DNA of 64,000 nt from Haloplanus rubicundus (GTDB lineage: Archaea > Halobacteriota > Halobacteria > Halobacteriales > Haloferacaceae), in contig NZ_CP031148.1 of assembly GCF_003342675.1 (NCBI RefSeq), forward strand, positions 930,001 through 994,000, given 5' to 3'. The notes beneath the pieces are model-generated. The model saw nothing but the letters and a program-made list of their open reading frames with translations. It was not told where the DNA came from and searched no databases. This document shows positions 1 through 64,000 of the stretch, one piece after another; position 1 is the stretch's first letter; each line of letters opens with the position of its first letter. A program made the position numbers and the translations under genes.

Positions 1-1042
1 CCGTCTCGACGATGTAGGTGTTGCCGATGGGCCAGAAGGCGAGTTGCGTGCTCGCGAGGAGGGTGACGGCCAGGATTCCCGCGCGGCTCTCGGCCAGTGG
101 CAGGGCGACGAGCGCGCAGACGGCGCCGGCGAGGATGGCGGTCATCGTGACCCGCGTCCCCACGCGATCACGCGCCGCGCCGGCGATGGGCTGGACGACG
201 ACGGCGCTCGCGAAAAAGAGGCCGAGTATCGTCGCCGCCCCGCTCTCGCTCAGCCCCTTCTCGACGACCAGGTAGGTCGGGTAGAAGCCGGTGAACGACT
301 GATAGACGAACATCATGAGGATCATACACAGGGTGCCGAGGCCGAGCGCCCGCGTCGTCAGGGCGCGCCCGACCGCCCGAACGTCCGCCCACAGCGGTCG
401 GACGGGCGGCGCGTCGGCGTCGCCGGAGCGTCGTGGGATCACGAGCGCGAGCGCGACGGCGACGACGGCGAACGCCGGGACGAGCGCGCCGAACCCCAGT
501 CGCCACCCGACGGCGGCGGCGATGGTCGCCGCGAGCGGCGGGAGGGCCATCGTCCCGACGTTGCCCGTCGCCTGCGCGATGCCGATGGCGGTGCCCGTGC
601 GGTCGGTGAACACGTCCGAGAGGACGGTGAGCCGGGTGGTGCCGTACAGCCCCACCCCGACGCCGACGCCGACGGTGCCGAGGAAGAACGTCACCGTCGT
701 CGTCGCGGCGGCGACGGCGACGACGCCCAGTCCGCCGAGCGCGATTGCGGCGACGAGGACGGCCCGTTCGCCGTACCGGTCGGCGAGGATGCCACCCGGG
801 AACTGCATGCTCGCGTACGCGCCCCACAGGACGGTGATGAGCAACCCGGCCGTCGAGAGGCTCATCCCGAAGCTCCGGCGCACCGCCGGCAGGAGCGCGG
901 GGAAGACGAGGCGAACGCCGATGGCGAGCGCCCAGCCGACGGCGACGACGACCAGCACCCACCCCCGCCCGTCGCCACGGAGTTCGTTCGCGGCCGTCCG
1001 CACCCGGGCAACGGCGTCGCGGCTGCGCTCGACGCCGATCAT
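1..1042 (-). CDS. MFS transporter (3' end beyond window)
   Basis: About 347 residues are visible; the reading frame stays open to the left edge, so the C terminus is missing. The chain starts at an ATG (1040-1042), has a short basic N terminus, then alternating hydrophobic helices. The first helices run through segments such as WVLVVVAVGWALAIGVRL and a conserved-looking loop with GAYASMQFPGG, which fits the loop 2-3 region of the major facilitator superfamily. It is expected to be a proton- or sodium-coupled membrane transporter; the substrate cannot be read from sequence. It is divergent from the DsbA-like gene at 1181, with 138 bp between them. Confidence 0.85.
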   Translation of the reverse strand, partial: MIGVERSRDAVARVRTAANELRGDGRGWVLVVVAVGWALAIGVRLVFPALLPAVRRSFGMSLSTAGLLITVLWGAYASMQFPGGILADRYGERAVLVAAIALGGLGVVAVAAATTTVTFFLGTVGVGVGVGLYGTTRLTVLSDVFTDRTGTAIGIAQATGNVGTMALPPLAATIAAAVGWRLGFGALVPAFAVVAVALALVIPRRSGDADAPPVRPLWADVRAVGRALTTRALGLGTLCMILMMFVYQSFTGFYPTYLVVEKGLSESGAATILGLFFASAVVVQPIAGAARDRVGTRVTMTAILAGAVCALVALPLAESRAGILAVTLLASTQLAFWPIGNTYIVET

Positions 1043-1180
1043 CCGCTGCCCGCCACCCTGCCCCCTTGCATCGGTCGCCCGTTCGCCGACCGACGGATAA
1101 AGCCATCCGATTTTTCCGGGTCGTGCGTCGGCCGCCCACGACCGGGCCGCTCTTTTGTCCGGTCCCCAGCAAGTACTCCC

Positions 1181-1816
1181 ATGAGCGACACGCAGGCCAG
1201 CGAGCGCATCACCGTCTACTCCGACTACGTCTGTCCGTTCTGTTATCTCGGACGGCAGTCCCTCGGCCGGTATCAGGACGAGCGCGAGGCGGAGCTGGAA
1301 GTCGACTGGCGACCGTTCGACCTCCGCGCACAAAAACGCGGTCCGGACGGCGACATCGACCACTCGGTCGACGACGGGAAAGACGCGGACTACTACGAAC
1401 AGGCCCGCGAGAACGTCCGCCGGCTCCGCGAGCAGTACGACGCCGAGATGGCCCAGGAGATAGCGACGGACGTGGACTCGCGGCCGGCGCAGGTGGTCTC
1501 CCTGCACGTGAAAGAGAGCGAACCCTACGGGACGTGGCTGACGTTCGACGAGACGGTCTTCGAGGCGCTGTGGGTCGACGGCCGCGACATCGGTGACCGC
1601 GACGTGCTGGTCGACTGCGCCGAGACGGCGGGGCTTGACGAGAACGTCGTCGACGCCGCCCTCGACGACGCGGCGCTCGATTCCCGAATCGACGACCTGT
1701 TCGACGCGGCGCGGCGGCAGGGCGTCACCGGCGTCCCCACCTTCGCCTACGACGGTCACGCGGCGCGGGGCGCGGTGCCGCCGGCGCAGTTGCGGCGACT
1801 GGTCGAAGGGAACTGA
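1181..1816 (+). CDS. DsbA family protein (FrnE-like thioredoxin-fold oxidoreductase)
   Basis: 211 residues. The N terminus has a thioredoxin-type active site CPFC at residues 18-21 straight after the first strand, and the C-terminal part has the cis-proline loop TGVPTF. The long helical insertion between them (rich in E, R and Q) is typical of the DsbA/FrnE/2-hydroxychromene-2-carboxylate isomerase branch. There is no signal peptide, so it acts in the cytoplasm, probably in dithiol-disulfide exchange. The ATG at 1181 is chosen because the fold starts immediately after it; the frame stays open far upstream only because of the high GC content. Confidence 0.88.
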   Translation: MSDTQASERITVYSDYVCPFCYLGRQSLGRYQDEREAELEVDWRPFDLRAQKRGPDGDIDHSVDDGKDADYYEQARENVRRLREQYDAEMAQEIATDVDSRPAQVVSLHVKESEPYGTWLTFDETVFEALWVDGRDIGDRDVLVDCAETAGLDENVVDAALDDAALDSRIDDLFDAARRQGVTGVPTFAYDGHAARGAVPPAQLRRLVEGN

Positions 1817-1859
1817 CCCCACCCCAACCTATTCCCCCCCGTATCCCTCACATCGACCG

Positions 1860-2966
1860 ATGAGCGATCAGGGAGCGAGCCGGCGTGGATTCCTCCGCGC
1901 CGGCGCCATCGCGCTGACCGCGGGGCTCGCGGGCTGTGGATCGACGGCCCCGAGTGCCGACGGATCGGCCGCCGCCGGGAGCGACGGGTCGGCCGCCGAT
2001 GGGAGCGACGGGTCGGCCGACGCGACGACGACCGGACCGACCCCGTACACGCGCGTCTACCGCGAAGCCATCGATTCGGTGCTGCTCGTCCGGACCGAAG
2101 AGGGGAGCGGCACGGGGTGGGTGTACGACGACGCCCACGTCGTCACCAACGCCCACGTCGTCGGCGAGGCGACGGCCGTCGACCTCCGGACCCGCGACGG
2201 GCGGTGGTACACGGGCGAGGTGGTCGGCACCGACCGCAACAGCGACCTCGCCGTGATCGAGGCTGGCGACCTGCCGGACGCGGCGACGCCGCTCACGCTC
2301 GCGGAGACGCCCGCGACCATCGGGCAGGAGGTCGTCGCCATCGGCAACCCGTTCGACCTCGACGGCTCGGTCACGACCGGCATCGTCAGCGGGACGGACC
2401 GATCGATTCCCGCGCCGACGGGGTTCAGCATCCCCGACGCCATCCAGACGGACGCGGCGGTCAACCCCGGCAACAGCGGCGGGCCGCTGATGAGCCTCGA
2501 CGGCCGGGTGCTCGCCGTCATCAACTCCGGCGGTGGCGACAACATCGCGTTCGGCATCTCCGCCGCCCTCGCTCGTCGGATCCTCCCCGAACTGATCGAG
2601 ACCGGATCGTACGAGCACTCGTTCGTCGGCGTCGCCCTCGATACGGTGACGCCGGCCGTCGCCGAGGCCAACGGGCTCGACGAGCCGCGGGGACTGCTCG
2701 TCATCGACGTGGCGCCGAACGGTCCCGCGGCCGGCGTCCTCCAGCCGAGCGAGGACGCGGAGGTGGTGAACGGCGAGAGCTCCCCCGTCGGCGGCGACGT
2801 ACTGCTCGCCATCGACGGGACGCCGACGGACACGACGGAGGCGCTCGGGAGCTATCTCGCGCTGGAGACCCGCCCCGGCGACACCGTCTCGATGACCGTG
2901 TTGCGCGACGGCGCGGAGCGGACCGTGGAGGTCGAACTCGGATCGCGCCCGTCGCAGCCGTCCTGA
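1860..2966 (+). CDS. HtrA/DegP-type serine protease, Tat lipoprotein
   Basis: 368 residues. A twin-arginine signal (SRRGFLRAG, residues 7-15) leads to a lipobox LAGC with Cys26, so the protein is exported folded and anchored by lipid. A low-complexity Ser/Asp/Gly linker follows. The trypsin-like domain shows the full triad: His99 in TNAHVV, Asp129 in NSDLAV and Ser206 in NPGNSGGP. The C-terminal third is a PDZ domain (IDVAPNGPAAGV, VLLAIDGTPTD). Function is cell-surface protein quality control by analogy with HtrA/DegP. It stands alone; the next gene starts 82 bp downstream. Confidence 0.93.
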   Translation: MSDQGASRRGFLRAGAIALTAGLAGCGSTAPSADGSAAAGSDGSAADGSDGSADATTTGPTPYTRVYREAIDSVLLVRTEEGSGTGWVYDDAHVVTNAHVVGEATAVDLRTRDGRWYTGEVVGTDRNSDLAVIEAGDLPDAATPLTLAETPATIGQEVVAIGNPFDLDGSVTTGIVSGTDRSIPAPTGFSIPDAIQTDAAVNPGNSGGPLMSLDGRVLAVINSGGGDNIAFGISAALARRILPELIETGSYEHSFVGVALDTVTPAVAEANGLDEPRGLLVIDVAPNGPAAGVLQPSEDAEVVNGESSPVGGDVLLAIDGTPTDTTEALGSYLALETRPGDTVSMTVLRDGAERTVEVELGSRPSQPS

Positions 2967-3048
2967 CCACGACCGCCGATACACCCGCTGATAATCGGGC
3001 CGGGTCACTCATAAGTCGTCACCGCAACACCCCGACCGGAGACGGCTC

Positions 3049-4674
3049 ATGGACGAACGCATCGTCGCCGTGGTCGCCGCCCTGCTCGTGTGTGTCGGCG
3101 CCCTCTCGCCGGCCGTCGCCGCCGACTCGGACTCGCCGACGGTCGACGTCACCGTCGACGCCGCCCCGCTCGACCTCGGTGAAACCCACCACACGCCGAC
3201 GGACCCGCTGGTTCGGGTGGCGGTGTCGGCCGACTCGCCGGTGTCGCTCGTCGAAATCCGGGTCGACGGCACCACCCGCCACGCCTTCGAGCCGGGGAGC
3301 GAGCGCTTCGACCGGAGCGTCACGCTCGACCTGGAGACGGGTCCCCATCGGATCACGGTCGTCGCGCGGGCCGACGGCGTCGCCACGCACGAGTCGACGG
3401 TGATCAAAGACGACGAGGCGCCGGTCGTCGACTACACGACGCCGTTCGGGTCGAACGCGTCGACTGCGGACGACGACACGACGCCGACGGAACTGACGGT
3501 GAACCGGGGGAACGTCTCCGTCGGTGGAAACCTCCGCGACCTCTCGGCCGTCGAAGCCGTCCGTATCAACCACACGTACCAATACGAACTGGCCAACGGC
3601 ACCGAGCGGACGGGCACGGCGCAGCATCTCCTCCCCACGCCGGGTGCCGACTTCCGGCAGTCGCTCGCGCTCGTGCCCGGCAGCAACCGGATCACCGTGT
3701 TCACCGAGGACGCCGTCGGCAACGTCCGCGATCACGAGTTCACGATCGCCGTCGACGACGAGCGGGCGCCCGCACTCTCGATCACCGACGTGGAGTGGCT
3801 GTCGCCGACCCGACTCCACATCGAGGGTCGGGCGACCGACCGCGTGCAGGTCCAGTCAGTCTGGCTGGAGGGGAACGACACCGCAGTCTTGCGGTCGAAC
3901 GCCACCAACACCGACGCCAACCCCACGCGCCACCCCATCGTCTTCCCGGCGTCGACCGCCCCGAATCCCGACCGCCGGAACGTGACGATCGATACGACCG
4001 TCTATCACCCGGCCGGAACCGACCATCTCGTCCTCGGGACGAACGACACCGCCGGCAACGAGCGGACGTGGAACTACTCTCTGTCGACGTTCCTGGCGCC
4101 GAACGTCACCGTCGACGACGGCCGAACCGGCTACGTCGACGACCGGGCCGTCGCCGTCGGGGGCCGCGTCGTCGACGGGCAGGTCCGCACGGTCAGCGTC
4201 GAGGCGGTCGACCCCGAGACGGGTCGCATCGTCGACATCCGGCCGGTCGAACTCGGAGACCAGGGCGCCTTCGACACCCGCCTCGACGCCGCGTCCGACG
4301 AGACGCAGGTTCGGGTTCGCGTCCGCGACGCCAGCGGCGCCGAACACCTGACGAACGCTACCGTCGCCGGCGCCCTCGACCCGACGGCGACGCCCACAAG
4401 GGGCACTAGCGGCGGCGATGACGGTGGCAGCGAACGCGTCGAGGCGTCGAATACCAGCGACGCCGACGCCGGTGAACCGGCAGAAAACGAGTCGAGCGGC
4501 GTGCGGCTCCCCCTCGTCGGCGTCGTCGTTCCGACGCCGAATCTGGGTGTGCTCTCGGCGAACGTCTCGCTCCCGGTCCCGTTCGTGGGACCGTTCGAGG
4601 TTCCCTTACTGGCCGTGGGCGTTCCGGTCGCCGCCGTCGTCGCGGCCGTCGCGGCGAGACGACGGGGCGGCTGA
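3049..4674 (+). CDS. secreted, membrane-anchored surface protein with Ig-like repeats
   Basis: 541 residues. There is a Sec-type signal peptide (hydrophobic residues about 5-24, ending ...SPAVAADSD), then several beta-rich segments of about 90 residues. Each repeat has an aromatic/Val pattern and NxS/T sequons, which suggests bacterial Ig-like or cadherin-like folds (for example the segments beginning VDYTTPFG and LSITDVEW). A Thr/Ser/Asp/Glu-rich spacer around residues 445-485 is followed by a hydrophobic C-terminal helix and an arginine tail (AARRRGG), so it is a wall-facing protein with one C-terminal anchor. The specific role is unknown. Its last 69 bases overlap the end of the converging gene 4606-4881. 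Confidence 0.8.
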   Translation: MDERIVAVVAALLVCVGALSPAVAADSDSPTVDVTVDAAPLDLGETHHTPTDPLVRVAVSADSPVSLVEIRVDGTTRHAFEPGSERFDRSVTLDLETGPHRITVVARADGVATHESTVIKDDEAPVVDYTTPFGSNASTADDDTTPTELTVNRGNVSVGGNLRDLSAVEAVRINHTYQYELANGTERTGTAQHLLPTPGADFRQSLALVPGSNRITVFTEDAVGNVRDHEFTIAVDDERAPALSITDVEWLSPTRLHIEGRATDRVQVQSVWLEGNDTAVLRSNATNTDANPTRHPIVFPASTAPNPDRRNVTIDTTVYHPAGTDHLVLGTNDTAGNERTWNYSLSTFLAPNVTVDDGRTGYVDDRAVAVGGRVVDGQVRTVSVEAVDPETGRIVDIRPVELGDQGAFDTRLDAASDETQVRVRVRDASGAEHLTNATVAGALDPTATPTRGTSGGDDGGSERVEASNTSDADAGEPAENESSGVRLPLVGVVVPTPNLGVLSANVSLPVPFVGPFEVPLLAVGVPVAAVVAAVAARRRGG

Positions 4675-4881
4675 CGGGAGCGACCGCCGTGGATACCGAA
4701 CCAGCCCGACGGCGAGCAGACACGCCGCGAGGGCGGAGCCGCCCCCGGCCGCCACTTCGAGCGAGGCGGCGGAGACGACGCCGACGGCGAGGCCGCCGAA
4801 GAGGGCGAACCCCATCGCCGCGAGCAGGTAGTCGACGCGCCGGGGCACCTCGGGCGTCGAACGAACGCGCGAATCGGTCAT
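4606..4881 (-). CDS. small membrane protein, haloarchaeal
   Basis: 91 residues with two predicted membrane helices (about residues 18-40 and 45-62) and a charged C-terminal tail rich in Arg, Asp and Gly. The start ATG at 4881 lies just behind an AT-rich stretch (4887-4904), which is a sensible promoter position in this GC-rich genome. The 3' end overlaps the surface-protein gene on the other strand by 69 bases. No family recognised. The hydrophobic pattern and the AT-rich leader favour a real gene, but a high-GC antisense frame can mimic hydrophobicity, so confidence is moderate. Confidence 0.6.
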   Translation of the reverse strand: MTDSRVRSTPEVPRRVDYLLAAMGFALFGGLAVGVVSAASLEVAAGGGSALAACLLAVGLVRYPRRSLPSAAPSSRRDGRDDGGDRNAHGQ

Positions 4882-4886
4882 CCGTG

Positions 4887-4904
4887 CTAATTACATCTAA
4901 TTAG
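4887..4904. promoter_or_regulatory. AT-rich imperfect palindrome upstream of the small membrane protein gene
   Basis: Two copies of CTAATTA/TAATTAG separated by a short centre; 16 of 18 positions match the reverse complement. It sits 6-23 bp before the ATG of the minus-strand gene ending at 4606. It could be a TATA/operator site; function not shown. Confidence 0.35.
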
Positions 4905-4959
4905 GAACGGGTGTATCTTTCGGCTCGGTGCGATTCGACGGAGGTGCCCGCTCACCCCG

Positions 4960-5187
4960 TCACTTCTTGGGGAGCGTCGCCACGAACTCCTCGGGGCCGC
5001 GGCGCTCCACGTCGTAGCCGTCGGCGTCGAAGGCGTCGCGTTCGGCCCGGAACTCGTAGAAGAGCGGCTGTGGGTCGTGGTCGTTGACGATGGTCAGGTG
5101 CTCGCCAGGGTCGAGTTCGTCGAACGCCTCGTGTATCGTCTCGTGTCGCTGGCTCGGCGGCAGGTCACGGATATCCAGTCGGTCCAT
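4960..5187 (-). CDS. DUF2249-family small protein
   Basis: 75 residues starting at ATG 5187 (MDRLDIRDLPP). The order of elements is that of the DUF2249 fold: an N-terminal strand with D-x-R-x-L-P-P, the phrase HETIHEAFDEL, a central LTIVNDHDPQPL with the conserved Asp-His-x-Pro-x-Pro turn, and a C-terminal strand. Such proteins are short SirA/TusA-like domains often found near denitrification, Mo-enzyme or hemerythrin genes. Here it is divergent, 101 bp from a molybdopterin-domain gene (5289), which fits a redox role, but the exact function is unknown. Confidence 0.85.
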   Translation of the reverse strand: MDRLDIRDLPPSQRHETIHEAFDELDPGEHLTIVNDHDPQPLFYEFRAERDAFDADGYDVERRGPEEFVATLPKK

Positions 5188-5288
5188 GGGGTATGCGAGA
5201 CGCCGCCCGCCCCTGTCGGTTGGCCCGAACGTGTTCGGCCCGAACGGGTCGGCCGAAGGCATTTGCCCGTGTGGCGTCTGTCCCAACT

Positions 5289-5768
5289 ATGGCACACTCC
5301 GACCCACCGGCCGACCCCGACCCCGCCCGCTGGACGGTGACCCTGACGGGCGCCGTCGCCGATCCGCAGTCGGTGCGGGCGAGCGACCTCGCGGCGCTGG
5401 AGACGGTGTCCGCCGAGGTGGCGACGGGCTGTGAGGGCGAGACGACCGCCCCGGATCGGTGGCGCGGCGTCCGCGTCGGCACCCTCCTCGACCGATCGCG
5501 CCCCCGAGCCGACGCCTCGCACGCGCTGGTCAGTTCGGCCGACCCCGACTTCGCCTGCGGGTTCGACCTGAACCGCCTCCGCGACGCCCTCCTCGCGGTA
5601 CGTCTCGACGGTGACCCGATTCCGACCGAGCGGGGCGGTCCCGTCCGCCTCCTCGTCGACGACGCCGACTGCTGGGAGCGGATCAAGTGGGTCTCCCGGA
5701 TCGACGTTCGGACGGAGCCTCCGACCGAGGACGACACCGCCCGCGACCGGGTGCCGGCCGACGACTGA
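5289..5768 (+). CDS. minimal molybdopterin-binding oxidoreductase domain protein (sulfite oxidase-like)
   Basis: 159 residues, only the core oxidoreductase molybdopterin-binding domain. Family features visible: VTLTGAV at the start, a Cys in ATGCEGET at the position of the molybdenum-ligating cysteine, W-x-G-V-x-V-x-x-LL immediately after it, and the closing motif GGPVRLLVDDADCWERIKWV. There is no Tat signal, haem domain or dimerisation domain, so it is much shorter than sulfite oxidase or MsrP. Its own substrate is unknown. The stop codon overlaps a partial copy of the dispersed repeat. Confidence 0.82.
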   Translation: MAHSDPPADPDPARWTVTLTGAVADPQSVRASDLAALETVSAEVATGCEGETTAPDRWRGVRVGTLLDRSRPRADASHALVSSADPDFACGFDLNRLRDALLAVRLDGDPIPTERGGPVRLLVDDADCWERIKWVSRIDVRTEPPTEDDTARDRVPADD

Positions 5769-5787
5769 TACGGTTTCTTGTAAGTCA
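5766..5787 (+). repeat. partial copy of the dispersed palindromic element
   Basis: The terminal segment TGATACGGTTTCTTGTAAGT continuing to 5787 matches the outer end and internal GTAAGTCA of the full copies at 41278, 42864 and 45005. It lacks the central GGTGGTTCGCC arm, so only one outer half is present. It includes the stop codon of the preceding gene. Confidence 0.6.
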
Positions 5788-5830
5788 TCACGACCGCCAC
5801 GCACTTGGCCGCGACGCGCCAACCGCGGGC

Positions 5831-6085
5831 ATGGTCGGGTCGCGGACGGCGACGGCCGTCGCCGGACTGGTCGTGAGCCTCGCCGTGAGCGTCGCCGCGT
5901 GGTACTACTTCGACACCTTCGTTGCCTTTCTCCTCCTCCCGTTCGTCCCGCTCCTGTGGCGACGGGGTGGCGACGCGCCGCCCGTCCGGGAGTGTCCGGC
6001 GTGCGGGTTCAGTACGCGCGACCCCGGCTTCGACTACTGCCCGCGCGACGGGACGCCGCTCGACCGTCGCGACGACGGGGCGTGA
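5831..6085 (+). CDS. small membrane protein with C-terminal zinc ribbon
   Basis: 84 residues. One long hydrophobic region (residues about 7-40) that could form one or two helices is followed by a CPACG...CPRDG pair, a rubredoxin-like zinc ribbon exposed to the cytoplasm. Such haloarchaeal proteins are common and have no assigned function. The ATG at 5831 is the start nearest to the membrane segment. It lies 62 bp after the molybdopterin-domain gene. Confidence 0.75.
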   Translation: MVGSRTATAVAGLVVSLAVSVAAWYYFDTFVAFLLLPFVPLLWRRGGDAPPVRECPACGFSTRDPGFDYCPRDGTPLDRRDDGA

Positions 6086-6149
6086 GCCGCCGAACGCGTC
6101 CACCGTATCTTTATATCGGCGCCGTGATAACGAGGAATTGACAGTCAGT

Positions 6150-7073
6150 ATGGGGGGAGTCAACGGCGGCGAAGCAGACGCATGTGGCGGTGATGGCCGG
6201 CCGACCGCGACGTTGCTGTTGGACGACGATCCGTCGTCCGACGCAGCCCTCGACGTGGCTCCCGAGTCGACGAACGTCCTCGTCGTCTCGGCGTCGCGGT
6301 CGATGCGGGAGGTGGTCGAGGAGTGGCGACGGCGTGCGGGCACGTTGCCCGCCGCGCTCGGGGTGATCACGTACGCGGAGTTCGACCGGTCGGCGTCGGC
6401 CGCGCCGAGCGGGACGCCGTCGCGCAAGCCGCTCTCAGGCGGCGACATCACGGTCACGTCGATGTCGGACCCGGCCGATCTGCGCCGACTCGGCACCGCG
6501 GTCACCCTCTATCTCGACGACTGGGTCGACACCGACCGGGAGACGCTCGTCTACGTCGACGCCCTCGACCCATTCGTCGACGCGAACGGCGTCGAGTCCA
6601 CCTTCCAGTTCCTCCACCTGCTGGTCCAGAGTGTCGACCAGTCGGCGGCCGACGTGGTCGTTCGGCTCGACCCGTCGACGACCGACGAGCGCACCATCAA
6701 CACGTACCGTCCCTTATTCGGCCGGGTCGTCGACGCCACGACGACGCGGACGCTCGACGACGACGAACTCCACGCCCTGCTCGCGAACGGCCGGCGTCGG
6801 TTCGTGTTGCGGTCGCTGCTCGACCAACCGACACTCGAGTTGGACCGCCTCGCCACACGGCTCGCGCGCTGGGAGAACGACATCGACGAGCCGACCGACA
6901 CCCAGCACACCCGCGCCTACACTGCGCTGGCGTCCGTCCACCTCCCACGGCTGACCGAGGCGGGCATCGTGACGTTCGACCGGTCGGCCGAACGGGTGCG
7001 ACTCGCCGACGGCAACTGGTCCGCCGACCGTCTCCGACGATATCTGACCGCGCCGCTCGACGACGACGGATGA
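6150..7073 (+). CDS. haloarchaeal signalling-type protein with C-terminal winged-helix domain
   Basis: 307 residues. The N-terminal ~190 residues resemble a RecA/KaiC-like (DUF835-type) core without a P-loop: TNVLVVSASRSMREVVEEW, then a strand ETLVYVDALDPF. The C-terminal ~95 residues (ELHALLANGRRRFVLRSLL ... VHLPRLTEAGIVTFD) have the pattern of a small winged helix found in many haloarchaeal regulators. It converges on a HalOD1 gene at 7126-7443; the two families often sit near each other in haloarchaea. Likely part of a haloarchaeal signalling pathway; no biochemical role is known to me. Confidence 0.78.
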   Translation: MGGVNGGEADACGGDGRPTATLLLDDDPSSDAALDVAPESTNVLVVSASRSMREVVEEWRRRAGTLPAALGVITYAEFDRSASAAPSGTPSRKPLSGGDITVTSMSDPADLRRLGTAVTLYLDDWVDTDRETLVYVDALDPFVDANGVESTFQFLHLLVQSVDQSAADVVVRLDPSTTDERTINTYRPLFGRVVDATTTRTLDDDELHALLANGRRRFVLRSLLDQPTLELDRLATRLARWENDIDEPTDTQHTRAYTALASVHLPRLTEAGIVTFDRSAERVRLADGNWSADRLRRYLTAPLDDDG

Positions 7074-7125
7074 CGAAAAACGCCCACGACCGGGTACAGT
7101 TCCGGTGGTCCCCGGGCGACGCCGA

Positions 7126-7443
7126 TTACGGATCCGCGTCGACCCGCACCTCGCCGTCGCCAGTGACCGTCACGTGGCATCCGGCGAGGTCGAACTCTAT
7201 CCGCCCGCCCTCTCGAGGTTCGCCGTCGTGTTTGGGGCTGAAGATGCGGTTCAGCGCATCCGGTTGGACGACCGCGTTGAGGTCCACATCGGTCGGTTCC
7301 TTCCCCGTCACTTCGAGAACCGCGTGGACGACGGTGACGCTCAGTTCGATGTCGCTGGTCTCGTAGTAGTTGACGACGTACACTCCGTCCTCGGAATCGT
7401 CGTTCGTCGACGGACGATCCGATCCTGTGTGTGAGTTTTCCAT
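7126..7443 (-). CDS. HalOD1 output domain protein
   Basis: 105 residues from ATG 7443. After a polar N terminus, the core runs from VYVVNYYETSDIELSV through VVHAVLEVTGKEPTDVDL and NRIFSP to a final beta hairpin FDLAGCHVTVTGDGEVRV, which is the HalOD1 layout. HalOD1 is a stand-alone or receiver-linked output domain found only in haloarchaea; its ligand is not known. An AT-rich stretch with TTTAATATTG about 40 bp upstream is a likely TATA element. Confidence 0.88.
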   Translation of the reverse strand: MENSHTGSDRPSTNDDSEDGVYVVNYYETSDIELSVTVVHAVLEVTGKEPTDVDLNAVVQPDALNRIFSPKHDGEPREGGRIEFDLAGCHVTVTGDGEVRVDADP

Positions 7444-7481
7444 AGTGATCCGGCTGCTGATACCCACCCTTTCATTTCAAT

Positions 7482-7491
7482 CAATATTAAA
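7482..7491 (-). promoter_or_regulatory. putative TATA element for the HalOD1 gene
   Basis: The region 7475-7493 is distinctly AT-rich in an otherwise >65% GC neighbourhood and reads TTTAATATTG on the minus strand, 39-48 bp before the ATG at 7443. Confidence 0.45.
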
Positions 7492-7560
7492 GATGGGTGT
7501 GTTTCGACCGCCGCGGGTCGCAGCCCATGTGTGTTTTTAGGTTGACACGATCTCGAACCC

Positions 7561-8097
7561 TCAGTCGTCGAGCGCGTCGGTCAGTCCCCACTCCTCGGCG
7601 CGGGCGCGGGCCTCCTCGCGGGCCTGTTCGCGGATGGCTTCGATCTGTGATTCGTCGGCCAGAAACGCCTCGACGGCGTCGGTGTCGTCGGCGCCGAGTC
7701 GGTCGTCGGGCGCCGCGTCGCGGGTTCGCGTCACGAGGGTCCTGTCGGCGCCGAGGCGCTCCGCAGGCAGTCCCGGCGAGACGCGGAGTTCGTCGGCCTC
7801 GTGAGCCTCGGCCAGCGCGTCCCGGTCGAGTTCGTAGAGTTCGGCGCTGTAGGGGCCGGGACTCGCTACGTCCGCGAGGGCGTCGGCGCCGCCCCGGTCG
7901 GTGTCGGTGCAGTACGCCAGCACGGGCACCCCGTCCTCGAAGGTGACGACGCCGCGGCGCTCGTCGCCGAGGAGGACGGCGTCCTGTGGTTCGAACACGG
8001 CGTAACCCGTCAGGCGTCGCTCCAGCGCCGTCGCCAGCGTCGCCCCCGGGTCGTCGACGACCCGCGAGCGGAGCAGGTCGCCACGGGGTATCTTCAT
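7561..8097 (-). CDS. unknown partner protein of the ParA/MinD ATPase
   Basis: 178 residues. The ATG (8095-8097) overlaps the stop of the ParA/MinD gene by 4 bases (ATGA), so the two are translationally coupled. The first half (LERRLTGYAVFEPQDAVLLG ... GVVTFEDGVPVLAYC) looks like a small beta-rich sensor-type domain. The C-terminal third is a charged helix ending EEARARAEEWGLTDAL, possibly a coiled coil. No family recognised. By analogy with ParA/MinD operons it may be the cargo, adaptor or activator of the ATPase; this is inference from position only. Confidence 0.78.
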   Translation of the reverse strand: MKIPRGDLLRSRVVDDPGATLATALERRLTGYAVFEPQDAVLLGDERRGVVTFEDGVPVLAYCTDTDRGGADALADVASPGPYSAELYELDRDALAEAHEADELRVSPGLPAERLGADRTLVTRTRDAAPDDRLGADDTDAVEAFLADESQIEAIREQAREEARARAEEWGLTDALDD

Positions 8098-8867
8098 ACC
8101 TCTTCGGGGACGACGGCGCTCCGGAAGCGGTCGGCCACGTCGCCGCTCGCCTCGTCGCGCACGTCGAGTCGTCTCGCCGCCTCGCGGAACGCCTGCGACG
8201 CGGGCGTGTCCGGTGCGTGCGCCAGGAGAGGTTCGCCCGCCGCGCGGGCCGCACGGGCCGCGTCGCTCTCCGGGATCACCCCCAGCGTCTCCCCGCCGAA
8301 GTAGCGGTCCGCCTGCTCGGCCACGCGGTCGATCCCCTCGTCGTCGCGGACGCGGTTGAACAGCGTCCCCGCCGTCTCCGTCCCGTACGACCGGGCGTAC
8401 TCCTGTACCTTGAGTCCGTCCGAGAGCGCCGGAATCGTCGGCTGGAGGACGATCACCGTCCGGTCCGCGAGCACGATGGGCAGGACCGCGCTCTTCGATC
8501 CCAGCGCCGCCGGCGAGTCCAGCAGGAGGACGTCCGTGTCGGCGGCGAGTTCCGCCACCACGTCGCGCAGGCGTTCGGGGTCGGCGGCCCGAAAGGCAGC
8601 CAGGCTCGTCCCGCAAGGGACGACCTTCATTCCGAAGCGTTCGTAGACGGCCGCCGAGACGGCGGCGTCTTCCCCCTCGACCAGCAGGTCGTGCAGCGTC
8701 ACCGCCGCGTCGTCGAGGCCGGTGTGAAAGAGCAGGTTCGCCATGCCGGTGTCGGCGTCGACGACCGTCACGTCGTGGGTTTCGGCGAGCGCCATCCCCA
8801 GCGCGAGCGTGCTCGTCGTCTTGCCCGTCCCGCCCTTGCCGCTCGCCACGGCGAACGCCTCGACCAT
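8094..8867 (-). CDS. ParA/MinD-type ATPase
   Basis: 257 residues. A deviant Walker A motif GKGGTGKTT at residues 10-18 has the signature lysine of the MinD/ParA class. A switch I Asp (VVDADTGMANL), the Walker B-type DVLLLDSPAALG and the base-binding region around TAGTLFNRV are also visible. These ATPases dimerise on membranes or DNA to position cargo. The last ~20 residues are not obviously amphipathic, so the MinD membrane anchor is uncertain. GVIPESDAARAARAAGEPL is the usual MinD C-terminal region. The start ATG at 8867 places the P-loop near the N terminus, as the family requires. Confidence 0.92.
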   Translation of the reverse strand: MVEAFAVASGKGGTGKTTSTLALGMALAETHDVTVVDADTGMANLLFHTGLDDAAVTLHDLLVEGEDAAVSAAVYERFGMKVVPCGTSLAAFRAADPERLRDVVAELAADTDVLLLDSPAALGSKSAVLPIVLADRTVIVLQPTIPALSDGLKVQEYARSYGTETAGTLFNRVRDDEGIDRVAEQADRYFGGETLGVIPESDAARAARAAGEPLLAHAPDTPASQAFREAARRLDVRDEASGDVADRFRSAVVPEEV

Positions 8868-8959
8868 CGGTACGGAGTACCTGCGCCCCCGGATTAAACG
8901 TTCGGGGTGGCTTCGCCGGCCGAGCAAAGCGTTTTATCGATCTGCCCCCTTCGCCGGGT

Positions 8960-10399
8960 ATGCTTCCCGGTCCTGCGGCGTTTCGGGAGCTGCTCCGCGG
9001 CCTCGATGCCGAGGAACTGACGGCCTTCGTCGCGGCGGTGTACGAGGCCCGCGGGTGGACGACCGAGCGCGACGGCGACGACGTACTCGTCAGGCCCGAC
9101 GGAGAGCGGGACTGGCGCCGGCTCGCCGTCGATCCCGCCGACCCCCGGTCGGTCGACGCCGACCGCGTGGTCGTGCCGACGCTCGCCGGCGATCCGAACG
9201 CCGACGCGGACCGACTCCTCGACGCCGCCGACATCCTCGAACTGCTCCGTTACGCCGTCGACGACGGCACTCGAACCCGCCTGTTCCGGGAGTTCTTCGA
9301 CCGTGAGCCGACGGCGTTCGAGGGATCGAACGGCCGGGCCGGTCCGTCGGGAGCAGCCGGGAGTCCGTCCGAGTCCCCCGTCGCCGCCACCGCGTCCGCC
9401 CCGACCCCGTCGTCCGACGTATCCGACGTGGCGTCGGACGCGCCCGACCGGGACGACGCGCCGGTCGCCGACCCGTCGCGTCGCTTCGGGCGTCGCCTCG
9501 CCGTCGCCGTGGCGGTGCTGCTCGTGGTCGGCGGCGTCGCCGTCGCCGTCGGGCCGACGCTCGTGCCGTCGAGCGGGGACGGTGACGACCCCGACGCGGC
9601 GGTCGGCGGGAACGCGTCGACCGGGACCCCGACCGCCGACGGCGACGCCGGTCCGACGGTCGACGACGGGGACGAGCCCACCCCGGCCGCCGCCGGAACG
9701 GTGGCCGTCGACGGGCCATTCCCACCCGGCGTCGGTCCCTCGGGCATCGAGAACGCGTCGGCGCTCGTCGCGGCCCACGAGGCGGCGCTCGACGGCCGTT
9801 CCTATCGGCTCTCCGTCGTCGCCCGCGAGTTCGTCGGCGGTCGACCGACCGCCGTCGCCAGGGAGCGGACGGTCGTCGAGGGACCGGCACGGTACCGCTC
9901 CGACGTCCGCGTGATCGGCACGTTCAGACAGGAGCCGCGGGCCATCGGCACCGTCTCCACGTACGCCAACGGCACGACGCGGTTCGTCCGACTCACGTCG
10001 GACACCGACGCCGACGGGACGATCCGGTTCACCGAGCGGGGGAACGAGTCCGGGGCGGCCGGGGGGCCGGGCTGGCGGAGCGTCACCGCCGACTCCGCCG
10101 TCGACCCGTTCGCGAACCGCACCGCGACGCACCTCCGGGACGTACTCGACGTCGACGACGCCGCCATCGTCGGCTCCTTCGAGCGCGACGGCACGACGTA
10201 CGTCTGGATCGACCTCCGCCGCCGACCACCGGGGGGGACCGACGCGATAGACAGCGTCCTCGTCGACGAACACGGCCTCGTCCACGAGGTTCGACACGAG
10301 TACGCCTACCCTCCCGCCGAGGCGTCGACGGTCCGCACCGTCACGACGGTTCGCATTCGACCGGCGAACGTGACCGCATCGCCGCCGCCGTGGCGCTGA
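8960..10399 (+). CDS. paralog A: membrane protein with degenerate nuclease-like N-terminal domain
   Basis: 479 residues. Residues 1-115 (FRELLRGLDAEELTAFVAAV ... LLRYAVDDGTRTRLFREFF) resemble the restriction-endonuclease-like fold seen in haloarchaeal Mrr-type proteins, but I do not see the catalytic D-x(n)-E/Q-x-K set. A disordered Ala/Ser/Asp linker follows, then one membrane helix (about residues 178-197). The outer C-terminal domain (from VAAHEAALDGRSYRLSV) ends with NVTASPPPWR. This outer part resembles the domain of haloarchaeal lipoproteins with AHE-x-A-L motifs. It is the first of three similar genes here; the other two lie downstream on the opposite strand. Function unknown. Confidence 0.8.
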   Translation: MLPGPAAFRELLRGLDAEELTAFVAAVYEARGWTTERDGDDVLVRPDGERDWRRLAVDPADPRSVDADRVVVPTLAGDPNADADRLLDAADILELLRYAVDDGTRTRLFREFFDREPTAFEGSNGRAGPSGAAGSPSESPVAATASAPTPSSDVSDVASDAPDRDDAPVADPSRRFGRRLAVAVAVLLVVGGVAVAVGPTLVPSSGDGDDPDAAVGGNASTGTPTADGDAGPTVDDGDEPTPAAAGTVAVDGPFPPGVGPSGIENASALVAAHEAALDGRSYRLSVVAREFVGGRPTAVARERTVVEGPARYRSDVRVIGTFRQEPRAIGTVSTYANGTTRFVRLTSDTDADGTIRFTERGNESGAAGGPGWRSVTADSAVDPFANRTATHLRDVLDVDDAAIVGSFERDGTTYVWIDLRRRPPGGTDAIDSVLVDEHGLVHEVRHEYAYPPAEASTVRTVTTVRIRPANVTASPPPWR

Positions 10400-10469
10400 T
10401 CGGGCGTCGTCGAACGCCGCCGCCCGTCCGCGTGACCCGCGGTCGGCGGTCGGGTGATCGCGTGGCGTC

Positions 10470-11987
10470 TCACGCCCGCCGTTCGGCCGGCCGGGCGTCC
10501 GGTTCCGTGGGGGCGGCGCGCGCGGGCGCCGATCCCTCGTCTATCCCTCTGTGTCGTGGCTCGCGGGGCGGGACCCACCCCGGCCGCGTCACCTCCACCG
10601 GACCGGGCGTGATCCGGATGACCGTCTCGACCCGCACCGACTGATCGCTACGCGGGACGTACGACCGCCGAATCTCGCGGACGATGCCCGTCTCGCTGAC
10701 GAGCGCTCGCCCCGAGACGTCGGTCGCGCCGGACCACGGGTCTCGCTCGAAGTCGAGGACGTACAGCGTCGTCCCGTCGCGCTCGACGGTGCCGGCGAGC
10801 CGCGACGACTCGACGCTCAGATACCACTGGACGTACCGCTCGGTTCGGTCGACGACCCGGTTCGGGTCCGCCGCCGTCATGGTGGTGCGCAACTGGAGCC
10901 GCGGGCTCTCGCCCGCCGCGTCGCCGACGTCGTGCGACCGGACGTAGCGTCGCACCCCGTTCGAGTACGTCGCTCCGTCGCCGATCACCTCCGACGCGTA
11001 GTCGACCTGGCCGAGTTGTTGTGTCTCGGATCGGTAGCGCCCGGACGCCGTGACGACGGCGCGTTCGGTGGCGACGCCGCGCAGTTCGCCGTCGGCGAAC
11101 TCGCGATGGACGATGTGGAGCCGGAACGACCGGTTGCCGAGCGCCGCCTCGTGCGCGTCGGCGAGTCGTCCCGCGTGCCCGACTCCGTTCCCGTCGAGTC
11201 CCGGCGGCGCGTCGACGTCGACCGACTGGTTCCCGGCCGCCGAGCCGTCGTCGCTCGCCGGTTCGTCGCCGCCGAACGCCGTGGCCGCCGACTCCGTGAG
11301 CGCCGGCCCTGCGGCGGTCACGATGCCGCCGAAGATGAGCGAGAGCGCGACCACGACGCCCGCCGCCCGGACGAGGCGCTCCTGTCGCGTCGTCGACGCC
11401 GCGGCCGTCGCCGAACCCTCCGCGTCCGCCTCCGCTACCGCGTTCTCGCTCTCGTCCCCGTCCGGTCCCGCCGTCTGCTCGGCGGTTTCCGCCGCGTCCC
11501 CCGCGTCGGCGGCGGCGGACGGGTCGGTGTCCGTCGTCCCCGCGTCGCGGGCGCTCCCCGCTGCTCCGGCGACGGTCGGCTCCGGCGACGCGGTGCCCGC
11601 CGAGTCGTCCCGATCCCACGGCTCCGCTGCCGCGGGCGGCGCACCGATCGCTTCGAACTCGCGGTCGAAGAACGTACGACACAGCCGGTGTCGGTCGCTC
11701 GGGTCGAGCGCGTACGCCAACAGTTCGTAGAGCGTCGCGGCGTCGACGACGGTTCTGTCGATCCCTGCTTCCCCATCGCAGTCGGCCGTTCCACCAACGC
11801 AAACGACGAGTCGCCGCGTGTGGTCCGATTGCGGCGGCGTCGCCAGCAGAGCCACGTCGCCGTCCTCGTCCCCGCTACTGACCGTCCACCCGCGGGCGTC
11901 GTACACTGCCGCGACGAACGCTGTGGCCGTCTCGCGGTCCAGCTCCGCGAGGTGGTCACGGAACGCCGGTCCCGGCACAGATGTCAT
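10470..11987 (-). CDS. paralog B: membrane protein with degenerate nuclease-like N-terminal domain
   Basis: 505 residues, same architecture as the gene at 8960: an N-terminal block with FRDHLAELDRETATAFVA and ARGWTV, a long acidic linker, a membrane helix around VVVALSLIFGGIVTAAGPAL, and an outer domain opening with ADAHEAALGNRSFRLHI. It converges on paralog A (70 bp between the stops) and follows paralog C on the same strand, with 39 bp between them. The three were probably made by local duplication and inversion. No catalytic residues can be defended. Confidence 0.8.
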   Translation of the reverse strand: MTSVPGPAFRDHLAELDRETATAFVAAVYDARGWTVSSGDEDGDVALLATPPQSDHTRRLVVCVGGTADCDGEAGIDRTVVDAATLYELLAYALDPSDRHRLCRTFFDREFEAIGAPPAAAEPWDRDDSAGTASPEPTVAGAAGSARDAGTTDTDPSAAADAGDAAETAEQTAGPDGDESENAVAEADAEGSATAAASTTRQERLVRAAGVVVALSLIFGGIVTAAGPALTESAATAFGGDEPASDDGSAAGNQSVDVDAPPGLDGNGVGHAGRLADAHEAALGNRSFRLHIVHREFADGELRGVATERAVVTASGRYRSETQQLGQVDYASEVIGDGATYSNGVRRYVRSHDVGDAAGESPRLQLRTTMTAADPNRVVDRTERYVQWYLSVESSRLAGTVERDGTTLYVLDFERDPWSGATDVSGRALVSETGIVREIRRSYVPRSDQSVRVETVIRITPGPVEVTRPGWVPPREPRHRGIDEGSAPARAAPTEPDARPAERRA

Positions 11988-12026
11988 ACTGTCCCATACG
12001 GCCTGCCACGCAAAACTCTTCAGCCC

Positions 12027-13436
12027 TCACCGGCGGTCGAGCCACGGCGGCGGCGTGGCGGTCACGTTCGCGGGTGTCACGCGCATCGTGACCTCGACGT
12101 GGACCGGTGGGCCGTCCGAGGGACGGTGCGTGTACTCGTAGTGGAGTTCGTGGACGAGGCCGTCCTCGTCGACGAGGAGGCTCCCGACCGCGTCGTCCCG
12201 ACCGACCGTGATCCAGATCCAGGTCGTGCCGTCGTGCCGGACGGCATCGACGATCCGGAGGTCGCTTCCCGAAACCGTCTCCCGAAGGTAAGACACGGTT
12301 CGACGGGCGAATCGGTCACGGTCCGAGTCAGCGTAGGTTATGATCGTCGACCCCGGTTCCTGGCTCAGCCTGATGTACAGCCCATTCCCGTCGGCGTACG
12401 TCGAGGCGTCACCGACCGCGGACGGAGTCTGTCGCACGACGCCCATCCACGTCACGTCGGACCGATAGCGCGTGGACGACTCGACGACGGTCCGCTCCCG
12501 GACGACTCCCGTCGGCCGCCCGTCGGCGTACTCGCGGTGATCGACCGACAGGCGATACGAGCGGTTCGACAGCGCCGCCTCGTGGGCCGCGATCATCTCC
12601 GAGACGTTGTCGACGCCGCCGGTGCCGACGCCCGGCGGTCGCGGTTCGGGCACCGACACTTCCTCGCCCCCGCCGGGTGCGACCGGGCGCCCCTCGCGGT
12701 CCATCACGTCCGGCGGGGCCGCGGGACGGACCGTACTCGGGCTCTCCGTCTCGGTTCCGTTGTCGTCGCCGAGGGCGGAGCCGTCCCCGCCCGATCCCGA
12801 CGACGACGTGAGCGCCGGCCCGGCCGCGACGACGCCGGCGACGACGAGTGCGACTGCCAGCCCCGCGGCGACCACGCGCGTCGCCGACCAAGTGGCGGCC
12901 GTGCCGTCGTCGTCGCCTTCCTCGCCGCCGGTCCGAGCGGCCGCGGCTGCGGCGTCGGTGTCCGGCGCCCCTCGTGGCTCGTCGTCCCGAGGTGTTTCCG
13001 CCCCGTCGTCCACCGCCGATTGCCGTTCCGTCCCGCCTCGATCCGTCCCGGCCGTGTCGGTCGGCGTCGATTCGGCTGTCGGCGCCGACAGCACGACCGC
13101 CTCGGGGTCGCACTCGAAGAACTCGCGGCACAGCCGGATCCAGTCCTCGTCGTCGAGGGCGTACCGAACCATCCGCCGGAGATCGGCGGCGTCGAGGGTC
13201 GTCGCGTCGTCGCCAGCGTCGTCGCGGAGCGTGACGGCCGGATCGTCCTCGGCGTGGACCGCGAGCCGTCGCGGCCGCTCCGTGCCGGGCGGCCACACCA
13301 GCGTCTCGCCGTCGCCGCCCTCGTCGGTGACCGTCCACCCGCGGGCGTCGTAGACGGCCGCGACGAAGGCGGTCAGCGTCTCGGGGTCGAGGCCGGCGAG
13401 ACGGTCACGGAACGGCTCGCCGGGTGCGCGTACCAT
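12027..13436 (-). CDS. paralog C: membrane protein with degenerate nuclease-like N-terminal domain
   Basis: 469 residues. The N terminus FRDRLAGLDPETLTAFVAAV followed by YDARGWTV is almost the same as in paralog B. The linker (residues ~120-190) is acidic, a membrane helix falls near VVAAGLAVALVVAGVVAAGP, and the outer domain begins AAHEAALSNRSYRLSV and ends NVTATPPPWLDRR. Relative to paralog B the outer domain has diverged more than the N-terminal domain. A role in envelope sensing or surface stress is possible but unproven. Confidence 0.8.
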   Translation of the reverse strand: MVRAPGEPFRDRLAGLDPETLTAFVAAVYDARGWTVTDEGGDGETLVWPPGTERPRRLAVHAEDDPAVTLRDDAGDDATTLDAADLRRMVRYALDDEDWIRLCREFFECDPEAVVLSAPTAESTPTDTAGTDRGGTERQSAVDDGAETPRDDEPRGAPDTDAAAAAARTGGEEGDDDGTAATWSATRVVAAGLAVALVVAGVVAAGPALTSSSGSGGDGSALGDDNGTETESPSTVRPAAPPDVMDREGRPVAPGGGEEVSVPEPRPPGVGTGGVDNVSEMIAAHEAALSNRSYRLSVDHREYADGRPTGVVRERTVVESSTRYRSDVTWMGVVRQTPSAVGDASTYADGNGLYIRLSQEPGSTIITYADSDRDRFARRTVSYLRETVSGSDLRIVDAVRHDGTTWIWITVGRDDAVGSLLVDEDGLVHELHYEYTHRPSDGPPVHVEVTMRVTPANVTATPPPWLDRR

Positions 13437-13491
13437 ACTCGCCGAAAGGGAGGGATCGGCAAAACGCTTGGCGCGTCACCCGGCAGCGAGA

Positions 13492-14124
13492 TCAGAACTC
13501 CGTCCCCTTCCGCGCTCGCTGGCCCGCGTCGATGGGGTGGCGCTCCTTTCGCACCTCGCTCACCAGGTCGGCGACGTCGGCGAGGTAGTCGGGGCGCTCG
13601 TGGCCGCCGGTGCAGACGAGTTCCAGCCCGTCGGGCTTCGACTCGACGAGGGCGACCACGTCGTCGGGGTCGATCAGCCCGCGGTTGGCGGCGTACAGGA
13701 TCTCGTCGAGGATCAGCATGTGGACGCCATCCGCGGCGTCGCCGTCGAGCGGGAGCGGCGCCGAGCAGTCGGCGTCGCGCGCCCCCTCGATCAGGTCGCG
13801 GGCGCGTTCGAGGCCGCCCCGCGCCTTCGCGGCGTGGTCGGCGTCGTCGCTCCCGTCGGCGAAGCCGTGCCAGCCGTAGTGGCCGCTGTGTTCGTAGGTG
13901 AAGCCGGCGACCTGATCGATGGCCGCGTACTCGCCACGCACGCCCTCGACGCTCGCCGCGCCGCCTTTCATGAACTGGAGCAGGTGGACGCGGTAGCCGT
14001 GGCCGGCGGCGCGAAAGCCCATCCCGAGGGCCGCGGTGGTCTTGCCCTTCCCGTCCCCCCACCAGGCCTGCACGAGACCGAACTCGGGCGGCGCCTGTGG
14101 GGTGGGGTGATCGTCGTCGGTCAT
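13492..14124 (-). CDS. cobA: cob(I)yrinic acid a,c-diamide adenosyltransferase
   Basis: 210 residues. A P-loop GDGKGKTT sits after FGLVQAWW, then the family motifs VHLLQFMKGG, GFTYEHSGHYGW and a Walker B-like VHMLILDEI with N-x-G-L-I. ELVCTGGHERPDYL is the characteristic closing motif of the CobA/CobO type. The enzyme transfers 5'-deoxyadenosyl from ATP to Co(I) corrinoid. It is the last gene of the minus-strand cobalamin cluster, 26 bp after cbiZ. The ATG at 14124 is preferred over an upstream in-frame start because it gives the usual short N terminus. Confidence 0.95.
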   Translation of the reverse strand: MTDDDHPTPQAPPEFGLVQAWWGDGKGKTTAALGMGFRAAGHGYRVHLLQFMKGGAASVEGVRGEYAAIDQVAGFTYEHSGHYGWHGFADGSDDADHAAKARGGLERARDLIEGARDADCSAPLPLDGDAADGVHMLILDEILYAANRGLIDPDDVVALVESKPDGLELVCTGGHERPDYLADVADLVSEVRKERHPIDAGQRARKGTEF

Positions 14125-14150
14125 GCCTGCCCGTCGACCCGGCGCGGCCT

Positions 14151-14879
14151 TCAATCGCCCGGTGAGGGGTGAAGTTTCGACACCGTGGCCCGTTCGTCGG
14201 TGACGACTCCCGATTCCCGTTCGTACTCGTCGTCGGGGTAGCGGGAACGGAGGCTGGCGGCGACGGCGTCGCGGACGCAGGCCCGGGCGGCTCCGCCGAC
14301 GGCCGTCGCGCTCCCGGAGAAGGGGACCGAATCGCCGGCGGGGTCACAGGCCGCGACGACGGCGTCCGTCGTCGTCCCCGGGACGCCGACGAGTTCGAGC
14401 AGCGTCGCCGCCTTCGCCTCGGCCGCGACGGTCAGGAGGTTCGGAAGCGCCCCCGGCGCGAGCGCGCGGGTCGTCCCCACGACGACGTTGACGGTGCCGG
14501 CGTGGTGGGTAGGGTCGTCGCCCCCGCGGCCGGCGTGCCGGTCGGCGTCGGCTTCCCCGCCGTCGACCGGCAGGGCGGCGGGGTTGGAGACGCCGGCGGT
14601 GGCGACGGCCTCGACGGGGCCGAGTCGCGCCCGGCGGGCGTGTCGCTGGTCGACGCCGGTCAGGAGCGCGGGGCCGTCGGCCTCGAAGCCCGCCGCGGCG
14701 AGGCGTTCGGCGACGTAGGCGTCGAGGTCGGTCCGGTCCCACCCCTCGGGGACGGTGCAGTTGTAGGCCGCGGGGGCGCGATGCTCGCCGCCGGCGTGGC
14801 CGGTCGAGAGCCAGCGCGTGTCGGGGTGGGTGAGGCGACAGACCCCGTCACGGACCGTCGCGGTGAACACGGCGGTCAC
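14151..14879 (-). CDS. cbiZ: adenosylcobinamide amidohydrolase
   Basis: 242 residues from a GTG at 14879 that overlaps the cobD stop (GTGA). Motifs of the CbiZ family are visible: RWLSTGHAGGEHRAPAAYNC, ALLTGVDQRHA, ATAGVSNPAAL, GTVNVVVGTTRAL, and the C-terminal AAEAKAATLLELVGVPGTTTDAV with the final GSATAVGGAARACV. The enzyme cuts the aminopropanol arm from adenosylcobinamide to return adenosylcobyric acid, so the cell can salvage incomplete corrinoids. The neighbours cobD and cbiB rebuild the arm. Confidence 0.95.
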   Translation of the reverse strand: MTAVFTATVRDGVCRLTHPDTRWLSTGHAGGEHRAPAAYNCTVPEGWDRTDLDAYVAERLAAAGFEADGPALLTGVDQRHARRARLGPVEAVATAGVSNPAALPVDGGEADADRHAGRGGDDPTHHAGTVNVVVGTTRALAPGALPNLLTVAAEAKAATLLELVGVPGTTTDAVVAACDPAGDSVPFSGSATAVGGAARACVRDAVAASLRSRYPDDEYERESGVVTDERATVSKLHPSPGD

Positions 14880-15880
14880 GTCAGCGCGTCGAGGAGGCGG
14901 TCGTTCTCCGCGGGGCGGCGGACGGCGACGCGGACGTGGGAGTCGAGGCTGCGGAAGGTGGTCGCGTCGCGGACGACGATGCCCTCGCGGCGGGCGTCGT
15001 CGATCACGTCGCGCACCGGCCGGTCGTGGACGCCGAGGAGGAGGAACGGTGCCTCGGAGGGGTACACCTCGAAGGCATCGCGCAGGTGGTCGGTCATGCG
15101 GCGCCGTTCGCGGCGCACCCGGTCGCGCGTCTCCGCGACGAACTTCGTCCGTCGCAGGCAGTAGGCCCCCACGTCGGCCGCGGGCATCGAGAGTCCCCAC
15201 GCCGGCCGGGCGGCGTCGAGTCGGTCGCGCAGGTCGTCGGTCGCGATTGCCATCCCCATTCGGAGGCCGGGGAGGCCGAATATCTTGGTCAGCGACCGTG
15301 CGACGACGACGCCGGGTTCGCCGGCGAGCGTCCGTCGGTCGGTGAAATCGAGAAACGCCTCGTCGACGATCAGGGCGGTGCCGGCGGATCGACACGTCTG
15401 TGCGTAGGCGACGAGTTCGGCCCGCGAGTAGCCGTCGCCGGTCGGATTGTTCGGGTTGCAGACGACGACGGCGTCGTACGGCGCCGGATCGGTGTCGAGG
15501 AGGCCGTCGTGGGCGGCGAACGTCGGGGTGGCGCCCTGTAGCCGAACTTCGCGTTCGTACTCGCCGAAGCTCGGCTTCGGGAGGAGCGCGTCGTCGTCGG
15601 TGCCGATGGTCACGCCGAAGGCGAGCCGGAGCGCCTCGATGCAGCCCGCCGTGGGCACGACGTTCAGCGGTTCACAGCCCAGATACTCCCCCGCCGCGGT
15701 CCGGTACTCGCAGTAGTCGTCCTCCGGATACCGCGTCGCGGCGCCGTAGGCGGATTCGTAGACGCTCACCACGCCCTGCGGGCGGTCCGGGTTCGTGTTG
15801 GCGCTGAAGTCCAACAGTGTCGCGTCCGACGCCCCCCCGTGTGGCACGCGCGTCACGTCGGCCACGGCGTCAGGGTCCAT
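14876..15880 (-). CDS. cobD: threonine-phosphate decarboxylase (class I/II PLP aminotransferase fold)
   Basis: 334 residues. It shows fold type I PLP features: [13 protein letters not shown] near the N terminus, NPNNPTG, a DEAFLDF strand and the Schiff-base lysine in [14 protein letters not shown]. Sequence alone could also suit histidinol-phosphate aminotransferase, but its place between cobT-like and cbiZ, with overlaps at both ends, supports CobD. It supplies (R)-1-amino-2-propanol phosphate for CbiB. The ATG at 15880 lies inside the last codons of the preceding gene (11-bp overlap). Confidence 0.92.
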
Positions 15881-16892
15881 ACGATTCGTTCACACGCTCC
15901 ACAACCTCAAGCGTTCCGTCCGCGACGCTCTCTGTCACCCCTGCCCGCTCCGCCAACCGGAGCGCGCCGCCCATGCCCGCACCCTCCTTCGCCTCGCCCG
16001 CGGCGTAGCGGGCGAGGGGGTCGTCCCGTCCAGCGAATCCGGGGTCGGTGACGACGAGGTTACAGTCGAGGGCGGCCGCCGCGGCGTCCATGTCGACGTC
16101 GGCGGCGACGTACGTCGTCGTGGCGACCGAGAGCGGCGCCGCGACGCCCGCGTGCCGAACCAGCGCGGCGGCGGCGAGCATCTGTGTCCCGCCGCCGAGG
16201 ATCACCTCGGTCCCGGAGTCGAGCGCCCCGGCGGTGAGGCCCGCGACGGTCGCCAGCACCGGATCGCCGAGGAAGCGCACGGCGAGTTCGGGGTGGTAGG
16301 CGGCGTCGCCGGGGGTGAGGTCGCTCGCCTCGAACGCGGCGTCGACCACCTCCCGCTTCAGGTCGAGGGGGTTCTCCGGGAGCGACGATGAGACGGGGAA
16401 GCCGACGGCGTCGCCTCGACCACGTCCCTCGCTGCCGACGCCGAGCGCCCGGAAGACGCCGAGGGCCGTCGTCGTCCCGCCCGGAATCGTCTCGCCGATC
16501 ACGAGTTCGTCCTCCGGGAGCGCGCTCCCGAGTTCGCGGGCGGCGACCCACGCACCCGGCGCGGTCGGCACCGGATCCGTCTCCCTGATGTCGCGTCCGG
16601 GGGTCGCGCCGACGCCGACGGTCGGCGCACCCGTCGGTTCGGCGAGGCCGGCGTCGACGACGAGCGTCTCGAAGCCGACCCGCTCCCGGACCGCGCGGGT
16701 GACCGCCGCGGGCGTCGGACAGCCCGTCGGACTCACGGGGAGGCTCGGCGCGCGCACGAGGTGGCCGTACTCGACCAGTTCGGCGTCGGCGCTCGGGGTG
16801 TGAGCCACCAGGTCGGGATCGGCGCCCGCGGCGCTGATCCCGTCGATCCGTGCCGTCTTCGTCGTCCCCGCGACGAGGACGAACCGCGTCAC
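15870..16892 (-). CDS. CobT-like nicotinate-nucleotide phosphoribosyltransferase (archaeal UPF0284 type)
   Basis: 340 residues from a GTG (16892) overlapping the cobY stop. The sequence begins [19 protein letters not shown], then has [28 protein letters not shown] and [13 protein letters not shown], matching the archaeal CobT-related family. It should activate a lower-ligand base (for example dimethylbenzimidazole) to alpha-ribazole phosphate or a related nucleotide. In archaea the true base specificity is not settled. The 11-bp overlap with cobD and the GTGA overlap with cobY indicate one transcript. Confidence 0.88.
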
Positions 16893-17455
16893 GACAGCGC
16901 CTCCGCGACCCACAGATCGGTCGGCCGGTTCACGTTCACGGCGAGTCGTGGGTCGTCGCTGACGTATATGTCGTCGTCGGTTCCGGCGACGACGTTGAGA
17001 CCGGTCGGTGCGAGCGGTCGGTCACCGTCAGCGACCGTCGCGTCGACGCTCACGCCGAGGCGACGCTTCAGGGAGACGGGGACGGCGACGACGAGGGAGG
17101 CGTCCCCGTCGGCGGCCGCCAAGACGCGGTCGACCGGTTCGGGCGCGAGCAGCGGCAGGTCGGCGGCGACGGTCAGCGCCGGGCGGCCGACTCTATCTAG
17201 TGCCGCGGTCAGGTCGGCCACGTAGCCGTCGCCGGGCGTCCCGACGACGTTCACGGCCGGGGCTGCGTCGCGGAGGTGGGCACGCGTCGCGGGCGCGTGC
17301 GGCGAGACGGCGGCGTACACGCCGTCGACGCGGCTCCCGGCGAGGGCGTCACACACCCGGTCGATCATGGGCGTTCCGGCCACCGCGACGAGCGGCTTCT
17401 CCCGCTCGCCGCCGAGGCGCGTCCCCCGCCCGCCACACATCACCAGAGCGTCCAC
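16889..17455 (-). CDS. cobY: adenosylcobinamide-phosphate guanylyltransferase
   Basis: 188 residues from GTG 17455, 16 bp inside the end of cobS. It is a small nucleotidyltransferase with the signature [20 protein letters not shown] at the N terminus, [12 protein letters not shown] in the middle and a final [11 protein letters not shown]. CobY is the archaeal non-orthologous replacement for bacterial CobU and makes adenosylcobinamide-GDP. An internal ATG five codons downstream would cut into the first strand, so the GTG is preferred. Confidence 0.92.
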
Positions 17456-18186
17456 ACGACCACCCCCGCGTGGAGCGCGACGACCCGGCCGAGTTCGTTC
17501 GCGGCGCCGAGGGCGTCGCCGGTGACGCCGCCGAGGTGGTTCGTCGCCCACCGACCGACGAGGAGGGCGACGGCCGGGCCGGCGACGAGCGCGGCGACCA
17601 GTGACGGGGTACTCCCGGCCGGCGCGAGGAGCACGGCGGGGACGGCGACGGCGACGACGGGCAACAGGGCGGCGGCGTCCGCCTCGCCGACGACGGCCGA
17701 CCCCAGCCCCTCGTGGCCGGGCGTCCCGAGGGCGGCGAGCGTCGCCATGCCGACTTTGGCGCCCACCTCCGCCGCGAGGACGAGGCGGGCGGCGACGCGG
17801 GGGCCGGCGCCGGCGACGCCGAGGGCGCCGAACGCCAGCGCGAGGAGCGAGAGGCCGACGACGAGGACGCCGCCGACGCCGACTCGGGAATCTTTCAGGG
17901 CCGAGCGCCGGTCGTCGACCCCGTGGGCCGCCGCGGCGTCGCCGCAGTCCGCGAGGCCGTCGACGTGGGTGACGCCGGTGATCAGGTAGAGCGTGGCGAG
18001 ATACAGCGCCGCCGCCGTGGAGACGGGCACGGGCACGAGGAGGGGGAGCGCGGCGAGGCCGCCGACGACGTAGCCGGCGACGACGAACGCGGCCGGCGTG
18101 GTCCGGAAGGCGTCCCAGCCCGCCTCGCCGCCGCCGACGGGCAGGCGCGTCAGGAAGGCGAGCGCGCCGCGGACGGCGGTCAGCAC
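17440..18186 (-). CDS. cobS: adenosylcobinamide-GDP ribazoletransferase (cobalamin synthase)
   Basis: 248 residues from GTG 18186, overlapping the end of cbiB by 7 bp. It is an integral membrane protein with about six helices. The motif THVDGLADCGDAAAAHG is the acidic signature of CobS, and LALGTPGHEGLG and the late NHLGGVTGDALGA also fit. It joins adenosylcobinamide-GDP to alpha-ribazole (or its phosphate) at the membrane. Adjacent cbiB is also a membrane protein, consistent with a membrane-bound assembly. Confidence 0.94.
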   Translation of the reverse strand: MLTAVRGALAFLTRLPVGGGEAGWDAFRTTPAAFVVAGYVVGGLAALPLLVPVPVSTAAALYLATLYLITGVTHVDGLADCGDAAAAHGVDDRRSALKDSRVGVGGVLVVGLSLLALAFGALGVAGAGPRVAARLVLAAEVGAKVGMATLAALGTPGHEGLGSAVVGEADAAALLPVVAVAVPAVLLAPAGSTPSLVAALVAGPAVALLVGRWATNHLGGVTGDALGAANELGRVVALHAGVVVWTLW

Positions 18187-19091
18187 GGGCCGACCACCCC
18201 CGCGGCCGTCGCCACGCCGAACGCGAGCCACCCGGCCCGCGAGACGACGGCGACCCCCCTCATCGCGTCGGCTGGCGTCGGGAGGGCGTCGCCGGCGGGG
18301 ATGTCGTACGCGCCGGGCTTCGTCAGCCGAACGTCCAACGCGACGGCGAGTGTCGCCATCGGCCACCCGGCGTTGGGCGAGGCGGGGCGGCGGGCGAGCG
18401 ACCGGGCGCGCCGGAGCGCGCCGGGGCAGCCGGCGGCGACGGCGAGGAGGACGGCGCTCGCGCGTGCGGGGAGGAACATGACGGCGTCGTCGAGGCGGGC
18501 GGGCGCCCAGCCCATCGGCACCGAGCGGTAGCCGAAGGTCGAATCCAGCGTGTTGACGGCCTTGATCCACGCGGCGGCGCCCGCGGCCGCGGGGAGCGAG
18601 AGGGGGGCGAGGGCGGCGAAGCCCAGCAGTGGCGCGACGAGGCCGTCGCTCAGGTTCTCGGCGGCGCTCTCGGCGGCGGCGCTCCGCACCTCGCCGGCCG
18701 AGAGGGTCGCGGCGTCGCGGCCGGCGAGCGAGCGGAGCCGCTCCCGCGCGGACGCGAGGTCCGCCTCGCTCGCGGCGACGACGGCCCGCGCCTCGTCGAC
18801 GAGCATCCGTCGGCTGGTCGAGACGAACAGGACGAGGCCGGCGACGGCTGCGCCGACGAGGGGGTCGATCCGGATTCCCAACGCGACGGCGGCGGCGACG
18901 CCCCCGGCGGCGAGGAGGGGGACGAACAGGGCCGTCGCGACGCCCGCCAGCCGGGGGTGGCGCCACGGCCGGTCCAGCGGACCGAGCGCACGGCCGAGCC
19001 ACGCGACGGGGTGGTAGCGGGCGGGCGGTTCGGCGACCAGTCGGTCGCCCGCGGCGGCGAGGGCGACGCTCCCCGCGGCGAGGAGGGTCAC
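18180..19091 (-). CDS. cbiB: adenosylcobinamide-phosphate synthase
   Basis: 303 residues from GTG 19091, which overlaps the HAD gene stop (GTGA). The family opening AAAGDRLVAEPPARYHPVAW (near residue 20) and the central ESAAENLSDGLVAPLLGF and KAVNTLDSTFGYRS are clear CbiB/CobD-synthase motifs, and the C terminus has RPASPNAGWPMATLA. Several membrane helices are present. It attaches the aminopropanol phosphate made by the cobD product to adenosylcobyric acid. Confidence 0.94.
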   Translation of the reverse strand: MTLLAAGSVALAAAGDRLVAEPPARYHPVAWLGRALGPLDRPWRHPRLAGVATALFVPLLAAGGVAAAVALGIRIDPLVGAAVAGLVLFVSTSRRMLVDEARAVVAASEADLASARERLRSLAGRDAATLSAGEVRSAAAESAAENLSDGLVAPLLGFAALAPLSLPAAAGAAAWIKAVNTLDSTFGYRSVPMGWAPARLDDAVMFLPARASAVLLAVAAGCPGALRRARSLARRPASPNAGWPMATLAVALDVRLTKPGAYDIPAGDALPTPADAMRGVAVVSRAGWLAFGVATAAGVVGPC

Positions 19092-19747
19092 GGCTCGCCT
19101 CCGAGGTGCGCGGGGAGGTCGGCGAGCGGCGTCTCGGTCACGTCGACGAACCGGCCCCCGACGGCGTCGATTCCTCCATCCGTGTCGGGGTCGTCGCCGA
19201 CGTGGATCAGGGCCGACGCGTCGGCGGCTCCGCCGCCTCCCCGAGGTGTCTCCGACGCCTCGCAGCCGAGGTCGGCCGCCAGCGTCTCGAACGGGCGCGG
19301 GTGGGGTTTGCGGAAGCCGCAGGCGGCGCTGGTGACGACGGCGTCGAAGGCGCCCCGGAGGTCCGCGCGGACGAGCGTCCGCGGGACGAGTTCGGGGACG
19401 CTACAGTTCGAACACAGGCCGACGGGACCGCGTTCGCGGGCGGCGTCGAGCGCGTCGGCCACCCCCTCGCGTCGGCGCACCTCGGGGTCGAAGGCGGCGA
19501 TCACGGCGCGTCTGACGACGGTGTCGGACGCCTCCACCCCCCGGCTCCGGAGCGCGGCGGCGACGTGCGCGGGGAGGGGAATTTCGGCGGCGTCGGGAAC
19601 GTCGAGGTGGGGGGTCCGGTAGGCGGTCGACCAGTCGTCCGGGACGGCGACCCCGCGGTCGCGAAGCTCGGCGGCGACGGCGCCGGCCGGATCGGAGGGC
19701 ATCGACGCCGTCACGAGCGTCCCGAAGAGGTCGAACGAGACGGGCAC
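19088..19747 (-). CDS. HAD-superfamily hydrolase at the head of the cobalamin operon
   Basis: 219 residues. HAD motif I is FDLFGTLV close to the N terminus; motif II is CSNCS, followed by a Lys in CGFRKPHPRPFE and motif IV-like IHVGDDPDTD. The GTG at 19747 begins VPVSFDLFGTLV; a TTG eight codons upstream is less likely. The 4-bp overlap with cbiB ties it to corrinoid synthesis. A phosphatase for alpha-ribazole phosphate or adenosylcobalamin phosphate is otherwise missing from this cluster, so that is the best guess. Many HAD enzymes have unrelated substrates. Confidence 0.85.
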   Translation of the reverse strand: MPVSFDLFGTLVTASMPSDPAGAVAAELRDRGVAVPDDWSTAYRTPHLDVPDAAEIPLPAHVAAALRSRGVEASDTVVRRAVIAAFDPEVRRREGVADALDAARERGPVGLCSNCSVPELVPRTLVRADLRGAFDAVVTSAACGFRKPHPRPFETLAADLGCEASETPRGGGGAADASALIHVGDDPDTDGGIDAVGGRFVDVTETPLADLPAHLGGEP

Positions 19748-19880
19748 ACCTGCCGCTCGGCGCGGAGCCAACTTAGTGCCGTCGTCCCGGTACGGCCGTC
19801 ACCCTACGGCCGACTCGGGGGGCAGAGTTACGTCGTCGCCGGACAACCATCGGGCCGTGAGCGTCCTCCGTCTCCGAACG

Positions 19881-20582
19881 ATGCGGACGCCCGCCGACGC
19901 CGCCGACTGGTATCTGGCCGGGCGGACGTACACCCGACGCGTGGCGGCCGGCATGGACTTTTCCGGCGCCGACCGGATCGACGGCGAGGCGGTTGCGGCG
20001 ACGCTGCGTACCGATCCGTCGGCGCTGTCACGCCGCGAGGCGGCGTCGGTCGTCGGCGTCTTCCTCGGCGACGCCGTCTACTCCGAGCCGTTTTGCGAGT
20101 GGATGCCGACGTGGTACGAACTCGCGGTGGTGCCGCTGGCACGCATCCTCGAACGACGGCTCCGGCGTATCGCCCGCGAGGTGGCGGCGGCGACGGGGGT
20201 GACCGCGACGGCGCCGCGGTTCCCGCGCCCGCGGGACGTACTCGCCGGCGGGGAGTCCCCACTCGCCGGCGCTTCGGGCTTTCGCGAGCGATTCGTCCTC
20301 GCGGCGGCGGTGACCCACGTCGAGTGGTTCCGGCACGCCGCGACGGCGGACGGCATCGACGTACCGTCGGGATTCCTCGACCGGGCGACCCGGGAGACGG
20401 TCGAGTATTACGCCGGATCGCGGCGGACGCTCTCCCCTCGAGTCAGGCGGTTTCAGTCGCTCTGTTTCTCCGACGAGACGTGGGTTCGTGACGTGGACGC
20501 GGCGTACGGGCTGGATAGCCGGTTGTTCGGGCTGTGGGAGCGGTTACTTGGCGCGGAGCGGCGGCGGCTCGAATCGACGTAG
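19881..20582 (+). CDS. haloarchaeal protein of unknown function
   Basis: 233 residues from ATG 19881; an in-frame GTG at 19857 is an alternative start. The protein is mostly helical and rich in Arg and aromatic residues (ADWYLAGRTYTRR, CEWMPTWYELAVVP, THVEWFRHAATADG). No membrane segment, metal motif or nucleotide motif is visible. It sits between the cobalamin operon (divergent) and cdrL (68 bp downstream, same strand). I do not recognise the family. Confidence 0.72.
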   Translation: MRTPADAADWYLAGRTYTRRVAAGMDFSGADRIDGEAVAATLRTDPSALSRREAASVVGVFLGDAVYSEPFCEWMPTWYELAVVPLARILERRLRRIAREVAAATGVTATAPRFPRPRDVLAGGESPLAGASGFRERFVLAAAVTHVEWFRHAATADGIDVPSGFLDRATRETVEYYAGSRRTLSPRVRRFQSLCFSDETWVRDVDAAYGLDSRLFGLWERLLGAERRRLEST

Positions 20583-20614
20583 GCCGTCCGACAGACATCC
20601 GTCAGACACGACGG

Positions 20615-20626
20615 AAAAGTTAAAAC
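20615..20626 (+). promoter_or_regulatory. putative TATA element of cdrL
   Basis: AAAAGTTAAAAC in a GC-rich context, 25-36 bp upstream of the cdrL ATG. An inverted repeat CCGTC...GACGG (20599-20614) sits directly upstream and could be an operator. Confidence 0.55.
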
Positions 20627-20650
20627 GATGGGGTGACGTGAGTGTGAACG

Positions 20651-21169
20651 ATGAGCAAGATCACGTTCCGCGCCGACGACGACCTCGTCGAGCGGTTGGA
20701 GGCATTCGACGCCTCGAAAAGCGAGGTGATGCGCGAGGCGCTGCGCACCTACCTCGACGACGCGGAACGTGAGGAGTCCTCGAACGGGTCGTCGGACCGA
20801 CTCGAAGCGTTGCTGATGGAACACGCCTTCGCACCCCGAGAGCCGCCGGCGATCAACGTCAACGTCACCGTCGACGGCGATGCGGCGGCGGAGCCGGACG
20901 TGTCCGTCGACCGCGGGTCGGCGGAGCGTAAGACGGATCGTGAAACGACCGACGACCCCGCTGAGTCGCGGAGCGCGAGCGGGCAACGGAACGCGTGCTC
21001 ACAGTGTGGCGAGGAGATGTCCGCCGGCCACGTCTACTGCCCGAACTGCGGCGAGAAGGCCGCTCACCGGGTGTTCTGCGACTGTGGCGACGAACTCAGA
21101 TCCGACTGGGCGTTCTGCCCGAGCTGTGGGCGTCGGACCCCAGCCGCCGACGTGCTCGACCGGCCGTAA
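20651..21169 (+). CDS. cdrL: CdrL-like ribbon-helix-helix regulator with double zinc ribbon
   Basis: 172 residues. The N-terminal ribbon-helix-helix domain (SKITFRADDDLVERLEAF ... KSEVMREALRTYL) is joined by a polar linker to a C-terminal double zinc ribbon with four CxxC-type pairs (CSQCGEE, CPNCGEK, CDCGDE, CPSCGRR). Position directly before cdrS-ftsZ2 matches the cell division regulator CdrL of haloarchaea, known to control the cdrS-ftsZ2 operon. A TATA-like AAAAGTTAAAAC at 20615-20626 lies about 25 bp before the ATG, which fits a leaderless or near-leaderless transcript. Confidence 0.9.
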   Translation: MSKITFRADDDLVERLEAFDASKSEVMREALRTYLDDAEREESSNGSSDRLEALLMEHAFAPREPPAINVNVTVDGDAAAEPDVSVDRGSAERKTDRETTDDPAESRSASGQRNACSQCGEEMSAGHVYCPNCGEKAAHRVFCDCGDELRSDWAFCPSCGRRTPAADVLDRP

Positions 21170-21187
21170 GCGGTGCAAACACCGCGT

Positions 21188-21346
21188 GTCTTACAACGGC
21201 CGTTAATTTTATAAGGTATCCGTCTCTTGGTACGTTCGCGTAAGACGGTCGTCTTACAAGGTCGCCGGCCGCGGGGGAAAAACCCCGTCATCGGCCGGTT
21301 GAACCGTGTAAGACAGCACATCGGGGCGTCGCCCCATCCGTCTTAC
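21188..21346. promoter_or_regulatory. array of five GTCTTAC/GTAAGAC sites in the cdrS-ftsZ2 control region
   Basis: The 7-mer occurs at 21188-21194 (GTCTTAC), 21240-21246 (GTAAGAC), 21251-21257 (GTCTTAC), 21308-21314 (GTAAGAC) and 21340-21346 (GTCTTAC). The second and third form an 18-bp near-palindrome with a 4-bp spacer; the fourth and fifth form a wider inverted pair. A TATA box lies between the first and second sites. The spacing suits ribbon-helix-helix dimers, and CdrL or CdrS are obvious candidates. All lie between the cdrL stop and the cdrS start. Confidence 0.7.
21208..21215 (+). promoter_or_regulatory. TATA box of the cdrS-ftsZ2 transcript
   Basis: TTTATAAG inside an AT-rich stretch. 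Transcription would start near 21238-21242, right at the central inverted pair of GTAAGAC/GTCTTAC sites, leaving a leader of about 120 bases before cdrS. Confidence 0.65.
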
Positions 21347-21361
21347 CGGGGGAATGTAACA

Positions 21362-21544
21362 ATGGAGCGTGTGACACTACGAATTCCGAAGCAGCAGATC
21401 GAGGAGGTCGAACAGATGGTCGAGACGGGAGAGTTCCCGAACCGAAGCGAGGCCATCCGCTCGGCGGTCCGCGAGATGCTCAACGAACAGAGCGAGTCCC
21501 GTGACGACAACCGCAAGCGCAACCGTAGCTGGGCGAAGGTGTAA
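21362..21544 (+). CDS. cdrS: CdrS, short ribbon-helix-helix cell division regulator
   Basis: 60 residues, a single ribbon-helix-helix domain: the ribbon [15 protein letters not shown], then helices around [16 protein letters not shown]. The C-terminal tail is basic ([11 protein letters not shown]). It ends 2 bp before the ftsZ2 ATG, so the two are co-transcribed. CdrS is a known haloarchaeal transcription factor needed for normal division. The start at 21362 puts the DNA-binding strand at residues 2-8, as in other RHH proteins. Confidence 0.93.
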
Positions 21545-21546
21545 CG

Positions 21547-22722
21547 ATGCAGGGATTCGTCCAAGACGCCATCGAGCGCGAGGAAGCCGAACAGCGCGAC
21601 GCCGACGAGGACGACGCGTTCGGTGACCCACGGATCGTCATCGTCGGCGCCGGCGGCGCCGGGAACAACACCGTCAATCGCCTGTACAACATCGGCGTCG
21701 ACGGCGCCGAGACGGTCGCCATCAACACCGACAAACAGCACCTGAAGATGATCGAGGCCGACACGAAGATTCTGGTCGGCAAGTCGCTGACGCAGGGGTT
21801 GGGTGCCGGTGGCGACCCCTCGATGGGCGAGCGCGCGACCGAGATGGCCCAGGGAACGATCAAGGAGGTCCTCGGCGAGGCCGACCTCGTCTTCGTGACC
21901 GCCGGGATGGGGGGCGGCACCGGGACCGGCGCCGCGCCCGTCGTCTCCAAGATCGCCAAGGAGCAGGGTGCCATCGTCGTCGGCATGGTCTCCACGCCGT
22001 TCAACGTCGAGCGCGCCCGCACGGTCAAAGCCGAGGAGGGCCTGGAGAAGCTCCGCGGCGAGGCCGACTCGATCATCGTCCTCGACAACAACCGCCTGCT
22101 CGACTACGTGCCCAACCTGCCCATCGGCAAGGCCTTCTCCGTGATGGACCAGATCATCGCCGAGACGGTCAAGGGCATCTCCGAGACCATCACCCAGCCG
22201 TCCCTGATCAACCTGGACTACGCGGACATGTCCACGATCATGAATCAGGGCGGCGTCGCGGTGATGCTCGTCGGCGAGACGCAGGACAAGAACAAGTCTC
22301 AGGAGGTGGTGAGCGACGCGATGAACCACCCACTGCTCGACGTGGACTACCGCGGCGCAAGCGGCGGACTCGTTCACATCACTGGCGGCCCCGACCTCAC
22401 GCTGAAAGAGGCCGAGGGCATCGCCAACAACATCACCGAACGGCTGGAGGCGAGCGCCAACGTCATCTGGGGCGCGCGCATCCAGGACGAGTACAAGGGC
22501 AAGGTGCGGGTCATGGCCATCATGACCGGCGTCCAGAGCGCACAGGTGCTCGGACCGTCGACACAGCGACAGGCGGAGAAGTCCCGACGTAGTCTCAACG
22601 GCGAGGACGTTTCGGAGTTCGACGCGAGCGACAACGTCGACCAGGATCAGGCGTCTTGGTCCGACGGTGGCCGTGACCGCAATCAGGTCGACCAGCGCAA
22701 CGGCATCGACGTGATCCGCTGA
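21547..22722 (+). CDS. ftsZ2: cell division GTPase FtsZ2
   Basis: 391 residues. Tubulin/FtsZ features: [15 protein letters not shown] for nucleotide binding, the signature [17 protein letters not shown], the T7-loop region [19 protein letters not shown], and the later LGARI-equivalent IWGARI. The N-terminal 30 residues are acidic (a haloarchaeal extension) and the tail after residue 345 is variable, ending NGIDVIR. FtsZ2 forms the constricting ring with FtsZ1 and SepF in archaea. Co-transcription with cdrS and the upstream cdrL explain its control. Confidence 0.96.
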
Positions 22723-22783
22723 CCGGCTCGGTCGCTTTCGCGACGATCTATTTTCGGCCCGACTACCGCACCAGCGGCGCGTC

Positions 22784-23749
22784 TTACACCGCTTCGATCG
22801 ATTCGACGAGTCGACACTTCCGGCAGATGCGCCCACCGGTGCTCGATCCACAGCGGTCGCACTCGCCCAGGTCCTCGCTCTCGCCGTCGCGGTACCGCTC
22901 CGCGGCGAGTTCGGCGAGTTCCTCGTAGCCCGCCATGATCGAGTGGCGGGTGCCCGGGTGGTTCTCCTCCATGCCCAGCAACAGCTCCTGTATCTCCCCG
23001 CGGTACGCCTCGCCGGCGTGCGGGCACTCGGTGATGTGGGCTGGCAAGTCGGCCAGGTGGGCGTAGAGCGCCACCTCCTTCTCCGGCACGTCCCGGAGGG
23101 GTTTGGCCCGCGGGACGAAGTGGGTGCTCTCGGCCCGTCGGTCGAACGGGCCGAGGCTCGCGTCGAAGTGTTTGGCGATCTGTTGCAGGTCGCCCTCGAA
23201 GAAGTTCATCAGCGCCGTCTGGGCCTCGTCGTCGAGGTTGTGGCCCGTCAGGAGTTTGTCGGCGCCGAGTTCGTCGGCGTAGGTCTCCAGGAGGTCCCGC
23301 CGGAACACGCCGCAGTAGGCGCAGGCGGCCATGTTCTCGGGGTCCTTCTCGACCACGTCGTCCATCCGAACACCGAGTTCGTCGGCGTACGACACCACCT
23401 CGTGGCTGAGGTCACGGCCGTCGGTCAGCGTCCGACAGGCGTCGAGGCTCTCGTCGCGATACCCCTCGATCCCCTCGTGGATCGAGAGGGCGACGAGTTC
23501 GACGCGGGGGTCGCGGCCGAACGTCTCGTCGAGTACGTGCGTCAGGACGACGCTGTCCTTGCCGCCGGAGAGGCCGATCACCCACGTCTGCGGGTTCTCG
23601 GGCGAGGCGTCCGCCGGGAGGAGGCCGTCCTCCCGAATCCGGCGGCGCACCCGCTTCTCGACCGAGGCGCGAAAGTGGTCGTCACAGAGGTGCGCGCCCG
23701 AGTAGGCAGCGTGCATCACCGCCTCGCGGCCGCACTTGTCACACTCCAT
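22784..23749 (-). CDS. ncsA: tRNA 2-thiolation protein NcsA (TtuA/Ncs6 family)
   Basis: 321 residues. An N-terminal zinc finger (CDKCGREAVMH, then CDDHF), a PP-loop SGGKDSVVLTH, the family motif CAYCGVFRRDLL with conserved Cys and Arg, GHNLDDEAQTALMNFF, and a C-terminal zinc ribbon CDRCGSS...CRKCRL. Together these define the TtuA/CTU1/NcsA class that thiolates the wobble uridine of tRNAs, in archaea using a SAMP ubiquitin-like sulfur carrier. It converges on ftsZ2, with 61 bp between the stops. Confidence 0.94.
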   Translation of the reverse strand: MECDKCGREAVMHAAYSGAHLCDDHFRASVEKRVRRRIREDGLLPADASPENPQTWVIGLSGGKDSVVLTHVLDETFGRDPRVELVALSIHEGIEGYRDESLDACRTLTDGRDLSHEVVSYADELGVRMDDVVEKDPENMAACAYCGVFRRDLLETYADELGADKLLTGHNLDDEAQTALMNFFEGDLQQIAKHFDASLGPFDRRAESTHFVPRAKPLRDVPEKEVALYAHLADLPAHITECPHAGEAYRGEIQELLLGMEENHPGTRHSIMAGYEELAELAAERYRDGESEDLGECDRCGSSTGGRICRKCRLVESIEAV

Positions 23750-23776
23750 CGGCGCGTCCTTGCCGGGCGGGCCGTA

Positions 23777-24379
23777 TCACGGTTTCGTCTCGGCCGATCC
23801 CCAGCACTCGTGGACGACGCCCGCCCGCCGAACGAACCGGTCGGTGACCGTGTACGTCGCCTCGAACGGCCAGTGACCCATGGGAAGCGGCGTCCGCGTC
23901 GGCGTCGCCGTCGCCGCCTCGTCGCCGTCGGCCGTGATGCCGGTGTTGGCCTGTCCGGTGACATCGACGGTGAATTCCCCATCCGCGACGGTGACGGTGA
24001 CCTCGTTGACGCTGATGTCCAGGTCGTTGCGCCGACCGATCATGTCGGGATACGCCGCGAGCATCTCGTTGTACTGGTACGCCCGTTCGTACGCCTCGAC
24101 GAACGACGAGACGGAGTCGCGGGTCAGTTCGTCCGGCTTCTCTGGATACGGCTTCGGCGCCGCCGCGGCGTCGGACGGACGCGGCGGCGCCGCGGCCGTA
24201 CAGGCGTCGTCGGTCACCGTCTCGGTCGGCGTTCGCGTCGGGGTTCCGGTCGGAGTCCGCGTCGGCGTCCCGACCTGCGTCGGCGTCGACTCGCTCCCGC
24301 CGGGGTTCCCGAGACACCCCGCGGTGCCGGCGAGGGCGCACACCGATCCGAGCAGGGCGCGTCGCGTCGTCGGGAGCAC
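23777..24379 (-). CDS. Tat lipoprotein of unknown function
   Basis: 200 residues from GTG 24379. TRRALLGSVCALAGTAGC gives a twin-arginine signal and lipobox with the lipidated Cys at residue 22, followed by a Thr/Pro-rich spacer of repeated TPTRTPTGTPT type. The mature domain starts near residue 70 with a helix (RDSVSSFVEAYERAYQYNEM) and then beta strands, an NTF2-like pattern. A second Thr/Pro patch interrupts it near residue 160. No homologous family recognised. Confidence 0.82.
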   Translation of the reverse strand: MLPTTRRALLGSVCALAGTAGCLGNPGGSESTPTQVGTPTRTPTGTPTRTPTETVTDDACTAAAPPRPSDAAAAPKPYPEKPDELTRDSVSSFVEAYERAYQYNEMLAAYPDMIGRRNDLDISVNEVTVTVADGEFTVDVTGQANTGITADGDEAATATPTRTPLPMGHWPFEATYTVTDRFVRRAGVVHECWGSAETKP

Positions 24380-24491
24380 GTCCCGAACACGTCAAACGAG
24401 ATAGACAAGTGTCTTGTGGGGTCGTCGTCGGGAGCGCTCTCGCCGCCCGCCGGTAGCAACCGTTTTGCGCGCCGACGCGTAAGGGCGGACG

Positions 24492-25151
24492 ATGGACCGA
24501 GACGCCGCGCTGGATCGGGTCGCCGACATCGTCGACCTCGTGGATCGGGCCGCAACCGACGACGCCCGTCTCCCCGTTCCCGTCCGCGAGGTGTGGGTGT
24601 ACGGCGACGTGGCCCTCGGACTCGATCCGATCGACCGCCTCGACGTGTACGTCACGAAGGACCTCCTCATGCGCGGCGACGCCGATCGTGCGGCCGAGTT
24701 CGAGGAGCGCTACGGCGTCGCGGGCGTCGGCAGAACCGTCGACGCCGACTGGGCCGAGGCGCATCCGGACCACCTCCGCGCGAACGACAACGGCCACGCG
24801 GCGCCCGAGCGCTGTCTCGCCGCCCACCTCGTGAACGACGACGAACCGATCCACCTGGAGGTGTGCAACGCCTCCTTCTCGGACAACGTCACCCAGCGAC
24901 TGAAGGGCGCGATGGCCCGCGAGGCCTACGGCGAAATCCTCGATCCGCGCGGCGTCTGCCTCTACGCCGACGGCCGACGCGACGACGAGGCGATGGCGAA
25001 GCTTCGCGGCGGCGAACTCGCCTTCCCCACCCTCTCGGAGGCCCTGGAGATGTTGGGGCTGGACGAAGGGGCGGCCGCCGAGGCGGCCGACGCCCTGCGG
25101 GAACGCCGCGCCGAGACGACGGGGCGGACGGTGCGGGGCGACGTGGTTTGA
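24492..25151 (+). CDS. haloarchaeal protein, possibly nucleotidyltransferase-like
   Basis: 219 residues. The N-terminal third (VPVREVWVYGDVALGLDPIDRLDVYV) resembles the strand-turn-strand of minimal nucleotidyltransferases (YGDxALG...DLDV), with R-L-D-V where D-x-D would be expected. The rest is helical and acidic. A conserved haloarchaeal family, probably DUF7095, but I am not certain of the number. Its stop codon (25149-25151) is formed at the junction with the IS element, so the C terminus may differ from uninterrupted relatives. Confidence 0.75.
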   Translation: MDRDAALDRVADIVDLVDRAATDDARLPVPVREVWVYGDVALGLDPIDRLDVYVTKDLLMRGDADRAAEFEERYGVAGVGRTVDADWAEAHPDHLRANDNGHAAPERCLAAHLVNDDEPIHLEVCNASFSDNVTQRLKGAMAREAYGEILDPRGVCLYADGRRDDEAMAKLRGGELAFPTLSEALEMLGLDEGAAAEAADALRERRAETTGRTVRGDVV

Positions 25152-25156
25152 CATCC

Positions 25157-25180
25157 TCCCCGCGCTAAAGCGAGAGGATT
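25157..25180 (-). other. right-end subterminal hairpin of the IS element
   Basis: The minus strand reads CCTCTCGC, TTTA loop, GCGCGGGGAGG. This is the TnpA-recognised hairpin and also the likely 3' boundary of the TnpB guide RNA scaffold that covers the end of tnpB. Confidence 0.65.
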
Positions 25181-25182
25181 CC

Positions 25183-26469
<1,287 letters not shown>

Positions 26470-26473
<4 letters not shown>

Positions 26474-26850
26474 TCGTTGTCACCTTCCTGTTCCGCGATG
26501 TAGCATTCGACAGCGCCTTTCGATGCGCTCCCCGCCGTACCGACGTAGTACGAACGAGTCCACTTCACGCGGTCGTCGTAGCGTTGGTTGTACTTCCGCG
26601 CGGAGATGCCCTTGACCCAGTTGACGATGAGTGACGGGGCGTTCTTCGGCGGACTCCCGATGAACAGGTGTACGTGGTCGGGCATGACCTCGGACTCGGC
26701 CAGTTCGAGGTCTTTGTTCTCACAGATTTCCGCGAAGATGGCTTCGAGACGTTCCTTCGTCTCCCCCGTCAGGTGCGAACGCGGATATTTCGGCACGAAC
26801 ACTATGTGATAATAGAGTTCGTATTTCGCGTGACGGGTACTCTTTACCAT
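26470..26850 (-). CDS. tnpA: IS200/IS605 transposase TnpA (Y1 HUH)
   Basis: 126 residues, normal length. The HUH motif is seen in PDHVHLFI and the catalytic tyrosine in ECYIAEQ near the C terminus. The opening [16 protein letters not shown] is a clear family signature. It cuts and joins single-stranded DNA at the element ends. Its stop overlaps the tnpB start (ATGA). Base composition of tnpA/tnpB is less GC-rich than the neighbours, as expected for a mobile gene. Confidence 0.95.
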
Positions 26851-26858
26851 CTATGTAT

Positions 26859-26869
26859 ACTATCATAGT
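26859..26869. repeat. small palindrome upstream of tnpA (left-end hairpin candidate)
   Basis: ACTATCATAGT, a perfect 5-bp-arm palindrome just before the tnpA ATG, in an AT-rich strip. Its place fits the left-end recognition hairpin. Confidence 0.5.
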
Positions 26870-26952
26870 CAGATGGGTTAATGATTGCGTTGGAACCTCG
26901 TCTGTGCCATCGTCGGCGGTTGAATACTGTTAGTCGGCTTCATCCCCGTCCT

Positions 26953-27028
26953 CGAAAAGCGGAGCTTTTCGGTTGCAGCGAGAGCTTCGCTCTCGCCATG
27001 CCCCTGAAAGGGCGAGGCTTTCGCCTCG
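26953..27028. repeat. three tandem hairpins between the IS element and the methyltransferase gene
   Basis: CGAAAAGC-GGA-GCTTTTCG (26953-26971), GCGAGAGC-TTC-GCTCTCGC (26978-26996) and CGAGGC-TTTC-GCCTCG (27013-27028). All three have perfect arms of 6-8 bp and very short loops. The wider stretch 26881-27141 has no convincing gene. It may be left-end DNA of the element, a remnant of another IS200/IS605 copy, or a structured RNA or terminator region. Confidence 0.6.
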
Positions 27029-27141
27029 AATTTTTCGCAAGACACGGGTGACGCCGGGGTGCCGCGCGAGGCGGCGGCGTCACACACCCGCGACCCGCCC
27101 CGCGACAACGGTCAGGGCACGGGTCCGCTGGCCGCCCGTCC

Positions 27142-27957
27142 CTACTTGAACCCTCGCTCGGGTACGTGCCCGACGACCACGTCGAACGGCACCACCTCGG
27201 CCCGGCGGTACGTCTCCGCCTGCATCGCTTCGACCACCTCGCGACCCATCTCGCGCCACGCCGTCCGCAGGTCGTCGTACTCGTCGCCGACCGCCCGCCG
27301 GAGTTCCGTCTCGTGGTCCGCCAGCCCCGCTCCCGTCGCCTTCCGGGTCGCGTCCTCCAAGTCGGCCTCGCCGTACGGCGGTTCGATCACCTTCCGGTGG
27401 TAGTGCCGGCGCGTGGTCACGTCGACCAGTCCGGCGGCCTCGAACGCCTCGCGCACCCGGTCGCCCATGGCCACGTCGGTTTCCACGCCGTCGAGATACG
27501 CCTCGCGCACCCGGCGTTCGAGTGTGACTTCACTGTGGACCGTCGACTCGACGGCCACGTCGCCGTTGTCTGGTTCGACGGCCGCCACCGTCTCGCGGGC
27601 GACGCGGCGGAACTCCCGGAGCGCCGCGGCCGGATCGGGCAGGTTCACGAGGAGCGCCTGACACGCCACGAGGTCGACGGCGCCGTCACGGACGGGGAGT
27701 CGGAGGGCGTCGCCGGCGACGACCGGCAGTCCGGTCTCCTCGCGGGCGACCCGCAGGAGCGAGGGGTCGGCGTCGGCGCCGACGACGGTGCAGTCCTCGC
27801 CCGCCTCCTCGGCGAGCACCCGCGTAAACTCGCCCGTCCCACAGCCGGCGTCGAGGACGCGCTCACGGGACGGCAAATCGAGGGCCGCGAGGGCGTCCCG
27901 CGACGCCCACAGGCCCGCCCGCGTCCGCCGGAGGTAGTCGGCCGAGAAGTTGCGCAC
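27142..27957 (-). CDS. class I SAM-dependent methyltransferase
   Basis: 271 residues from GTG 27957. The SAM-binding motif I is RVLDAGCGTGEFTRVLAEE, motif II has VVGADADPSLL, then VVAGDALRLPVRDGAVDLV is the usual motif III/IV stretch. The C-terminal half lacks obvious substrate-binding features and is helical with many Arg and Glu. Substrate unknown; the fold is that of small-molecule methyltransferases. It stands 29 bp downstream of the secreted phosphodiesterase-like gene on the same strand. Confidence 0.88.
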   Translation of the reverse strand: MRNFSADYLRRTRAGLWASRDALAALDLPSRERVLDAGCGTGEFTRVLAEEAGEDCTVVGADADPSLLRVAREETGLPVVAGDALRLPVRDGAVDLVACQALLVNLPDPAAALREFRRVARETVAAVEPDNGDVAVESTVHSEVTLERRVREAYLDGVETDVAMGDRVREAFEAAGLVDVTTRRHYHRKVIEPPYGEADLEDATRKATGAGLADHETELRRAVGDEYDDLRTAWREMGREVVEAMQAETYRRAEVVPFDVVVGHVPERGFK

Positions 27958-27986
27958 GCGGGCCGTACCGCGCCGGGGGGCAAAAA

Positions 27987-29258
27987 TCAGTCGTCCTCGA
28001 TCCGTCGGCGGGCGGCCAGCGCCGCCGCGACGACGGCGGTGACGCCCGCGGTGACGCCGAACCCCGGCACCGTGACGCTGGTGTCGTCGTCGACACGGAC
28101 CGACACCGACTCCGACGGCGTCCGGGTGGGGGTCCCCGTCGGTGCCGGCGTCGCCGTCCCGGTCGGCGTCGACGACGGGGTGGCGGTCGGCGCCGCGTCG
28201 GGCGAGAGCGTCGCCACCACGCCCGCGTGATCCGAGGGCCAGAGTCGGTCGCCGTCGACCGCGATTCGGTTCGCCGGGTCGGCGCCCACGCGCGTCACGT
28301 CGGTCGCCCCGAGGTCGCCGCGGACGAGGACGTGATCGATCCGCGCCGTCAGCGACACCTCGTCGTTGCGGAGGCCCGCAGCGTGACAGCAGGTGTTGCC
28401 GACGCCGTCGGCCGCGTCGCGAAAGGTCCCGGTGAGGTGGTCGTAGGCCCCACGTGATCCGCCGGGGCCGCTGTTCAGGTCGCCGACGAGGACGACCGGG
28501 TCCCGTCGGTCCGCGAGCAGCGTCTCCAGTTCCGTCGCCTGCTCCAGTCGCGTCCCCGCCGACGCCGATTCGAGGTGTGTATTACAGACGGTCAGTCGCG
28601 TCCCGCCGACCGTCACGTCGGCGAGCAGGTGGCCGCGCTCGACCGTGATCGATCGCTCACCGTCCGACAGCGAGACGGCGGCGTCGAACCGCCCCGTCGT
28701 TACGTTCTCGGTCGCCACCGACTCGTGAGCGAGCAACAGCGCGCGGTCGGTCAGGCGGACGGCGCGGCGCTCGCCGTCCACCGTCGTCGGGAGCTGGAAG
28801 TCGGTGGTCTCCACCGCGGCGACGACGCGATACGGCAGGTCGCGCTCGGAAAGCGCCGCCGTCAGCGTCTCTCGAAAATCGTAGCGGACGTCCGTCGCCG
28901 TGGGCGTCGTCCCCGCGGTCGGTTCGCCCGTCCGGATCAGCGCCACCTCCTGTAGCCCGACCAGGTCCGGTTCGGTCCGTTCGAGTTCGGCCGCGACGGC
29001 GTCCATGCGCTCGGCGACGTGGCTCCGGTCGACCGCCCGCACGAGGTCGTTCACGGCGGTCCGGACCGCCTCGCTCCCCTCCATCGCGGCGGTCAGGAGG
29101 CGAAAGAGGTTGGCGCCGAGATAACAGTTTCGCGTGGCGACCGTCACGGCGTCGTCCGACTGGGACTGGCCGCGACCGCGCCCGGTGCCGGCGACGCCGA
29201 CGCCGAGTGCGCCGGCGCCGACGGCGAGCGCGTCGCGTCGCGTGAATCCGTCGCTCAT
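27987..29258 (-). CDS. secreted endonuclease/exonuclease/phosphatase-family protein with PGF-CTERM anchor
   Basis: 423 residues. A Tat signal (TRRDALAVGAG) directs export. The domain has EEP-family motifs: TRNCYLGAN with Asn, LVGLQEV with the metal-binding Glu, CNTHLES, VLVGDLNSGPG, ARIDHVLV and the closing WPSDHAGV with the catalytic Asp-His. After a Thr/Pro-rich spacer, the C terminus is VPGFGVTAGVTAVVAA then ARRR, a PGF-CTERM signal for archaeosortase cutting and lipid attachment. It likely hydrolyses phosphodiester or phosphomonoester bonds at the cell surface. Confidence 0.9.
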   Translation of the reverse strand: MSDGFTRRDALAVGAGALGVGVAGTGRGRGQSQSDDAVTVATRNCYLGANLFRLLTAAMEGSEAVRTAVNDLVRAVDRSHVAERMDAVAAELERTEPDLVGLQEVALIRTGEPTAGTTPTATDVRYDFRETLTAALSERDLPYRVVAAVETTDFQLPTTVDGERRAVRLTDRALLLAHESVATENVTTGRFDAAVSLSDGERSITVERGHLLADVTVGGTRLTVCNTHLESASAGTRLEQATELETLLADRRDPVVLVGDLNSGPGGSRGAYDHLTGTFRDAADGVGNTCCHAAGLRNDEVSLTARIDHVLVRGDLGATDVTRVGADPANRIAVDGDRLWPSDHAGVVATLSPDAAPTATPSSTPTGTATPAPTGTPTRTPSESVSVRVDDDTSVTVPGFGVTAGVTAVVAAALAARRRIEDD

Positions 29259-29302
29259 TCGACCGTCGCTACGGCGGGTCGTCGGAAAAGCGCCGCGGCC
29301 TC

Positions 29303-29384
29303 ATACGGATTATCGTCCCTGTTTACCGGTGGTTCGCCGAGACAGTCCGGCGAACCACCGATAACGACGGACAATAACCCGTAT
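29303..29384. repeat. dispersed palindromic element, copy 1
   Basis: Inner arms CGGTGGTTCGCCG (29327-29339) and CGGCGAACCACCG (29348-29360) are a perfect 13-bp inverted repeat with an 8-base loop. Outer arms ATACGGATTATCGTCC (29303-29318) and GGACAATAACCCGTAT (29369-29384) pair at 14 of 16 positions. The right end touches the endonuclease IV stop codon. Similar copies are at 41278, 42864 and 45005. Confidence 0.85.
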
Positions 29385-30214
29385 TACTCCGCCGCCAGTT
29401 CGTGGACGCGGTCGATGTTCCACGCGAAGCTCTTGCCGTCCTCCGTCGGCGTCTCCAGCACGAACGGCCGGTCGCGCAGATCGGGGTGGCCGACGATCCG
29501 GCGCATGCCGTCGACGCCGATCTCCCCCTCGCCGACGTGGGCGTGTTCGTCCTTGTTCGTCCCGCAGGCGTGTTTCGAGTCGTTGAGGTGGAGACAGTGC
29601 AGATGTTCGAGGCCGATCACGTCGTCGAACTCGTCGACCGTTTCGTCGACGCCCGCGGGCGTCGAGAGGTCGTAGCCGGCGGCGAAAGCGTGGGCGGTGT
29701 CGAGACAGACGCCGAGGTCGTGGGTCGACTCCTCCAGAACTGCCGCCAGATGTTCGAAGTCGCCGCCGAGTTTCGTCCCGCTGCCCGCGTCGCTCTCGAC
29801 GAGGACCGTCACGCCCTCGGGCACGTCGAGTTCGTCGAGGGCGCTCACGGCGTTGTCGAGGCCGCCGTCGACGCCCGCGCCCGTGTGCGCGCCGAGGTGG
29901 ACGTTGACGTACTCGATGCCGAGTTTGTCGGCGGCGTCGACTTCGCGTTGCATGCTTTCGACCGATTTCGCGCGCAGGTCGTCTTTCGGCGTACAGAGGT
30001 TGACGAGATAGGAGGAGTGGATGACCCACGGGCCGTCCAGATGCTCGGCGGTGCCCTCGCGGAACGCCGTAGCCTCGTCGTCGTCGACGTTCGGGTCTTG
30101 CCAGACTTGCGGGGAGTGGGTGAAGATCTGTCCGCAGTTACCGCCAACGTCGCGCTGGTTGTCGACCGCGTTGTCGACGCCGCCGGCGACGGATACGTGT
30201 GCTCCGACTCGCAT
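29384..30214 (-). CDS. nfo: endonuclease IV (AP endonuclease)
   Basis: 276 residues, the usual length. Signature features: [12 protein letters not shown] at the N terminus, [30 protein letters not shown] with the metal-binding Glu, [16 protein letters not shown] and [26 protein letters not shown] with the His and Asp zinc ligands, ending [10 protein letters not shown]. It cuts DNA 5' to abasic sites in base excision repair. Preceded by the dispersed repeat at its 3' side. Confidence 0.95.
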
Positions 30215-30295
30215 ACCTTCCCCTGTCTTCGAGCGCGCAAAGGCGCTTCGAATCGGACACCAACGGTTTTTGTCGACCCCGGCTGATGGACCGGT

Positions 30296-30823
30296 ATGGA
30301 CGGTCCGATAGCGGTCGGCGAGACGGTTGCGGACGTGTCGGCCACGCTCGTCCGCCCGGACGGCACGGCGACCGACGTGGCGCTGGATGACCTAGTCGCG
30401 GAACGTCCCGTGTTGCTCAGCTTCTACACGCTCGATTTCAGCCCCGACTGCATCGACGAGTGGTGTTCGTTCCGCGATTTCGACTGGTTCGCGAGCGGCG
30501 ATCACGTCCAGGTCGTCGGCTGTAGCAAGTCCAGTGCCGGCCTCCACCGCCGCTTCATCGACCATCTCGACCTGAGCTTTCCGCTCTACACCGATCCGGA
30601 TCTCGCCGTCTCGGACGCCTTCGGCGTCACGTACCGCACCCTGGGGATCACGCGGCGTTCGCGTCGGTCGTGTTTCTTCCTCGATTCGGACCTGACGGTC
30701 CGCTACCGGTGGCTCGGCGAGCACTGGCTGGACCCGACGCGCGACACGCCGCCGGTGAGCGAGATTCACGACGCCATCGTCGAGGAACTCGACGTCTCCG
30801 ACCCCGAGACGTTCGGCTTCTAA
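30296..30823 (+). CDS. peroxiredoxin-like (AhpC/TSA, redoxin) protein
   Basis: 175 residues. Thioredoxin-fold redoxin with [20 protein letters not shown]: the family's T-x-x-C region is modified, with a Cys at PDCIDEWC. Later strands ([50 protein letters not shown]) fit AhpC/TSA peroxiredoxins. Substrate and reductant are not defined. It converges on the lipoate ligase gene with a 4-bp overlap of the stops. Confidence 0.82.
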
Positions 30824-31650
30824 CGACGCCCCGGCCGCCGGCGCGTCCACTCGTCGCTCGCGTACTTCTCGCTCGCTCGGTCGCGTGCCCGTTCGAGTTC
30901 GTCGCCGGTCCAGCTTCCTTCCGTGGCGTCCGCCCAGTCCGCGAGCGCCGCTTCGAGCGCCCCCACCGCCTCCGACCGGCTCACGTCCGCGTGGTCCGCG
31001 ATGCCCGTCACGCGCTCCCGGAACGCCGCCGGCGTCACGCTCGCATCGGCGAAGACGGCGAGGTGACGCTCCGCGTTCACCGCGTACGTGAGCGAGCCGT
31101 GTTGCACGACGGCGTCGGTCCGGCGGTGCTGGGCGTTGCCGCTCACCTTCCGCTCCTCGCCGTCCGTCTCGACCACCACGTCGTGGGCGGGGTGGAGTTC
31201 GCGCAGGTAACACGCCGGCTGGTGGCGGGCAGGGCGTTCCGTCTCCGCGAAGCGGGCGGGGACGCCCATGCGCTCGAAGGCGTCGAGGATCGGGGCGCAC
31301 AGTTCGTGGTACGATTCCACGAGGTCGCCGGGGAGTTCGTCCGCCGGCGCGACGATCGTGTAGGAGACGTCGCCGTGACTGTCGTGGTAGATGCCGCCGC
31401 CACCGGTCGGCCGGCGCGTGACGCCGACACCCTCCCGCTCGCAGTGGTCCCAGTCGACGGTGTCGGGGTCCTGGTGGTAGCCGAGCGAGAGTGTTCTCGG
31501 CTCCCAGCGATACACCCGGAGGGTTCGGGGGCCGCCCGCGGCGGCCGTCTCCGCCGCAATCTCGTCGAGCGCCATGTTCATCGGTCCCGGCCACGCCTCC
31601 TCGCGGATCAGCCGCCACTCGCGGTCGGCGTGCCCGTCGCTCGCGTCCAT
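30820..31650 (-). CDS. lipoate-protein ligase family protein
   Basis: 276 residues from ATG 31650. A biotin/lipoate ligase fold: EEAWPGPMNMALDEIAAE, LRVYRWEPRTLSLGYHQD, then RRPTGGGGIYHDSHGDVSYTI (the lipoyl-binding RRxxGGG loop), and a Lys in RKVSGNAQHRRTDAVVQHGSL. This matches LplA/LipM-type enzymes that transfer lipoyl or octanoyl groups to E2 or H proteins. Whether it is a ligase or a transferase is not clear from sequence. Confidence 0.9.
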   Translation of the reverse strand: MDASDGHADREWRLIREEAWPGPMNMALDEIAAETAAAGGPRTLRVYRWEPRTLSLGYHQDPDTVDWDHCEREGVGVTRRPTGGGGIYHDSHGDVSYTIVAPADELPGDLVESYHELCAPILDAFERMGVPARFAETERPARHQPACYLRELHPAHDVVVETDGEERKVSGNAQHRRTDAVVQHGSLTYAVNAERHLAVFADASVTPAAFRERVTGIADHADVSRSEAVGALEAALADWADATEGSWTGDELERARDRASEKYASDEWTRRRPGRR

Positions 31651-31697
31651 ACCGACCGGTCGGCGCCGGCCGGCAAATGGGTTTCGCGAGCGCCCGC

Positions 31698-32501
31698 TCA
31701 CCCCGCCTGCTCGTGGAGGCGTTCGAGCACGTCACCGACCTCGTCGACGAACACCTCGAAGAACCGTTCGCCCTTCTCGGCGGTCGCCAGTTCGGGGTTG
31801 CCGACCGCGCCGGTGTCGCTGAACGCGTCGAAGTCGGCGTAGGCGGCGAGCGGCCCCGGATGCGAGAGGTCGTCGCGGGTGCGGTCGTACGGCGACTCCC
31901 ACGGCCGTCCCTCGGCGGCGTCCATGTCGACCAGCTCGGGGCGGAGGTGGGCGATCATCGACGTCTCGATTTCGCCCGCGTGGCCGGCGCCGCCGCGGTC
32001 GCTCTCCCGAATTTCGCCGATCCGCTCGGCGCCCAGATCGAAGTACGTGACACCCAGTATCTCGGCGTCCCGGTGCGTGGACCCGATCGTACTCGTCGCG
32101 CTCGAAACGAGCGCGCCGTTGCCGCCGTGGCCGTTCAAGAGCAGGAGGCCGTCGAACCCCTCCCCGAGGACCGACCCCGCCGTGTCTTCGAGGAGCGCGA
32201 GCAGCCGGCCGCCGTCGAGGGTCACCGTGCCCCCGAAGGGCGTATGATGCGGGGAGTGCCCGGTCCAGAGCGGCGGCGTGACGAGTATCGGCATCCCGTC
32301 GGCGACGCGTTCCGCGGCCGTCGTGGCGACGGCGTCGGCGAGGATCGTATCCGTCGCCGTCGGCAGGTGGTGACCGTGCTGTTCGAGGCTGCCGACCGGC
32401 ACGACGGCGACCGACCCGTCCCGTTCGGCCACGGACCGAACGGCCGGATACGGCTTGCCCGCCCACGCGACCGGCGACGCACCGATGGTATCGTACACCA
32501 T
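31698..32501 (-). CDS. creatininase-family amidohydrolase
   Basis: 267 residues from ATG 32501. Signature VAVVPVGSLEQHGHHLPTAT provides metal-binding Glu and His residues; FDGLLLLNGHGGNGAL and GGAGHAGEIETSMIAHLRPE are further family motifs. The family includes creatininase, the archaeal ArfB formamide hydrolase of riboflavin synthesis, and MftE. It is divergent from the ABC importer with 185 bp between, so it may act on an imported compound, but ArfB-like function is equally possible. Confidence 0.88.
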   Translation of the reverse strand: MVYDTIGASPVAWAGKPYPAVRSVAERDGSVAVVPVGSLEQHGHHLPTATDTILADAVATTAAERVADGMPILVTPPLWTGHSPHHTPFGGTVTLDGGRLLALLEDTAGSVLGEGFDGLLLLNGHGGNGALVSSATSTIGSTHRDAEILGVTYFDLGAERIGEIRESDRGGAGHAGEIETSMIAHLRPELVDMDAAEGRPWESPYDRTRDDLSHPGPLAAYADFDAFSDTGAVGNPELATAEKGERFFEVFVDEVGDVLERLHEQAG

Positions 32502-32686
32502 GCGCCGGCTACGGCGGTGAGGGGCAAAACTGCGTGGGCCGTGCGCCGCGCAGACGCGGACCGCGCCGTCGGACGCCGTGTTCCGAGATCGCCGTACCAT
32601 CCGGGCTTCACTATCTGAAAATAACCCTAAATCGTGTAATCGGAACAAGGACAACACTTTTGCTCCCCCTTCTAATTAGGTCGGGT
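32502..32686. promoter_or_regulatory. divergent control region of the creatininase and ABC importer genes
   Basis: The right half (32610-32680) is AT-rich, with GAAAATAACCCTAAAT (from 32618) and TTCTAATTAGG (from 32670), and could supply TATA elements for the importer operon starting at 32687. No clear operator is seen. Confidence 0.45.
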
Positions 32687-33640
32687 ATGTCAATACGTGA
32701 TTTGATACCAACCAGCGGCGCAGGGCCGCTGGACGCCGTCACGAGCAATCACATCGTCCGTAACTTCGTCGGCGGCCTCCGGTTGATGCTCAACGACCGG
32801 ACGACCGCCGTATACTTCTGGATCCTCGTCGGCATCGCGGTCCTCGGCCTCGTCGGCCCCGCCATCGCGCCGTACGACATCGAAGAGACGCAGTACGACG
32901 ACGAGACGGGTGAGGTGTTGAGCGCCGCGCCGCCCTCGCTCGACCACCCGCTCGGGACGACCTTCGCCGGCTACGACGTGCTCTCCCGCCTGCTGGTCGG
33001 TGCCCGGCCGACCGTGATCACGGGCGTCCTCGGCGGGGGACTGATACTTACCATCGGGACGACCATCGGGATAACCGCGGGCTACGTCGGGGGTCGCACG
33101 GAGACGATCCTGATGCGCTTTACCGACTTCGCGTACGGCGTGCCGCTCATCCCCTTCGGCATCGTGATGATCACGTTCCTCGGCGTCGGGTTCATCTCCT
33201 CGATTCTCGTCATCGGGCTGATCCTGTGGCGGGGGGGTGCCCGGGTGATACGCGCCCAGACCCTGCAGATCAAGCAGTACCCGTTCGTCAAGGTCGCCAA
33301 AGCGACGGGTGCGAGCCGCCGGCGGATCATCATCAAGCACATCCTCCCGAACGTGGCCCCGATGGCCATCTTCTTCCTGGCGCTCGGCGTCGGCTACGCC
33401 ATCATGCTCCAGGCGAGCCTGACGTTCCTCGGGGTCGCGTCGCCGTTTACCCCGTCGTGGGGCGTCATGATCCGGAACGCGTTCAACTCGGGGTACATGT
33501 CCGAGGCGTGGTGGTGGTCGCTGACGCCCGGCCTCCTGATCGGCATCACCGTGCTCTCGACGTTCATGTTCGGACGCGGGTACGAGGACCTCATCACGGC
33601 CGACGGCGAGTCGGTCGAAGCGGATACGGTGGCTGCCTAA
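32687..33640 (+). CDS. oligopeptide/dipeptide ABC transporter permease (DppC-like)
   Basis: 317 residues, six predicted helices. The N terminus has a cytoplasmic stretch, then VYFWILVGIAVLGLVGPA. The permease loop with the EAA-type consensus is FVKVAKATGASRRRIIIKHI and LPNVAPM. LDHPLGTTFAGYDVLSRLL is the DppC/OppC signature (usually HxLGTDxxGRDxxSRLL). It is the first gene of the importer operon, with the first ATPase starting 2 bp after its stop. Confidence 0.93.
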   Translation: MSIRDLIPTSGAGPLDAVTSNHIVRNFVGGLRLMLNDRTTAVYFWILVGIAVLGLVGPAIAPYDIEETQYDDETGEVLSAAPPSLDHPLGTTFAGYDVLSRLLVGARPTVITGVLGGGLILTIGTTIGITAGYVGGRTETILMRFTDFAYGVPLIPFGIVMITFLGVGFISSILVIGLILWRGGARVIRAQTLQIKQYPFVKVAKATGASRRRIIIKHILPNVAPMAIFFLALGVGYAIMLQASLTFLGVASPFTPSWGVMIRNAFNSGYMSEAWWWSLTPGLLIGITVLSTFMFGRGYEDLITADGESVEADTVAA

Positions 33641-33641
33641 T

Positions 33642-34679
33642 ATGAGCGATCCACTACTCGAGGTCGAAGACCTCACGATCCGGTACGAGACGGACGGCGG
33701 CGACCTGACTGCGGTGTCGGGCGCCTCCTTCAGCATCGACGACGGCGAGTTCTTCGGTCTCGCCGGCGAGTCCGGCTCCGGGAAGAGCACGACCGCCAAG
33801 GCGATCATCGGCGGCCTCGACGACAACGGCCGCGTCGACGGCGGGACGATCCGGTACCGCGGCGAGGAGATTCAGGACTTCACCGAAAAACAACTCAACA
33901 AGGAGCTCCGGTGGAAGGAGATCTCCTGGATTCCCCAGAGCTCGATGAACAGCCTCGACCCGCTCCAGCGGGTGAGCGAGCAGGCGGCCGAAATCGGACG
34001 GGTCCACACCGACCTCTCGAACGAGGCCATTCGCGAGAAACTGAAAGAGATGTTCGCCGTGGTCGGGCTCCAGGAGAGCCGGATCGACGACTACCCCCAC
34101 CAGTTCTCCGGCGGGATGCAACAGCGGGCGATCATCGCGCTCGCGCTGTTTCTCGAACCCAGCCTCGTCATCGCCGACGAGCCGACGACGGCGCTCGACG
34201 TGATCATGCAGGACCAGATCTTCAAGTATCTCGACCGGATGAAAGACGACGCCGAGACGAGCCTCCTGCTCATCACCCACGACATCAGCGTGATCTTCGA
34301 GTCGTGTGACAGCGTGGCAATCATGCACGCCAGTCAGATCGCCGAGCGCGGCTCGACGGAGGCAGTCCACGACAACCCGCGCCACCCTTACGCCTTCATG
34401 TTCAAGGAGGCGTTCCCCGACATCCGCGAGCCGGACCGGGATCTGGAGGTGATCGACGGCTACCCGCCCGAACTGATCGGCGAGGTGACCGCGTGTAGCT
34501 TCGCCGACCGATGTCCGTGGGCCGTCGAGGAGTGCCGCGAGAGCGCCCCACCGCTCGACCCCGTCGGCGACGACGACGCCACGCACGCCGCGTCGTGTTT
34601 CCGCGCCGACGAGGCGTACGAACTGTACGAGAAGCACGGGGCGACCGATCCGGCCGCGCCGGAACAGGGGGACGACTGA
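33642..34679 (+). CDS. oligopeptide/dipeptide ABC transporter ATP-binding protein (DppD-like)
   Basis: 345 residues. Walker A GESGSGKST, the Q-loop in SWIPQSSMNSLDP, signature FSGGMQQR, Walker B LVIADEPTTALD and the switch His in LLITHD are complete. The C-terminal oligo_HPY region has the compact cysteine motif ACSFADRCPWAVEECRE, in which four Cys may bind an Fe-S cluster as reported for DppD-type proteins. Starts 2 bp after the permease gene. Confidence 0.94.
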   Translation: MSDPLLEVEDLTIRYETDGGDLTAVSGASFSIDDGEFFGLAGESGSGKSTTAKAIIGGLDDNGRVDGGTIRYRGEEIQDFTEKQLNKELRWKEISWIPQSSMNSLDPLQRVSEQAAEIGRVHTDLSNEAIREKLKEMFAVVGLQESRIDDYPHQFSGGMQQRAIIALALFLEPSLVIADEPTTALDVIMQDQIFKYLDRMKDDAETSLLLITHDISVIFESCDSVAIMHASQIAERGSTEAVHDNPRHPYAFMFKEAFPDIREPDRDLEVIDGYPPELIGEVTACSFADRCPWAVEECRESAPPLDPVGDDDATHAASCFRADEAYELYEKHGATDPAAPEQGDD

Positions 34680-34680
34680 G

Positions 34681-35973
34681 ATGGCGGACGCTCCCCTGCT
34701 CGAAATCGACGGGCTGGAGAAACACTTCGAGGAGAGTTCGAACGTCTTCGACCTGCTCATGCGGCGCGATCCGTCGAAGATTCAGGCCGTCGACGGCGTC
34801 TCCTTCACCCTCGAACAGAACGACTCCATCGCCGTCATCGGCGAGAGTGGCTGCGGGAAGACGACGCTCCTGTTGACGCTCATCGGCCTCCACGACATCA
34901 CCGGCGGCGACGTGGTGTACAAGGGGACGCCGATGTCGTCGTTCGACAGCGCCGACTGGAAGGACTACCGGAGCAACGTACAGGTGATCTTCCAGGACCC
35001 GTTCAACTCGCTGGACCCGAAGATGACCGTCGAGGAGTCGCTGAAGGAGCCGCTCGAAATCCACGACGTGGGCAACCGCGACGAACGGATTCGGCAGGTG
35101 CTCGAGGACGTGGAGCTCCGACCGCCGGAGAAGTATCTGAAGCGCAAGCCGATGAACCTGAGCGGCGGCGAGAAACAGCGGGTCGCCATCGGGCGGGCGC
35201 TGGTGCTCGAGCCGGACATCATCCTCGCCGACGAGCCGGTGTCGATGCTCGACGTGTCGACGCAGGCGTCGGTGCTCCGGATGCTGAAGGGCCTCATCGA
35301 CGACTACGACGCCTCGATGATCTACATCTCCCACGACCTCTCGACGGTGTCGTACATCTCGGAGGTGGTGAACGTGATGTATCTGGGTCGGATCGTCGAG
35401 TCGGCGGCCACGGGGCAGCTCCTCGACGACCCCAAACACCCCTACACGGAGGCGCTCGTCTCGGCGATTCCGGTTCCGGACCCCCACTACGACCGCCCGC
35501 GGACGGAGATGTCCGGGGCGCCGCGCGATCCGATCGACCTGGGGGAGGGCTGTCGGTTCCGCGACCGGTGTCCGAAGGTGATTCCTCCCGACGACCTCGC
35601 GGTCGACCAGGCCGCGTATCGGGAGGTGATGGCCTTCCGCGAGGCGCTCGAACGGGACGCGCTCCCGCTCGACCGCATCCGGGAGAGCCTCGACGATCCG
35701 GGCGACCGGGACGCGCTCGCCGCCGCCATCCGCGACGAGTACTTCTCGACCGAGCTGTCGGGCGAGAACGCGGCGACGCTCGACTCGGCGCTCGAGGACA
35801 TCGCGGGCGGCGACCGCGAGACGGCCATCGAGGACCTCCGCGAGCGCTTCGAGAGCGTCTGTGAGATCACGCCGCGATCCATCGAGGCCGAGACCGACTG
35901 GCACGTCGCCTGCCACCAGTACTACGACCACGACCGACAGGTCACCGAGGACCATGCAATCACGACAGACTGA
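34681..35973 (+). CDS. oligopeptide/dipeptide ABC transporter ATP-binding protein (DppF-like) with C-terminal insertion
   Basis: 430 residues, about 100 longer than usual. Walker A GESGCGKTT, Q-loop QVIFQDPFNSLDP, signature LSGGEKQR, Walker B IILADEPVSMLD and switch His YISHD are intact. The C-terminal cysteine motif is split: CRFRDRCPKVIPPD at residues ~283-297 is separated by ~100 acidic, helical residues from SVCEITP and the closing ETDWHVACHQYY. The insertion is specific to this subunit; the DppD partner has the normal motif. Starts 2 bp after the DppD gene. Confidence 0.92.
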   Translation: MADAPLLEIDGLEKHFEESSNVFDLLMRRDPSKIQAVDGVSFTLEQNDSIAVIGESGCGKTTLLLTLIGLHDITGGDVVYKGTPMSSFDSADWKDYRSNVQVIFQDPFNSLDPKMTVEESLKEPLEIHDVGNRDERIRQVLEDVELRPPEKYLKRKPMNLSGGEKQRVAIGRALVLEPDIILADEPVSMLDVSTQASVLRMLKGLIDDYDASMIYISHDLSTVSYISEVVNVMYLGRIVESAATGQLLDDPKHPYTEALVSAIPVPDPHYDRPRTEMSGAPRDPIDLGEGCRFRDRCPKVIPPDDLAVDQAAYREVMAFREALERDALPLDRIRESLDDPGDRDALAAAIRDEYFSTELSGENAATLDSALEDIAGGDRETAIEDLRERFESVCEITPRSIEAETDWHVACHQYYDHDRQVTEDHAITTD

Positions 35974-36087
35974 CACCCGACCCCGGACGGCAGTGATCGT
36001 CAGCTCCCGGCCACGGCCACGGAGCGCACCGCACGGACGGGCCGCCCCCGACGGCTCCCGTCCCCCGAACGCGGAGGTGAGTACGCC

Positions 36088-37071
36088 ATGTCGTCGATGA
36101 AGCGGTACGTCCTCGTCCGGAGCCTCCAGACGGTGTTCACGCTGTGGCTGGTGCTCACCGCCCTCTTCGTCATGTTCCGGTCGATGCCCGGCGACTTCAC
36201 CGCCCAGATGGCGGTGGCGGGCGCCAACGAGGAGGCGCTCGCGGCGTTGCGCGCGAAGTGGGGGCTCGACCAGCCGCTCTACGTCCAGTACTGGCGGTAC
36301 ATCTCCAACCTCGCTCAGGGCAACCTCGGCGAGTCGCCGGTCTACCGCGTCCCCGTCTGGGAGTTCGTCAAGATGCGCATCTTCAACACGTTCATCCTCG
36401 TCGCTCCCGCGATGACGTTCACCTACATCCTCGGGGCCTTCATCGGCACGATAGCGGGGAGCAAGCGGGGGAGCCGACTCGAAAAGCTCGGCCTCATCCC
36501 CGTCATCGGCGCGGGCTCCTTCCCGGCCTTCTTCATCTCCATCGTCCTGATCGTGGTGTTCGCCAGCTGGCTCAACCTCTTCCCGACCTCCGGGATGCTG
36601 TCGGCCGGCGGGAGCGACGCCGGGACGTGGTGGGGTCCCTACGTCACGCCCGACTTCGGGATTCACTACGTCCTGCCCTTCGTGGCCGTGGTCTGTCGGT
36701 ATCTGTTCATCCCCTCCCTGATCATGCGAACGAGCGTCGTCGAAGTGATGGGGCAGGACTACACCGAGTATCACCGCCTGACTGGGCTGCCGACCACCAA
36801 GCGCCTCCGCCACGTCGCCAAACACGCCAGCCTGCCGGTGATCACCATCTACCCCGTCTCGCTGGCGCGGGCGCTCGGCGGCCTCGTGCTGGTCGAAACC
36901 GTGTTCAACTGGCCGGGCATCGGCTTCACGCTCGTCGAAGCCGTGCTCGGTCGTGACTACCCGGTCGTCCAGTTCGTGTTCTTCGTCGTCGCCGCCTTCG
37001 TCATCATCTCGAATTTCCTCATCGACCTGCTGTACGGGGTGATCGACCCCCGCATCCGCGTCGAGGACTGA
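36088..37071 (+). CDS. oligopeptide/dipeptide ABC transporter permease (DppB-like)
   Basis: 327 residues with six helices. Family features are the N-terminal MKRYVLVRSLQTVFTLWLVL, VMFRSMPGDF, LRAKWGLDQPLYVQYWRYI, and the coupling loop YTEYHRLTGLPTTKRLRHVA. ETVFNWPGIGFTLVEAV is the closing DppB signature. It lies 114 bp after the DppF gene, a larger gap than elsewhere in the operon; GGAGGTGAG about 10 bp before the ATG could be a ribosome binding site. Confidence 0.93.
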   Translation: MSSMKRYVLVRSLQTVFTLWLVLTALFVMFRSMPGDFTAQMAVAGANEEALAALRAKWGLDQPLYVQYWRYISNLAQGNLGESPVYRVPVWEFVKMRIFNTFILVAPAMTFTYILGAFIGTIAGSKRGSRLEKLGLIPVIGAGSFPAFFISIVLIVVFASWLNLFPTSGMLSAGGSDAGTWWGPYVTPDFGIHYVLPFVAVVCRYLFIPSLIMRTSVVEVMGQDYTEYHRLTGLPTTKRLRHVAKHASLPVITIYPVSLARALGGLVLVETVFNWPGIGFTLVEAVLGRDYPVVQFVFFVVAAFVIISNFLIDLLYGVIDPRIRVED

Positions 37072-37170
37072 CCTCCCTCGATCACGGCATTTAATCACCC
37101 TTTATTATTGGAGCAGTGTGGACTCTTCGCGTCGGTAAGTTTATTCATGTCGGGTTTGGTTCTTCGGTGT

Positions 37171-38988
37171 ATGTCATGCGATAACGACGCGGACGGTGGC
37201 GGGCTCAACCGCCGCTCGGTACTGAAGGCAATCGGCGTTGCGGGCGCGACCGGTCTCGCCGGCTGTGGTGGGCAGTCCGGCGGTGGCGGTGGCGGCGGCG
37301 GTGGCGGTGGCGGCGGTGACCTCGGAGAACGCGTCTCGACGCTCCAGATGGAGTACTGGTCGGACTACGGCGGCTTCACGACCACACAGGAGCAGATGGC
37401 GCCGATCATCTCCAGCGGCGCCGAGGAACTCGGCGTGGGGATGGAAGTCGTCCCGGTGAGCATCACGACCCAGCTCTCCCAGATGGCGAACGACTCCAAC
37501 CGGCAGAACAACATCTCCTTCACCTGGTGGGTGCCCGCGGCCGACCGCCTCGACCCGCAGGAACTGCTGAACAACATGCGGCTGGACTGGGCCGGGGCCA
37601 ACGGGCAGAGCAACTACTCCAACTACGCGGACTGTGAGTACACCCGGCTGCTCCTCGAACAGACGTCCGCGGAGACGGAAGAGGAGCGCCAGCAGGGCAT
37701 GCACGAGGCCATCGCCCGGCTGTCCGAGGACTGCGCCATCGGGAACCTCGCGCCGGTCGCCAACATCGGCGCCTGGCGGACGGACATGGTCGACATGGGC
37801 GGCATCGGCAACGGCGGGATCGCCCGCTCGAACGCCGAGTGGGCGTTCAAATCCAGTACGACGGGGGGCGAGGACCTGATCGTCGCGATCAACCCCATCG
37901 CCACCGAGACGTCGAACTGGCTGACCCACTCCGCCTCGATGCCGGAGGCGATGTGGCAGCACATGATCCACTCGCCGATCCACAAGTACAACGAGAACTT
38001 CGAGCTGACCGAACTGCTCGGCTCCGTCGACGTCGTCGACTCCCAGGAGATCGTCGTCGAACTGTTCGACGACGCGCAGTTCACCAACGGCGACCCCGTC
38101 ACGTCCGAGGACGTGAAGTTCACGTTCGAACAGATCAAGCGCGGCGGCGAGGCCGGCGCGTACCCGGGCGCCGCGCCCGTTCCGTACGACGCCATCGAGA
38201 CGCCCGACGAGAAGACGGTCCGGTTCACCTTCACGGAGCCGTACATCCCCTTCGCCCGCACGACGCTGATGCGGTGGGGCATCCTCCACAAGGCCTCCTT
38301 CGAGGAGGCTGGCGCCATCGAGAACCCCGGCGGCGCCCAGTTCGAGACGCCCATCGTCTCGTCCGGCCCGCTCGAAGTGACGGAGCTCCAGCGTGGTCAG
38401 CGCGTCGTCACCGAACCCCACGACGGGCACCCGACCTACGAGGCCAGCCAGCCGATCATCTTCGAGGCCTACCGCAACGAGGAGACGATGATCACCGCGC
38501 TGGAAGCCGGCGAGTGTATGATCACCCCGGAGATTTCGCCGCCGAACGCCCAGCGCGTCAACAACGAGATCAGCGACGCGCAGGCGGAGTTCGCCGCGAC
38601 CCACACCTCCTACAACCTGCAGTACGTCTGCCACACGGCGCCGTGTAAGTTCCCCGAGTTCCGCAAGGCCATCGACGCCGCCGTGAACCGCCAGAAGATG
38701 ATCGACGTGGCGCTGGCCGGCGAGGTGGAAGCGGAGATGTACCCGACGTACATCTCGAAGAACCACCCGATGTACCCGCCCGAGGACATGCTCTCCGGGT
38801 GGGCCGAGTCGCCACAGGGCAGCCCGGAAGTCGCCCGACAGATGCTCGAAGACGCCGGCTGGGGCTGGGACGGCAACGACAACCTGCACTACCCGCCGGA
38901 CGCGGACCTCGACCCGCTTTGGCCCCAGGGTGAGGTGCCGTCGGCCGAGGACTTCCCCTGCATCGAGGAACTGGGTCTGGACCCGTAG
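37171..38988 (+). CDS. circularly permuted ABC substrate-binding lipoprotein (SBP_bac_5 / DppA family)
   Basis: 605 residues. Tat signal (LNRRSVLKAIG) and lipobox LAGC with Cys32, then a 14-residue Gly linker. Residues ~55-205 match the part that normally ends DppA/OppA: TTQEQMAPIISSGAEELGVG corresponds to the strand-helix after the A-x-x-LL-x-EAG motif, then RLDPQELL, SNYSNYADCEYTRLLLEQ and EEERQQGMHEAIARL. Residues ~234 onward match the normal start: LIVAINPIATETSNWL, VELFDDAQFTNGDPVTSEDV, KFTFEQIK, RKAIDAAVNRQKMIDVAL, and it ends at ARQMLEDAGWGWDG, the usual middle. Each part occurs once, so this is a permutation, not a duplication. The start 37171 gives the tightest signal peptide; ATG 37147 is possible. 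Confidence 0.9.
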   Translation: MSCDNDADGGGLNRRSVLKAIGVAGATGLAGCGGQSGGGGGGGGGGGGGDLGERVSTLQMEYWSDYGGFTTTQEQMAPIISSGAEELGVGMEVVPVSITTQLSQMANDSNRQNNISFTWWVPAADRLDPQELLNNMRLDWAGANGQSNYSNYADCEYTRLLLEQTSAETEEERQQGMHEAIARLSEDCAIGNLAPVANIGAWRTDMVDMGGIGNGGIARSNAEWAFKSSTTGGEDLIVAINPIATETSNWLTHSASMPEAMWQHMIHSPIHKYNENFELTELLGSVDVVDSQEIVVELFDDAQFTNGDPVTSEDVKFTFEQIKRGGEAGAYPGAAPVPYDAIETPDEKTVRFTFTEPYIPFARTTLMRWGILHKASFEEAGAIENPGGAQFETPIVSSGPLEVTELQRGQRVVTEPHDGHPTYEASQPIIFEAYRNEETMITALEAGECMITPEISPPNAQRVNNEISDAQAEFAATHTSYNLQYVCHTAPCKFPEFRKAIDAAVNRQKMIDVALAGEVEAEMYPTYISKNHPMYPPEDMLSGWAESPQGSPEVARQMLEDAGWGWDGNDNLHYPPDADLDPLWPQGEVPSAEDFPCIEELGLDP

Positions 38989-39195
38989 TCGAACCGCCGA
39001 CCACCCGCCGTTTTTCGGCTCGTGTCGTCAGGCCGCAGACCGCCACCCGTGATACGGATTACTGGTCTTGTTGAAATCCTCAATCGATGACAATTCCCAG
39101 TAGCCGTGCTGAATACGGGGCGCTTATGTCGCACACGCTGCGCTCAGCAGTTGAGGCCGCACTTCTCGATCATAGGTCGGGGCTTGTCTAAACAC
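38989..39195. other. intergenic region with a partial repeat copy
   Basis: 207 bp between the convergent ends of the binding-protein gene and the histidine kinase gene. It holds a partial dispersed-element end, TGATACGGATTACTG (39051-39065). Composition changes here from GC-rich to more AT-rich. No gene is visible. Confidence 0.6.
39051..39065 (+). repeat. partial copy of the dispersed palindromic element
   Basis: TGATACGGATTACTG matches the outer terminus of the full copies (ATACGGATTACTG is the exact right end of the 42864 copy on the other strand). The central arms are missing. Confidence 0.5.
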
Positions 39196-40665
39196 TCACA
39201 CGAACTCTCCCTGTTGCGCCATCTCGAATTCAAACTGTGCTCCACCATCAGTTCCATCGGTTACAGACAGCTCCCAGCCGTGGGCTTCCACGATTCGTTT
39301 TACGATGGTCAACCCGAAACCGGTACCACCCTGTGCCGACGAATGCCCCGGTTCGAACACCTCGTCACGCTTTTCGACTGGAATTCCTGGCCCATTGTCC
39401 TCGACGTAGATCCCCCGTTCGTCGTGGCAGCCGACGCGAACGGTCACGTCGGATCCACCGTGTTCAACAGCGTTCCGGAACAGATTTTCGAACACGTGCC
39501 GTAGTCGGTTGGGATCGCCTTGGAAGGTCATTTCGTCGATGATCTCGATGGTTGCGTCGTCCGTGTCTACTGTCGCCCAGCACTTCCCGACGAGGTCCGT
39601 CAAACTGATCGACTCGGTTTCGCATATCGTGTCGCCTTGGCGAGCAAGCGTCAACGTGTCCTCGACGATCGCCTCCATCCGGTCGAGCGCCTGCAGGAGT
39701 GGATCGAGATGACTGCTTTCTGCCTGCTCGGCAAGGAGCGTGGCACGACCCTGTGCGACGTTGAGCGGATTGCGTAAATCGTGAGAAATAACGCTCGCAA
39801 ACTCCTCTAGGCGCTCGTTCTGCCGGCGTAATTGTCGCTCCCGTTCGACGCGTTCAGTCACGTTCCGAGTGACCCCAACGAGGCGAGTTATCTCACCCTC
39901 AGAGATGACCGGCGCAAGCTTCGTCTGCCAGAAGCGTGCTCCTTCGCCGACCCGGAGTTCCTCTTGATACGAGATCGGTTCGCCAGCGTTGACACAGCGG
40001 TGATAGTTCGCTTCTAACTCAGCTCCCTGTTTTTCACCGAACACGGTTCGTGGTGTCTGGCCCTGCACTTCCTCGGTTGTAATGCCAGTCTGGCGCTCGT
40101 AGGAGGGACTGAGACGTTCAAACTCGAATCGGACACTATCCCCATTTTCCTCGACATTGATGAGAAAGATGGCGTCCTCAACGCTGTTTAAGAGGGCTTC
40201 GTACTCTTCGGCGAGCTCTCGGGCTTCGAGCTCGTACTCCTTTCGCTCGGTGACGTCTCGACTGCTAAGGAGAATCCCATCGATGATGTCGTCGCCGAGT
40301 CGATTCCGCATCGTGGCCTCGATCCAGCGCCACGAGCCGTCGGCGTGGCGGAATCGGACTTCGACAGTCTCGGATTCAGACGGGTTCGAGAGAACGGTCT
40401 CCAGCGCGTCGGCGTTTCGTTCCCGGTCCTCGGGATGGACGAACTCGAATCCCTCGTGGCCAACCACTTCGTCGGGATCGTAGCCGAGAATCCGTGTGAG
40501 GGCCGGACTGACGTAGGTTATCGTCCCGTCGGTATCGACGACTGTTGCGAGATCATCTACCTCCTCAACGAGCGTCCGATACCAGTCAGCCCCGTGTTTA
40601 CTGGTTTCTCGGAGAGCCGTATCGTCTTCCATTGGTCGTACTGGGTCCAGTGCACGTGTATACAT
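39196..40665 (-). CDS. PAS-domain sensor histidine kinase
   Basis: 489 residues from ATG 40665, or 478 from ATG 40632. Two PAS domains (VDDLATVVDTDGTITYVSPA, then YEALLNSVEDAIFLINVEE) are followed by the phospho-acceptor helix FASVISHDLRNPLNVAQG with His. The ATPase domain has the N box ENLFRNAVEHGG, the G1 box YVEDNGPGIP and the G2 box GGTGFGLTIVKRIVE. No transmembrane segment, so it is a cytoplasmic sensor. It has no adjacent response regulator, which is common in haloarchaea. Codon use is less GC-biased than in neighbouring genes. Confidence 0.92.
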   Translation of the reverse strand: MYTRALDPVRPMEDDTALRETSKHGADWYRTLVEEVDDLATVVDTDGTITYVSPALTRILGYDPDEVVGHEGFEFVHPEDRERNADALETVLSNPSESETVEVRFRHADGSWRWIEATMRNRLGDDIIDGILLSSRDVTERKEYELEARELAEEYEALLNSVEDAIFLINVEENGDSVRFEFERLSPSYERQTGITTEEVQGQTPRTVFGEKQGAELEANYHRCVNAGEPISYQEELRVGEGARFWQTKLAPVISEGEITRLVGVTRNVTERVERERQLRRQNERLEEFASVISHDLRNPLNVAQGRATLLAEQAESSHLDPLLQALDRMEAIVEDTLTLARQGDTICETESISLTDLVGKCWATVDTDDATIEIIDEMTFQGDPNRLRHVFENLFRNAVEHGGSDVTVRVGCHDERGIYVEDNGPGIPVEKRDEVFEPGHSSAQGGTGFGLTIVKRIVEAHGWELSVTDGTDGGAQFEFEMAQQGEFV

Positions 40666-40708
40666 TTTGAACTCGTGCGCTATCTTCAGTGGAAGCAGCA
40701 CCCTTTGT

Positions 40709-40719
40709 ACTATATATGG
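40709..40719 (-). promoter_or_regulatory. putative TATA element of the histidine kinase gene
   Basis: ACTATATATGG on the plus strand gives CCATATATAGT on the minus strand, about 45-55 bp before ATG 40665, in a strongly AT-rich pocket. Confidence 0.5.
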
Positions 40720-40889
40720 GTGTAGTTACCAAGATTTTGCTGAGTACATCCTCTCATCTTGTACGCCGCTTCTGACACGGAATAGAGAGGTCAATACGAT
40801 CGTGAAGGATCGAGGGCACGATCTCGACAGCGACGGCTTGTGCAGGGAATCAAAGTATTCATCGGCTATGGAGAGAATAGGTTCTCCTG

Positions 40890-41222
40890 ATGAACCACGT
40901 TTCGACGAGCGACTTAGTCGACCAACTCGAACAGGAAAACACGAACTACTTGGAAGTACTGAGCAAGGACGCGCTGAGCGTCGAACTTGCACAGTACCCC
41001 AATCCCGAGCCAAAGACGGCCCACAAAACCGACGAACTCTACTTCATCATCTCCGGATCGGGGATGGTCCACGTTGAAGATGAGCGGTATGCTGTCGACG
41101 AGGGTGACGTAGTCTACGTGGAACAGGGAGCCGAACACGACTTTTTCGACATCGAGGACGAAATCACGGCCCTCGTCGTCTTTGCGAGTGCGGAAGACTC
41201 CGTCCTCGGCCAAGGTCTCTGA
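40890..41222 (+). CDS. cupin-domain protein
   Basis: 110 residues. Conserved cupin pattern: the first motif is altered, with THKTDE-like sequence TAHKTDELYFIISGSG, and the second motif is GDVVYVEQGAEHDFFD. One His in each motif (AHKTDE and EHDF) plus the Glu suits a mononuclear metal site. Small single-domain cupins often act as isomerases, dioxygenases or regulators; nothing indicates which. It is in the lower-GC patch with the histidine kinase, but on the opposite strand. Confidence 0.86.
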   Translation: MNHVSTSDLVDQLEQENTNYLEVLSKDALSVELAQYPNPEPKTAHKTDELYFIISGSGMVHVEDERYAVDEGDVVYVEQGAEHDFFDIEDEITALVVFASAEDSVLGQGL

Positions 41223-41277
41223 AGATCTAATCTGCTCCCGCGAACAACTGCCGAACTCAGTCTCTGCACCGGGCACA

Positions 41278-41352
41278 CCGTTACTGTAACTGTATTCCGG
41301 TAGTTCGCCGGCCGTCTCGGCGAACCACCGGTACTGACTTACAATGACCGTA
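41278..41352. repeat. dispersed palindromic element, copy 2
   Basis: Inner arms CCGGTAGTTCGCCG (41297-41310) and CGGCGAACCACCGG (41318-41331) pair with one mismatch. Flanks TTACTGTAACTGTATT and GTACTGACTTACAATG are the same as in copies 3 and 4. Located between the cupin and amidase genes; an ATG (41344) inside it is in frame with the amidase but is unlikely to be its start. Confidence 0.85.
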
Positions 41353-41364
41353 CGAGGCGTAGCC

Positions 41365-42864
41365 ATGCGACACCTCACCGCGGACGAACTGGTGACGCTC
41401 GGCGAGCGGTTCGGCATCGACGTCGACGCCGACCGGGCGGCCGACCTCACGGGGACGGTCAACGCGATGCTCGACGACCTAGACGCCCTCGACGACCTCG
41501 CCATCGTCGAAGACGCGCCCTCGCCGACGGGCGCCGACCCCGGGGCGCGCACCTGGGCTGACCCGACCGACGACCCTCACGGCGCCGTCGCGGCCGACTG
41601 TTCGGTCCCGCCGTCGGCGACCGGTCACCTCGACGGGACGGCCGTCGGGATCAAGGACGTCATCGCCGTCGCCGGTGTCCCGATGCGCTGTGGGTCGGCG
41701 ACGATGCGGGGGTTCGTCCCCACGACGGACGCGACGGTCGTCGACCGACTACGGGCGGCCGGCGCCGCCATCACGGCCAAGACGGCCTGCGACGAGTTCG
41801 CGGGGAGCGCCCGCGGGACGACCGGCCACGGCGCGCCCATCACCAACCCGCACGACGACGGGCGGACGGCCGGCGGCTCCTCCGGCGGGAGCGCCGCCGC
41901 GGTGGCGAGCGGGCGGGTCGACGCCGCCCTCGGCACCGACACCGGCGGCTCCGTCCGCATCCCCGCGTCGTTCTGTGGCGTCGTCGGCTACAAGCCGACC
42001 TACGGGCTCGTCCCGCTGACCGGCGTCGTCGAGAACACGTACACGCAGGACCACGTCGGGACGTTCACGAACACGCTCGACGACGCGGCGGCGCTCGTCG
42101 CCGCGATGGCGGGGGCGGACGAGTCGGACCCCGCGAGTCTGGCGGCGGCCGGCCGTCCGGGGTACCGCGTCGGCGGCTACCGCGACGCCGTCGCCAATCC
42201 GCCCGCCCCGGCCGACCTCCGGATCGGCGTCCTCGCCGAGGGGACGGGCGAGGGGGTCGCCGACCGGGTCGAGGAGCGGACGGACGCCGCCGTCGACGCC
42301 CTCGAAGACGCCGGCGCCGACGTTCGGACCGTCTCGGTCCCGTCGTTCCACGACGCCCGGCCGATCAAGAACGCGCTGAGTTTCACCGAACTCGCGACCC
42401 ACTGGCGGGACGGCGCCGCGCCGTACCGCCGCGGCGGCGTCGACGAGACGCTCCAGACCGGGTTCGCGCGGGCACGGGCTGCGGCCAGCGGCGAGTTGAG
42501 CGACTTCTATACGAGCAAACTCCTCGCGGGCGCGCAGGTGGTCGACGCCCACGACGGCCGGCCGTACGTCCGCGCGCAGGCCGCCCGCGAGCGGCTCCGG
42601 GAGGCCTTCGAGGACGCGCTCGACGGCGTCGACGCCCTTCTCCTGCCGACGATGCCGGACGTGGCGCCGCGGATCGATTCGGTCGGCGAGTGGGCGTACG
42701 ACTACGCCCGGAACACGCGCGCTGCGAACGTCACCCGCCTCCCCGCGGTGACGGTGCCGAACGGCACCGCGGCGGGACTCCCGGTCGGCCTGCAGTTGCT
42801 GGGTTCGGCGTTCGACGACGCCCGTCTCCTCTCGGTCGCGGCGGGCGTCGTGGCGACGGTCTGA
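41365..42864 (+). CDS. amidase (amidase signature family)
   Basis: 499 residues. The amidase signature with the Ser-cis-Ser-Lys triad is clear: catalytic Lys in VGIKDVIAVAGV, the Ser-rich GGSSGGSAAAVASGRVDAAL with cis-Ser, and the nucleophile Ser in TDTGGSVRIPASF. The N-terminal 70 residues form a helical cap. It hydrolyses a small amide of unknown structure; GatA is unlikely because there are no gatB/gatC neighbours. Copies of the dispersed repeat lie immediately before and after the gene. Confidence 0.92.
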   Translation: MRHLTADELVTLGERFGIDVDADRAADLTGTVNAMLDDLDALDDLAIVEDAPSPTGADPGARTWADPTDDPHGAVAADCSVPPSATGHLDGTAVGIKDVIAVAGVPMRCGSATMRGFVPTTDATVVDRLRAAGAAITAKTACDEFAGSARGTTGHGAPITNPHDDGRTAGGSSGGSAAAVASGRVDAALGTDTGGSVRIPASFCGVVGYKPTYGLVPLTGVVENTYTQDHVGTFTNTLDDAAALVAAMAGADESDPASLAAAGRPGYRVGGYRDAVANPPAPADLRIGVLAEGTGEGVADRVEERTDAAVDALEDAGADVRTVSVPSFHDARPIKNALSFTELATHWRDGAAPYRRGGVDETLQTGFARARAAASGELSDFYTSKLLAGAQVVDAHDGRPYVRAQAARERLREAFEDALDGVDALLLPTMPDVAPRIDSVGEWAYDYARNTRAANVTRLPAVTVPNGTAAGLPVGLQLLGSAFDDARLLSVAAGVVATV

Positions 42865-42943
42865 ACGGTTTATTGTAAGTCAGTGCCGGTGGTTCGCCAG
42901 AACGGCCGGCGAACCACCGGGACACAGTTACAGTAATCCGTAT
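42864..42943. repeat. dispersed palindromic element, copy 3
   Basis: Perfect 13-bp inner arms CCGGTGGTTCGCC (42886-42898) and GGCGAACCACCGG (42908-42920) with a 9-base loop. Flanking blocks are ACGGTTTATTGTAAGTCAGT on the left and ACAGTTACAGTAATCCGTAT on the right; these are partial inverted repeats of each other. It begins at the last base of the amidase stop codon. Confidence 0.88.
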
Positions 42944-42982
42944 GAGCGCACCATTTATACGCCCGAACGGGCTGGTGACGGT

Positions 42983-43678
42983 ATGTCCTCAACCGACGCC
43001 GTCGAGCAACTCATCGAGCGCGACGTGTTCGAACCCGTCGACTCCGACGGCCTGCGCCCCACCGAGTCGTTCCGGGAGGCGGTCGACCGGCACCGGCGGA
43101 CGCTGGCGGAGCGCGACCCCGACGAGCGGAGCGCGGCCGTCGCGGAACTCGCCGACGATCCGGAGACGACGGACACCTTCGAGGCGGCTGCGGTCACCGA
43201 TCCGGACTTCCTCGCGCGCTACGTCGCCCTCCGGAACCGGACGGACGACCTCTCGCCGGCGCAGGCGCTCACGCTCACGGTCGTGATCGGACAGTTCGAG
43301 TCGGGGACGCCCCGCGCCGACGGCGCGCCCGAGGCGTTTCTCGCCGTCGACGGCGAGGACCTCGTCCGCCTCGTCAAGCTTCACGAGCGCTGTGTCGTGT
43401 ACGCCTGGCGCGAGGACTGCCCGCCCTGTGACGCGATCCGGTCGGACTTCGACGAGTTGTTCGGCGACGAACCGCCGGGCGATCTACTCCTGTTGGCGGT
43501 GTACGGCCCGGACTGCCCCCGGCTGCTGGACCGGGAGTTCGACGTGAGCGGCGCGCCGACGACCCTGTTTACGCTCGACGGCCGCGTCGACTCGCGGTTC
43601 GTCGGCGCGCCGTCGACGGAGGGACTCGAAACCGAAATCGAGACGCTCCGCGAGCGGACGCCGCCGTCGGCGGAGTGA
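42983..43678 (+). CDS. thioredoxin-like protein with helical N-terminal extension
   Basis: 231 residues. The N-terminal 120 residues are helical and acidic; the C-terminal domain has a thioredoxin active site CPPCDAI after VYAWREDC, and a cis-proline-like SGAPTTLF. No signal peptide. The family is haloarchaeal and uncharacterised to my knowledge. It may keep cytosolic proteins reduced. It lies in the block delimited by repeat copies 3 and 4, together with the M20 hydrolase gene. Confidence 0.85.
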   Translation: MSSTDAVEQLIERDVFEPVDSDGLRPTESFREAVDRHRRTLAERDPDERSAAVAELADDPETTDTFEAAAVTDPDFLARYVALRNRTDDLSPAQALTLTVVIGQFESGTPRADGAPEAFLAVDGEDLVRLVKLHERCVVYAWREDCPPCDAIRSDFDELFGDEPPGDLLLLAVYGPDCPRLLDREFDVSGAPTTLFTLDGRVDSRFVGAPSTEGLETEIETLRERTPPSAE

Positions 43679-43764
43679 GCGGGGTCGTCGGAGTCGTTCG
43701 CCGGGATCGACGCGCACCCCCCCCCACCGTGGGCATTTAATTCCCCGTCGGTCGTTGGTCGGCT

Positions 43765-45003
43765 ATGCGTATCGACATCGACCGCGACCGACTCGTCGAG
43801 ACGATGGAAGAACAGGCGGCCATCGGTGGGACGGACGGTGGCGGCCTCCATCGGCTCACCCTCTCCGACGCCGACGCGGAGGCCCGCGACTGGTTCGCCG
43901 ACTGCGCCGACGAGATGGGGATGGACCTCCGGGTCGACGCCTTCGGCAACATGTTCGCCCGGCGCGAGGGCGCCGACCCCGACGCCGAACCGGTACTCGT
44001 GGGATCGCACCTCGACTCCCAGCCCTACGGCGGCATCTTCGACGGCGCGCTCGGCGTGGTCGCCGCCATCGAGTTCGTCCGGACGCTCGACGACGACGGC
44101 ATCGAGACCGAGCGACCGGTCGAGGTGGTCAACTGGACCAACGAGGAGGGGTCGCGGTTCCCGCCGGCGATGCAGGGCAGCGGCGTCTGGGCCGGCGCTC
44201 ACGACATCGAGGCGGAGTACGAGAAGACCGACGCCGACGGCGTTCGACTGGTGGACGAACTCGAACGGATCGGCTACCGGGGTGACGAACCGGCCGAACC
44301 CCGCGAGCCGTACCACGCGTACCTCGAACTCCACCCGGAACAGGGGCCGTTTCTGGAGGAGACGGGCGCGGACGTGGGCATCGTCACCGGCATCGTCGGC
44401 CTGCGGTGGGCGGAAGTGACCTTCGAGGGGCAGGCCAACCACTCGGGGACGACGCCGATGCGCTACCGCGACGACGCGCTGGTCGCGGCGTCGGACGTGG
44501 TGACGGCGATCCGACGGCTCCCGGGTTCCCTCGGGGAGCGCACCGTCGCCACCGTCGGCTCCCTGACCGTCGAACCGAACTCGGTCAACATCGTCCCCGA
44601 GACGGTGCAGTTCACGACGGACATCCGCGACCCCGACGAGTCGACCCTCGACCGCGGCGTCGAGCGGATGGAGGCCGAAGTCGCGGCGGCCGCCGAGCGC
44701 GAGGGCGTCGACTACGACATCGAACACACGATGCGGGCGGCGAGCGTCGACTTCCCCGACCGCCCGGTCGAGGCCGTCGCGGACGCGGTCGACGACCTGG
44801 GCTACGACGGTCGCCGGATGGTGAGCGGCGCCGGCCACGACGCCACCCACACCGCGTCGGTCTGTGATACGGCCATGGTCTTCTCGGTCAGCGAGGACGG
44901 CAAGAGCCACACCGAAGACGAGTTCACGAGCTGGGCGGACTGCTACAGCTCGGCGTCCGTGCTGGCGAACGCGGCTCTCGACCTCGCCGGGCGCGTCGAC
45001 TGA
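43765..45003 (+). CDS. M20-family Zn-dependent hydrolase (N-carbamoyl-L-amino acid or allantoate amidohydrolase type)
   Basis: 412 residues. Motifs of the AmaB/HyuC/AllC group: VGSHLDSQPYGGIFDGALGV (metal-binding His, Asp), VVNWTNEEGSRFPPAMQGS (metal-binding Glus), YLELHPEQGPFLEE, VTFEGQANHSGTTPM (dimerisation His) and SGAGHDATHTASVC for the last zinc ligand. The exact carbamoyl substrate cannot be read from sequence. With the amidase and the ABC importer it may form a nitrogen-scavenging set, though each lies in a separate transcription unit. Confidence 0.93.
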   Translation: MRIDIDRDRLVETMEEQAAIGGTDGGGLHRLTLSDADAEARDWFADCADEMGMDLRVDAFGNMFARREGADPDAEPVLVGSHLDSQPYGGIFDGALGVVAAIEFVRTLDDDGIETERPVEVVNWTNEEGSRFPPAMQGSGVWAGAHDIEAEYEKTDADGVRLVDELERIGYRGDEPAEPREPYHAYLELHPEQGPFLEETGADVGIVTGIVGLRWAEVTFEGQANHSGTTPMRYRDDALVAASDVVTAIRRLPGSLGERTVATVGSLTVEPNSVNIVPETVQFTTDIRDPDESTLDRGVERMEAEVAAAAEREGVDYDIEHTMRAASVDFPDRPVEAVADAVDDLGYDGRRMVSGAGHDATHTASVCDTAMVFSVSEDGKSHTEDEFTSWADCYSSASVLANAALDLAGRVD

Positions 45004-45004
45004 G

Positions 45005-45082
45005 ACGGAGTAGTGTAACTGTTCACCGGTGGTTCGCCGCCCCGTCTTGGCGAACCGCCGGTACTGACTTACAACGTCCCGT
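45005..45082. repeat. dispersed palindromic element, copy 4
   Basis: Inner arms CCGGTGGTTCGCC (45026-45038) and GGCGAACCGCCGG (45049-45061) pair with one mismatch; flanks GTGTAACTGTTCA and GTACTGACTTACAACG match copies 2 and 3. It sits 2 bp after the M20 hydrolase stop. Confidence 0.86.
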
Positions 45083-45152
45083 CTGAGACGGACAGAGCTG
45101 ATCGGCGGGTCACCCGAGCGGGAGGATCGGTCGGCGGGGTCGTCGCCCCCGA

Positions 45153-46133
45153 TCAGGCCGACTCCGCGCTCTCCGTCTCCGGGCGGTACTCGCCGAGCAG
45201 TGACTCGACTGCCCGCCAGTCGACCGGCGGGGCGTGGTCGTCGAGCGCGGCCTCGAAGTCGGCCAGCCGGTCGCCGTAGCGGTCCCGCCACGCGGCCGCC
45301 GGCCCCCCGTCGAAGCGGTCGTCGATCGACCGCCATCGCTCCTCGAGGCCCGTGAGACGGTCGTCGAGGGCTGCGAGGCCCTCGGCGTCGACGGCGCCGT
45401 GGGCGTCGTCGGGACCGGGGTCGGGCCAGGCCCGGAGGTCGTCGACCTCGGCACGCAGGTCGTCGAGCAGGAGCCGCGCGACCCGGTGTCTGAGGGCGGC
45501 GTCGAACCGGACGGCGGCGGGGTCGACGTCCGCCTCCACGTCCCCGGCCGCGAGCGCGTCGAAGGTCCCCGCCACGCCGTCGACGAAGCCCGCGACCGCG
45601 TCGGCGTCGTCGTCGAGGGCGGCCAGCCGACGGTCGGGGGTCCGGACCCACGCCTCGAACTCCTCGGCGTCGACGCCGAGTTTGTCGGCGGTGTGCTGGG
45701 CGGAATTGGCCGCGGCGTTGAGTCGACGAATCTCGACCGCCGTCTCGTAGATGGCGTCGGGTTCGTTCGCGAGGTCGACGACCGACTGAAGCTGGTCGCC
45801 GAGGTCGTCGACACGGGACGCGACCGCCGCGTGTCGCGTCTCGAAGTCGTCGAGACGCTCGGCCACGCTGTCTAGGTGATCGACCGCCGCGGCGGCCTCG
45901 CGAGCGTCGTCGATCAGCATCCCGGCGTTTTCCACGCGCGTCTCGGGGGTCGACACCACCTTCGAGACGTGGGCGAGCGCGTCGTCGACCGCCTCGCGGC
46001 GCACGATACCGTCCGTCGTCACCCGTCCCAGCGCCGCCCGAACCGCGTCGGGGTCGTCGCCGGTCCGGGCGACGACCCCGTCCACGGCCGCGTCTAGCGA
46101 CAGCCCGTCGAGCGAGTCGTCGTGGTCGATCAC
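45153..46133 (-). CDS. haloarchaeal coiled-coil protein (halo transducer-like)
   Basis: 326 residues from GTG 46133 (VIDHDDSLDGL); the frame extends upstream but runs through the promoter. The N-terminal 70 residues look like a small helical domain with DDPDAVRAALGRVTTDGIV. Then come long acidic helices with heptad-like Ala/Leu spacing (AVDHLDSVAERLDDFETR, VDDLGDQLQSVV), suggesting coiled coils. Related sequences are annotated as halo transducer proteins. It is divergent from pstS, so it may share phosphate control, but there is no direct evidence. Confidence 0.75.
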   Translation of the reverse strand: MIDHDDSLDGLSLDAAVDGVVARTGDDPDAVRAALGRVTTDGIVRREAVDDALAHVSKVVSTPETRVENAGMLIDDAREAAAAVDHLDSVAERLDDFETRHAAVASRVDDLGDQLQSVVDLANEPDAIYETAVEIRRLNAAANSAQHTADKLGVDAEEFEAWVRTPDRRLAALDDDADAVAGFVDGVAGTFDALAAGDVEADVDPAAVRFDAALRHRVARLLLDDLRAEVDDLRAWPDPGPDDAHGAVDAEGLAALDDRLTGLEERWRSIDDRFDGGPAAAWRDRYGDRLADFEAALDDHAPPVDWRAVESLLGEYRPETESAESA

Positions 46134-46158
46134 ACGAACCGTTTCCGCCGAGGCGGCG

Positions 46159-46168
46159 TTATAATTTT
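46159..46168 (-). promoter_or_regulatory. TATA element of the coiled-coil protein gene
   Basis: GTTATAATTTT on the plus strand, within an AT-rich pocket 26-35 bp upstream of GTG 46133. This spacing suits a leaderless transcript and supports the GTG start. Confidence 0.6.
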
Positions 46169-46250
46169 CCGTATCAGCGTCTCTGAGGACTATTTTCGCA
46201 TATATAGCTGAAGGATTGGTACACTGTAGCATGGGTCCGGGATCTACCCC

Positions 46251-46259
46251 TCATATAAA
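46251..46259 (+). promoter_or_regulatory. TATA element of the pst operon
   Basis: TCATATAAA lies 34-42 bp before the pstS ATG. The stretch 46190-46235 upstream is AT-rich and could hold a phosphate-response site, but no known motif can be assigned by eye. Confidence 0.6.
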
Positions 46260-46292
46260 CGACCTTTACGAGAACTCCGGGAAATCAACTCG

Positions 46293-47549
46293 ATGTCAGA
46301 CAACACTGGAACCGAGGGCGGTCGAGTTTCGCGGCGGGCGTTCATCACGACGACAGGTGCCGTCGGCATCGCCGGTCTGGCCGGCTGTGGCGGGCAGTCG
46401 GGCGGGGGCGACGGCGGCGCCGGCGGCGACGGCGGGGCCGACCCCACGGCCACCGAAGCCGAATCGGATATGGACAGCGAACCGACGGAGACGGAATCGA
46501 GCGACGACGGCACCGACGGCCTGAACACCTCGCTGCTCAACGCCGAGGGGTCCTCCACCGTCTACCCAATCTCGAACACCGGCAGTGCCTACTGGAACTC
46601 CAACGCACCGCCGAGCGACGGCGAGTACTGGGGATCGAACTCGGAGAGTACCGTCCCCGGTTGGAGCCAGCTCGGCGAGCCGGACATGCTTCTTGCCGAT
46701 TACTTCGCCCAGAAGTTCGGCTTCGAACCGACCGAGGAGCGCTCCAGCCCGCCGTTCCCGACGACGGTCGGCCTGAGCCACTCGGGAACCGGCTGTGAGG
46801 CCGTCACCGAAGGGCTGGTCGACATCGGCAACTCCTCGGGGCCGATCACGGCCGAACTCGACTGGAGCGAGGAGAAGGCCCAGAGCGAGGTCGTCGACAA
46901 CGTCGTCGGCCGCGACGGCCAGCCTGTCGTCGTCAGTTCGGACGTGATCGACGCCGGCGTCACCCAGCTGACCGGCGAAGAAGTCCGCGGGATCTACCAG
47001 GACGAGATCACCAACTGGAACCAGATCGAAGGCGTCGACTACGATCAGGAGATCTACGCCATCGGTCGCGCCGAGGGCTCCGGGACGGACACCTCGTTCC
47101 GCCTGAACATGCTCGGCGGCGCCGACGCCGCGATGCCCGGTGTCGACACCCGCTTCGGGCAGAACCAGCAGGTCGCACAGGCCGTCTCCCAGAACGAGGG
47201 CTCCATCGCGTACATGGCGCTGGCGTTCACCAGCGAGACCGTCGTTCCGGTCGGCATCGACTTCGAGGGCACGCTCTACGAGCCGGACCGCGACGCGGAG
47301 AACACCATCTTCGACAGCGACTACCCGCTCAACCGCGACCTCCACATGTACACGCTGATCGAGGAGGACAACCCGAACGGCGGCGGGTACGACGCCCGCG
47401 AGGCCGCGTTCATCAACATGTTCCTCAACGAGTTCGGGCAGACCGTCTTCGTCGAGGGGAACAACTACATCCCGCTGCCGACGAGCGACCTGGAGTCGAT
47501 GAAAGAGCAGGTCTCGGCGCTCGCCACCGAAGACCTGATCATGCCGTAA
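46293..47549 (+). CDS. pstS: phosphate ABC transporter substrate-binding protein, Tat lipoprotein
   Basis: 418 residues. Tat motif SRRAFITTTGAVG and lipobox LAGC, then a Gly/Asp/Glu/Thr-rich linker to residue ~75. The domain starts LNAEGSSTVYPISN (the phosphate-binding GSSTVYP), with GLSHSGTGCEAVTEGLVDIG and then GRAEGSGTDTSF as the second ligand loop. It captures phosphate at the cell surface and delivers it to PstCA. First gene of a six-gene operon; pstC begins 94 bp after its stop. Confidence 0.95.
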   Translation: MSDNTGTEGGRVSRRAFITTTGAVGIAGLAGCGGQSGGGDGGAGGDGGADPTATEAESDMDSEPTETESSDDGTDGLNTSLLNAEGSSTVYPISNTGSAYWNSNAPPSDGEYWGSNSESTVPGWSQLGEPDMLLADYFAQKFGFEPTEERSSPPFPTTVGLSHSGTGCEAVTEGLVDIGNSSGPITAELDWSEEKAQSEVVDNVVGRDGQPVVVSSDVIDAGVTQLTGEEVRGIYQDEITNWNQIEGVDYDQEIYAIGRAEGSGTDTSFRLNMLGGADAAMPGVDTRFGQNQQVAQAVSQNEGSIAYMALAFTSETVVPVGIDFEGTLYEPDRDAENTIFDSDYPLNRDLHMYTLIEEDNPNGGGYDAREAAFINMFLNEFGQTVFVEGNNYIPLPTSDLESMKEQVSALATEDLIMP

Positions 47550-47643
47550 CTCCGGCGACACGACCGGATCGGCCCGCCGACCGAGACCGCCGACAGCTCA
47601 TTTTTATGACACTCTCCCACCCAAAACATCAAACAAACGATAT

Positions 47644-48771
47644 ATGTCATCAGTAACACGCACCGAACGGTTGAACGCGGCCGCGGGGCGGCAGTTCCAG
47701 CGGGTTCGTGATTTCGTCGACGATACCGACCCCGCGGCGCTGGTCGTCGTCGGGGTCATCGCCGTCTCCCTCCTGACGGCCTTCGTCGGGTTTCTCGCGG
47801 TGTCGAACCTCACCGTCCTGCCGTTCCTCGTGTTCGTCGCGGCGACGGGGTACGGCTGGGTGCGTCACCAGGAGGAGACCGCGCTGATACTGACGCTGAC
47901 GATGACGGTTTCGACCCTGCTGATCCTCGGGCTGATCATCGTGTTCATCTTCCGGGAGTCGGTCCCGGTCATTCAGTACGAAACCGCCACCGTGTTCGGG
48001 GTGGAGGTGCCGGGACTGCGGATGTTCATCCAGGCTAGGTGGGACGCGGTGTCGGATCCGATCCGGTACTCGATGGCGCCGATGATCCACGGCACTCTGC
48101 TGGTGACGGTGATCGCGACGGCGGTGGCCGGGCCGCTCGGCGTCGCCGCCGCGCTCTTCCTGTCGGAGATCGCACCCGCCGTCGTCCGCGAGTTCGTCAA
48201 ACCGGGCGTCGAGATCCTCGCCGGCATCCCCTCCATCGTCTACGGGTTCATCGGGTTCACGATCCTCAGCCCGTGGGCTTCGGATCAGTTCCAGACCACC
48301 GGTCAGGGGAGTTACCTGTTCGTCGGCATCGTCGTCGGGCTGATGGCGCTGCCGACGGTCGTCTCGGTCGCCGAGGACGCCCTCAGCAGCGTCCCCGAGT
48401 CGATGAAAAGCGGGTCGCTCGCCGTCGGGACGACCGACTGGCAGACCATGACCTCGATCACCCTGCCCGCGGCCTTCTCCGGCGTCTCCGCGGCGGTCCT
48501 CCTCGGCGTCGGGCGCGCCATCGGCGAGACGATGGCCGCGACCGTCATGTTGCGCGGCGTCCCGCGGCTCACCGAGCCGCTGGTGAACGTCTTCTACGGA
48601 CAGGAGACGCTCACGTCGCTCATCGCCCGCAACTACGGCGAGGCCGACGGTCTCCAGATGGACGCGCTGTTCGTCGCCGGCGTGATCCTCTTTCTCACCG
48701 TTCTCGCCATCTCCATCGGCGCGCAGTACATCGAGTGGCGGATGCGCAGCAAGCTGGGGGGTGAGGCCTGA
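47644..48771 (+). CDS. pstC: phosphate ABC transporter permease PstC
   Basis: 375 residues. The N-terminal 100 residues add three hydrophobic helices before the standard six-helix permease. The coupling loop is in [21 protein letters not shown] followed by [15 protein letters not shown]. The GAxLG-type end [17 protein letters not shown] is the PstC signature. The stop shares one base with the pstA start. Confidence 0.94.
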
Positions 48772-50384
48772 TGGCGGGCGCGACCGGGTCGCGGCTCGTC
48801 GACGGCGACACGACGGCGACCGACGCCGTCGCCGCAGCGACGGTCGGCCTCTCGGCGATCCTGTTCGTCCTCGCGGTGGCGGCGATGTTCGAGCGGGTGA
48901 GCCTCACCGGCACCCTCGCCGGCGTGCCGACGGTGACCCTGCTCGGCGGGCTGTTGATCGCCCTCGGCGTCGCCGTGGGCGTCTTCGGCGTCGGGTCGCG
49001 ACTCGGCTACGTCGAGACCGACCCCGATTCGAGCGCCGGCCTGATCGCGAGCTTCGGCGCCGCGGTGCCGTGGTTCGTCATCGGTGGCGGGGTCGCCTCG
49101 GAGACGCTCGGGCTCGGCGTCACCGGTGGCGTCGCCGGCGCCGCCGTCGCCGGCGGCGTGGCCTTCGTCGCGACCGCCGTCCCTCGAGAAGACGTCGGCT
49201 CGACGGTGCCGCTCGGCGCCCTCCTCGCCTTCGTCGGCCTAGTCTTCCTCACCGGAACCATCGGTCCCGGCTGGCTGTGGAACCTCGGCTGGGAACAGCA
49301 GGCGTCGATCACCGCCGAGTTCCTCGTGCCGGCCGCGACGCTGTTTTGCGCCCTCTACGGCGGCTGGGCCGCGGCGAAGGCCTACGGCCGCTTCGGCGCC
49401 CGCGGCCGACACATGGGCGCGTACGTGCTCGTCTACCTGAACGCGCTCTCCATCATCGCCTTCCTGTTCATCCTGATCGCCTTCGTCGTCGTCCAGGGAC
49501 TGCCCGGCCTGCTCACCGGCGTCCAGATCGGTGCGGGCGTCGGTCCGCAGCTGTTCGGCTCGTTCGAACTGCCGGTGTACGTCCCGTTCGTCATGAACGG
49601 CGTCGCGCTCCTGAACGACTTCCAGGGGGTGCTCCCGGCCATCGTCGGCACGGTCTGGCTGGTCGTCGGCGCGGTGCTGTTCGCGGTGCCGCTGGGCGTC
49701 GGCGCGGCCATCTTCCTCACCGAGTACGCCGAGCGCGGCCGGTTCACCCAGGCGGTCGAGGTGGCGACCAACGGCCTCTGGAGTACGCCGAGCATCGTCT
49801 TCGGGCTCTTTGGCTTTGCCTTCCTCATCCCCCGGTTTGGCAACCGGAAGTCGCTGCTCGCCGGGATGCTCACGCTCGGGTTCATGCTCCTGCCGCTGGT
49901 GCTGATCACGAGCCGCGAGGCGATGCTCTCGGTGCCCGACGAGTACCGCGACGCGAGCGCGGCACTCGGCGTCTCGAAGTGGCAGACCGTCCGCAGCGTC
50001 GTCCTCCCGGCCGCGCTACCGGGCGTCGTCACGGGGGTCATCCTCGGCGTCGGCCGGATCGCGGGCGAGACGGCGCCCATTCTGCTGACGATGGCCGGCG
50101 GAACCTTCGTCCCCGGGGCACAGACGGTCGACGTCGTCGGCGGCTTCGAGTTCACGGGCTCGCCGCCGTTCGTCGCCAACCCCGAACTCCTGCAGGCGAC
50201 CTCGGCGCTCCCGTACCAGCTGTACGCCCTCATCACCGCGGGCGTCGGCCTGGGAAGCAACGTCTCCGATCCGACCGGGTTCCGGTGGGCGACGGCGCTC
50301 GTCCTGCTCGCCGTCGTCCTCTCGTTTTACGCCATCGGCATCGGGGCGCGCTACTACTTCCGACGGCAACTCAGACACGACTAA
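48771..50384 (+). CDS. pstA: phosphate ABC transporter permease PstA, with long N-terminal membrane extension
   Basis: 537 residues, almost twice the usual length. The first ~220 residues hold about six extra helices in very small, Gly/Ala/Val-rich sequence (for example [19 protein letters not shown]). The PstA core begins near [21 protein letters not shown], with [19 protein letters not shown] and the coupling segment [34 protein letters not shown] is the ending signature. The extension is not in bacterial PstA; its role is unknown. Confidence 0.92.
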
Positions 50385-50386
50385 CC

Positions 50387-51310
50387 ATGAGTGATTCACG
50401 ACAGACACGGAGTCAGACGGAGACCAGGACGACCGGCAGCGATCAGCCGCTCGAAACCACGAGCGGCGAGACGGTCGAAGAGACCAGAGCGGAGTGGGTC
50501 GAGTACGACTTCCGGGGCGAGGCGAAGATGGTCGCCGAGGACCTCGACGTGCACTACGGCGACGACCACGCCCTGAAGGGGGTCTCGATGGAGATTCCCG
50601 AGAAGAGCGTCACCGCACTCATCGGCCCCTCGGGCTGTGGGAAGTCGACCTACCTTCGCTGTCTCAACCGGATGAACGACCGCATCAACGCCGCCCGCGT
50701 CGACGGCTCGGTCCGCCTCGACGGGAAGGAAATCTACCAGGACGGCATCAATCTGGTGGAACTGCGCAAGCGGGTCGGGATGGTGTTCCAGTCGCCGAAC
50801 CCGTTCCCGAAGTCGATCCGGGACAACATCTCGTACGGCCCCCGGAAACACGGCGACATCGAGACCGGGCTGTTGGCCCGGATGCTCGGCCGCGACGACA
50901 GCGAGGCGGAGCGCGAACTCGTCGAGCGGGCGCTCAAACAGGCCGCGCTCTGGGACGAGGTGCACGACCGCCTCGACGACAACGCGCTCGGCCTCTCCGG
51001 CGGGCAGCAACAGCGGCTCTGTATCGCCCGGTGTCTGTCCGTCGACCCCGAGGTCATCCTGATGGACGAACCGGCGTCGGCGCTCGATCCCATCGCCACC
51101 GCCAAGATCGAGGACCTGATCAACGACCTCGCGAAGGAGTATACGGTCGTCATCGTCACCCACAACATGCAGCAGGCGGCCCGCATCTCGGACCAGACCG
51201 CGGTCTTCCTCACCGGCGGCAAACTCGTCGAGTACGGCGACACCGATCAGATATTCGAGGACCCGCGGAGCCAGCGCGTCGAAGACTACATCTCGGGCAA
51301 GTTCGGCTAA
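50387..51310 (+). CDS. pstB: phosphate ABC transporter ATP-binding protein PstB
   Basis: 307 residues. A polar, likely disordered N terminus (~45 residues) precedes the ATPase. Walker [10 protein letters not shown], the PstB-specific [13 protein letters not shown]-loop [13 protein letters not shown], signature LSGGQQQR, Walker [14 protein letters not shown] and the switch [14 protein letters not shown] are intact. It powers PstCA. It starts 2 bp after pstA. Confidence 0.96.
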
Positions 51311-51312
51311 CC

Positions 51313-51987
51313 GTGACCCGGGAGGAGTACCAGTCGTCGCTCGCCGACCTTCGCACCGAGGTGCTCGCGATGGGCGAACTCGTCGCCGACCGCCTCGACC
51401 GCGCGCTGGCGGCGCTCGCGACGGTCGACGAGGCGGTCGCACGCGAGGTGGCCGGCGCCGACGACGCGGTCGACCGCCGGTATCTGGCCCTCGAATCGAC
51501 GTGCATCCAGCTGTTCGCCCGCCAGCAGCCCGTCGCCGGCGACCTCCGCTTCGTCGCCTCGTCGTTCAAAATCGTCACCGACCTCGAACGGGTCGGGGAT
51601 CTGGCCGTGAACCTCGCACAGTACACCCTCGCGGCGGACCGCAAGCGCTTCGAGGAGGTGGACCTCTCGGCCATCGGCGACCGCGCGCGCTCGATGCTCG
51701 ACGACGCGATGGCCGCCTACCGGACCGACGACGCCGAGCTGTGTCGGGAGATTGCGGCACGCGACGACGAACTCGACGCGCTGTGCCAGCACGCGAGCGA
51801 GCGGGTCGTCCGGGACCTGATCGAACGCGAGGTCGACGAGGGGGACTCCTGGGCCGTCGAGGAGCTTCTGGACGACGTGTCGCGGCTCCTGCTCGTGATC
51901 CGTGACCTCGAACGCGTCGGCGACCACGCGGTCAACATCGCCGCGCGCACCCTCTATATGATCGAGAGTGACCCGGAGCTCGTCTGA
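51313..51987 (+). CDS. phoU: phosphate signalling complex protein PhoU
   Basis: 224 residues from GTG 51313, 2 bp after pstB. It has two PhoU three-helix repeats, each with the metal-binding E/D-x3-D motif: FKIVTDLERVGDLAVNLA and LLVIRDLERVGDHAVNIA. PhoU restrains the Pst transporter and phosphate signalling. Confidence 0.94.
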   Translation: MTREEYQSSLADLRTEVLAMGELVADRLDRALAALATVDEAVAREVAGADDAVDRRYLALESTCIQLFARQQPVAGDLRFVASSFKIVTDLERVGDLAVNLAQYTLAADRKRFEEVDLSAIGDRARSMLDDAMAAYRTDDAELCREIAARDDELDALCQHASERVVRDLIEREVDEGDSWAVEELLDDVSRLLLVIRDLERVGDHAVNIAARTLYMIESDPELV

Positions 51988-51988
51988 G

Positions 51989-53026
51989 ATGGAGACGCGA
52001 AAGCTCCAGAAGGTCGGCGGATCGACGTACTCGGTGTCGCTTCCGAAGGAGTGGGCTACGGACCACCACCTCGAAGCGGGGATGCCGATCCACCTCTACC
52101 CCCACACGGACGGGTCGCTCGTCGTCCGGAGCGCCGCTCAGGACGGCGAGCCACTCGGTGCGACGACGATCACCTTGCCCTCGGCCGACACCGACGCCGT
52201 GGAGCGGACCCTCCGTGCCGCCTACGTCGTCGGCTACGACGCGGTCACGCTCGTCGCACCCGAGGGGGCGGAACTGACTGCCGACGAGCGACGGGCCGCC
52301 CGCCGTCTCGTCCGGAGCATGGTCGGCCTGTCGGTCGTCGAGGAGATGCCCGACCGGATCACGGTCGAGAACCTGCTCGACGCCGCCGAGGTGTCGATCC
52401 GGCAGTCCGTGATCCAGCTTCAGTTCACCGCCCTCTCGATGCAACGCACCGCCGTCGAGCGCGTGACGTGCGACGCGGACGGCGGCGTGGCACAACGCAC
52501 CCCGGACGAGACGGCGGCCGACCCGCTCGACGAACGCGACGACGAGGCCGACCGCCTGTTCGAGATGCTCACCCGCCACGCCAACCGCTCGCTCGTCGAT
52601 TTCGAGGAGGTCGACGCCCTCGACGTGCGCCGCTCGGAACTGTTCGACGCCCTCGTCGTGGCGCGTCAACTCGAGCGAGTCGCCGACCACGCCGTCCGAA
52701 TCGGCTCGCTCGCCGACCGCATGGACGCCGCCGTCGACGACGGTCCGCTCGCCGAACTCCGCCCGCTCGCCGACGCGGCCCGTGGGGTCGTCGAGACGGC
52801 GACGACGGCCGCCCTCGATGGGTCGGCCGAGCGGGCCCACGAGGCGCTGGATCGGCGGGATCGGGTCGTCGACGACGTGCGCGCCCTCGATCAGGCGCTC
52901 TTCGAACGCGCCCCGCCGGACGCCTACGCCCTCTCGCGGGTGCTCGCGAGCCTCGCCCGGACCGCCGAGTGCGGGGGGAACGTCGCCCGCGTCGCGCTCC
53001 GGGCGAGCGTCCGCCCCGACGCGTAG
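51989..53026 (+). CDS. AbrB-PhoU fusion regulator
   Basis: 345 residues. The N terminus METRKLQKVGGSTYSVSLPKEWA is an AbrB/SpoVT-type DNA-binding swapped hairpin. Residues ~110-345 carry PhoU-like helical repeats, with the metal motif in ARQLERVADHAVRIGSLADRM and in LARTAECGGNVARVALRA. Such fusions are common in archaea and are thought to link phosphate status to transcription. It starts 2 bp after phoU, the last gene of the pst operon. Confidence 0.92.
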   Translation: METRKLQKVGGSTYSVSLPKEWATDHHLEAGMPIHLYPHTDGSLVVRSAAQDGEPLGATTITLPSADTDAVERTLRAAYVVGYDAVTLVAPEGAELTADERRAARRLVRSMVGLSVVEEMPDRITVENLLDAAEVSIRQSVIQLQFTALSMQRTAVERVTCDADGGVAQRTPDETAADPLDERDDEADRLFEMLTRHANRSLVDFEEVDALDVRRSELFDALVVARQLERVADHAVRIGSLADRMDAAVDDGPLAELRPLADAARGVVETATTAALDGSAERAHEALDRRDRVVDDVRALDQALFERAPPDAYALSRVLASLARTAECGGNVARVALRASVRPDA

Positions 53027-53038
53027 CGACACCCCCTG

Positions 53039-53464
53039 TTACGCAGTATCCCGGGACGGCGGGCTCGGCGTCCGCACCGTCGAGACGTACGCCGTCAGGT
53101 CGTGGCTCGTGATGACGCCGATGACGGCGCCGTCGGCGTCGACGACCGGCAGGTGATAGTGACCGGATTCGATCATCAGATCGGCCGCTGCCTCGACGGT
53201 GTCGTTGGCCGTCGTCGTCACCACGTCCGTACTCATCGCCGTCGCGACGCTCGTCGCCGGATCGTAGTCGCCCGTCCCGTCGGCGACGACGGTGACGAAA
53301 TCGGTCGCCGTGAGAATTCCGTCGAGACGCCCGGCGTCGTCCACGACGACGACGGACCCGATGCCGTGATCCAGGAGGACCGCCGCCGCCTCCCGGAGCG
53401 TAGCGTCGCCACCGATCGTGTGGACCGGCGACGACATGAGGCTCCCGACGAATACGTCTTCCAT
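53039..53464 (-). CDS. CBS-domain pair protein
   Basis: 141 residues from ATG 53464. Two CBS motifs: MEDVFVGSLMSSPVHTIGGD with GIGSVVVVDDAGRLDGILTATDF, then VATAMSTDVVTTTANDTVEA with HYHLPVVDADGAVIGVITSHDL. The paired domains form a Bateman module that binds adenine nucleotides and senses energy state. It stands alone, converging on the pst operon end and divergent from the flavoprotein gene. ATG 53491 is an alternative start. Confidence 0.9.
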   Translation of the reverse strand: MEDVFVGSLMSSPVHTIGGDATLREAAAVLLDHGIGSVVVVDDAGRLDGILTATDFVTVVADGTGDYDPATSVATAMSTDVVTTTANDTVEAAADLMIESGHYHLPVVDADGAVIGVITSHDLTAYVSTVRTPSPPSRDTA

Positions 53465-53542
53465 CCAACGTGGTACGTCTTCACATGGCATAACGCTGTC
53501 GCGGGCGACGCCGACAAGTACGATGCCCGCGTGCCGTCGCGT

Positions 53543-54256
53543 ATGTACGACGTCCTGATCGTCGGCGGTGGCGTCGCCGGCCTGTCCGCTGCGACGTTCA
53601 CCGCCCGCGCCGACTTCGAGACGCTCGTTCTCGATTCGGACGACTCCATCCTCCGACGCAACGCCCATCTGGAGAACTACCCCGGCTTCCCCGCCGGCGT
53701 CAACGCCCGTCTGTTGCTCGACCTGATGGCCGACGGTGCCGACCGGGCGGGTGCCGAGCGCCGCGAGGGCGAGGTGGCCCGACTCGCCCGCGACGACGAC
53801 GCGTTCACCGCCGAGACGGCCGCGGGCGACCGCTACCGCGCCGACCGGGTTGTCGCCGCCACGAAAAACACCGTCGACTACCTGCCCGACGGCGTCGACG
53901 TCGTCGACCGCGGGAAACCGTTCGTCGCCGTCGACGAGCGCGGACGGACGAGCGTCCCGGGGCTGTACGCCGCCGGGAGGCTGGCGGCCAAACCCCACCA
54001 GGCGGTCGTGAGCGCCGGGCACGGCGCGGAGGTGGCGGTGACGCTGTTGGAGGACGCCGACGAACCGTTCTACCACGACTGGGTGGCGCCCGACGGCTAC
54101 TTCACCGACCGCGGCCGGGACCTGCCGCCGGGCTGTGAGGAGATCGACGACGCCGAGCGCCGTCGTCGGGAGGACGCCGCCCGCGAACACATGCGCGAGC
54201 GGTTCGCGGCGGCTCACCCCTCCGACCAGCCGACGCATCCGAGCCTCGACGAGTGA
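53543..54256 (+). CDS. FAD-dependent NAD(P)/FAD oxidoreductase (thioredoxin reductase-like)
   Basis: 237 residues. An N-terminal dinucleotide-binding GGGVAGLSAATFTAR, the middle motif LRRNAHLENYPGFPAG and the C-terminal GLYAAGRLAAKPHQAVVSAG match the FAD-binding parts of thioredoxin reductase-like proteins. The redox CxxC pair and the NADPH-binding subdomain are missing, so it is shorter than thioredoxin reductase. A reduced flavoprotein of unknown substrate. The C-terminal 55 residues are acidic. Confidence 0.87.
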   Translation: MYDVLIVGGGVAGLSAATFTARADFETLVLDSDDSILRRNAHLENYPGFPAGVNARLLLDLMADGADRAGAERREGEVARLARDDDAFTAETAAGDRYRADRVVAATKNTVDYLPDGVDVVDRGKPFVAVDERGRTSVPGLYAAGRLAAKPHQAVVSAGHGAEVAVTLLEDADEPFYHDWVAPDGYFTDRGRDLPPGCEEIDDAERRRREDAAREHMRERFAAAHPSDQPTHPSLDE

Positions 54257-54322
54257 CGGGTCGTCGCCGGTAGTCCGCGGCCCCACCACAGCGTTATCAC
54301 GTTCATCGTCCTATCTCGGACG

Positions 54323-54649
54323 ATGCCAGATACCAAAGAGGGGCGGGAGGAGCAAGCCCGCCACGAGACGAAACGCCAGCAGCGACGGGACATCGACCAG
54401 GCACGCGAACGCGGCGACGAGGCCGAACCGCCCGACGAGCGGCCGCTCACGTGTCACCGGCGCGGATGCAACGAGCCCGCGACGTTCGTCGTGATCGAGC
54501 GATATCAGGAGGAGACCGGTCACGGCGCCGTCACCGCGGAGGCCTACCTCTGTCGCGCCCACACCGACGAGGAGAGTCCGACGAATCTGGACGGCGTCTA
54601 CGACGACTACGTGTTCCTGGTCGAACCGCTTCCCGAACCGGAGACCTGA
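54323..54649 (+). CDS. small haloarchaeal protein with paired cysteines
   Basis: 108 residues. A charged N-terminal helix (KEGREEQARHETKRQQRRDI) is followed by a short domain with CHRRGCNEPATFVVIERYQE and YLCRAHTD. The two CxxxxC/CxxH elements could form one zinc site. Function unknown; related short proteins occur widely in haloarchaea. Confidence 0.75.
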   Translation: MPDTKEGREEQARHETKRQQRRDIDQARERGDEAEPPDERPLTCHRRGCNEPATFVVIERYQEETGHGAVTAEAYLCRAHTDEESPTNLDGVYDDYVFLVEPLPEPET

Positions 54650-54701
54650 CGCCGTCGGTGTCGGCGCTCGCCCGTCGACCGGCATTCGATATCGCGACAT
54701 A

Positions 54702-54730
54702 CGATTTATTCCCCCGACGCGGGGGGCTTT
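54702..54730 (+). promoter_or_regulatory. promoter/terminator region before rio2
   Basis: ATACGATTTATTC contains a TATA-like element about 45-55 bp before the Rio2 ATG. It is followed by a GC hairpin CCCCC-GACG-CGGGGGG and a run of T (CTTTT), which could end the upstream transcript. Confidence 0.45.
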
Positions 54731-54755
54731 TGTCCCTCGGCCGCGGAGTCGGGGT

Positions 54756-55676
54756 ATGGTCAAAAACGTCGCCAGCGTGGTGGCCGACCTCGACCCCGAG
54801 GATTTCTATCTGCTCTCGGGGGTCGAGCAGGGGATGCGATTCAGCGAGTGGGTCAACCGGGGGAAGCTGCCGGAGTACGCGAACCTGACCGCCGAGGAGG
54901 TGGACTACCGGCTGGATCGCTGCATGAAACGCGACCTGATCGAGCGCCGGACCATCCAGTACGAGGGCTACCAGCTCACCTTCGAGGGGTACGACGTGCT
55001 CGCCCTCCACACCTTCGCGGAGCGGGACACCATCGAGGGCGTCGGGGCGCCCCTCGGCGTCGGCAAGGAGAGCGACGTGTACGAGGCCCAGTCCTACCGC
55101 CCGCTCGCCCTGAAGTTCCACCGCGAGGGCTACACCAACTTCCGGGAGGTGAACAAGGAACGCGAGTACACCGCCGACCACCACCACGTCTCGTGGCTCT
55201 ACACGGCGCGCAAGGCGGCCGAGCGCGAACACGACGCGCTCGAAACCCTCTATCCCGACGTGTCGGTGCCGCGACCCGTCGACCACAACCGCCACGCCAT
55301 CCTGATGACGAAGTTCGACGGAGTCGAACTCGCGCGTGCGAAACTCGACGACGCGCAGGTCGTCGGCGTCCTCGACCTGGTGCTCGGGGAGGTGGCCGAC
55401 GCCTACGAGGCGGGCATGGTCCACGCCGACCTGAGCGAACACAACGTCGCCGTCGCGGAGTCGGGGATCACGATCTTCGACTGGCCCCAGTCGGTGCCCA
55501 CGGACCACGCGAACGCCGCCGAACTCCTCGAACGCGACGTGAGCAATCTGGTCGGCTTCTTCCGCCGGAAGTATCCCGCCGTCGTCCCCGACGTGGACGT
55601 GGCGAGAGTGGCCGACGCCATCGCGGAGGGCGACTTCCAGACGGTGCGGGAGTTCGCGACGAGTCGAAGTCCTTAA
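54756..55676 (+). CDS. rio2: Rio2 family serine kinase
   Basis: 306 residues. An N-terminal winged helix ([20 protein letters not shown] ... [14 protein letters not shown]) is followed by the RIO kinase: [11 protein letters not shown] as P-loop, ALKFHREG with the ATP-binding Lys, the catalytic loop [13 protein letters not shown], and the metal loop [10 protein letters not shown]. The winged helix and the STGK-type P-loop identify Rio2, needed for late maturation of the small ribosomal subunit. It lies 128 bp upstream of the L15e gene. Confidence 0.95.
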
Positions 55677-55803
55677 ACGGAACCGGGCGGTAGCACGGCT
55701 AACTCGCTGGTCGACGGGCCCCAGCGGGCACCCGACTCGTCGGGACGACATGTGGCTCGCCGACTTCGGCGACGCTGAATCGCAAGCGCCCGTGGTGAAA
55801 CCC

Positions 55804-56394
55804 ATGGCACGAAGCTTCTACTCCCACATCCGGGACGCGTGGCAGAACCCCGACGACGGGGCACTCGCCGAACTGCAGTGGCAACGAAAACAGGACTGGC
55901 GCGAGCAGGGCGCCATCGAGCGCATCGAGCGCCCGACCCGCCTCGACAAGGCGCGCAACCTCGGCTACAAGGCCAAACAGGGCATCGTCGTCGTCCGCAC
56001 GTCGGTGCGCAAGGGCGGCGCCCGCAAGCGCCGATTCAAGGCCGGGCGACGCTCGAAGCGCCAGGGCGTCAACCGCCTCGGCCGCCGCAAGAGCATCCAG
56101 CGCATCGCGGAAGAGCGCACGTCGCGCAAGTACCCCAACCTCCGCGTGCTCAACTCCTACTGGGTGGGCGAGGACGGCTCGCAGAAGTGGCACGAAGTGA
56201 TTCTCGTGGACCCCGAGCATCCCGCCATCCAGAGCGACGACGACCTGAACTGGATCTGTGACGACAGTCACCGCGGCCGGGCGTTCCGCGGCAAGACCAG
56301 CGCCGGCAAGAAGGGCCGCGGGCAGCGAAAGCGCGGCAAGGGCACGGAACACACCCGACCCAGCGTGAGCGGCGACCGGCGCCGCGGCAAGTAG
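55804..56394 (+). CDS. rpl15e: large ribosomal subunit protein eL15 (L15e)
   Basis: 196 residues from ATG 55804. Family features: [67 protein letters not shown] (split over several conserved blocks), [20 protein letters not shown] and a long basic tail ending [12 protein letters not shown]. It is part of the large subunit and contacts 23S rRNA. The gene appears monocistronic. Confidence 0.97.
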
Positions 56395-56534
56395 GGCGGC
56401 TCCGCTTTTCCGTTCTCAGCGTCCGCCAGCGACGGCGCCGGCGTCGCCGGGCGATAAATCGCATGTCGCGATACAGAAGGGCGGCCGGCTGGAAGTTGAG
56501 ACTACACCCGCTATGGAGGAGGCGGCATGCGTAG

Positions 56535-57041
56535 TCACCGATACTCCGAAATCGACTGGTGTGGAACGTAGTACCCGATTTCACCGATCCACGTCGACAG
56601 CCACTCGTCAGCGATCGATTCGTCGATTTTTTCGGCATCGATAGCAGCCAAGAGCACACCGACGGATCCGACCACGGGCACGCCCTGTTCTTTCGCAAAT
56701 GATCGGGCATCTCCGTCATCCGTCAGCAGACGACCGTCCTCTGCGTCCGCCAAGGCGAACGCTTGAGCCTCGCCGGGATCGAGATGATCGCTGACGACCG
56801 ACTCTCTATTTGAAACGGTGTCCGAAACCGACGCGACTGGAATCTCGTCGTCGAGTGTATCGAGTGCGGATTGAAGATATGGATGATCACCAACACCGTT
56901 CTCGAGTTCCTCGTGCACGACTGGAACCGTACAGACTCCAGAGAGTCCTGCAACCACTCACAACTGGTCGATATACGCAAAATTCGAGAGGACAGTCGTG
57001 TTCAGGACGCTCGGATTCGTTGGAATTCCGCCACCTGTCAT
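56535..57041 (-). pseudogene. PIN-domain toxin (DUF3368-type) broken by an in-frame stop
   Basis: Reading from ATG 57041, 27 codons (MTGGGIPTNPSVLNTTVLSN, then FAYIDQL) run into a TGA at 56958-56960. The frame then continues unbroken for 140 codons: VVAGLSGVCTVPVVHEEL and the family's DPGEAQAFALADAEDGRLL and TDDGDARSFAKEQGVPVVGS. The ATG overlaps the antitoxin stop (ATGA). Restoring one codon (for example Trp) would give a 168-residue toxin. Without readthrough or a GTG restart right after the stop, the product lacks the first PIN strand. The first acidic residue is already Asn (VLNTTVLSN). Confidence 0.85.
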
Positions 57042-57406
57042 TCCGTAGGTGACTCCACGTCGTTCGAGTCCTCATCATCGAATTCGAGTTCGCTTGCTGC
57101 CCCTACCTCGTAGGCTGCGTCGTCTTCGTCAACGAGCCCGAGGCGGAGGTCAACGCCGTGTTCACGGAGGATATCGCGCATCGTCCAGCGGTCGACATCA
57201 GCAAGTCTCGCAGCATCACCGAGTGTGATCCGTTCTCGTTCATAGAGGGCCACCGCAGCTGCAATACGCTCGTTTTCGTGATCCTCGAAGTATTCACGCA
57301 CGAACTCTCGCAACGCATCGCTCTTGCCCCCGAACACACCAGCCTCGACAGCACCCTCGATGAGGAGGTCGAGGTCGTCTGGATACGATCCAGTGATTCG
57401 TGCCAT
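57038..57406 (-). CDS. antitoxin, UPF0175 family
   Basis: 122 residues. SYPDDLDLLIEGAVEAGVFG and KSDALREFVREYFEDHE open the protein; RITLGDAARLADVDRWTMRDIL is the helix-turn-helix region of UPF0175, which usually pairs with DUF3368 PIN toxins. The acidic C-terminal tail would wrap the toxin. An AT-rich TATA-like stretch (57431-57442) lies about 25-36 bp before the ATG, as for leaderless transcripts. Confidence 0.9.
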   Translation of the reverse strand: MARITGSYPDDLDLLIEGAVEAGVFGGKSDALREFVREYFEDHENERIAAAVALYERERITLGDAARLADVDRWTMRDILREHGVDLRLGLVDEDDAAYEVGAASELEFDDEDSNDVESPTE

Positions 57407-57430
57407 CGTTCCATCTCGGACTACGACTTC

Positions 57431-57442
57431 ATACTATTTATG
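57431..57442 (-). promoter_or_regulatory. TATA element of the toxin-antitoxin operon
   Basis: The plus strand ATACTATTTATG gives CATAAATAGTAT on the minus strand, 25-36 bp upstream of the antitoxin ATG. The surrounding DNA to 57684 (about 240 bp) shows no other gene. Confidence 0.55.
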
Positions 57443-57684
57443 AACTGCGCCAGAATCCATATGCATTGAGAAGGCCGGTCTCAACTTCTGGCGGCCGGCG
57501 GACCGGGAGCGCTCCCCGACTCTCCGAGCCGTCTGCCAGCGTCGCCACTCGACACTGCGGACAGAACGTCACTCTCTTTCAGAACCGTCGGCGGCTTCCG
57601 CGTCACGGCGCCCTCGTCCGCCCGATCAACTCGACCCGACCGAGTGGGTTCCGGCTCGCCGGACTCCGTCTTCGCTCCCGAATC

Positions 57685-58485
57685 TCACTCGGAGGGCTCG
57701 GACCCCTCCAGCCGCCAGGTGAAGATCGCCTTCAGCACGACCACGAGGCTGTTCGTCTCCCCGGAGCCCCAGATCGCCGTCTCCGACCGTGGGTCCGTCG
57801 GGGGTGCATCGTGACCGTTGACGAGCACGCTCACGAGCGTCTGCGTGCCGTCGACCATCATGAGCCGCCCCGCGGGCGTGTCCGACCAGACCCACAGCGA
57901 TTCGAACAGTTCGGCACCGGGAATCTCCGTTCCGATCTGCTCCTGTACGTCCGCCGAGACGCCACCGAGGCTGATCGTCACTCCGCGCTCCGCGGCGTCG
58001 CGTAACGCGTCGACGACGTCCTCGGTGAGCAGATCCTCGACCGTCATGTAGACGACTTCGTCGTCCGCACCCTCGACGAACTCTACCACGCGGTCGGTGA
58101 CCGTCGCCTGCCCGTCCACCGTCCAGACCCCGCGCTGTTCCTCGCTCCGTCGAACGGGTTCGAGTTCGTCCAGCGCCGTCGTCAGGACCGACAGTCGGTG
58201 ATCGATCTCCCGTTCGAACTTTCGGGCGGTGGTGTCGGCCGAAATCGCCCAGAACTCCTTGGGGGAGGACTGCTGTACGTCGACCAACCCGAGGTCGTGG
58301 AGTTCGTCTATCGCGTCGTACACCCGCGTCCGAGGGACGTCCGAAACCCCACTCACGTCTTTCGCCGTTCCGGTGCCAAGGCTCACGAGGGCGACGAACG
58401 TCCGCGCGGCGTACGCGCTGAGGCCGAACTGTTCGAGTTGCTCGATGGCGGCCGAGCGGGGATCGTCGGACGGATCAGGAGTCAT
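57685..58485 (-). CDS. TrmB-family transcriptional regulator (copy 1)
   Basis: 266 residues from ATG 58485. An N-terminal winged helix-turn-helix (QLEQFGLSAYAARTFVAL, DVSGVSDVPRTRVYDAI) matches TrmB regulators. A short coiled region follows (TARKFEREIDHRLSVL), then a C-terminal effector domain with VYMTVEDLLTEDVVDAL and GRLMMVDGTQTLVSVLV. The product resembles the divergent regulator at 58868 along its whole length, so they are paralogs. The sugar-binding effector is unknown. Confidence 0.9.
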   Translation of the reverse strand: MTPDPSDDPRSAAIEQLEQFGLSAYAARTFVALVSLGTGTAKDVSGVSDVPRTRVYDAIDELHDLGLVDVQQSSPKEFWAISADTTARKFEREIDHRLSVLTTALDELEPVRRSEEQRGVWTVDGQATVTDRVVEFVEGADDEVVYMTVEDLLTEDVVDALRDAAERGVTISLGGVSADVQEQIGTEIPGAELFESLWVWSDTPAGRLMMVDGTQTLVSVLVNGHDAPPTDPRSETAIWGSGETNSLVVVLKAIFTWRLEGSEPSE

Positions 58486-58867
58486 GGTCGGTGGCTTCGG
58501 AAACCCAGCCACGGAACGTGGCCGGGGCCGGCACGCATCGGGTTGTGGTTGGGACACAAATTCCGAGCCGCGTGCCGGATTCGTAGTACGATCTTGAGCA
58601 GTATATTTCTTTTGTGATTAACTGAGTTAAAGTGCGAAGCAAAACTGTAATCGGACAGGAATCTATCTATTTCACATCCTGAAAACTGTGATTCTGTGGG
58701 TGACAACTAATCGTGGGCGGTTTCGATAGGGCGTATCGACTGTCGTCTCGGGAGAGTGGCTCCGTCCCACCAGTGAATCGAGCTCCCGAGTAGTGACAAC
58801 GCCTATCCGGCCAGCGCTCCAACGTTTCGAGAACTCCGGGCATCTCGGGGGTTACGAGTTGGGACAC
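58486..58867. promoter_or_regulatory. divergent control region between the two TrmB-like genes
   Basis: 382 bp without a gene. It has AT-rich islands around 58600-58690 with GTATATTTC (58601-58609), which suits a TATA element for the minus-strand gene, and a perfect 13-bp palindrome TTAACTGAGTTAA (58618-58630). The 10-mer TTGGGACACA occurs at 58549-58558 and again at 58859-58868, near the start of each gene, so the two may share a control site. Confidence 0.55.
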
Positions 58868-59674
58868 ATGAACACACACGAAACAGTCGAAGAAGCAGTC
58901 GAGGTACTCCAGCAACTCGGCTTGAAGGAGTACGAGGCAAAGTGTTTCGTCGGGTTGTCACGCCTCTCGACGGGGACGGCGAAACAGCTCAGCGAGATCA
59001 CCGACGTTCCTCGGACGCGGGTCTACGACGCCGTCCGGGTGCTGGAAGCACAGGGACTCGTCGAAGTCCAGCACTCCAGTCCACAGCGGTTTCGGGCCGT
59101 TCCGCTCGAGGAGGCGACCGAAACCCTTCGCGACCAGTACGAGGCTCGTGTCGACCGCCTCACGAACGCCCTCGAACAGGCCGATCCAGTGGACCAGACC
59201 GACGAAGACCCGATCCAGGAGGTCTGGTCGATGTCCGGGACGGACGCGATTGCGAACCGGTCGAACCAGCTCATCGGCGATGCGACCGACGAGGTCGTGT
59301 TGGTGCTCGGCGACGAATCGCTGCTGACGGAAGAGTTGATCGACAGCCTGATCGAACTTGGTCCCGAGGTGGATCTGCTGATCGGTGCGGTAACCGAAGC
59401 GCTCGAAGCGCACATTCACGACGCCGTCCCGAACGCCACCACGTTCCTCTCCGGGCTGGATTGGCTGCGCAGCGGCACGGACTCCGTCGAGGACTTGGCG
59501 ATCGGACGGCTCCTGCTCGTCGACGGGTCGACCATCCTCGTCAGTACGCTCGTGCCCGAGACGGGCGAGGAACAGGCGATTTTCGGCGGCGGGTTCCGGA
59601 ACGGACTCGTCGTGATTTCGCGGCGGTTGCTGGCGCAGGGCTTGCTGCCGCAACGCGACCCACACCCGGAGTAG
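58868..59674 (+). CDS. TrmB-family transcriptional regulator (copy 2)
   Basis: 268 residues from ATG 58868. The DNA-binding part is EVLQQLGLKEYEAKCFVGL and QLSEITDVPRTRVYDAVRVL, with LEAQGLVEVQHSSPQRF. The dimerising helix (RDQYEARVDRLTNALEQ) is followed by an effector domain with DEVVLVLGDESLLTEELI and IGRLLLVDGSTILVSTLV. It converges on the enolase-superfamily gene 108 bp downstream and may control it, or the gene set at 61.3 kb. Confidence 0.9.
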   Translation: MNTHETVEEAVEVLQQLGLKEYEAKCFVGLSRLSTGTAKQLSEITDVPRTRVYDAVRVLEAQGLVEVQHSSPQRFRAVPLEEATETLRDQYEARVDRLTNALEQADPVDQTDEDPIQEVWSMSGTDAIANRSNQLIGDATDEVVLVLGDESLLTEELIDSLIELGPEVDLLIGAVTEALEAHIHDAVPNATTFLSGLDWLRSGTDSVEDLAIGRLLLVDGSTILVSTLVPETGEEQAIFGGGFRNGLVVISRRLLAQGLLPQRDPHPE

Positions 59675-59782
59675 CCGTGATCACCGGGCCCGGGGTGTGC
59701 TCGTCGGCGGCGTCGCCACGCTGCGCACGGGCGAACGGACTGCCCACGCCCACGCGAACGAGCCGTTCGACCGCCACGAGCG

Positions 59783-60961
59783 TCACCCCTCGTAGACGTG
59801 TGTGCTCCCCGTGGCGTTGGCCTCGATGTAGTCCCAGTCGTACTCGACGCCGAGGCCCGGTCCCTCGGGGACGCTGACGCACCCGTCGGCGTCGACGGTG
59901 TCGATCATGTCGGAGTAGTCGCCCTCGTACACCGGCGGCTGCGTGTTCGCCGCCTCGGGGTGGACCAGGGCGAGTTCGTAGTAGTTCGTGTTTCGCGTCG
60001 CGGCGATGCAGTGTCGCTGGGCGGGACCGGGGGCGTGGAACTCCACGTCGATGCCGAACCCCTCGGCGACGTGGGCGATCTTCATCGCACCGGTGATCCC
60101 GCCGTCGTACTCGGGGTCGGCGCGGAGGAAGTCGGTCGACTCCCCGGCGGCGAAGTCGGATTTGAGTTCCAGCCCCCGGACGTGTTCGGTCTGCAGGATC
60201 GGCGTGTCGAGCTTCTGCCGGAGCTTTCGGTGGGCGTGCCCCGAGATGCCGCCGTCGCGGAAGGGGTCCTCGTACCAGTAGAAGCCCTCCTCGTCGAGGG
60301 CGCGGCCGAGTTGGAGGGCGTCCGCGAACGTCTCCAGTTCGCAGGCGGGGTCGTGCATCAGGTCCATCTCGCTCCCGACGGCCTCGCCGACGGCGTGGAC
60401 GGCCGCTATCTCGCGGTCCAGGTCGCGGCGGGCGTCGCCGCCACCCCACCCGTGAATCTTGAACCCGCCGTAGCCCATGTCCCGACACGTCTCGGCGAAG
60501 TCGGCGAAGGCCGCGGGGGAGTCGAGGCCGCCGTTCTCGTCGCCGTGGTACGTCGACGCGTACGCCGGCATCGTCCGGCGGTAGGTGCCGAGGAGTTCGT
60601 GGATCGGCGCGTCGTAGTGTTTGCCCGCGAAATCCCAGAGCGCGATGTCTATCGGTCCGATCCCCATGCGGTCGTACTTGCGGAGCGCGCGTTTGAGTTC
60701 CGACCAGTGTTTCTCGCGGTCCAGCGGGTTCCGGCCGACGAGGTAGTTCGCGACCGTGTTGTACTGGGCCGCCGCGGGGGAGTTGCCGCCGACGTACTCG
60801 CCGGTGACGCCCGCGTCGGTATGGACCCTGACCGCGAACAGTTTCCGGGTCGTCGTCGTCCCCGGTTCGTAGACGAGGTTGAAGCCGGCGTCGTCGACGC
60901 CCACGTCCGCCAGTGGGTACTCGAACTCCGTGCTCTCGATGCGCGTGATCCGTGGTCCCAT
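59783..60961 (-). CDS. mandelate racemase/muconate lactonizing enzyme family protein
   Basis: 392 residues of the enolase superfamily. The capping domain comes first (ITRIESTEFEYPLADVGV ... GPIDIALWDFAGK), then the barrel with GGFKIHGWGGGDARRDL, DLMHDPACELE with the first metal Asp, FYWYEDPF with the second metal Glu and ILQTEHVRG. LRADPEYDGGITGAM and VEFHAPGPAQRH supply the catalytic Asp-His pair of the mandelate racemase group. Probably a sugar-acid dehydratase or racemase. Regulation by a neighbouring TrmB protein is plausible. Confidence 0.92.
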   Translation of the reverse strand: MGPRITRIESTEFEYPLADVGVDDAGFNLVYEPGTTTTRKLFAVRVHTDAGVTGEYVGGNSPAAAQYNTVANYLVGRNPLDREKHWSELKRALRKYDRMGIGPIDIALWDFAGKHYDAPIHELLGTYRRTMPAYASTYHGDENGGLDSPAAFADFAETCRDMGYGGFKIHGWGGGDARRDLDREIAAVHAVGEAVGSEMDLMHDPACELETFADALQLGRALDEEGFYWYEDPFRDGGISGHAHRKLRQKLDTPILQTEHVRGLELKSDFAAGESTDFLRADPEYDGGITGAMKIAHVAEGFGIDVEFHAPGPAQRHCIAATRNTNYYELALVHPEAANTQPPVYEGDYSDMIDTVDADGCVSVPEGPGLGVEYDWDYIEANATGSTHVYEG

Positions 60962-61015
60962 GCCTCGTCGGTCCCGGCCCGGCGGATTAACGCTACCGGA
61001 CCCGTCGGTCCGTGT

Positions 61016-61201
61016 CTACCGCGCGGTGCGGTACTCGCCGTGTTTCATGCCGAGGAAGAAGGCGACGACGGCGAACACGACCATCGAGGGCAACACCATC
61101 ATGAAGACGGTTCCGGGCGCCATCACGCTAGTGAGCCCCACCGTGGCGACGGCCGTAATCGCCACCAGTACGCCGACCGACTTGCCGAAGTCGAACTCCA
61201 T
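61016..61201 (-). CDS. small two-helix membrane protein
   Basis: 61 residues. After MEFDFGKS, helix 1 is VGVLVAITAVATVGLTSVM and helix 2 is GTVFMMVLPSMVVFAVVAFF, then a basic tail LGMKHGEYRTAR. Conserved in haloarchaea (likely a DUF7333-type protein, number not certain). No known role. It is divergent from the aldehyde oxidoreductase gene. Confidence 0.8.
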   Translation of the reverse strand: MEFDFGKSVGVLVAITAVATVGLTSVMAPGTVFMMVLPSMVVFAVVAFFLGMKHGEYRTAR

Positions 61202-61277
61202 GGAGGAAGACGGTATCGCGTGGTGAAAAGGTCAGCGACCGGCAACTGATTTGTGCGCGGAGCGACGACACCCCTCC

Positions 61278-61334
61278 ATGTCACACACGACCACTGCGGC
61301 CACCCGGCGGGCCGATGCGCCGACGGAGACGTAG
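61278..61334 (+). CDS. possible short upstream peptide
   Basis: An 18-codon ATG-to-TAG frame (MSHTTTAATRRADAPTET) ends one base before the GTG at 61336. It could be an upstream peptide or chance. No conserved motif. Confidence 0.25.
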   Translation: MSHTTTAATRRADAPTET

Positions 61335-61335
61335 C

Positions 61336-63192
61336 GTGACCGATCTACCGTCCGTCTACGGCGGGGAGAGCCTCCACGTCCACCTCGACGACGACGAGAG
61401 CGAGGTCGAGACTATCGACTCCGCCGACGCCCGGCGGTTCCTCGGCGGCAACGGTTTCGCGGCGAAGGCGGTTCACGACCACGTGCCCACGGACGCCGAC
61501 CCGTTCGACCCGGAGAACGTCGTCGCGTTCACCGTCGGACCGATGAACGGCACGCCGTTCCAGTCGACGAGTCGGGGCGTCGTCGGCTTCGTCAGCCCGC
61601 AGACCAACGGCTTCTTCGACAGCACCTTCGGCGGCACCTTCCCCCGTGCCCAGAAGACGACGGGGTTCGAGAGCGTCGTCCTCCACGGCGCCGCCGACGA
61701 ACTCTCCTACGTCCACGTCGACGAGGAGGGGGCACGCGTCGTCCCCGCGCCCGACCTCGCGGGCCTCGGCACCTACGAGACCTGTGCCGAGGTCGAGGAA
61801 CTCGCGGCCGCGGACGCCGACAACGACGTTCACGTCATCGCCGCCGGTCCTGCGGGCGAGAACCTCGTCCGCTTCGCCTGCCTGCTCCACGACTCCGAGA
61901 TGCGCGAGGGGGTCGCCGGCCGCGGCGGCGCCGGCGCCGTCCTCGGGTCGAAAAACGTGAAAGCCGTCGTCGTCGAGGAGGGCGATTTCAGCCCCGACCC
62001 CGCCGCAGACGGCGACTTACGGAGCCTCGTGGGGAGTCGGATGCAGCCGCTGATGGAGGAGACGGAGATGCTCCAGGAGTACGGCACGGCCGGCCTCGTC
62101 AACCCCATCAACGAGATGGGGAAACTCGGGCGGCGGAACAACCGGGTCGAACACTCACCCCGCGAGGAGGCCGAGGCGATCAGCGGCGAACTGATCCGCG
62201 AGGAGTACGTCACCGAGGATACGACGTGTGCGAACTGTGCCGTCGCCTGTGGCAAACACGTCACCGTCGAGAGCGAGGGGGTCACCGACGCGAAGATCCC
62301 CGAGTTCGAGAGCCTGTTCGGCACCGCGACCATGACCGACGTCTTCGACGTCGAGCGGGTGATCAAGGCCAACGACCTCTGTGATCAGTTGGGGATGGAC
62401 ACCATCTCGTGGGGCGTCTCCGTCGCCTTCGCCCGCGAGTGTTACGACGAGGGTCTCCTCGACGACGACGACTGCCCCCACCTCGCGTTCGGCGACGCCG
62501 ACGGTCTCGTCGAACTCGCGCGCCTGACCGCACACCGGGAGGGGTTCGGCGACCGACTCGCCGAGGGGTCGTTTCGCCTCGCCGCCGAACTCGACGACGA
62601 GGCCGAACGCTACCTCCACGGCACCAAGGGACTGGAGTTCGCCGCTCACTCCCCCCGCGGGCTGAAGGGGATGAGCATCGGCTACGCCACGTCGACGCGT
62701 GGCGGCTCCCACCACGACACTCGTCCCACGCCCCAGTACGACGGCGAACACGCCGAGACGACGGAGGGTACCCCGGCCTTCGCCGCCCGCACCCAACATT
62801 TCACCGCCCTCGGCGACTCCCTCACCCAGTGTCGGTTCGTGAGCGAAGGCGGCTACGACAAGCGCGTCACCGACCGCTACCGCGACGCCATCAACGCGGC
62901 GACGGGCTGGGACCTCTCGACCGACGAGGTGGAGCGCATCGGCGAGCGCATCTACAACCTCGAACGCCTCATCAACGTCGAGCGCGGCGTCGCGCGCCGC
63001 GAGACGGACACGCTCTCACATCGGGTCATGCACGAACCCATCCCCGACGGGCCGGCCGAGGGGATGTACTGCCCCCCGGAGGAGCTGTCCGCCATGCTCG
63101 ACGAGTACTACGAGTTCCGCGGGTGGGACGACGACGGGATTCCCACGGCCGAACGACTCGACGCCCTCGACATGGCGGAACTGGCGGACTGA
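61336..63192 (+). CDS. aldehyde ferredoxin oxidoreductase (tungsten enzyme)
   Basis: 618 residues from GTG 61336; an in-frame ATG at 61315 adds seven mostly Arg residues and is less likely. The N-terminal AOR domain has FLGGNGFAAKAVHDHV and GGTFPRAQKTTGFESVVLHG. Cluster ligands are the CANCAVACGKH triplet and the late Cys in GDSLTQC. Pterin/W-binding segments include AGRGGAGAVLGSKNVKAVVV. It oxidises aldehydes to acids with ferredoxin as acceptor. In haloarchaea related enzymes are tied to sugar or amino acid breakdown. Confidence 0.93.
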   Translation: MTDLPSVYGGESLHVHLDDDESEVETIDSADARRFLGGNGFAAKAVHDHVPTDADPFDPENVVAFTVGPMNGTPFQSTSRGVVGFVSPQTNGFFDSTFGGTFPRAQKTTGFESVVLHGAADELSYVHVDEEGARVVPAPDLAGLGTYETCAEVEELAAADADNDVHVIAAGPAGENLVRFACLLHDSEMREGVAGRGGAGAVLGSKNVKAVVVEEGDFSPDPAADGDLRSLVGSRMQPLMEETEMLQEYGTAGLVNPINEMGKLGRRNNRVEHSPREEAEAISGELIREEYVTEDTTCANCAVACGKHVTVESEGVTDAKIPEFESLFGTATMTDVFDVERVIKANDLCDQLGMDTISWGVSVAFARECYDEGLLDDDDCPHLAFGDADGLVELARLTAHREGFGDRLAEGSFRLAAELDDEAERYLHGTKGLEFAAHSPRGLKGMSIGYATSTRGGSHHDTRPTPQYDGEHAETTEGTPAFAARTQHFTALGDSLTQCRFVSEGGYDKRVTDRYRDAINAATGWDLSTDEVERIGERIYNLERLINVERGVARRETDTLSHRVMHEPIPDGPAEGMYCPPEELSAMLDEYYEFRGWDDDGIPTAERLDALDMAELAD

Positions 63193-63234
63193 TCGGCCGG
63201 GACGTATAACCCGTTCACTCCGAAACACCGACGC

Positions 63235-64000
63235 GTGTCCGCCCTTCGCGCCGCCCTCCACGCCGCCCTGAACGGCTCCCGCCTCCTCGCCGTCGCCGCC
63301 GCCGTCGCCCTCGGCGAGGTGGCGCTCCGAATCGGCCTCGCGCTTCACGGCCCGCCAGCCCTCGCCCTCCTCTGTCCGCCGGTGATCGCCGTCGTCGGGT
63401 TCGGGCTGGCGGCGTCGACGGTCCGCGCCGCCCTCCCGCCCGATGCCCGTCCAGCGGACGGCGACGCGCCCGCCCTCTCGACGCTGGTCGTCGCCGCCGT
63501 CGTCGGGCACGCCGCCGCCCTCTTTCTCGGGACCGCCGGCTTCCTGCTTCTCGATACCCCGATTCGCGCCGCGCTGTACGCGCTCGGATACGGTGACGCG
63601 CTCGGGACGACGGCTCAGGTCGGCGGCGCCGTCCTCGGTGTCGTCGTCGGGACGCTCCTCGCGTGGGCCGTCCCCGGCATCGCCGTCGGTCGCCTCCTCG
63701 CCGGGGCGACGCCGCGGCGGGCGGTTCGGACGGCGCTTTTCGCCCCGACCCGGTCCCCCCGCGCCGTCGCCGGGGCGCTCGGTCTCCACGTCGCGTTCGC
63801 CCTCCTCCTCGGTCTCTCGCTCGCGGTCGGACTCGAGGCCGGCCGGCTCCGGCGCTCCGCCGTCGTCGCCGCGGCGCTCGGCGGTGGAGTCGCCCTCCCG
63901 ATTCTGATACTGGGTCCCGCGGTCCTCGCCGCCCGGTACCGGGCGTGGACGGCCCCCCGCGTTCGCGGCCCGGACCGTCGGCGTCTCGCGCTCGCGGCCC
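63235..64000 (+). CDS. polytopic membrane protein (3' end beyond window)
   Basis: 255 residues visible from GTG 63235, with no stop before the right edge. About six hydrophobic helices (for example RLLAVAAAVALGEVALRIGL, TLVVAAVVGHAAALFLGTAG and the AGALGLHVAFALLLGLSL segment) are separated by short Arg-rich loops. The pattern is like uncharacterised haloarchaeal membrane proteins. No transporter signature found. The upstream gene stops 42 bp before the start. Confidence 0.7.
   Translation, partial: MSALRAALHAALNGSRLLAVAAAVALGEVALRIGLALHGPPALALLCPPVIAVVGFGLAASTVRAALPPDARPADGDAPALSTLVVAAVVGHAAALFLGTAGFLLLDTPIRAALYALGYGDALGTTAQVGGAVLGVVVGTLLAWAVPGIAVGRLLAGATPRRAVRTALFAPTRSPRAVAGALGLHVAFALLLGLSLAVGLEAGRLRRSAVVAAALGGGVALPILILGPAVLAARYRAWTAPRVRGPDRRRLALAA

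Follow-up and report, generated by a model that had tools for sequence, protein, structure and literature searches.

What kind of protein joins a nuclease-like domain without catalytic residues to a membrane helix and a second, outer domain, and what could three such proteins encoded side by side be doing? This question is raised by a cluster of three genes, here called A, B and C, in a 64,000-nucleotide stretch of the Haloplanus rubicundus genome, hereafter the window. Gene A (8960..10399, + strand) encodes 479 amino acids, gene B (10470..11987, − strand) 505 and gene C (12027..13436, − strand) 469. The predicted coordinates and orientations of the three open reading frames were borne out in the window, and a genome search found them to be the sole full-length copies in their own 3.77 Mb genome. 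These full-length paralogs are 39–49% identical, B being 39% and C 49% identical to A. This full-length identity, together with the recurrence of the layout in relatives, bears out the original prediction of three paralogs with a common domain order and rules out chance similarity of motifs.

Each protein consists of an inactive Mrr-like head, a linker, one transmembrane helix and a DUF7537-type outer domain, the layout of B and C being as in A. All three carry FVAAVY(E/D)ARGWT, a YA(V/L)D...FF element, an acidic linker, one hydrophobic helix and AHEAALxxRS(Y/F)RL. Of the shared motifs described at the outset, REFF and the final PPPW do not extend to B, in which RTFF replaces REFF and the protein ends with RPGW followed by a tail. 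The cluster lies between a MinD-type ATPase gene (8094..8867, − strand) on the left and, on the right, a gene of the cobamide block that we take to be CobA-like (13492..14124, − strand); both are borders of the slot and are given as context, not as parts of the system proposed below.

Ancestry and active site of the head

The degenerate Mrr_cat head spans residues 1–120 in A (8960..9319, +), as delimited by profiles, a structure model and motif alignment, and residues 1–113 in both B (11649..11987, −) and C (13098..13436, −), as delimited by profiles and motif alignment. An Mrr-type resemblance had been proposed for this N-terminal segment, and the profile comparisons uphold it. When 25 heads of the broader set, A9, were compared with eight canonical Mrr_cat domains by hhalign, they matched over 109 columns (prob 97.1, P 5.2e-11), and A4, a profile of 24 heads mostly of genus level, matched the canonical Mrr_cat alignment over 42 columns (prob 96.2, P 2.6e-9); two unrelated control alignments gave P values of 0.62 and 0.45, each P value being that of a single comparison. 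The A9 profile retrieves canonical Mrr proteins (L116 at 1.4e-10, L126 at 4.1e-8), and A4 reaches short or multi-domain proteins that themselves scan as canonical Mrr_cat nucleases, with PF04471 E values of, for example, 4.5e-32 (L116), 2.8e-28 (L081) and 7.3e-29 (L130). In the Pfam scan of A, B and C themselves, a PF04471 match was absent up to E 1. By family profile we place the three proteins as remote relatives of Mrr_cat. The heads share with the haloarchaeal Mrr_cat (PF04471) endonucleases a start of the FxxxVxxLWxxxGW type and a late helix element, and by profile comparison the two groups are homologous over the length of the head. What sets the heads apart from those enzymes is that the active-site residues are gone, that the central strand is missing in some places and that a transmembrane helix and an outer domain are fused on.

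The loss of catalytic residues, also part of the original prediction, is complete among the sequences aligned. When heads and canonical domains were aligned together, all eight canonical members showed the D, GxD and QxK residues and 0 of 25 heads did; a lysine at the QxK position was likewise found in 0 of 25. On the strength of the motif missing from 25 of 25 heads, an active nuclease was rejected. The Mrr ancestry could still be read in favor of a head that cuts through an unusual active site, but with no head retaining D/GxD/QxK equivalents or the lysine we consider this reading barely credible. Four other haloarchaeal proteins (L080, L120, L125 and L128) score above the Pfam cut-off for Mrr_cat without retaining the motif and may represent evolutionary intermediates. 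A, B and C are grouped here with inactive restriction-endonuclease modules, not with nucleases or restriction systems.

The structure models of the head and the outer domain were each built from 6 sequences. The model of the A head has a mean pLDDT of 70.4 and shows the order helix-helix-three strands-helix-helix. A VIA structure comparison of this model gave weak matches that include several enzymes of the restriction-endonuclease fold at Z 2.6–4.0 (MspJI, Z 4.0; FokI, 3.3; PaqCI, 2.6), with a death-effector domain ranked first at 4.7. Foldseek gave no match below E 1, the best having an E of 1.1. A direct sequence search of the head against the PDB gave no match under E 0.1. We did not count the absence of a fold from the match lists as evidence. 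Because the mean pLDDT is 70 and Foldseek gave no match under E 1, the predicted head structure alone would not reveal the kinship to Mrr, and it is the sequence profiles that support the proposed homology to Mrr_cat. Some Haloplanus heads, L040 and L042, are missing even the central strand region. This counts against a DNA-binding head, since a PD-(D/E)XK core that binds DNA ought to retain that region.

Membrane topology and the outer domain

Plain hydropathy places one transmembrane helix in each protein, in agreement with what had been predicted: residues 180–198 of A (9497..9553, +), with RRFGRR on the inner side, residues 205–223 of B (11319..11375, −) and residues 188–206 of C (12819..12875, −). 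The orientation was analyzed with 45 homologs that carry head, helix and outer domain. Arginine plus lysine in the 15 residues flanking the helix averaged 2.73 before and 0.13 after it, giving a positive-inside arrangement in 42 of the 45, with 3 ties and none reversed. The outer side carries 255 N-glycosylation sequons, where shuffled sequences predict 59.6, and the inner side 6, where they predict 8.2; 60 cysteines lie inside and 3 outside. Since the charge bias, sequons and cysteines agree, the analysis supports the view that each of the three proteins crosses the membrane once, with the head predicted in the cytoplasm and the DUF7537-like domain outside.

The outer domain, which had been left unidentified, occupies residues 254–478 of A (9719..10393, +), 261–480 of B (10548..11207, −) and 267–468 of C (12033..12638, −), assigned by profile comparison in B and by Pfam and profile comparison in C. 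Profile comparison matched this part to DUF7537: 24 outer domains aligned by hhalign with 13 DUF7537 proteins over 213 columns (prob 99.4, P 3e-21). Against Pfam DUF7537 (PF24381) itself, C scored 21.2 bits, below the cut-off of 31.7 (E 2.3e-4), and A and B gave no Pfam DUF7537 match. Judged from sequence, the outer domain is a divergent relative of DUF7537 by homology that falls short of the score Pfam requires for membership. The homology to DUF7537 proteins includes the final PxW; A, B and C differ from them in having a transmembrane anchor and a cytoplasmic head where those proteins have a lipobox.

As for the fold, the model of the outer domain has a mean pLDDT of 53.6, a low confidence. 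The top-ranked solved structures against this weak model include LppX (Z 7.5; rmsd 4.4 with 122 aligned), LprF (6.3) and LprG (6.3), and several LolA entries and MucB rank lower; all Z values are below 8, a range in which unrelated barrels such as fluorescent proteins and porins are also found. Foldseek gave five matches below 1e-3, namely two chains of one LolA-type protein, LprG, a DUF1329 protein and LolA3. A direct sequence search of the outer domain against the PDB returned nothing under E 0.1. From these comparisons the outer domain probably adopts the fold by which LolA, LppX and LprG bind lipids or lipoproteins, the likeness to the LppX/LprF/LprG and LolA/MucB (RseB) superfamily coming from the weak model only. 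Archaea in general are reported to have the LolA-type fold, and roles in the superfamily are lipid or lipoprotein carriage or envelope sensing, the characterized members often being carriers (PMC6363788).

The latter point brings in the main rival to a sensing function, in which the proteins would be surface carriers of lipids or lipoproteins without any signaling, and the helix and the dead head would serve as an anchor or as a device for dimerization or clustering. Besides the frequency of carriers in the superfamily, it is favored by the standalone DUF7537 proteins, which are common in these genomes and mostly carry a lipobox-like (L/T)AGC. We regard it as a possible reading, to be weighed further with the selection estimates below.

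Recurrence, genomic slot and selection

Relatives of the A sequence were found in at least 48 of 118 related genomes, the head profile A4 has matches in at least 37 of 60 genomes, and A9 has matches in at least 21 of 294 genomes across the phylum, the matches listed all falling in the taxonomic order of the window. These counts are lower bounds, as the searches with A and A9 scored 13–14 candidates per genome and the search with A4 up to 80. The layout recurs in Halobacteriales. A targeted search for these domains, which is not a random sample, gathered 87 non-redundant head-bearing open reading frames, of which 45 have the head, the transmembrane helix and the outer domain, 29 have the head and one transmembrane helix without this outer domain, 5 have several transmembrane helices and 8 have neither; those without this outer domain include canonical Mrr proteins, and one member of the set, L005, is a G002 copy with its halves in different frames. 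Among proteins with the head and one helix, the outer part is DUF4864 in L073, above the cut-off, and in L079, L184–L186, L188, L189, L193 and L204, below it; it is DUF4352 in L080, above the cut-off, and in L120, L125 and L128, below it. Pfam gave no outer-domain match for L067, L074, L183 and L207.

Within the genus, the slot between the MinD-type gene and the cobamide genes, a conserved gene block, holds 0–3 copies. Three copies are found here and in G002, two in G001, G003 and G004, one in G005, G006, G007, G009 and G010, and none in G008, where a CobQ/CobB-type gene fills the slot, or in G011, where the MinD-type gene directly adjoins a cobamide gene. Four further copies lie outside the slot, in G002, G005 (two) and G006. 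A tree places the three paralogs in separate clades, each of which also contains sequences from other species, and a recent local triplication was therefore rejected. The slot history is thus, as read from the sequences, a birth and death of old paralogs. In the G002 relative of A (L005 and L034; G002:C7:476704-478090), the N-terminal and C-terminal parts are read in different frames, so that either the gene is broken or the sequence contains an error.

In the window the slot is flanked by the MinD-type gene, which occurs in 12 of 12 genus genomes (87–95% identical in the other 11), and such constancy could suggest that A, B and C are partners of this ATPase in polar positioning or surface organization. 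However, the MinD-type gene is also present in G011, with its empty slot, and in G008, whose slot contains the CobQ/CobB-type gene, and homologs elsewhere have other neighbors: in G037, one flank carries genes for threonyl-tRNA synthetase, thymidylate synthase and DHFR, and the other flank a gene for a PAS/BAT regulator. We consider such a partnership very improbable. A functional unit with the MinD or cobamide genes was rejected, because MinD is also found in genomes whose slot has no paralog and homologs lie in other surroundings. The original prediction had suggested a look for consistent partners among the neighbors of homologs. In the neighborhoods compared, listed with a simple home-made gene caller, no gene recurred as a partner outside the genus, and the neighbors differ.

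The MinD-type gene itself has a close companion in a short gene (7561-8094, −) that is 80–94% identical in the genus loci compared and has no Pfam match under E 0.05, the two forming a tightly conserved pair. A DUF7504/DUF7344 protein (5922-7073, +) and a HalOD1 protein (7126-7443, −) adjoin this pair in most of the genus loci compared.

Selection was estimated as pairwise Nei-Gojobori dN/dS, on genes of high GC content. The head gave 0.40, 0.40 and 0.32 in three close pairs and 1.04 in the pair of C with its G002 counterpart; the outer domain gave 0.36, 0.30, 0.25 and 0.67 in the four pairs, in each below the head, and the linker 1.39, 0.66, 0.92 and 0.75. MinD gave 0.13 and 0.10 in two pairs. 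By these sequence-based estimates the head is constrained in three of four pairs despite the loss of catalysis, and the head of the C/G002 pair is under weak constraint, nearly unconstrained, or in fast or diversifying evolution. For the carrier explanation, the greater conservation of the outer domain in all four pairs is a favorable sign, but purifying selection on the head in three pairs, and its retention with several kinds of outer domain, exceed what a bare anchor would need.

A membrane sensor or adaptor as a candidate function

The anatomy described above, that is, the domain homologies, the catalytic loss, the head-in topology, the recurrence and the purifying selection on the head, is well supported. 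What we infer about the function of A, B and C goes further: they may be non-catalytic, one-component transmembrane sensors or adaptors with a dead Mrr head inside and a DUF7537-type domain outside, and we put this forward tentatively as the best explanation, at somewhat under an even chance. The outer domain would capture a hydrophobic ligand, a lipid or a surface lipoprotein; its state would pass through the helix to the head, an Mrr domain without an active site that would still be kept as a folded module; and the head would respond by binding a target instead of cutting one, be it DNA, a nucleotide or a partner protein. The copies, gained and lost between species, would diverge as receptor-like proteins. 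The identity of the ligand, the nature of the output and the direction of signaling are all conjectural in this scheme. The original prediction had likewise suggested an intracellular DNA- or nucleotide-binding sensor coupled to a surface domain; the profiles and motif alignment agree with it as to an Mrr-type head that has lost catalysis, and the failure to find a consistent partner outside the genus does not help it.

Precedents for parts of this scheme exist. Inactivated PD-(D/E)XK domains are presumed to retain nucleic-acid binding (PMC1189080), and inactive restriction-endonuclease domains in BREX-type helicases are proposed as nucleotide sensors (PMC12839542). In NA-iREase1 (PF22722) and the BREX helicase iREase, a PD-(D/E)XK domain is kept without catalysis, as the putative one in the heads of A, B and C would be, and a sensor role is proposed (PMC12839542). 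Those domains are joined to NTPases or helicases, whereas A, B and C span the membrane once, and a Pfam scan of them found neither a PF22722 match nor an NTPase domain. COG4741 and RmuC combine a nuclease-fold domain with a membrane helix (PMC1189080), in which they resemble A, B and C with their putative nuclease-fold head. The catalytic motif of COG4741 is described as well conserved, unlike that of the heads, and an outer ligand domain, probable in A, B and C, is not mentioned for COG4741/RmuC in the passages cited (PMC1189080).

The same source proposes COG4741 as a membrane-associated guardian against foreign DNA (PMC1189080), and A, B and C might analogously stand guard at the membrane when DNA or viruses enter. 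The outer domain would then sense an attacker or an envelope lipid, and the head would bind DNA or act as an adaptor or decoy for active Mrr. Descent of the head from a restriction family, a slot copy number of 0–3 with fast divergence, and Mrr_cat matches above the cut-off in 10 of 12 genus genomes would fit such a role. We nevertheless judge it unlikely, as no PADLOC family matches A, B or C up to E 1, the slot lies within the cobamide/MinD block and not in a defense island, and no tie between copy number and active Mrr genes was seen. A known defense system was rejected as an identification, no PADLOC model matching A, B or C.

Returning to the sensor or adaptor, a broader version can be formulated in which haloarchaea would possess modular one-component receptors with a dead-nuclease output and interchangeable DUF7537/LolA-like, DUF4864-like and DUF4352-like inputs, coupling envelope lipids or lipoproteins to DNA or to a DNA-bound partner. 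This generalization is speculative, and we rate it as rather unlikely; if true, the coupling would need neither a kinase nor an anti-sigma factor. Little has been charted of how archaea sense the state of their envelope. If the sensor explanation is true, the recurrent pairing of a disarmed nuclease domain with a probable lipid-binding surface domain would open a new path by which the cell surface could reach DNA. The layout also gives two unannotated domains, the head and DUF7537, a common testable context. In the open-licence literature (subscription papers and preprints being outside the scope), no paper naming DUF7537 was found, and none of the titles listed names a layout of dead-nuclease head, transmembrane helix and DUF7537. 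Each domain comes from a described family or superfamily, and their combination looks undescribed.

Other arrangements of Mrr-like domains were encountered along with these proteins. A membrane M48 peptidase is fused to an Mrr_cat domain with an intact motif in two genus genomes (L150:544-1884 and L151:1465-2805; Pfam on L150). An Mrr-like domain is located at the C-terminus of long proteins in L082:1342-3069 and L124:2070-3896; L124 has weak bPH_3 and MIT matches, and its Mrr-like domain has no Pfam Mrr match. The genome of the window itself encodes a 613-aa protein (L166:97-1938; G000:C1:218694-219029) with an Mrr_cat domain whose motif is intact; this protein is also above the NA-iREase1 cut-off and contains hydrophobic stretches.
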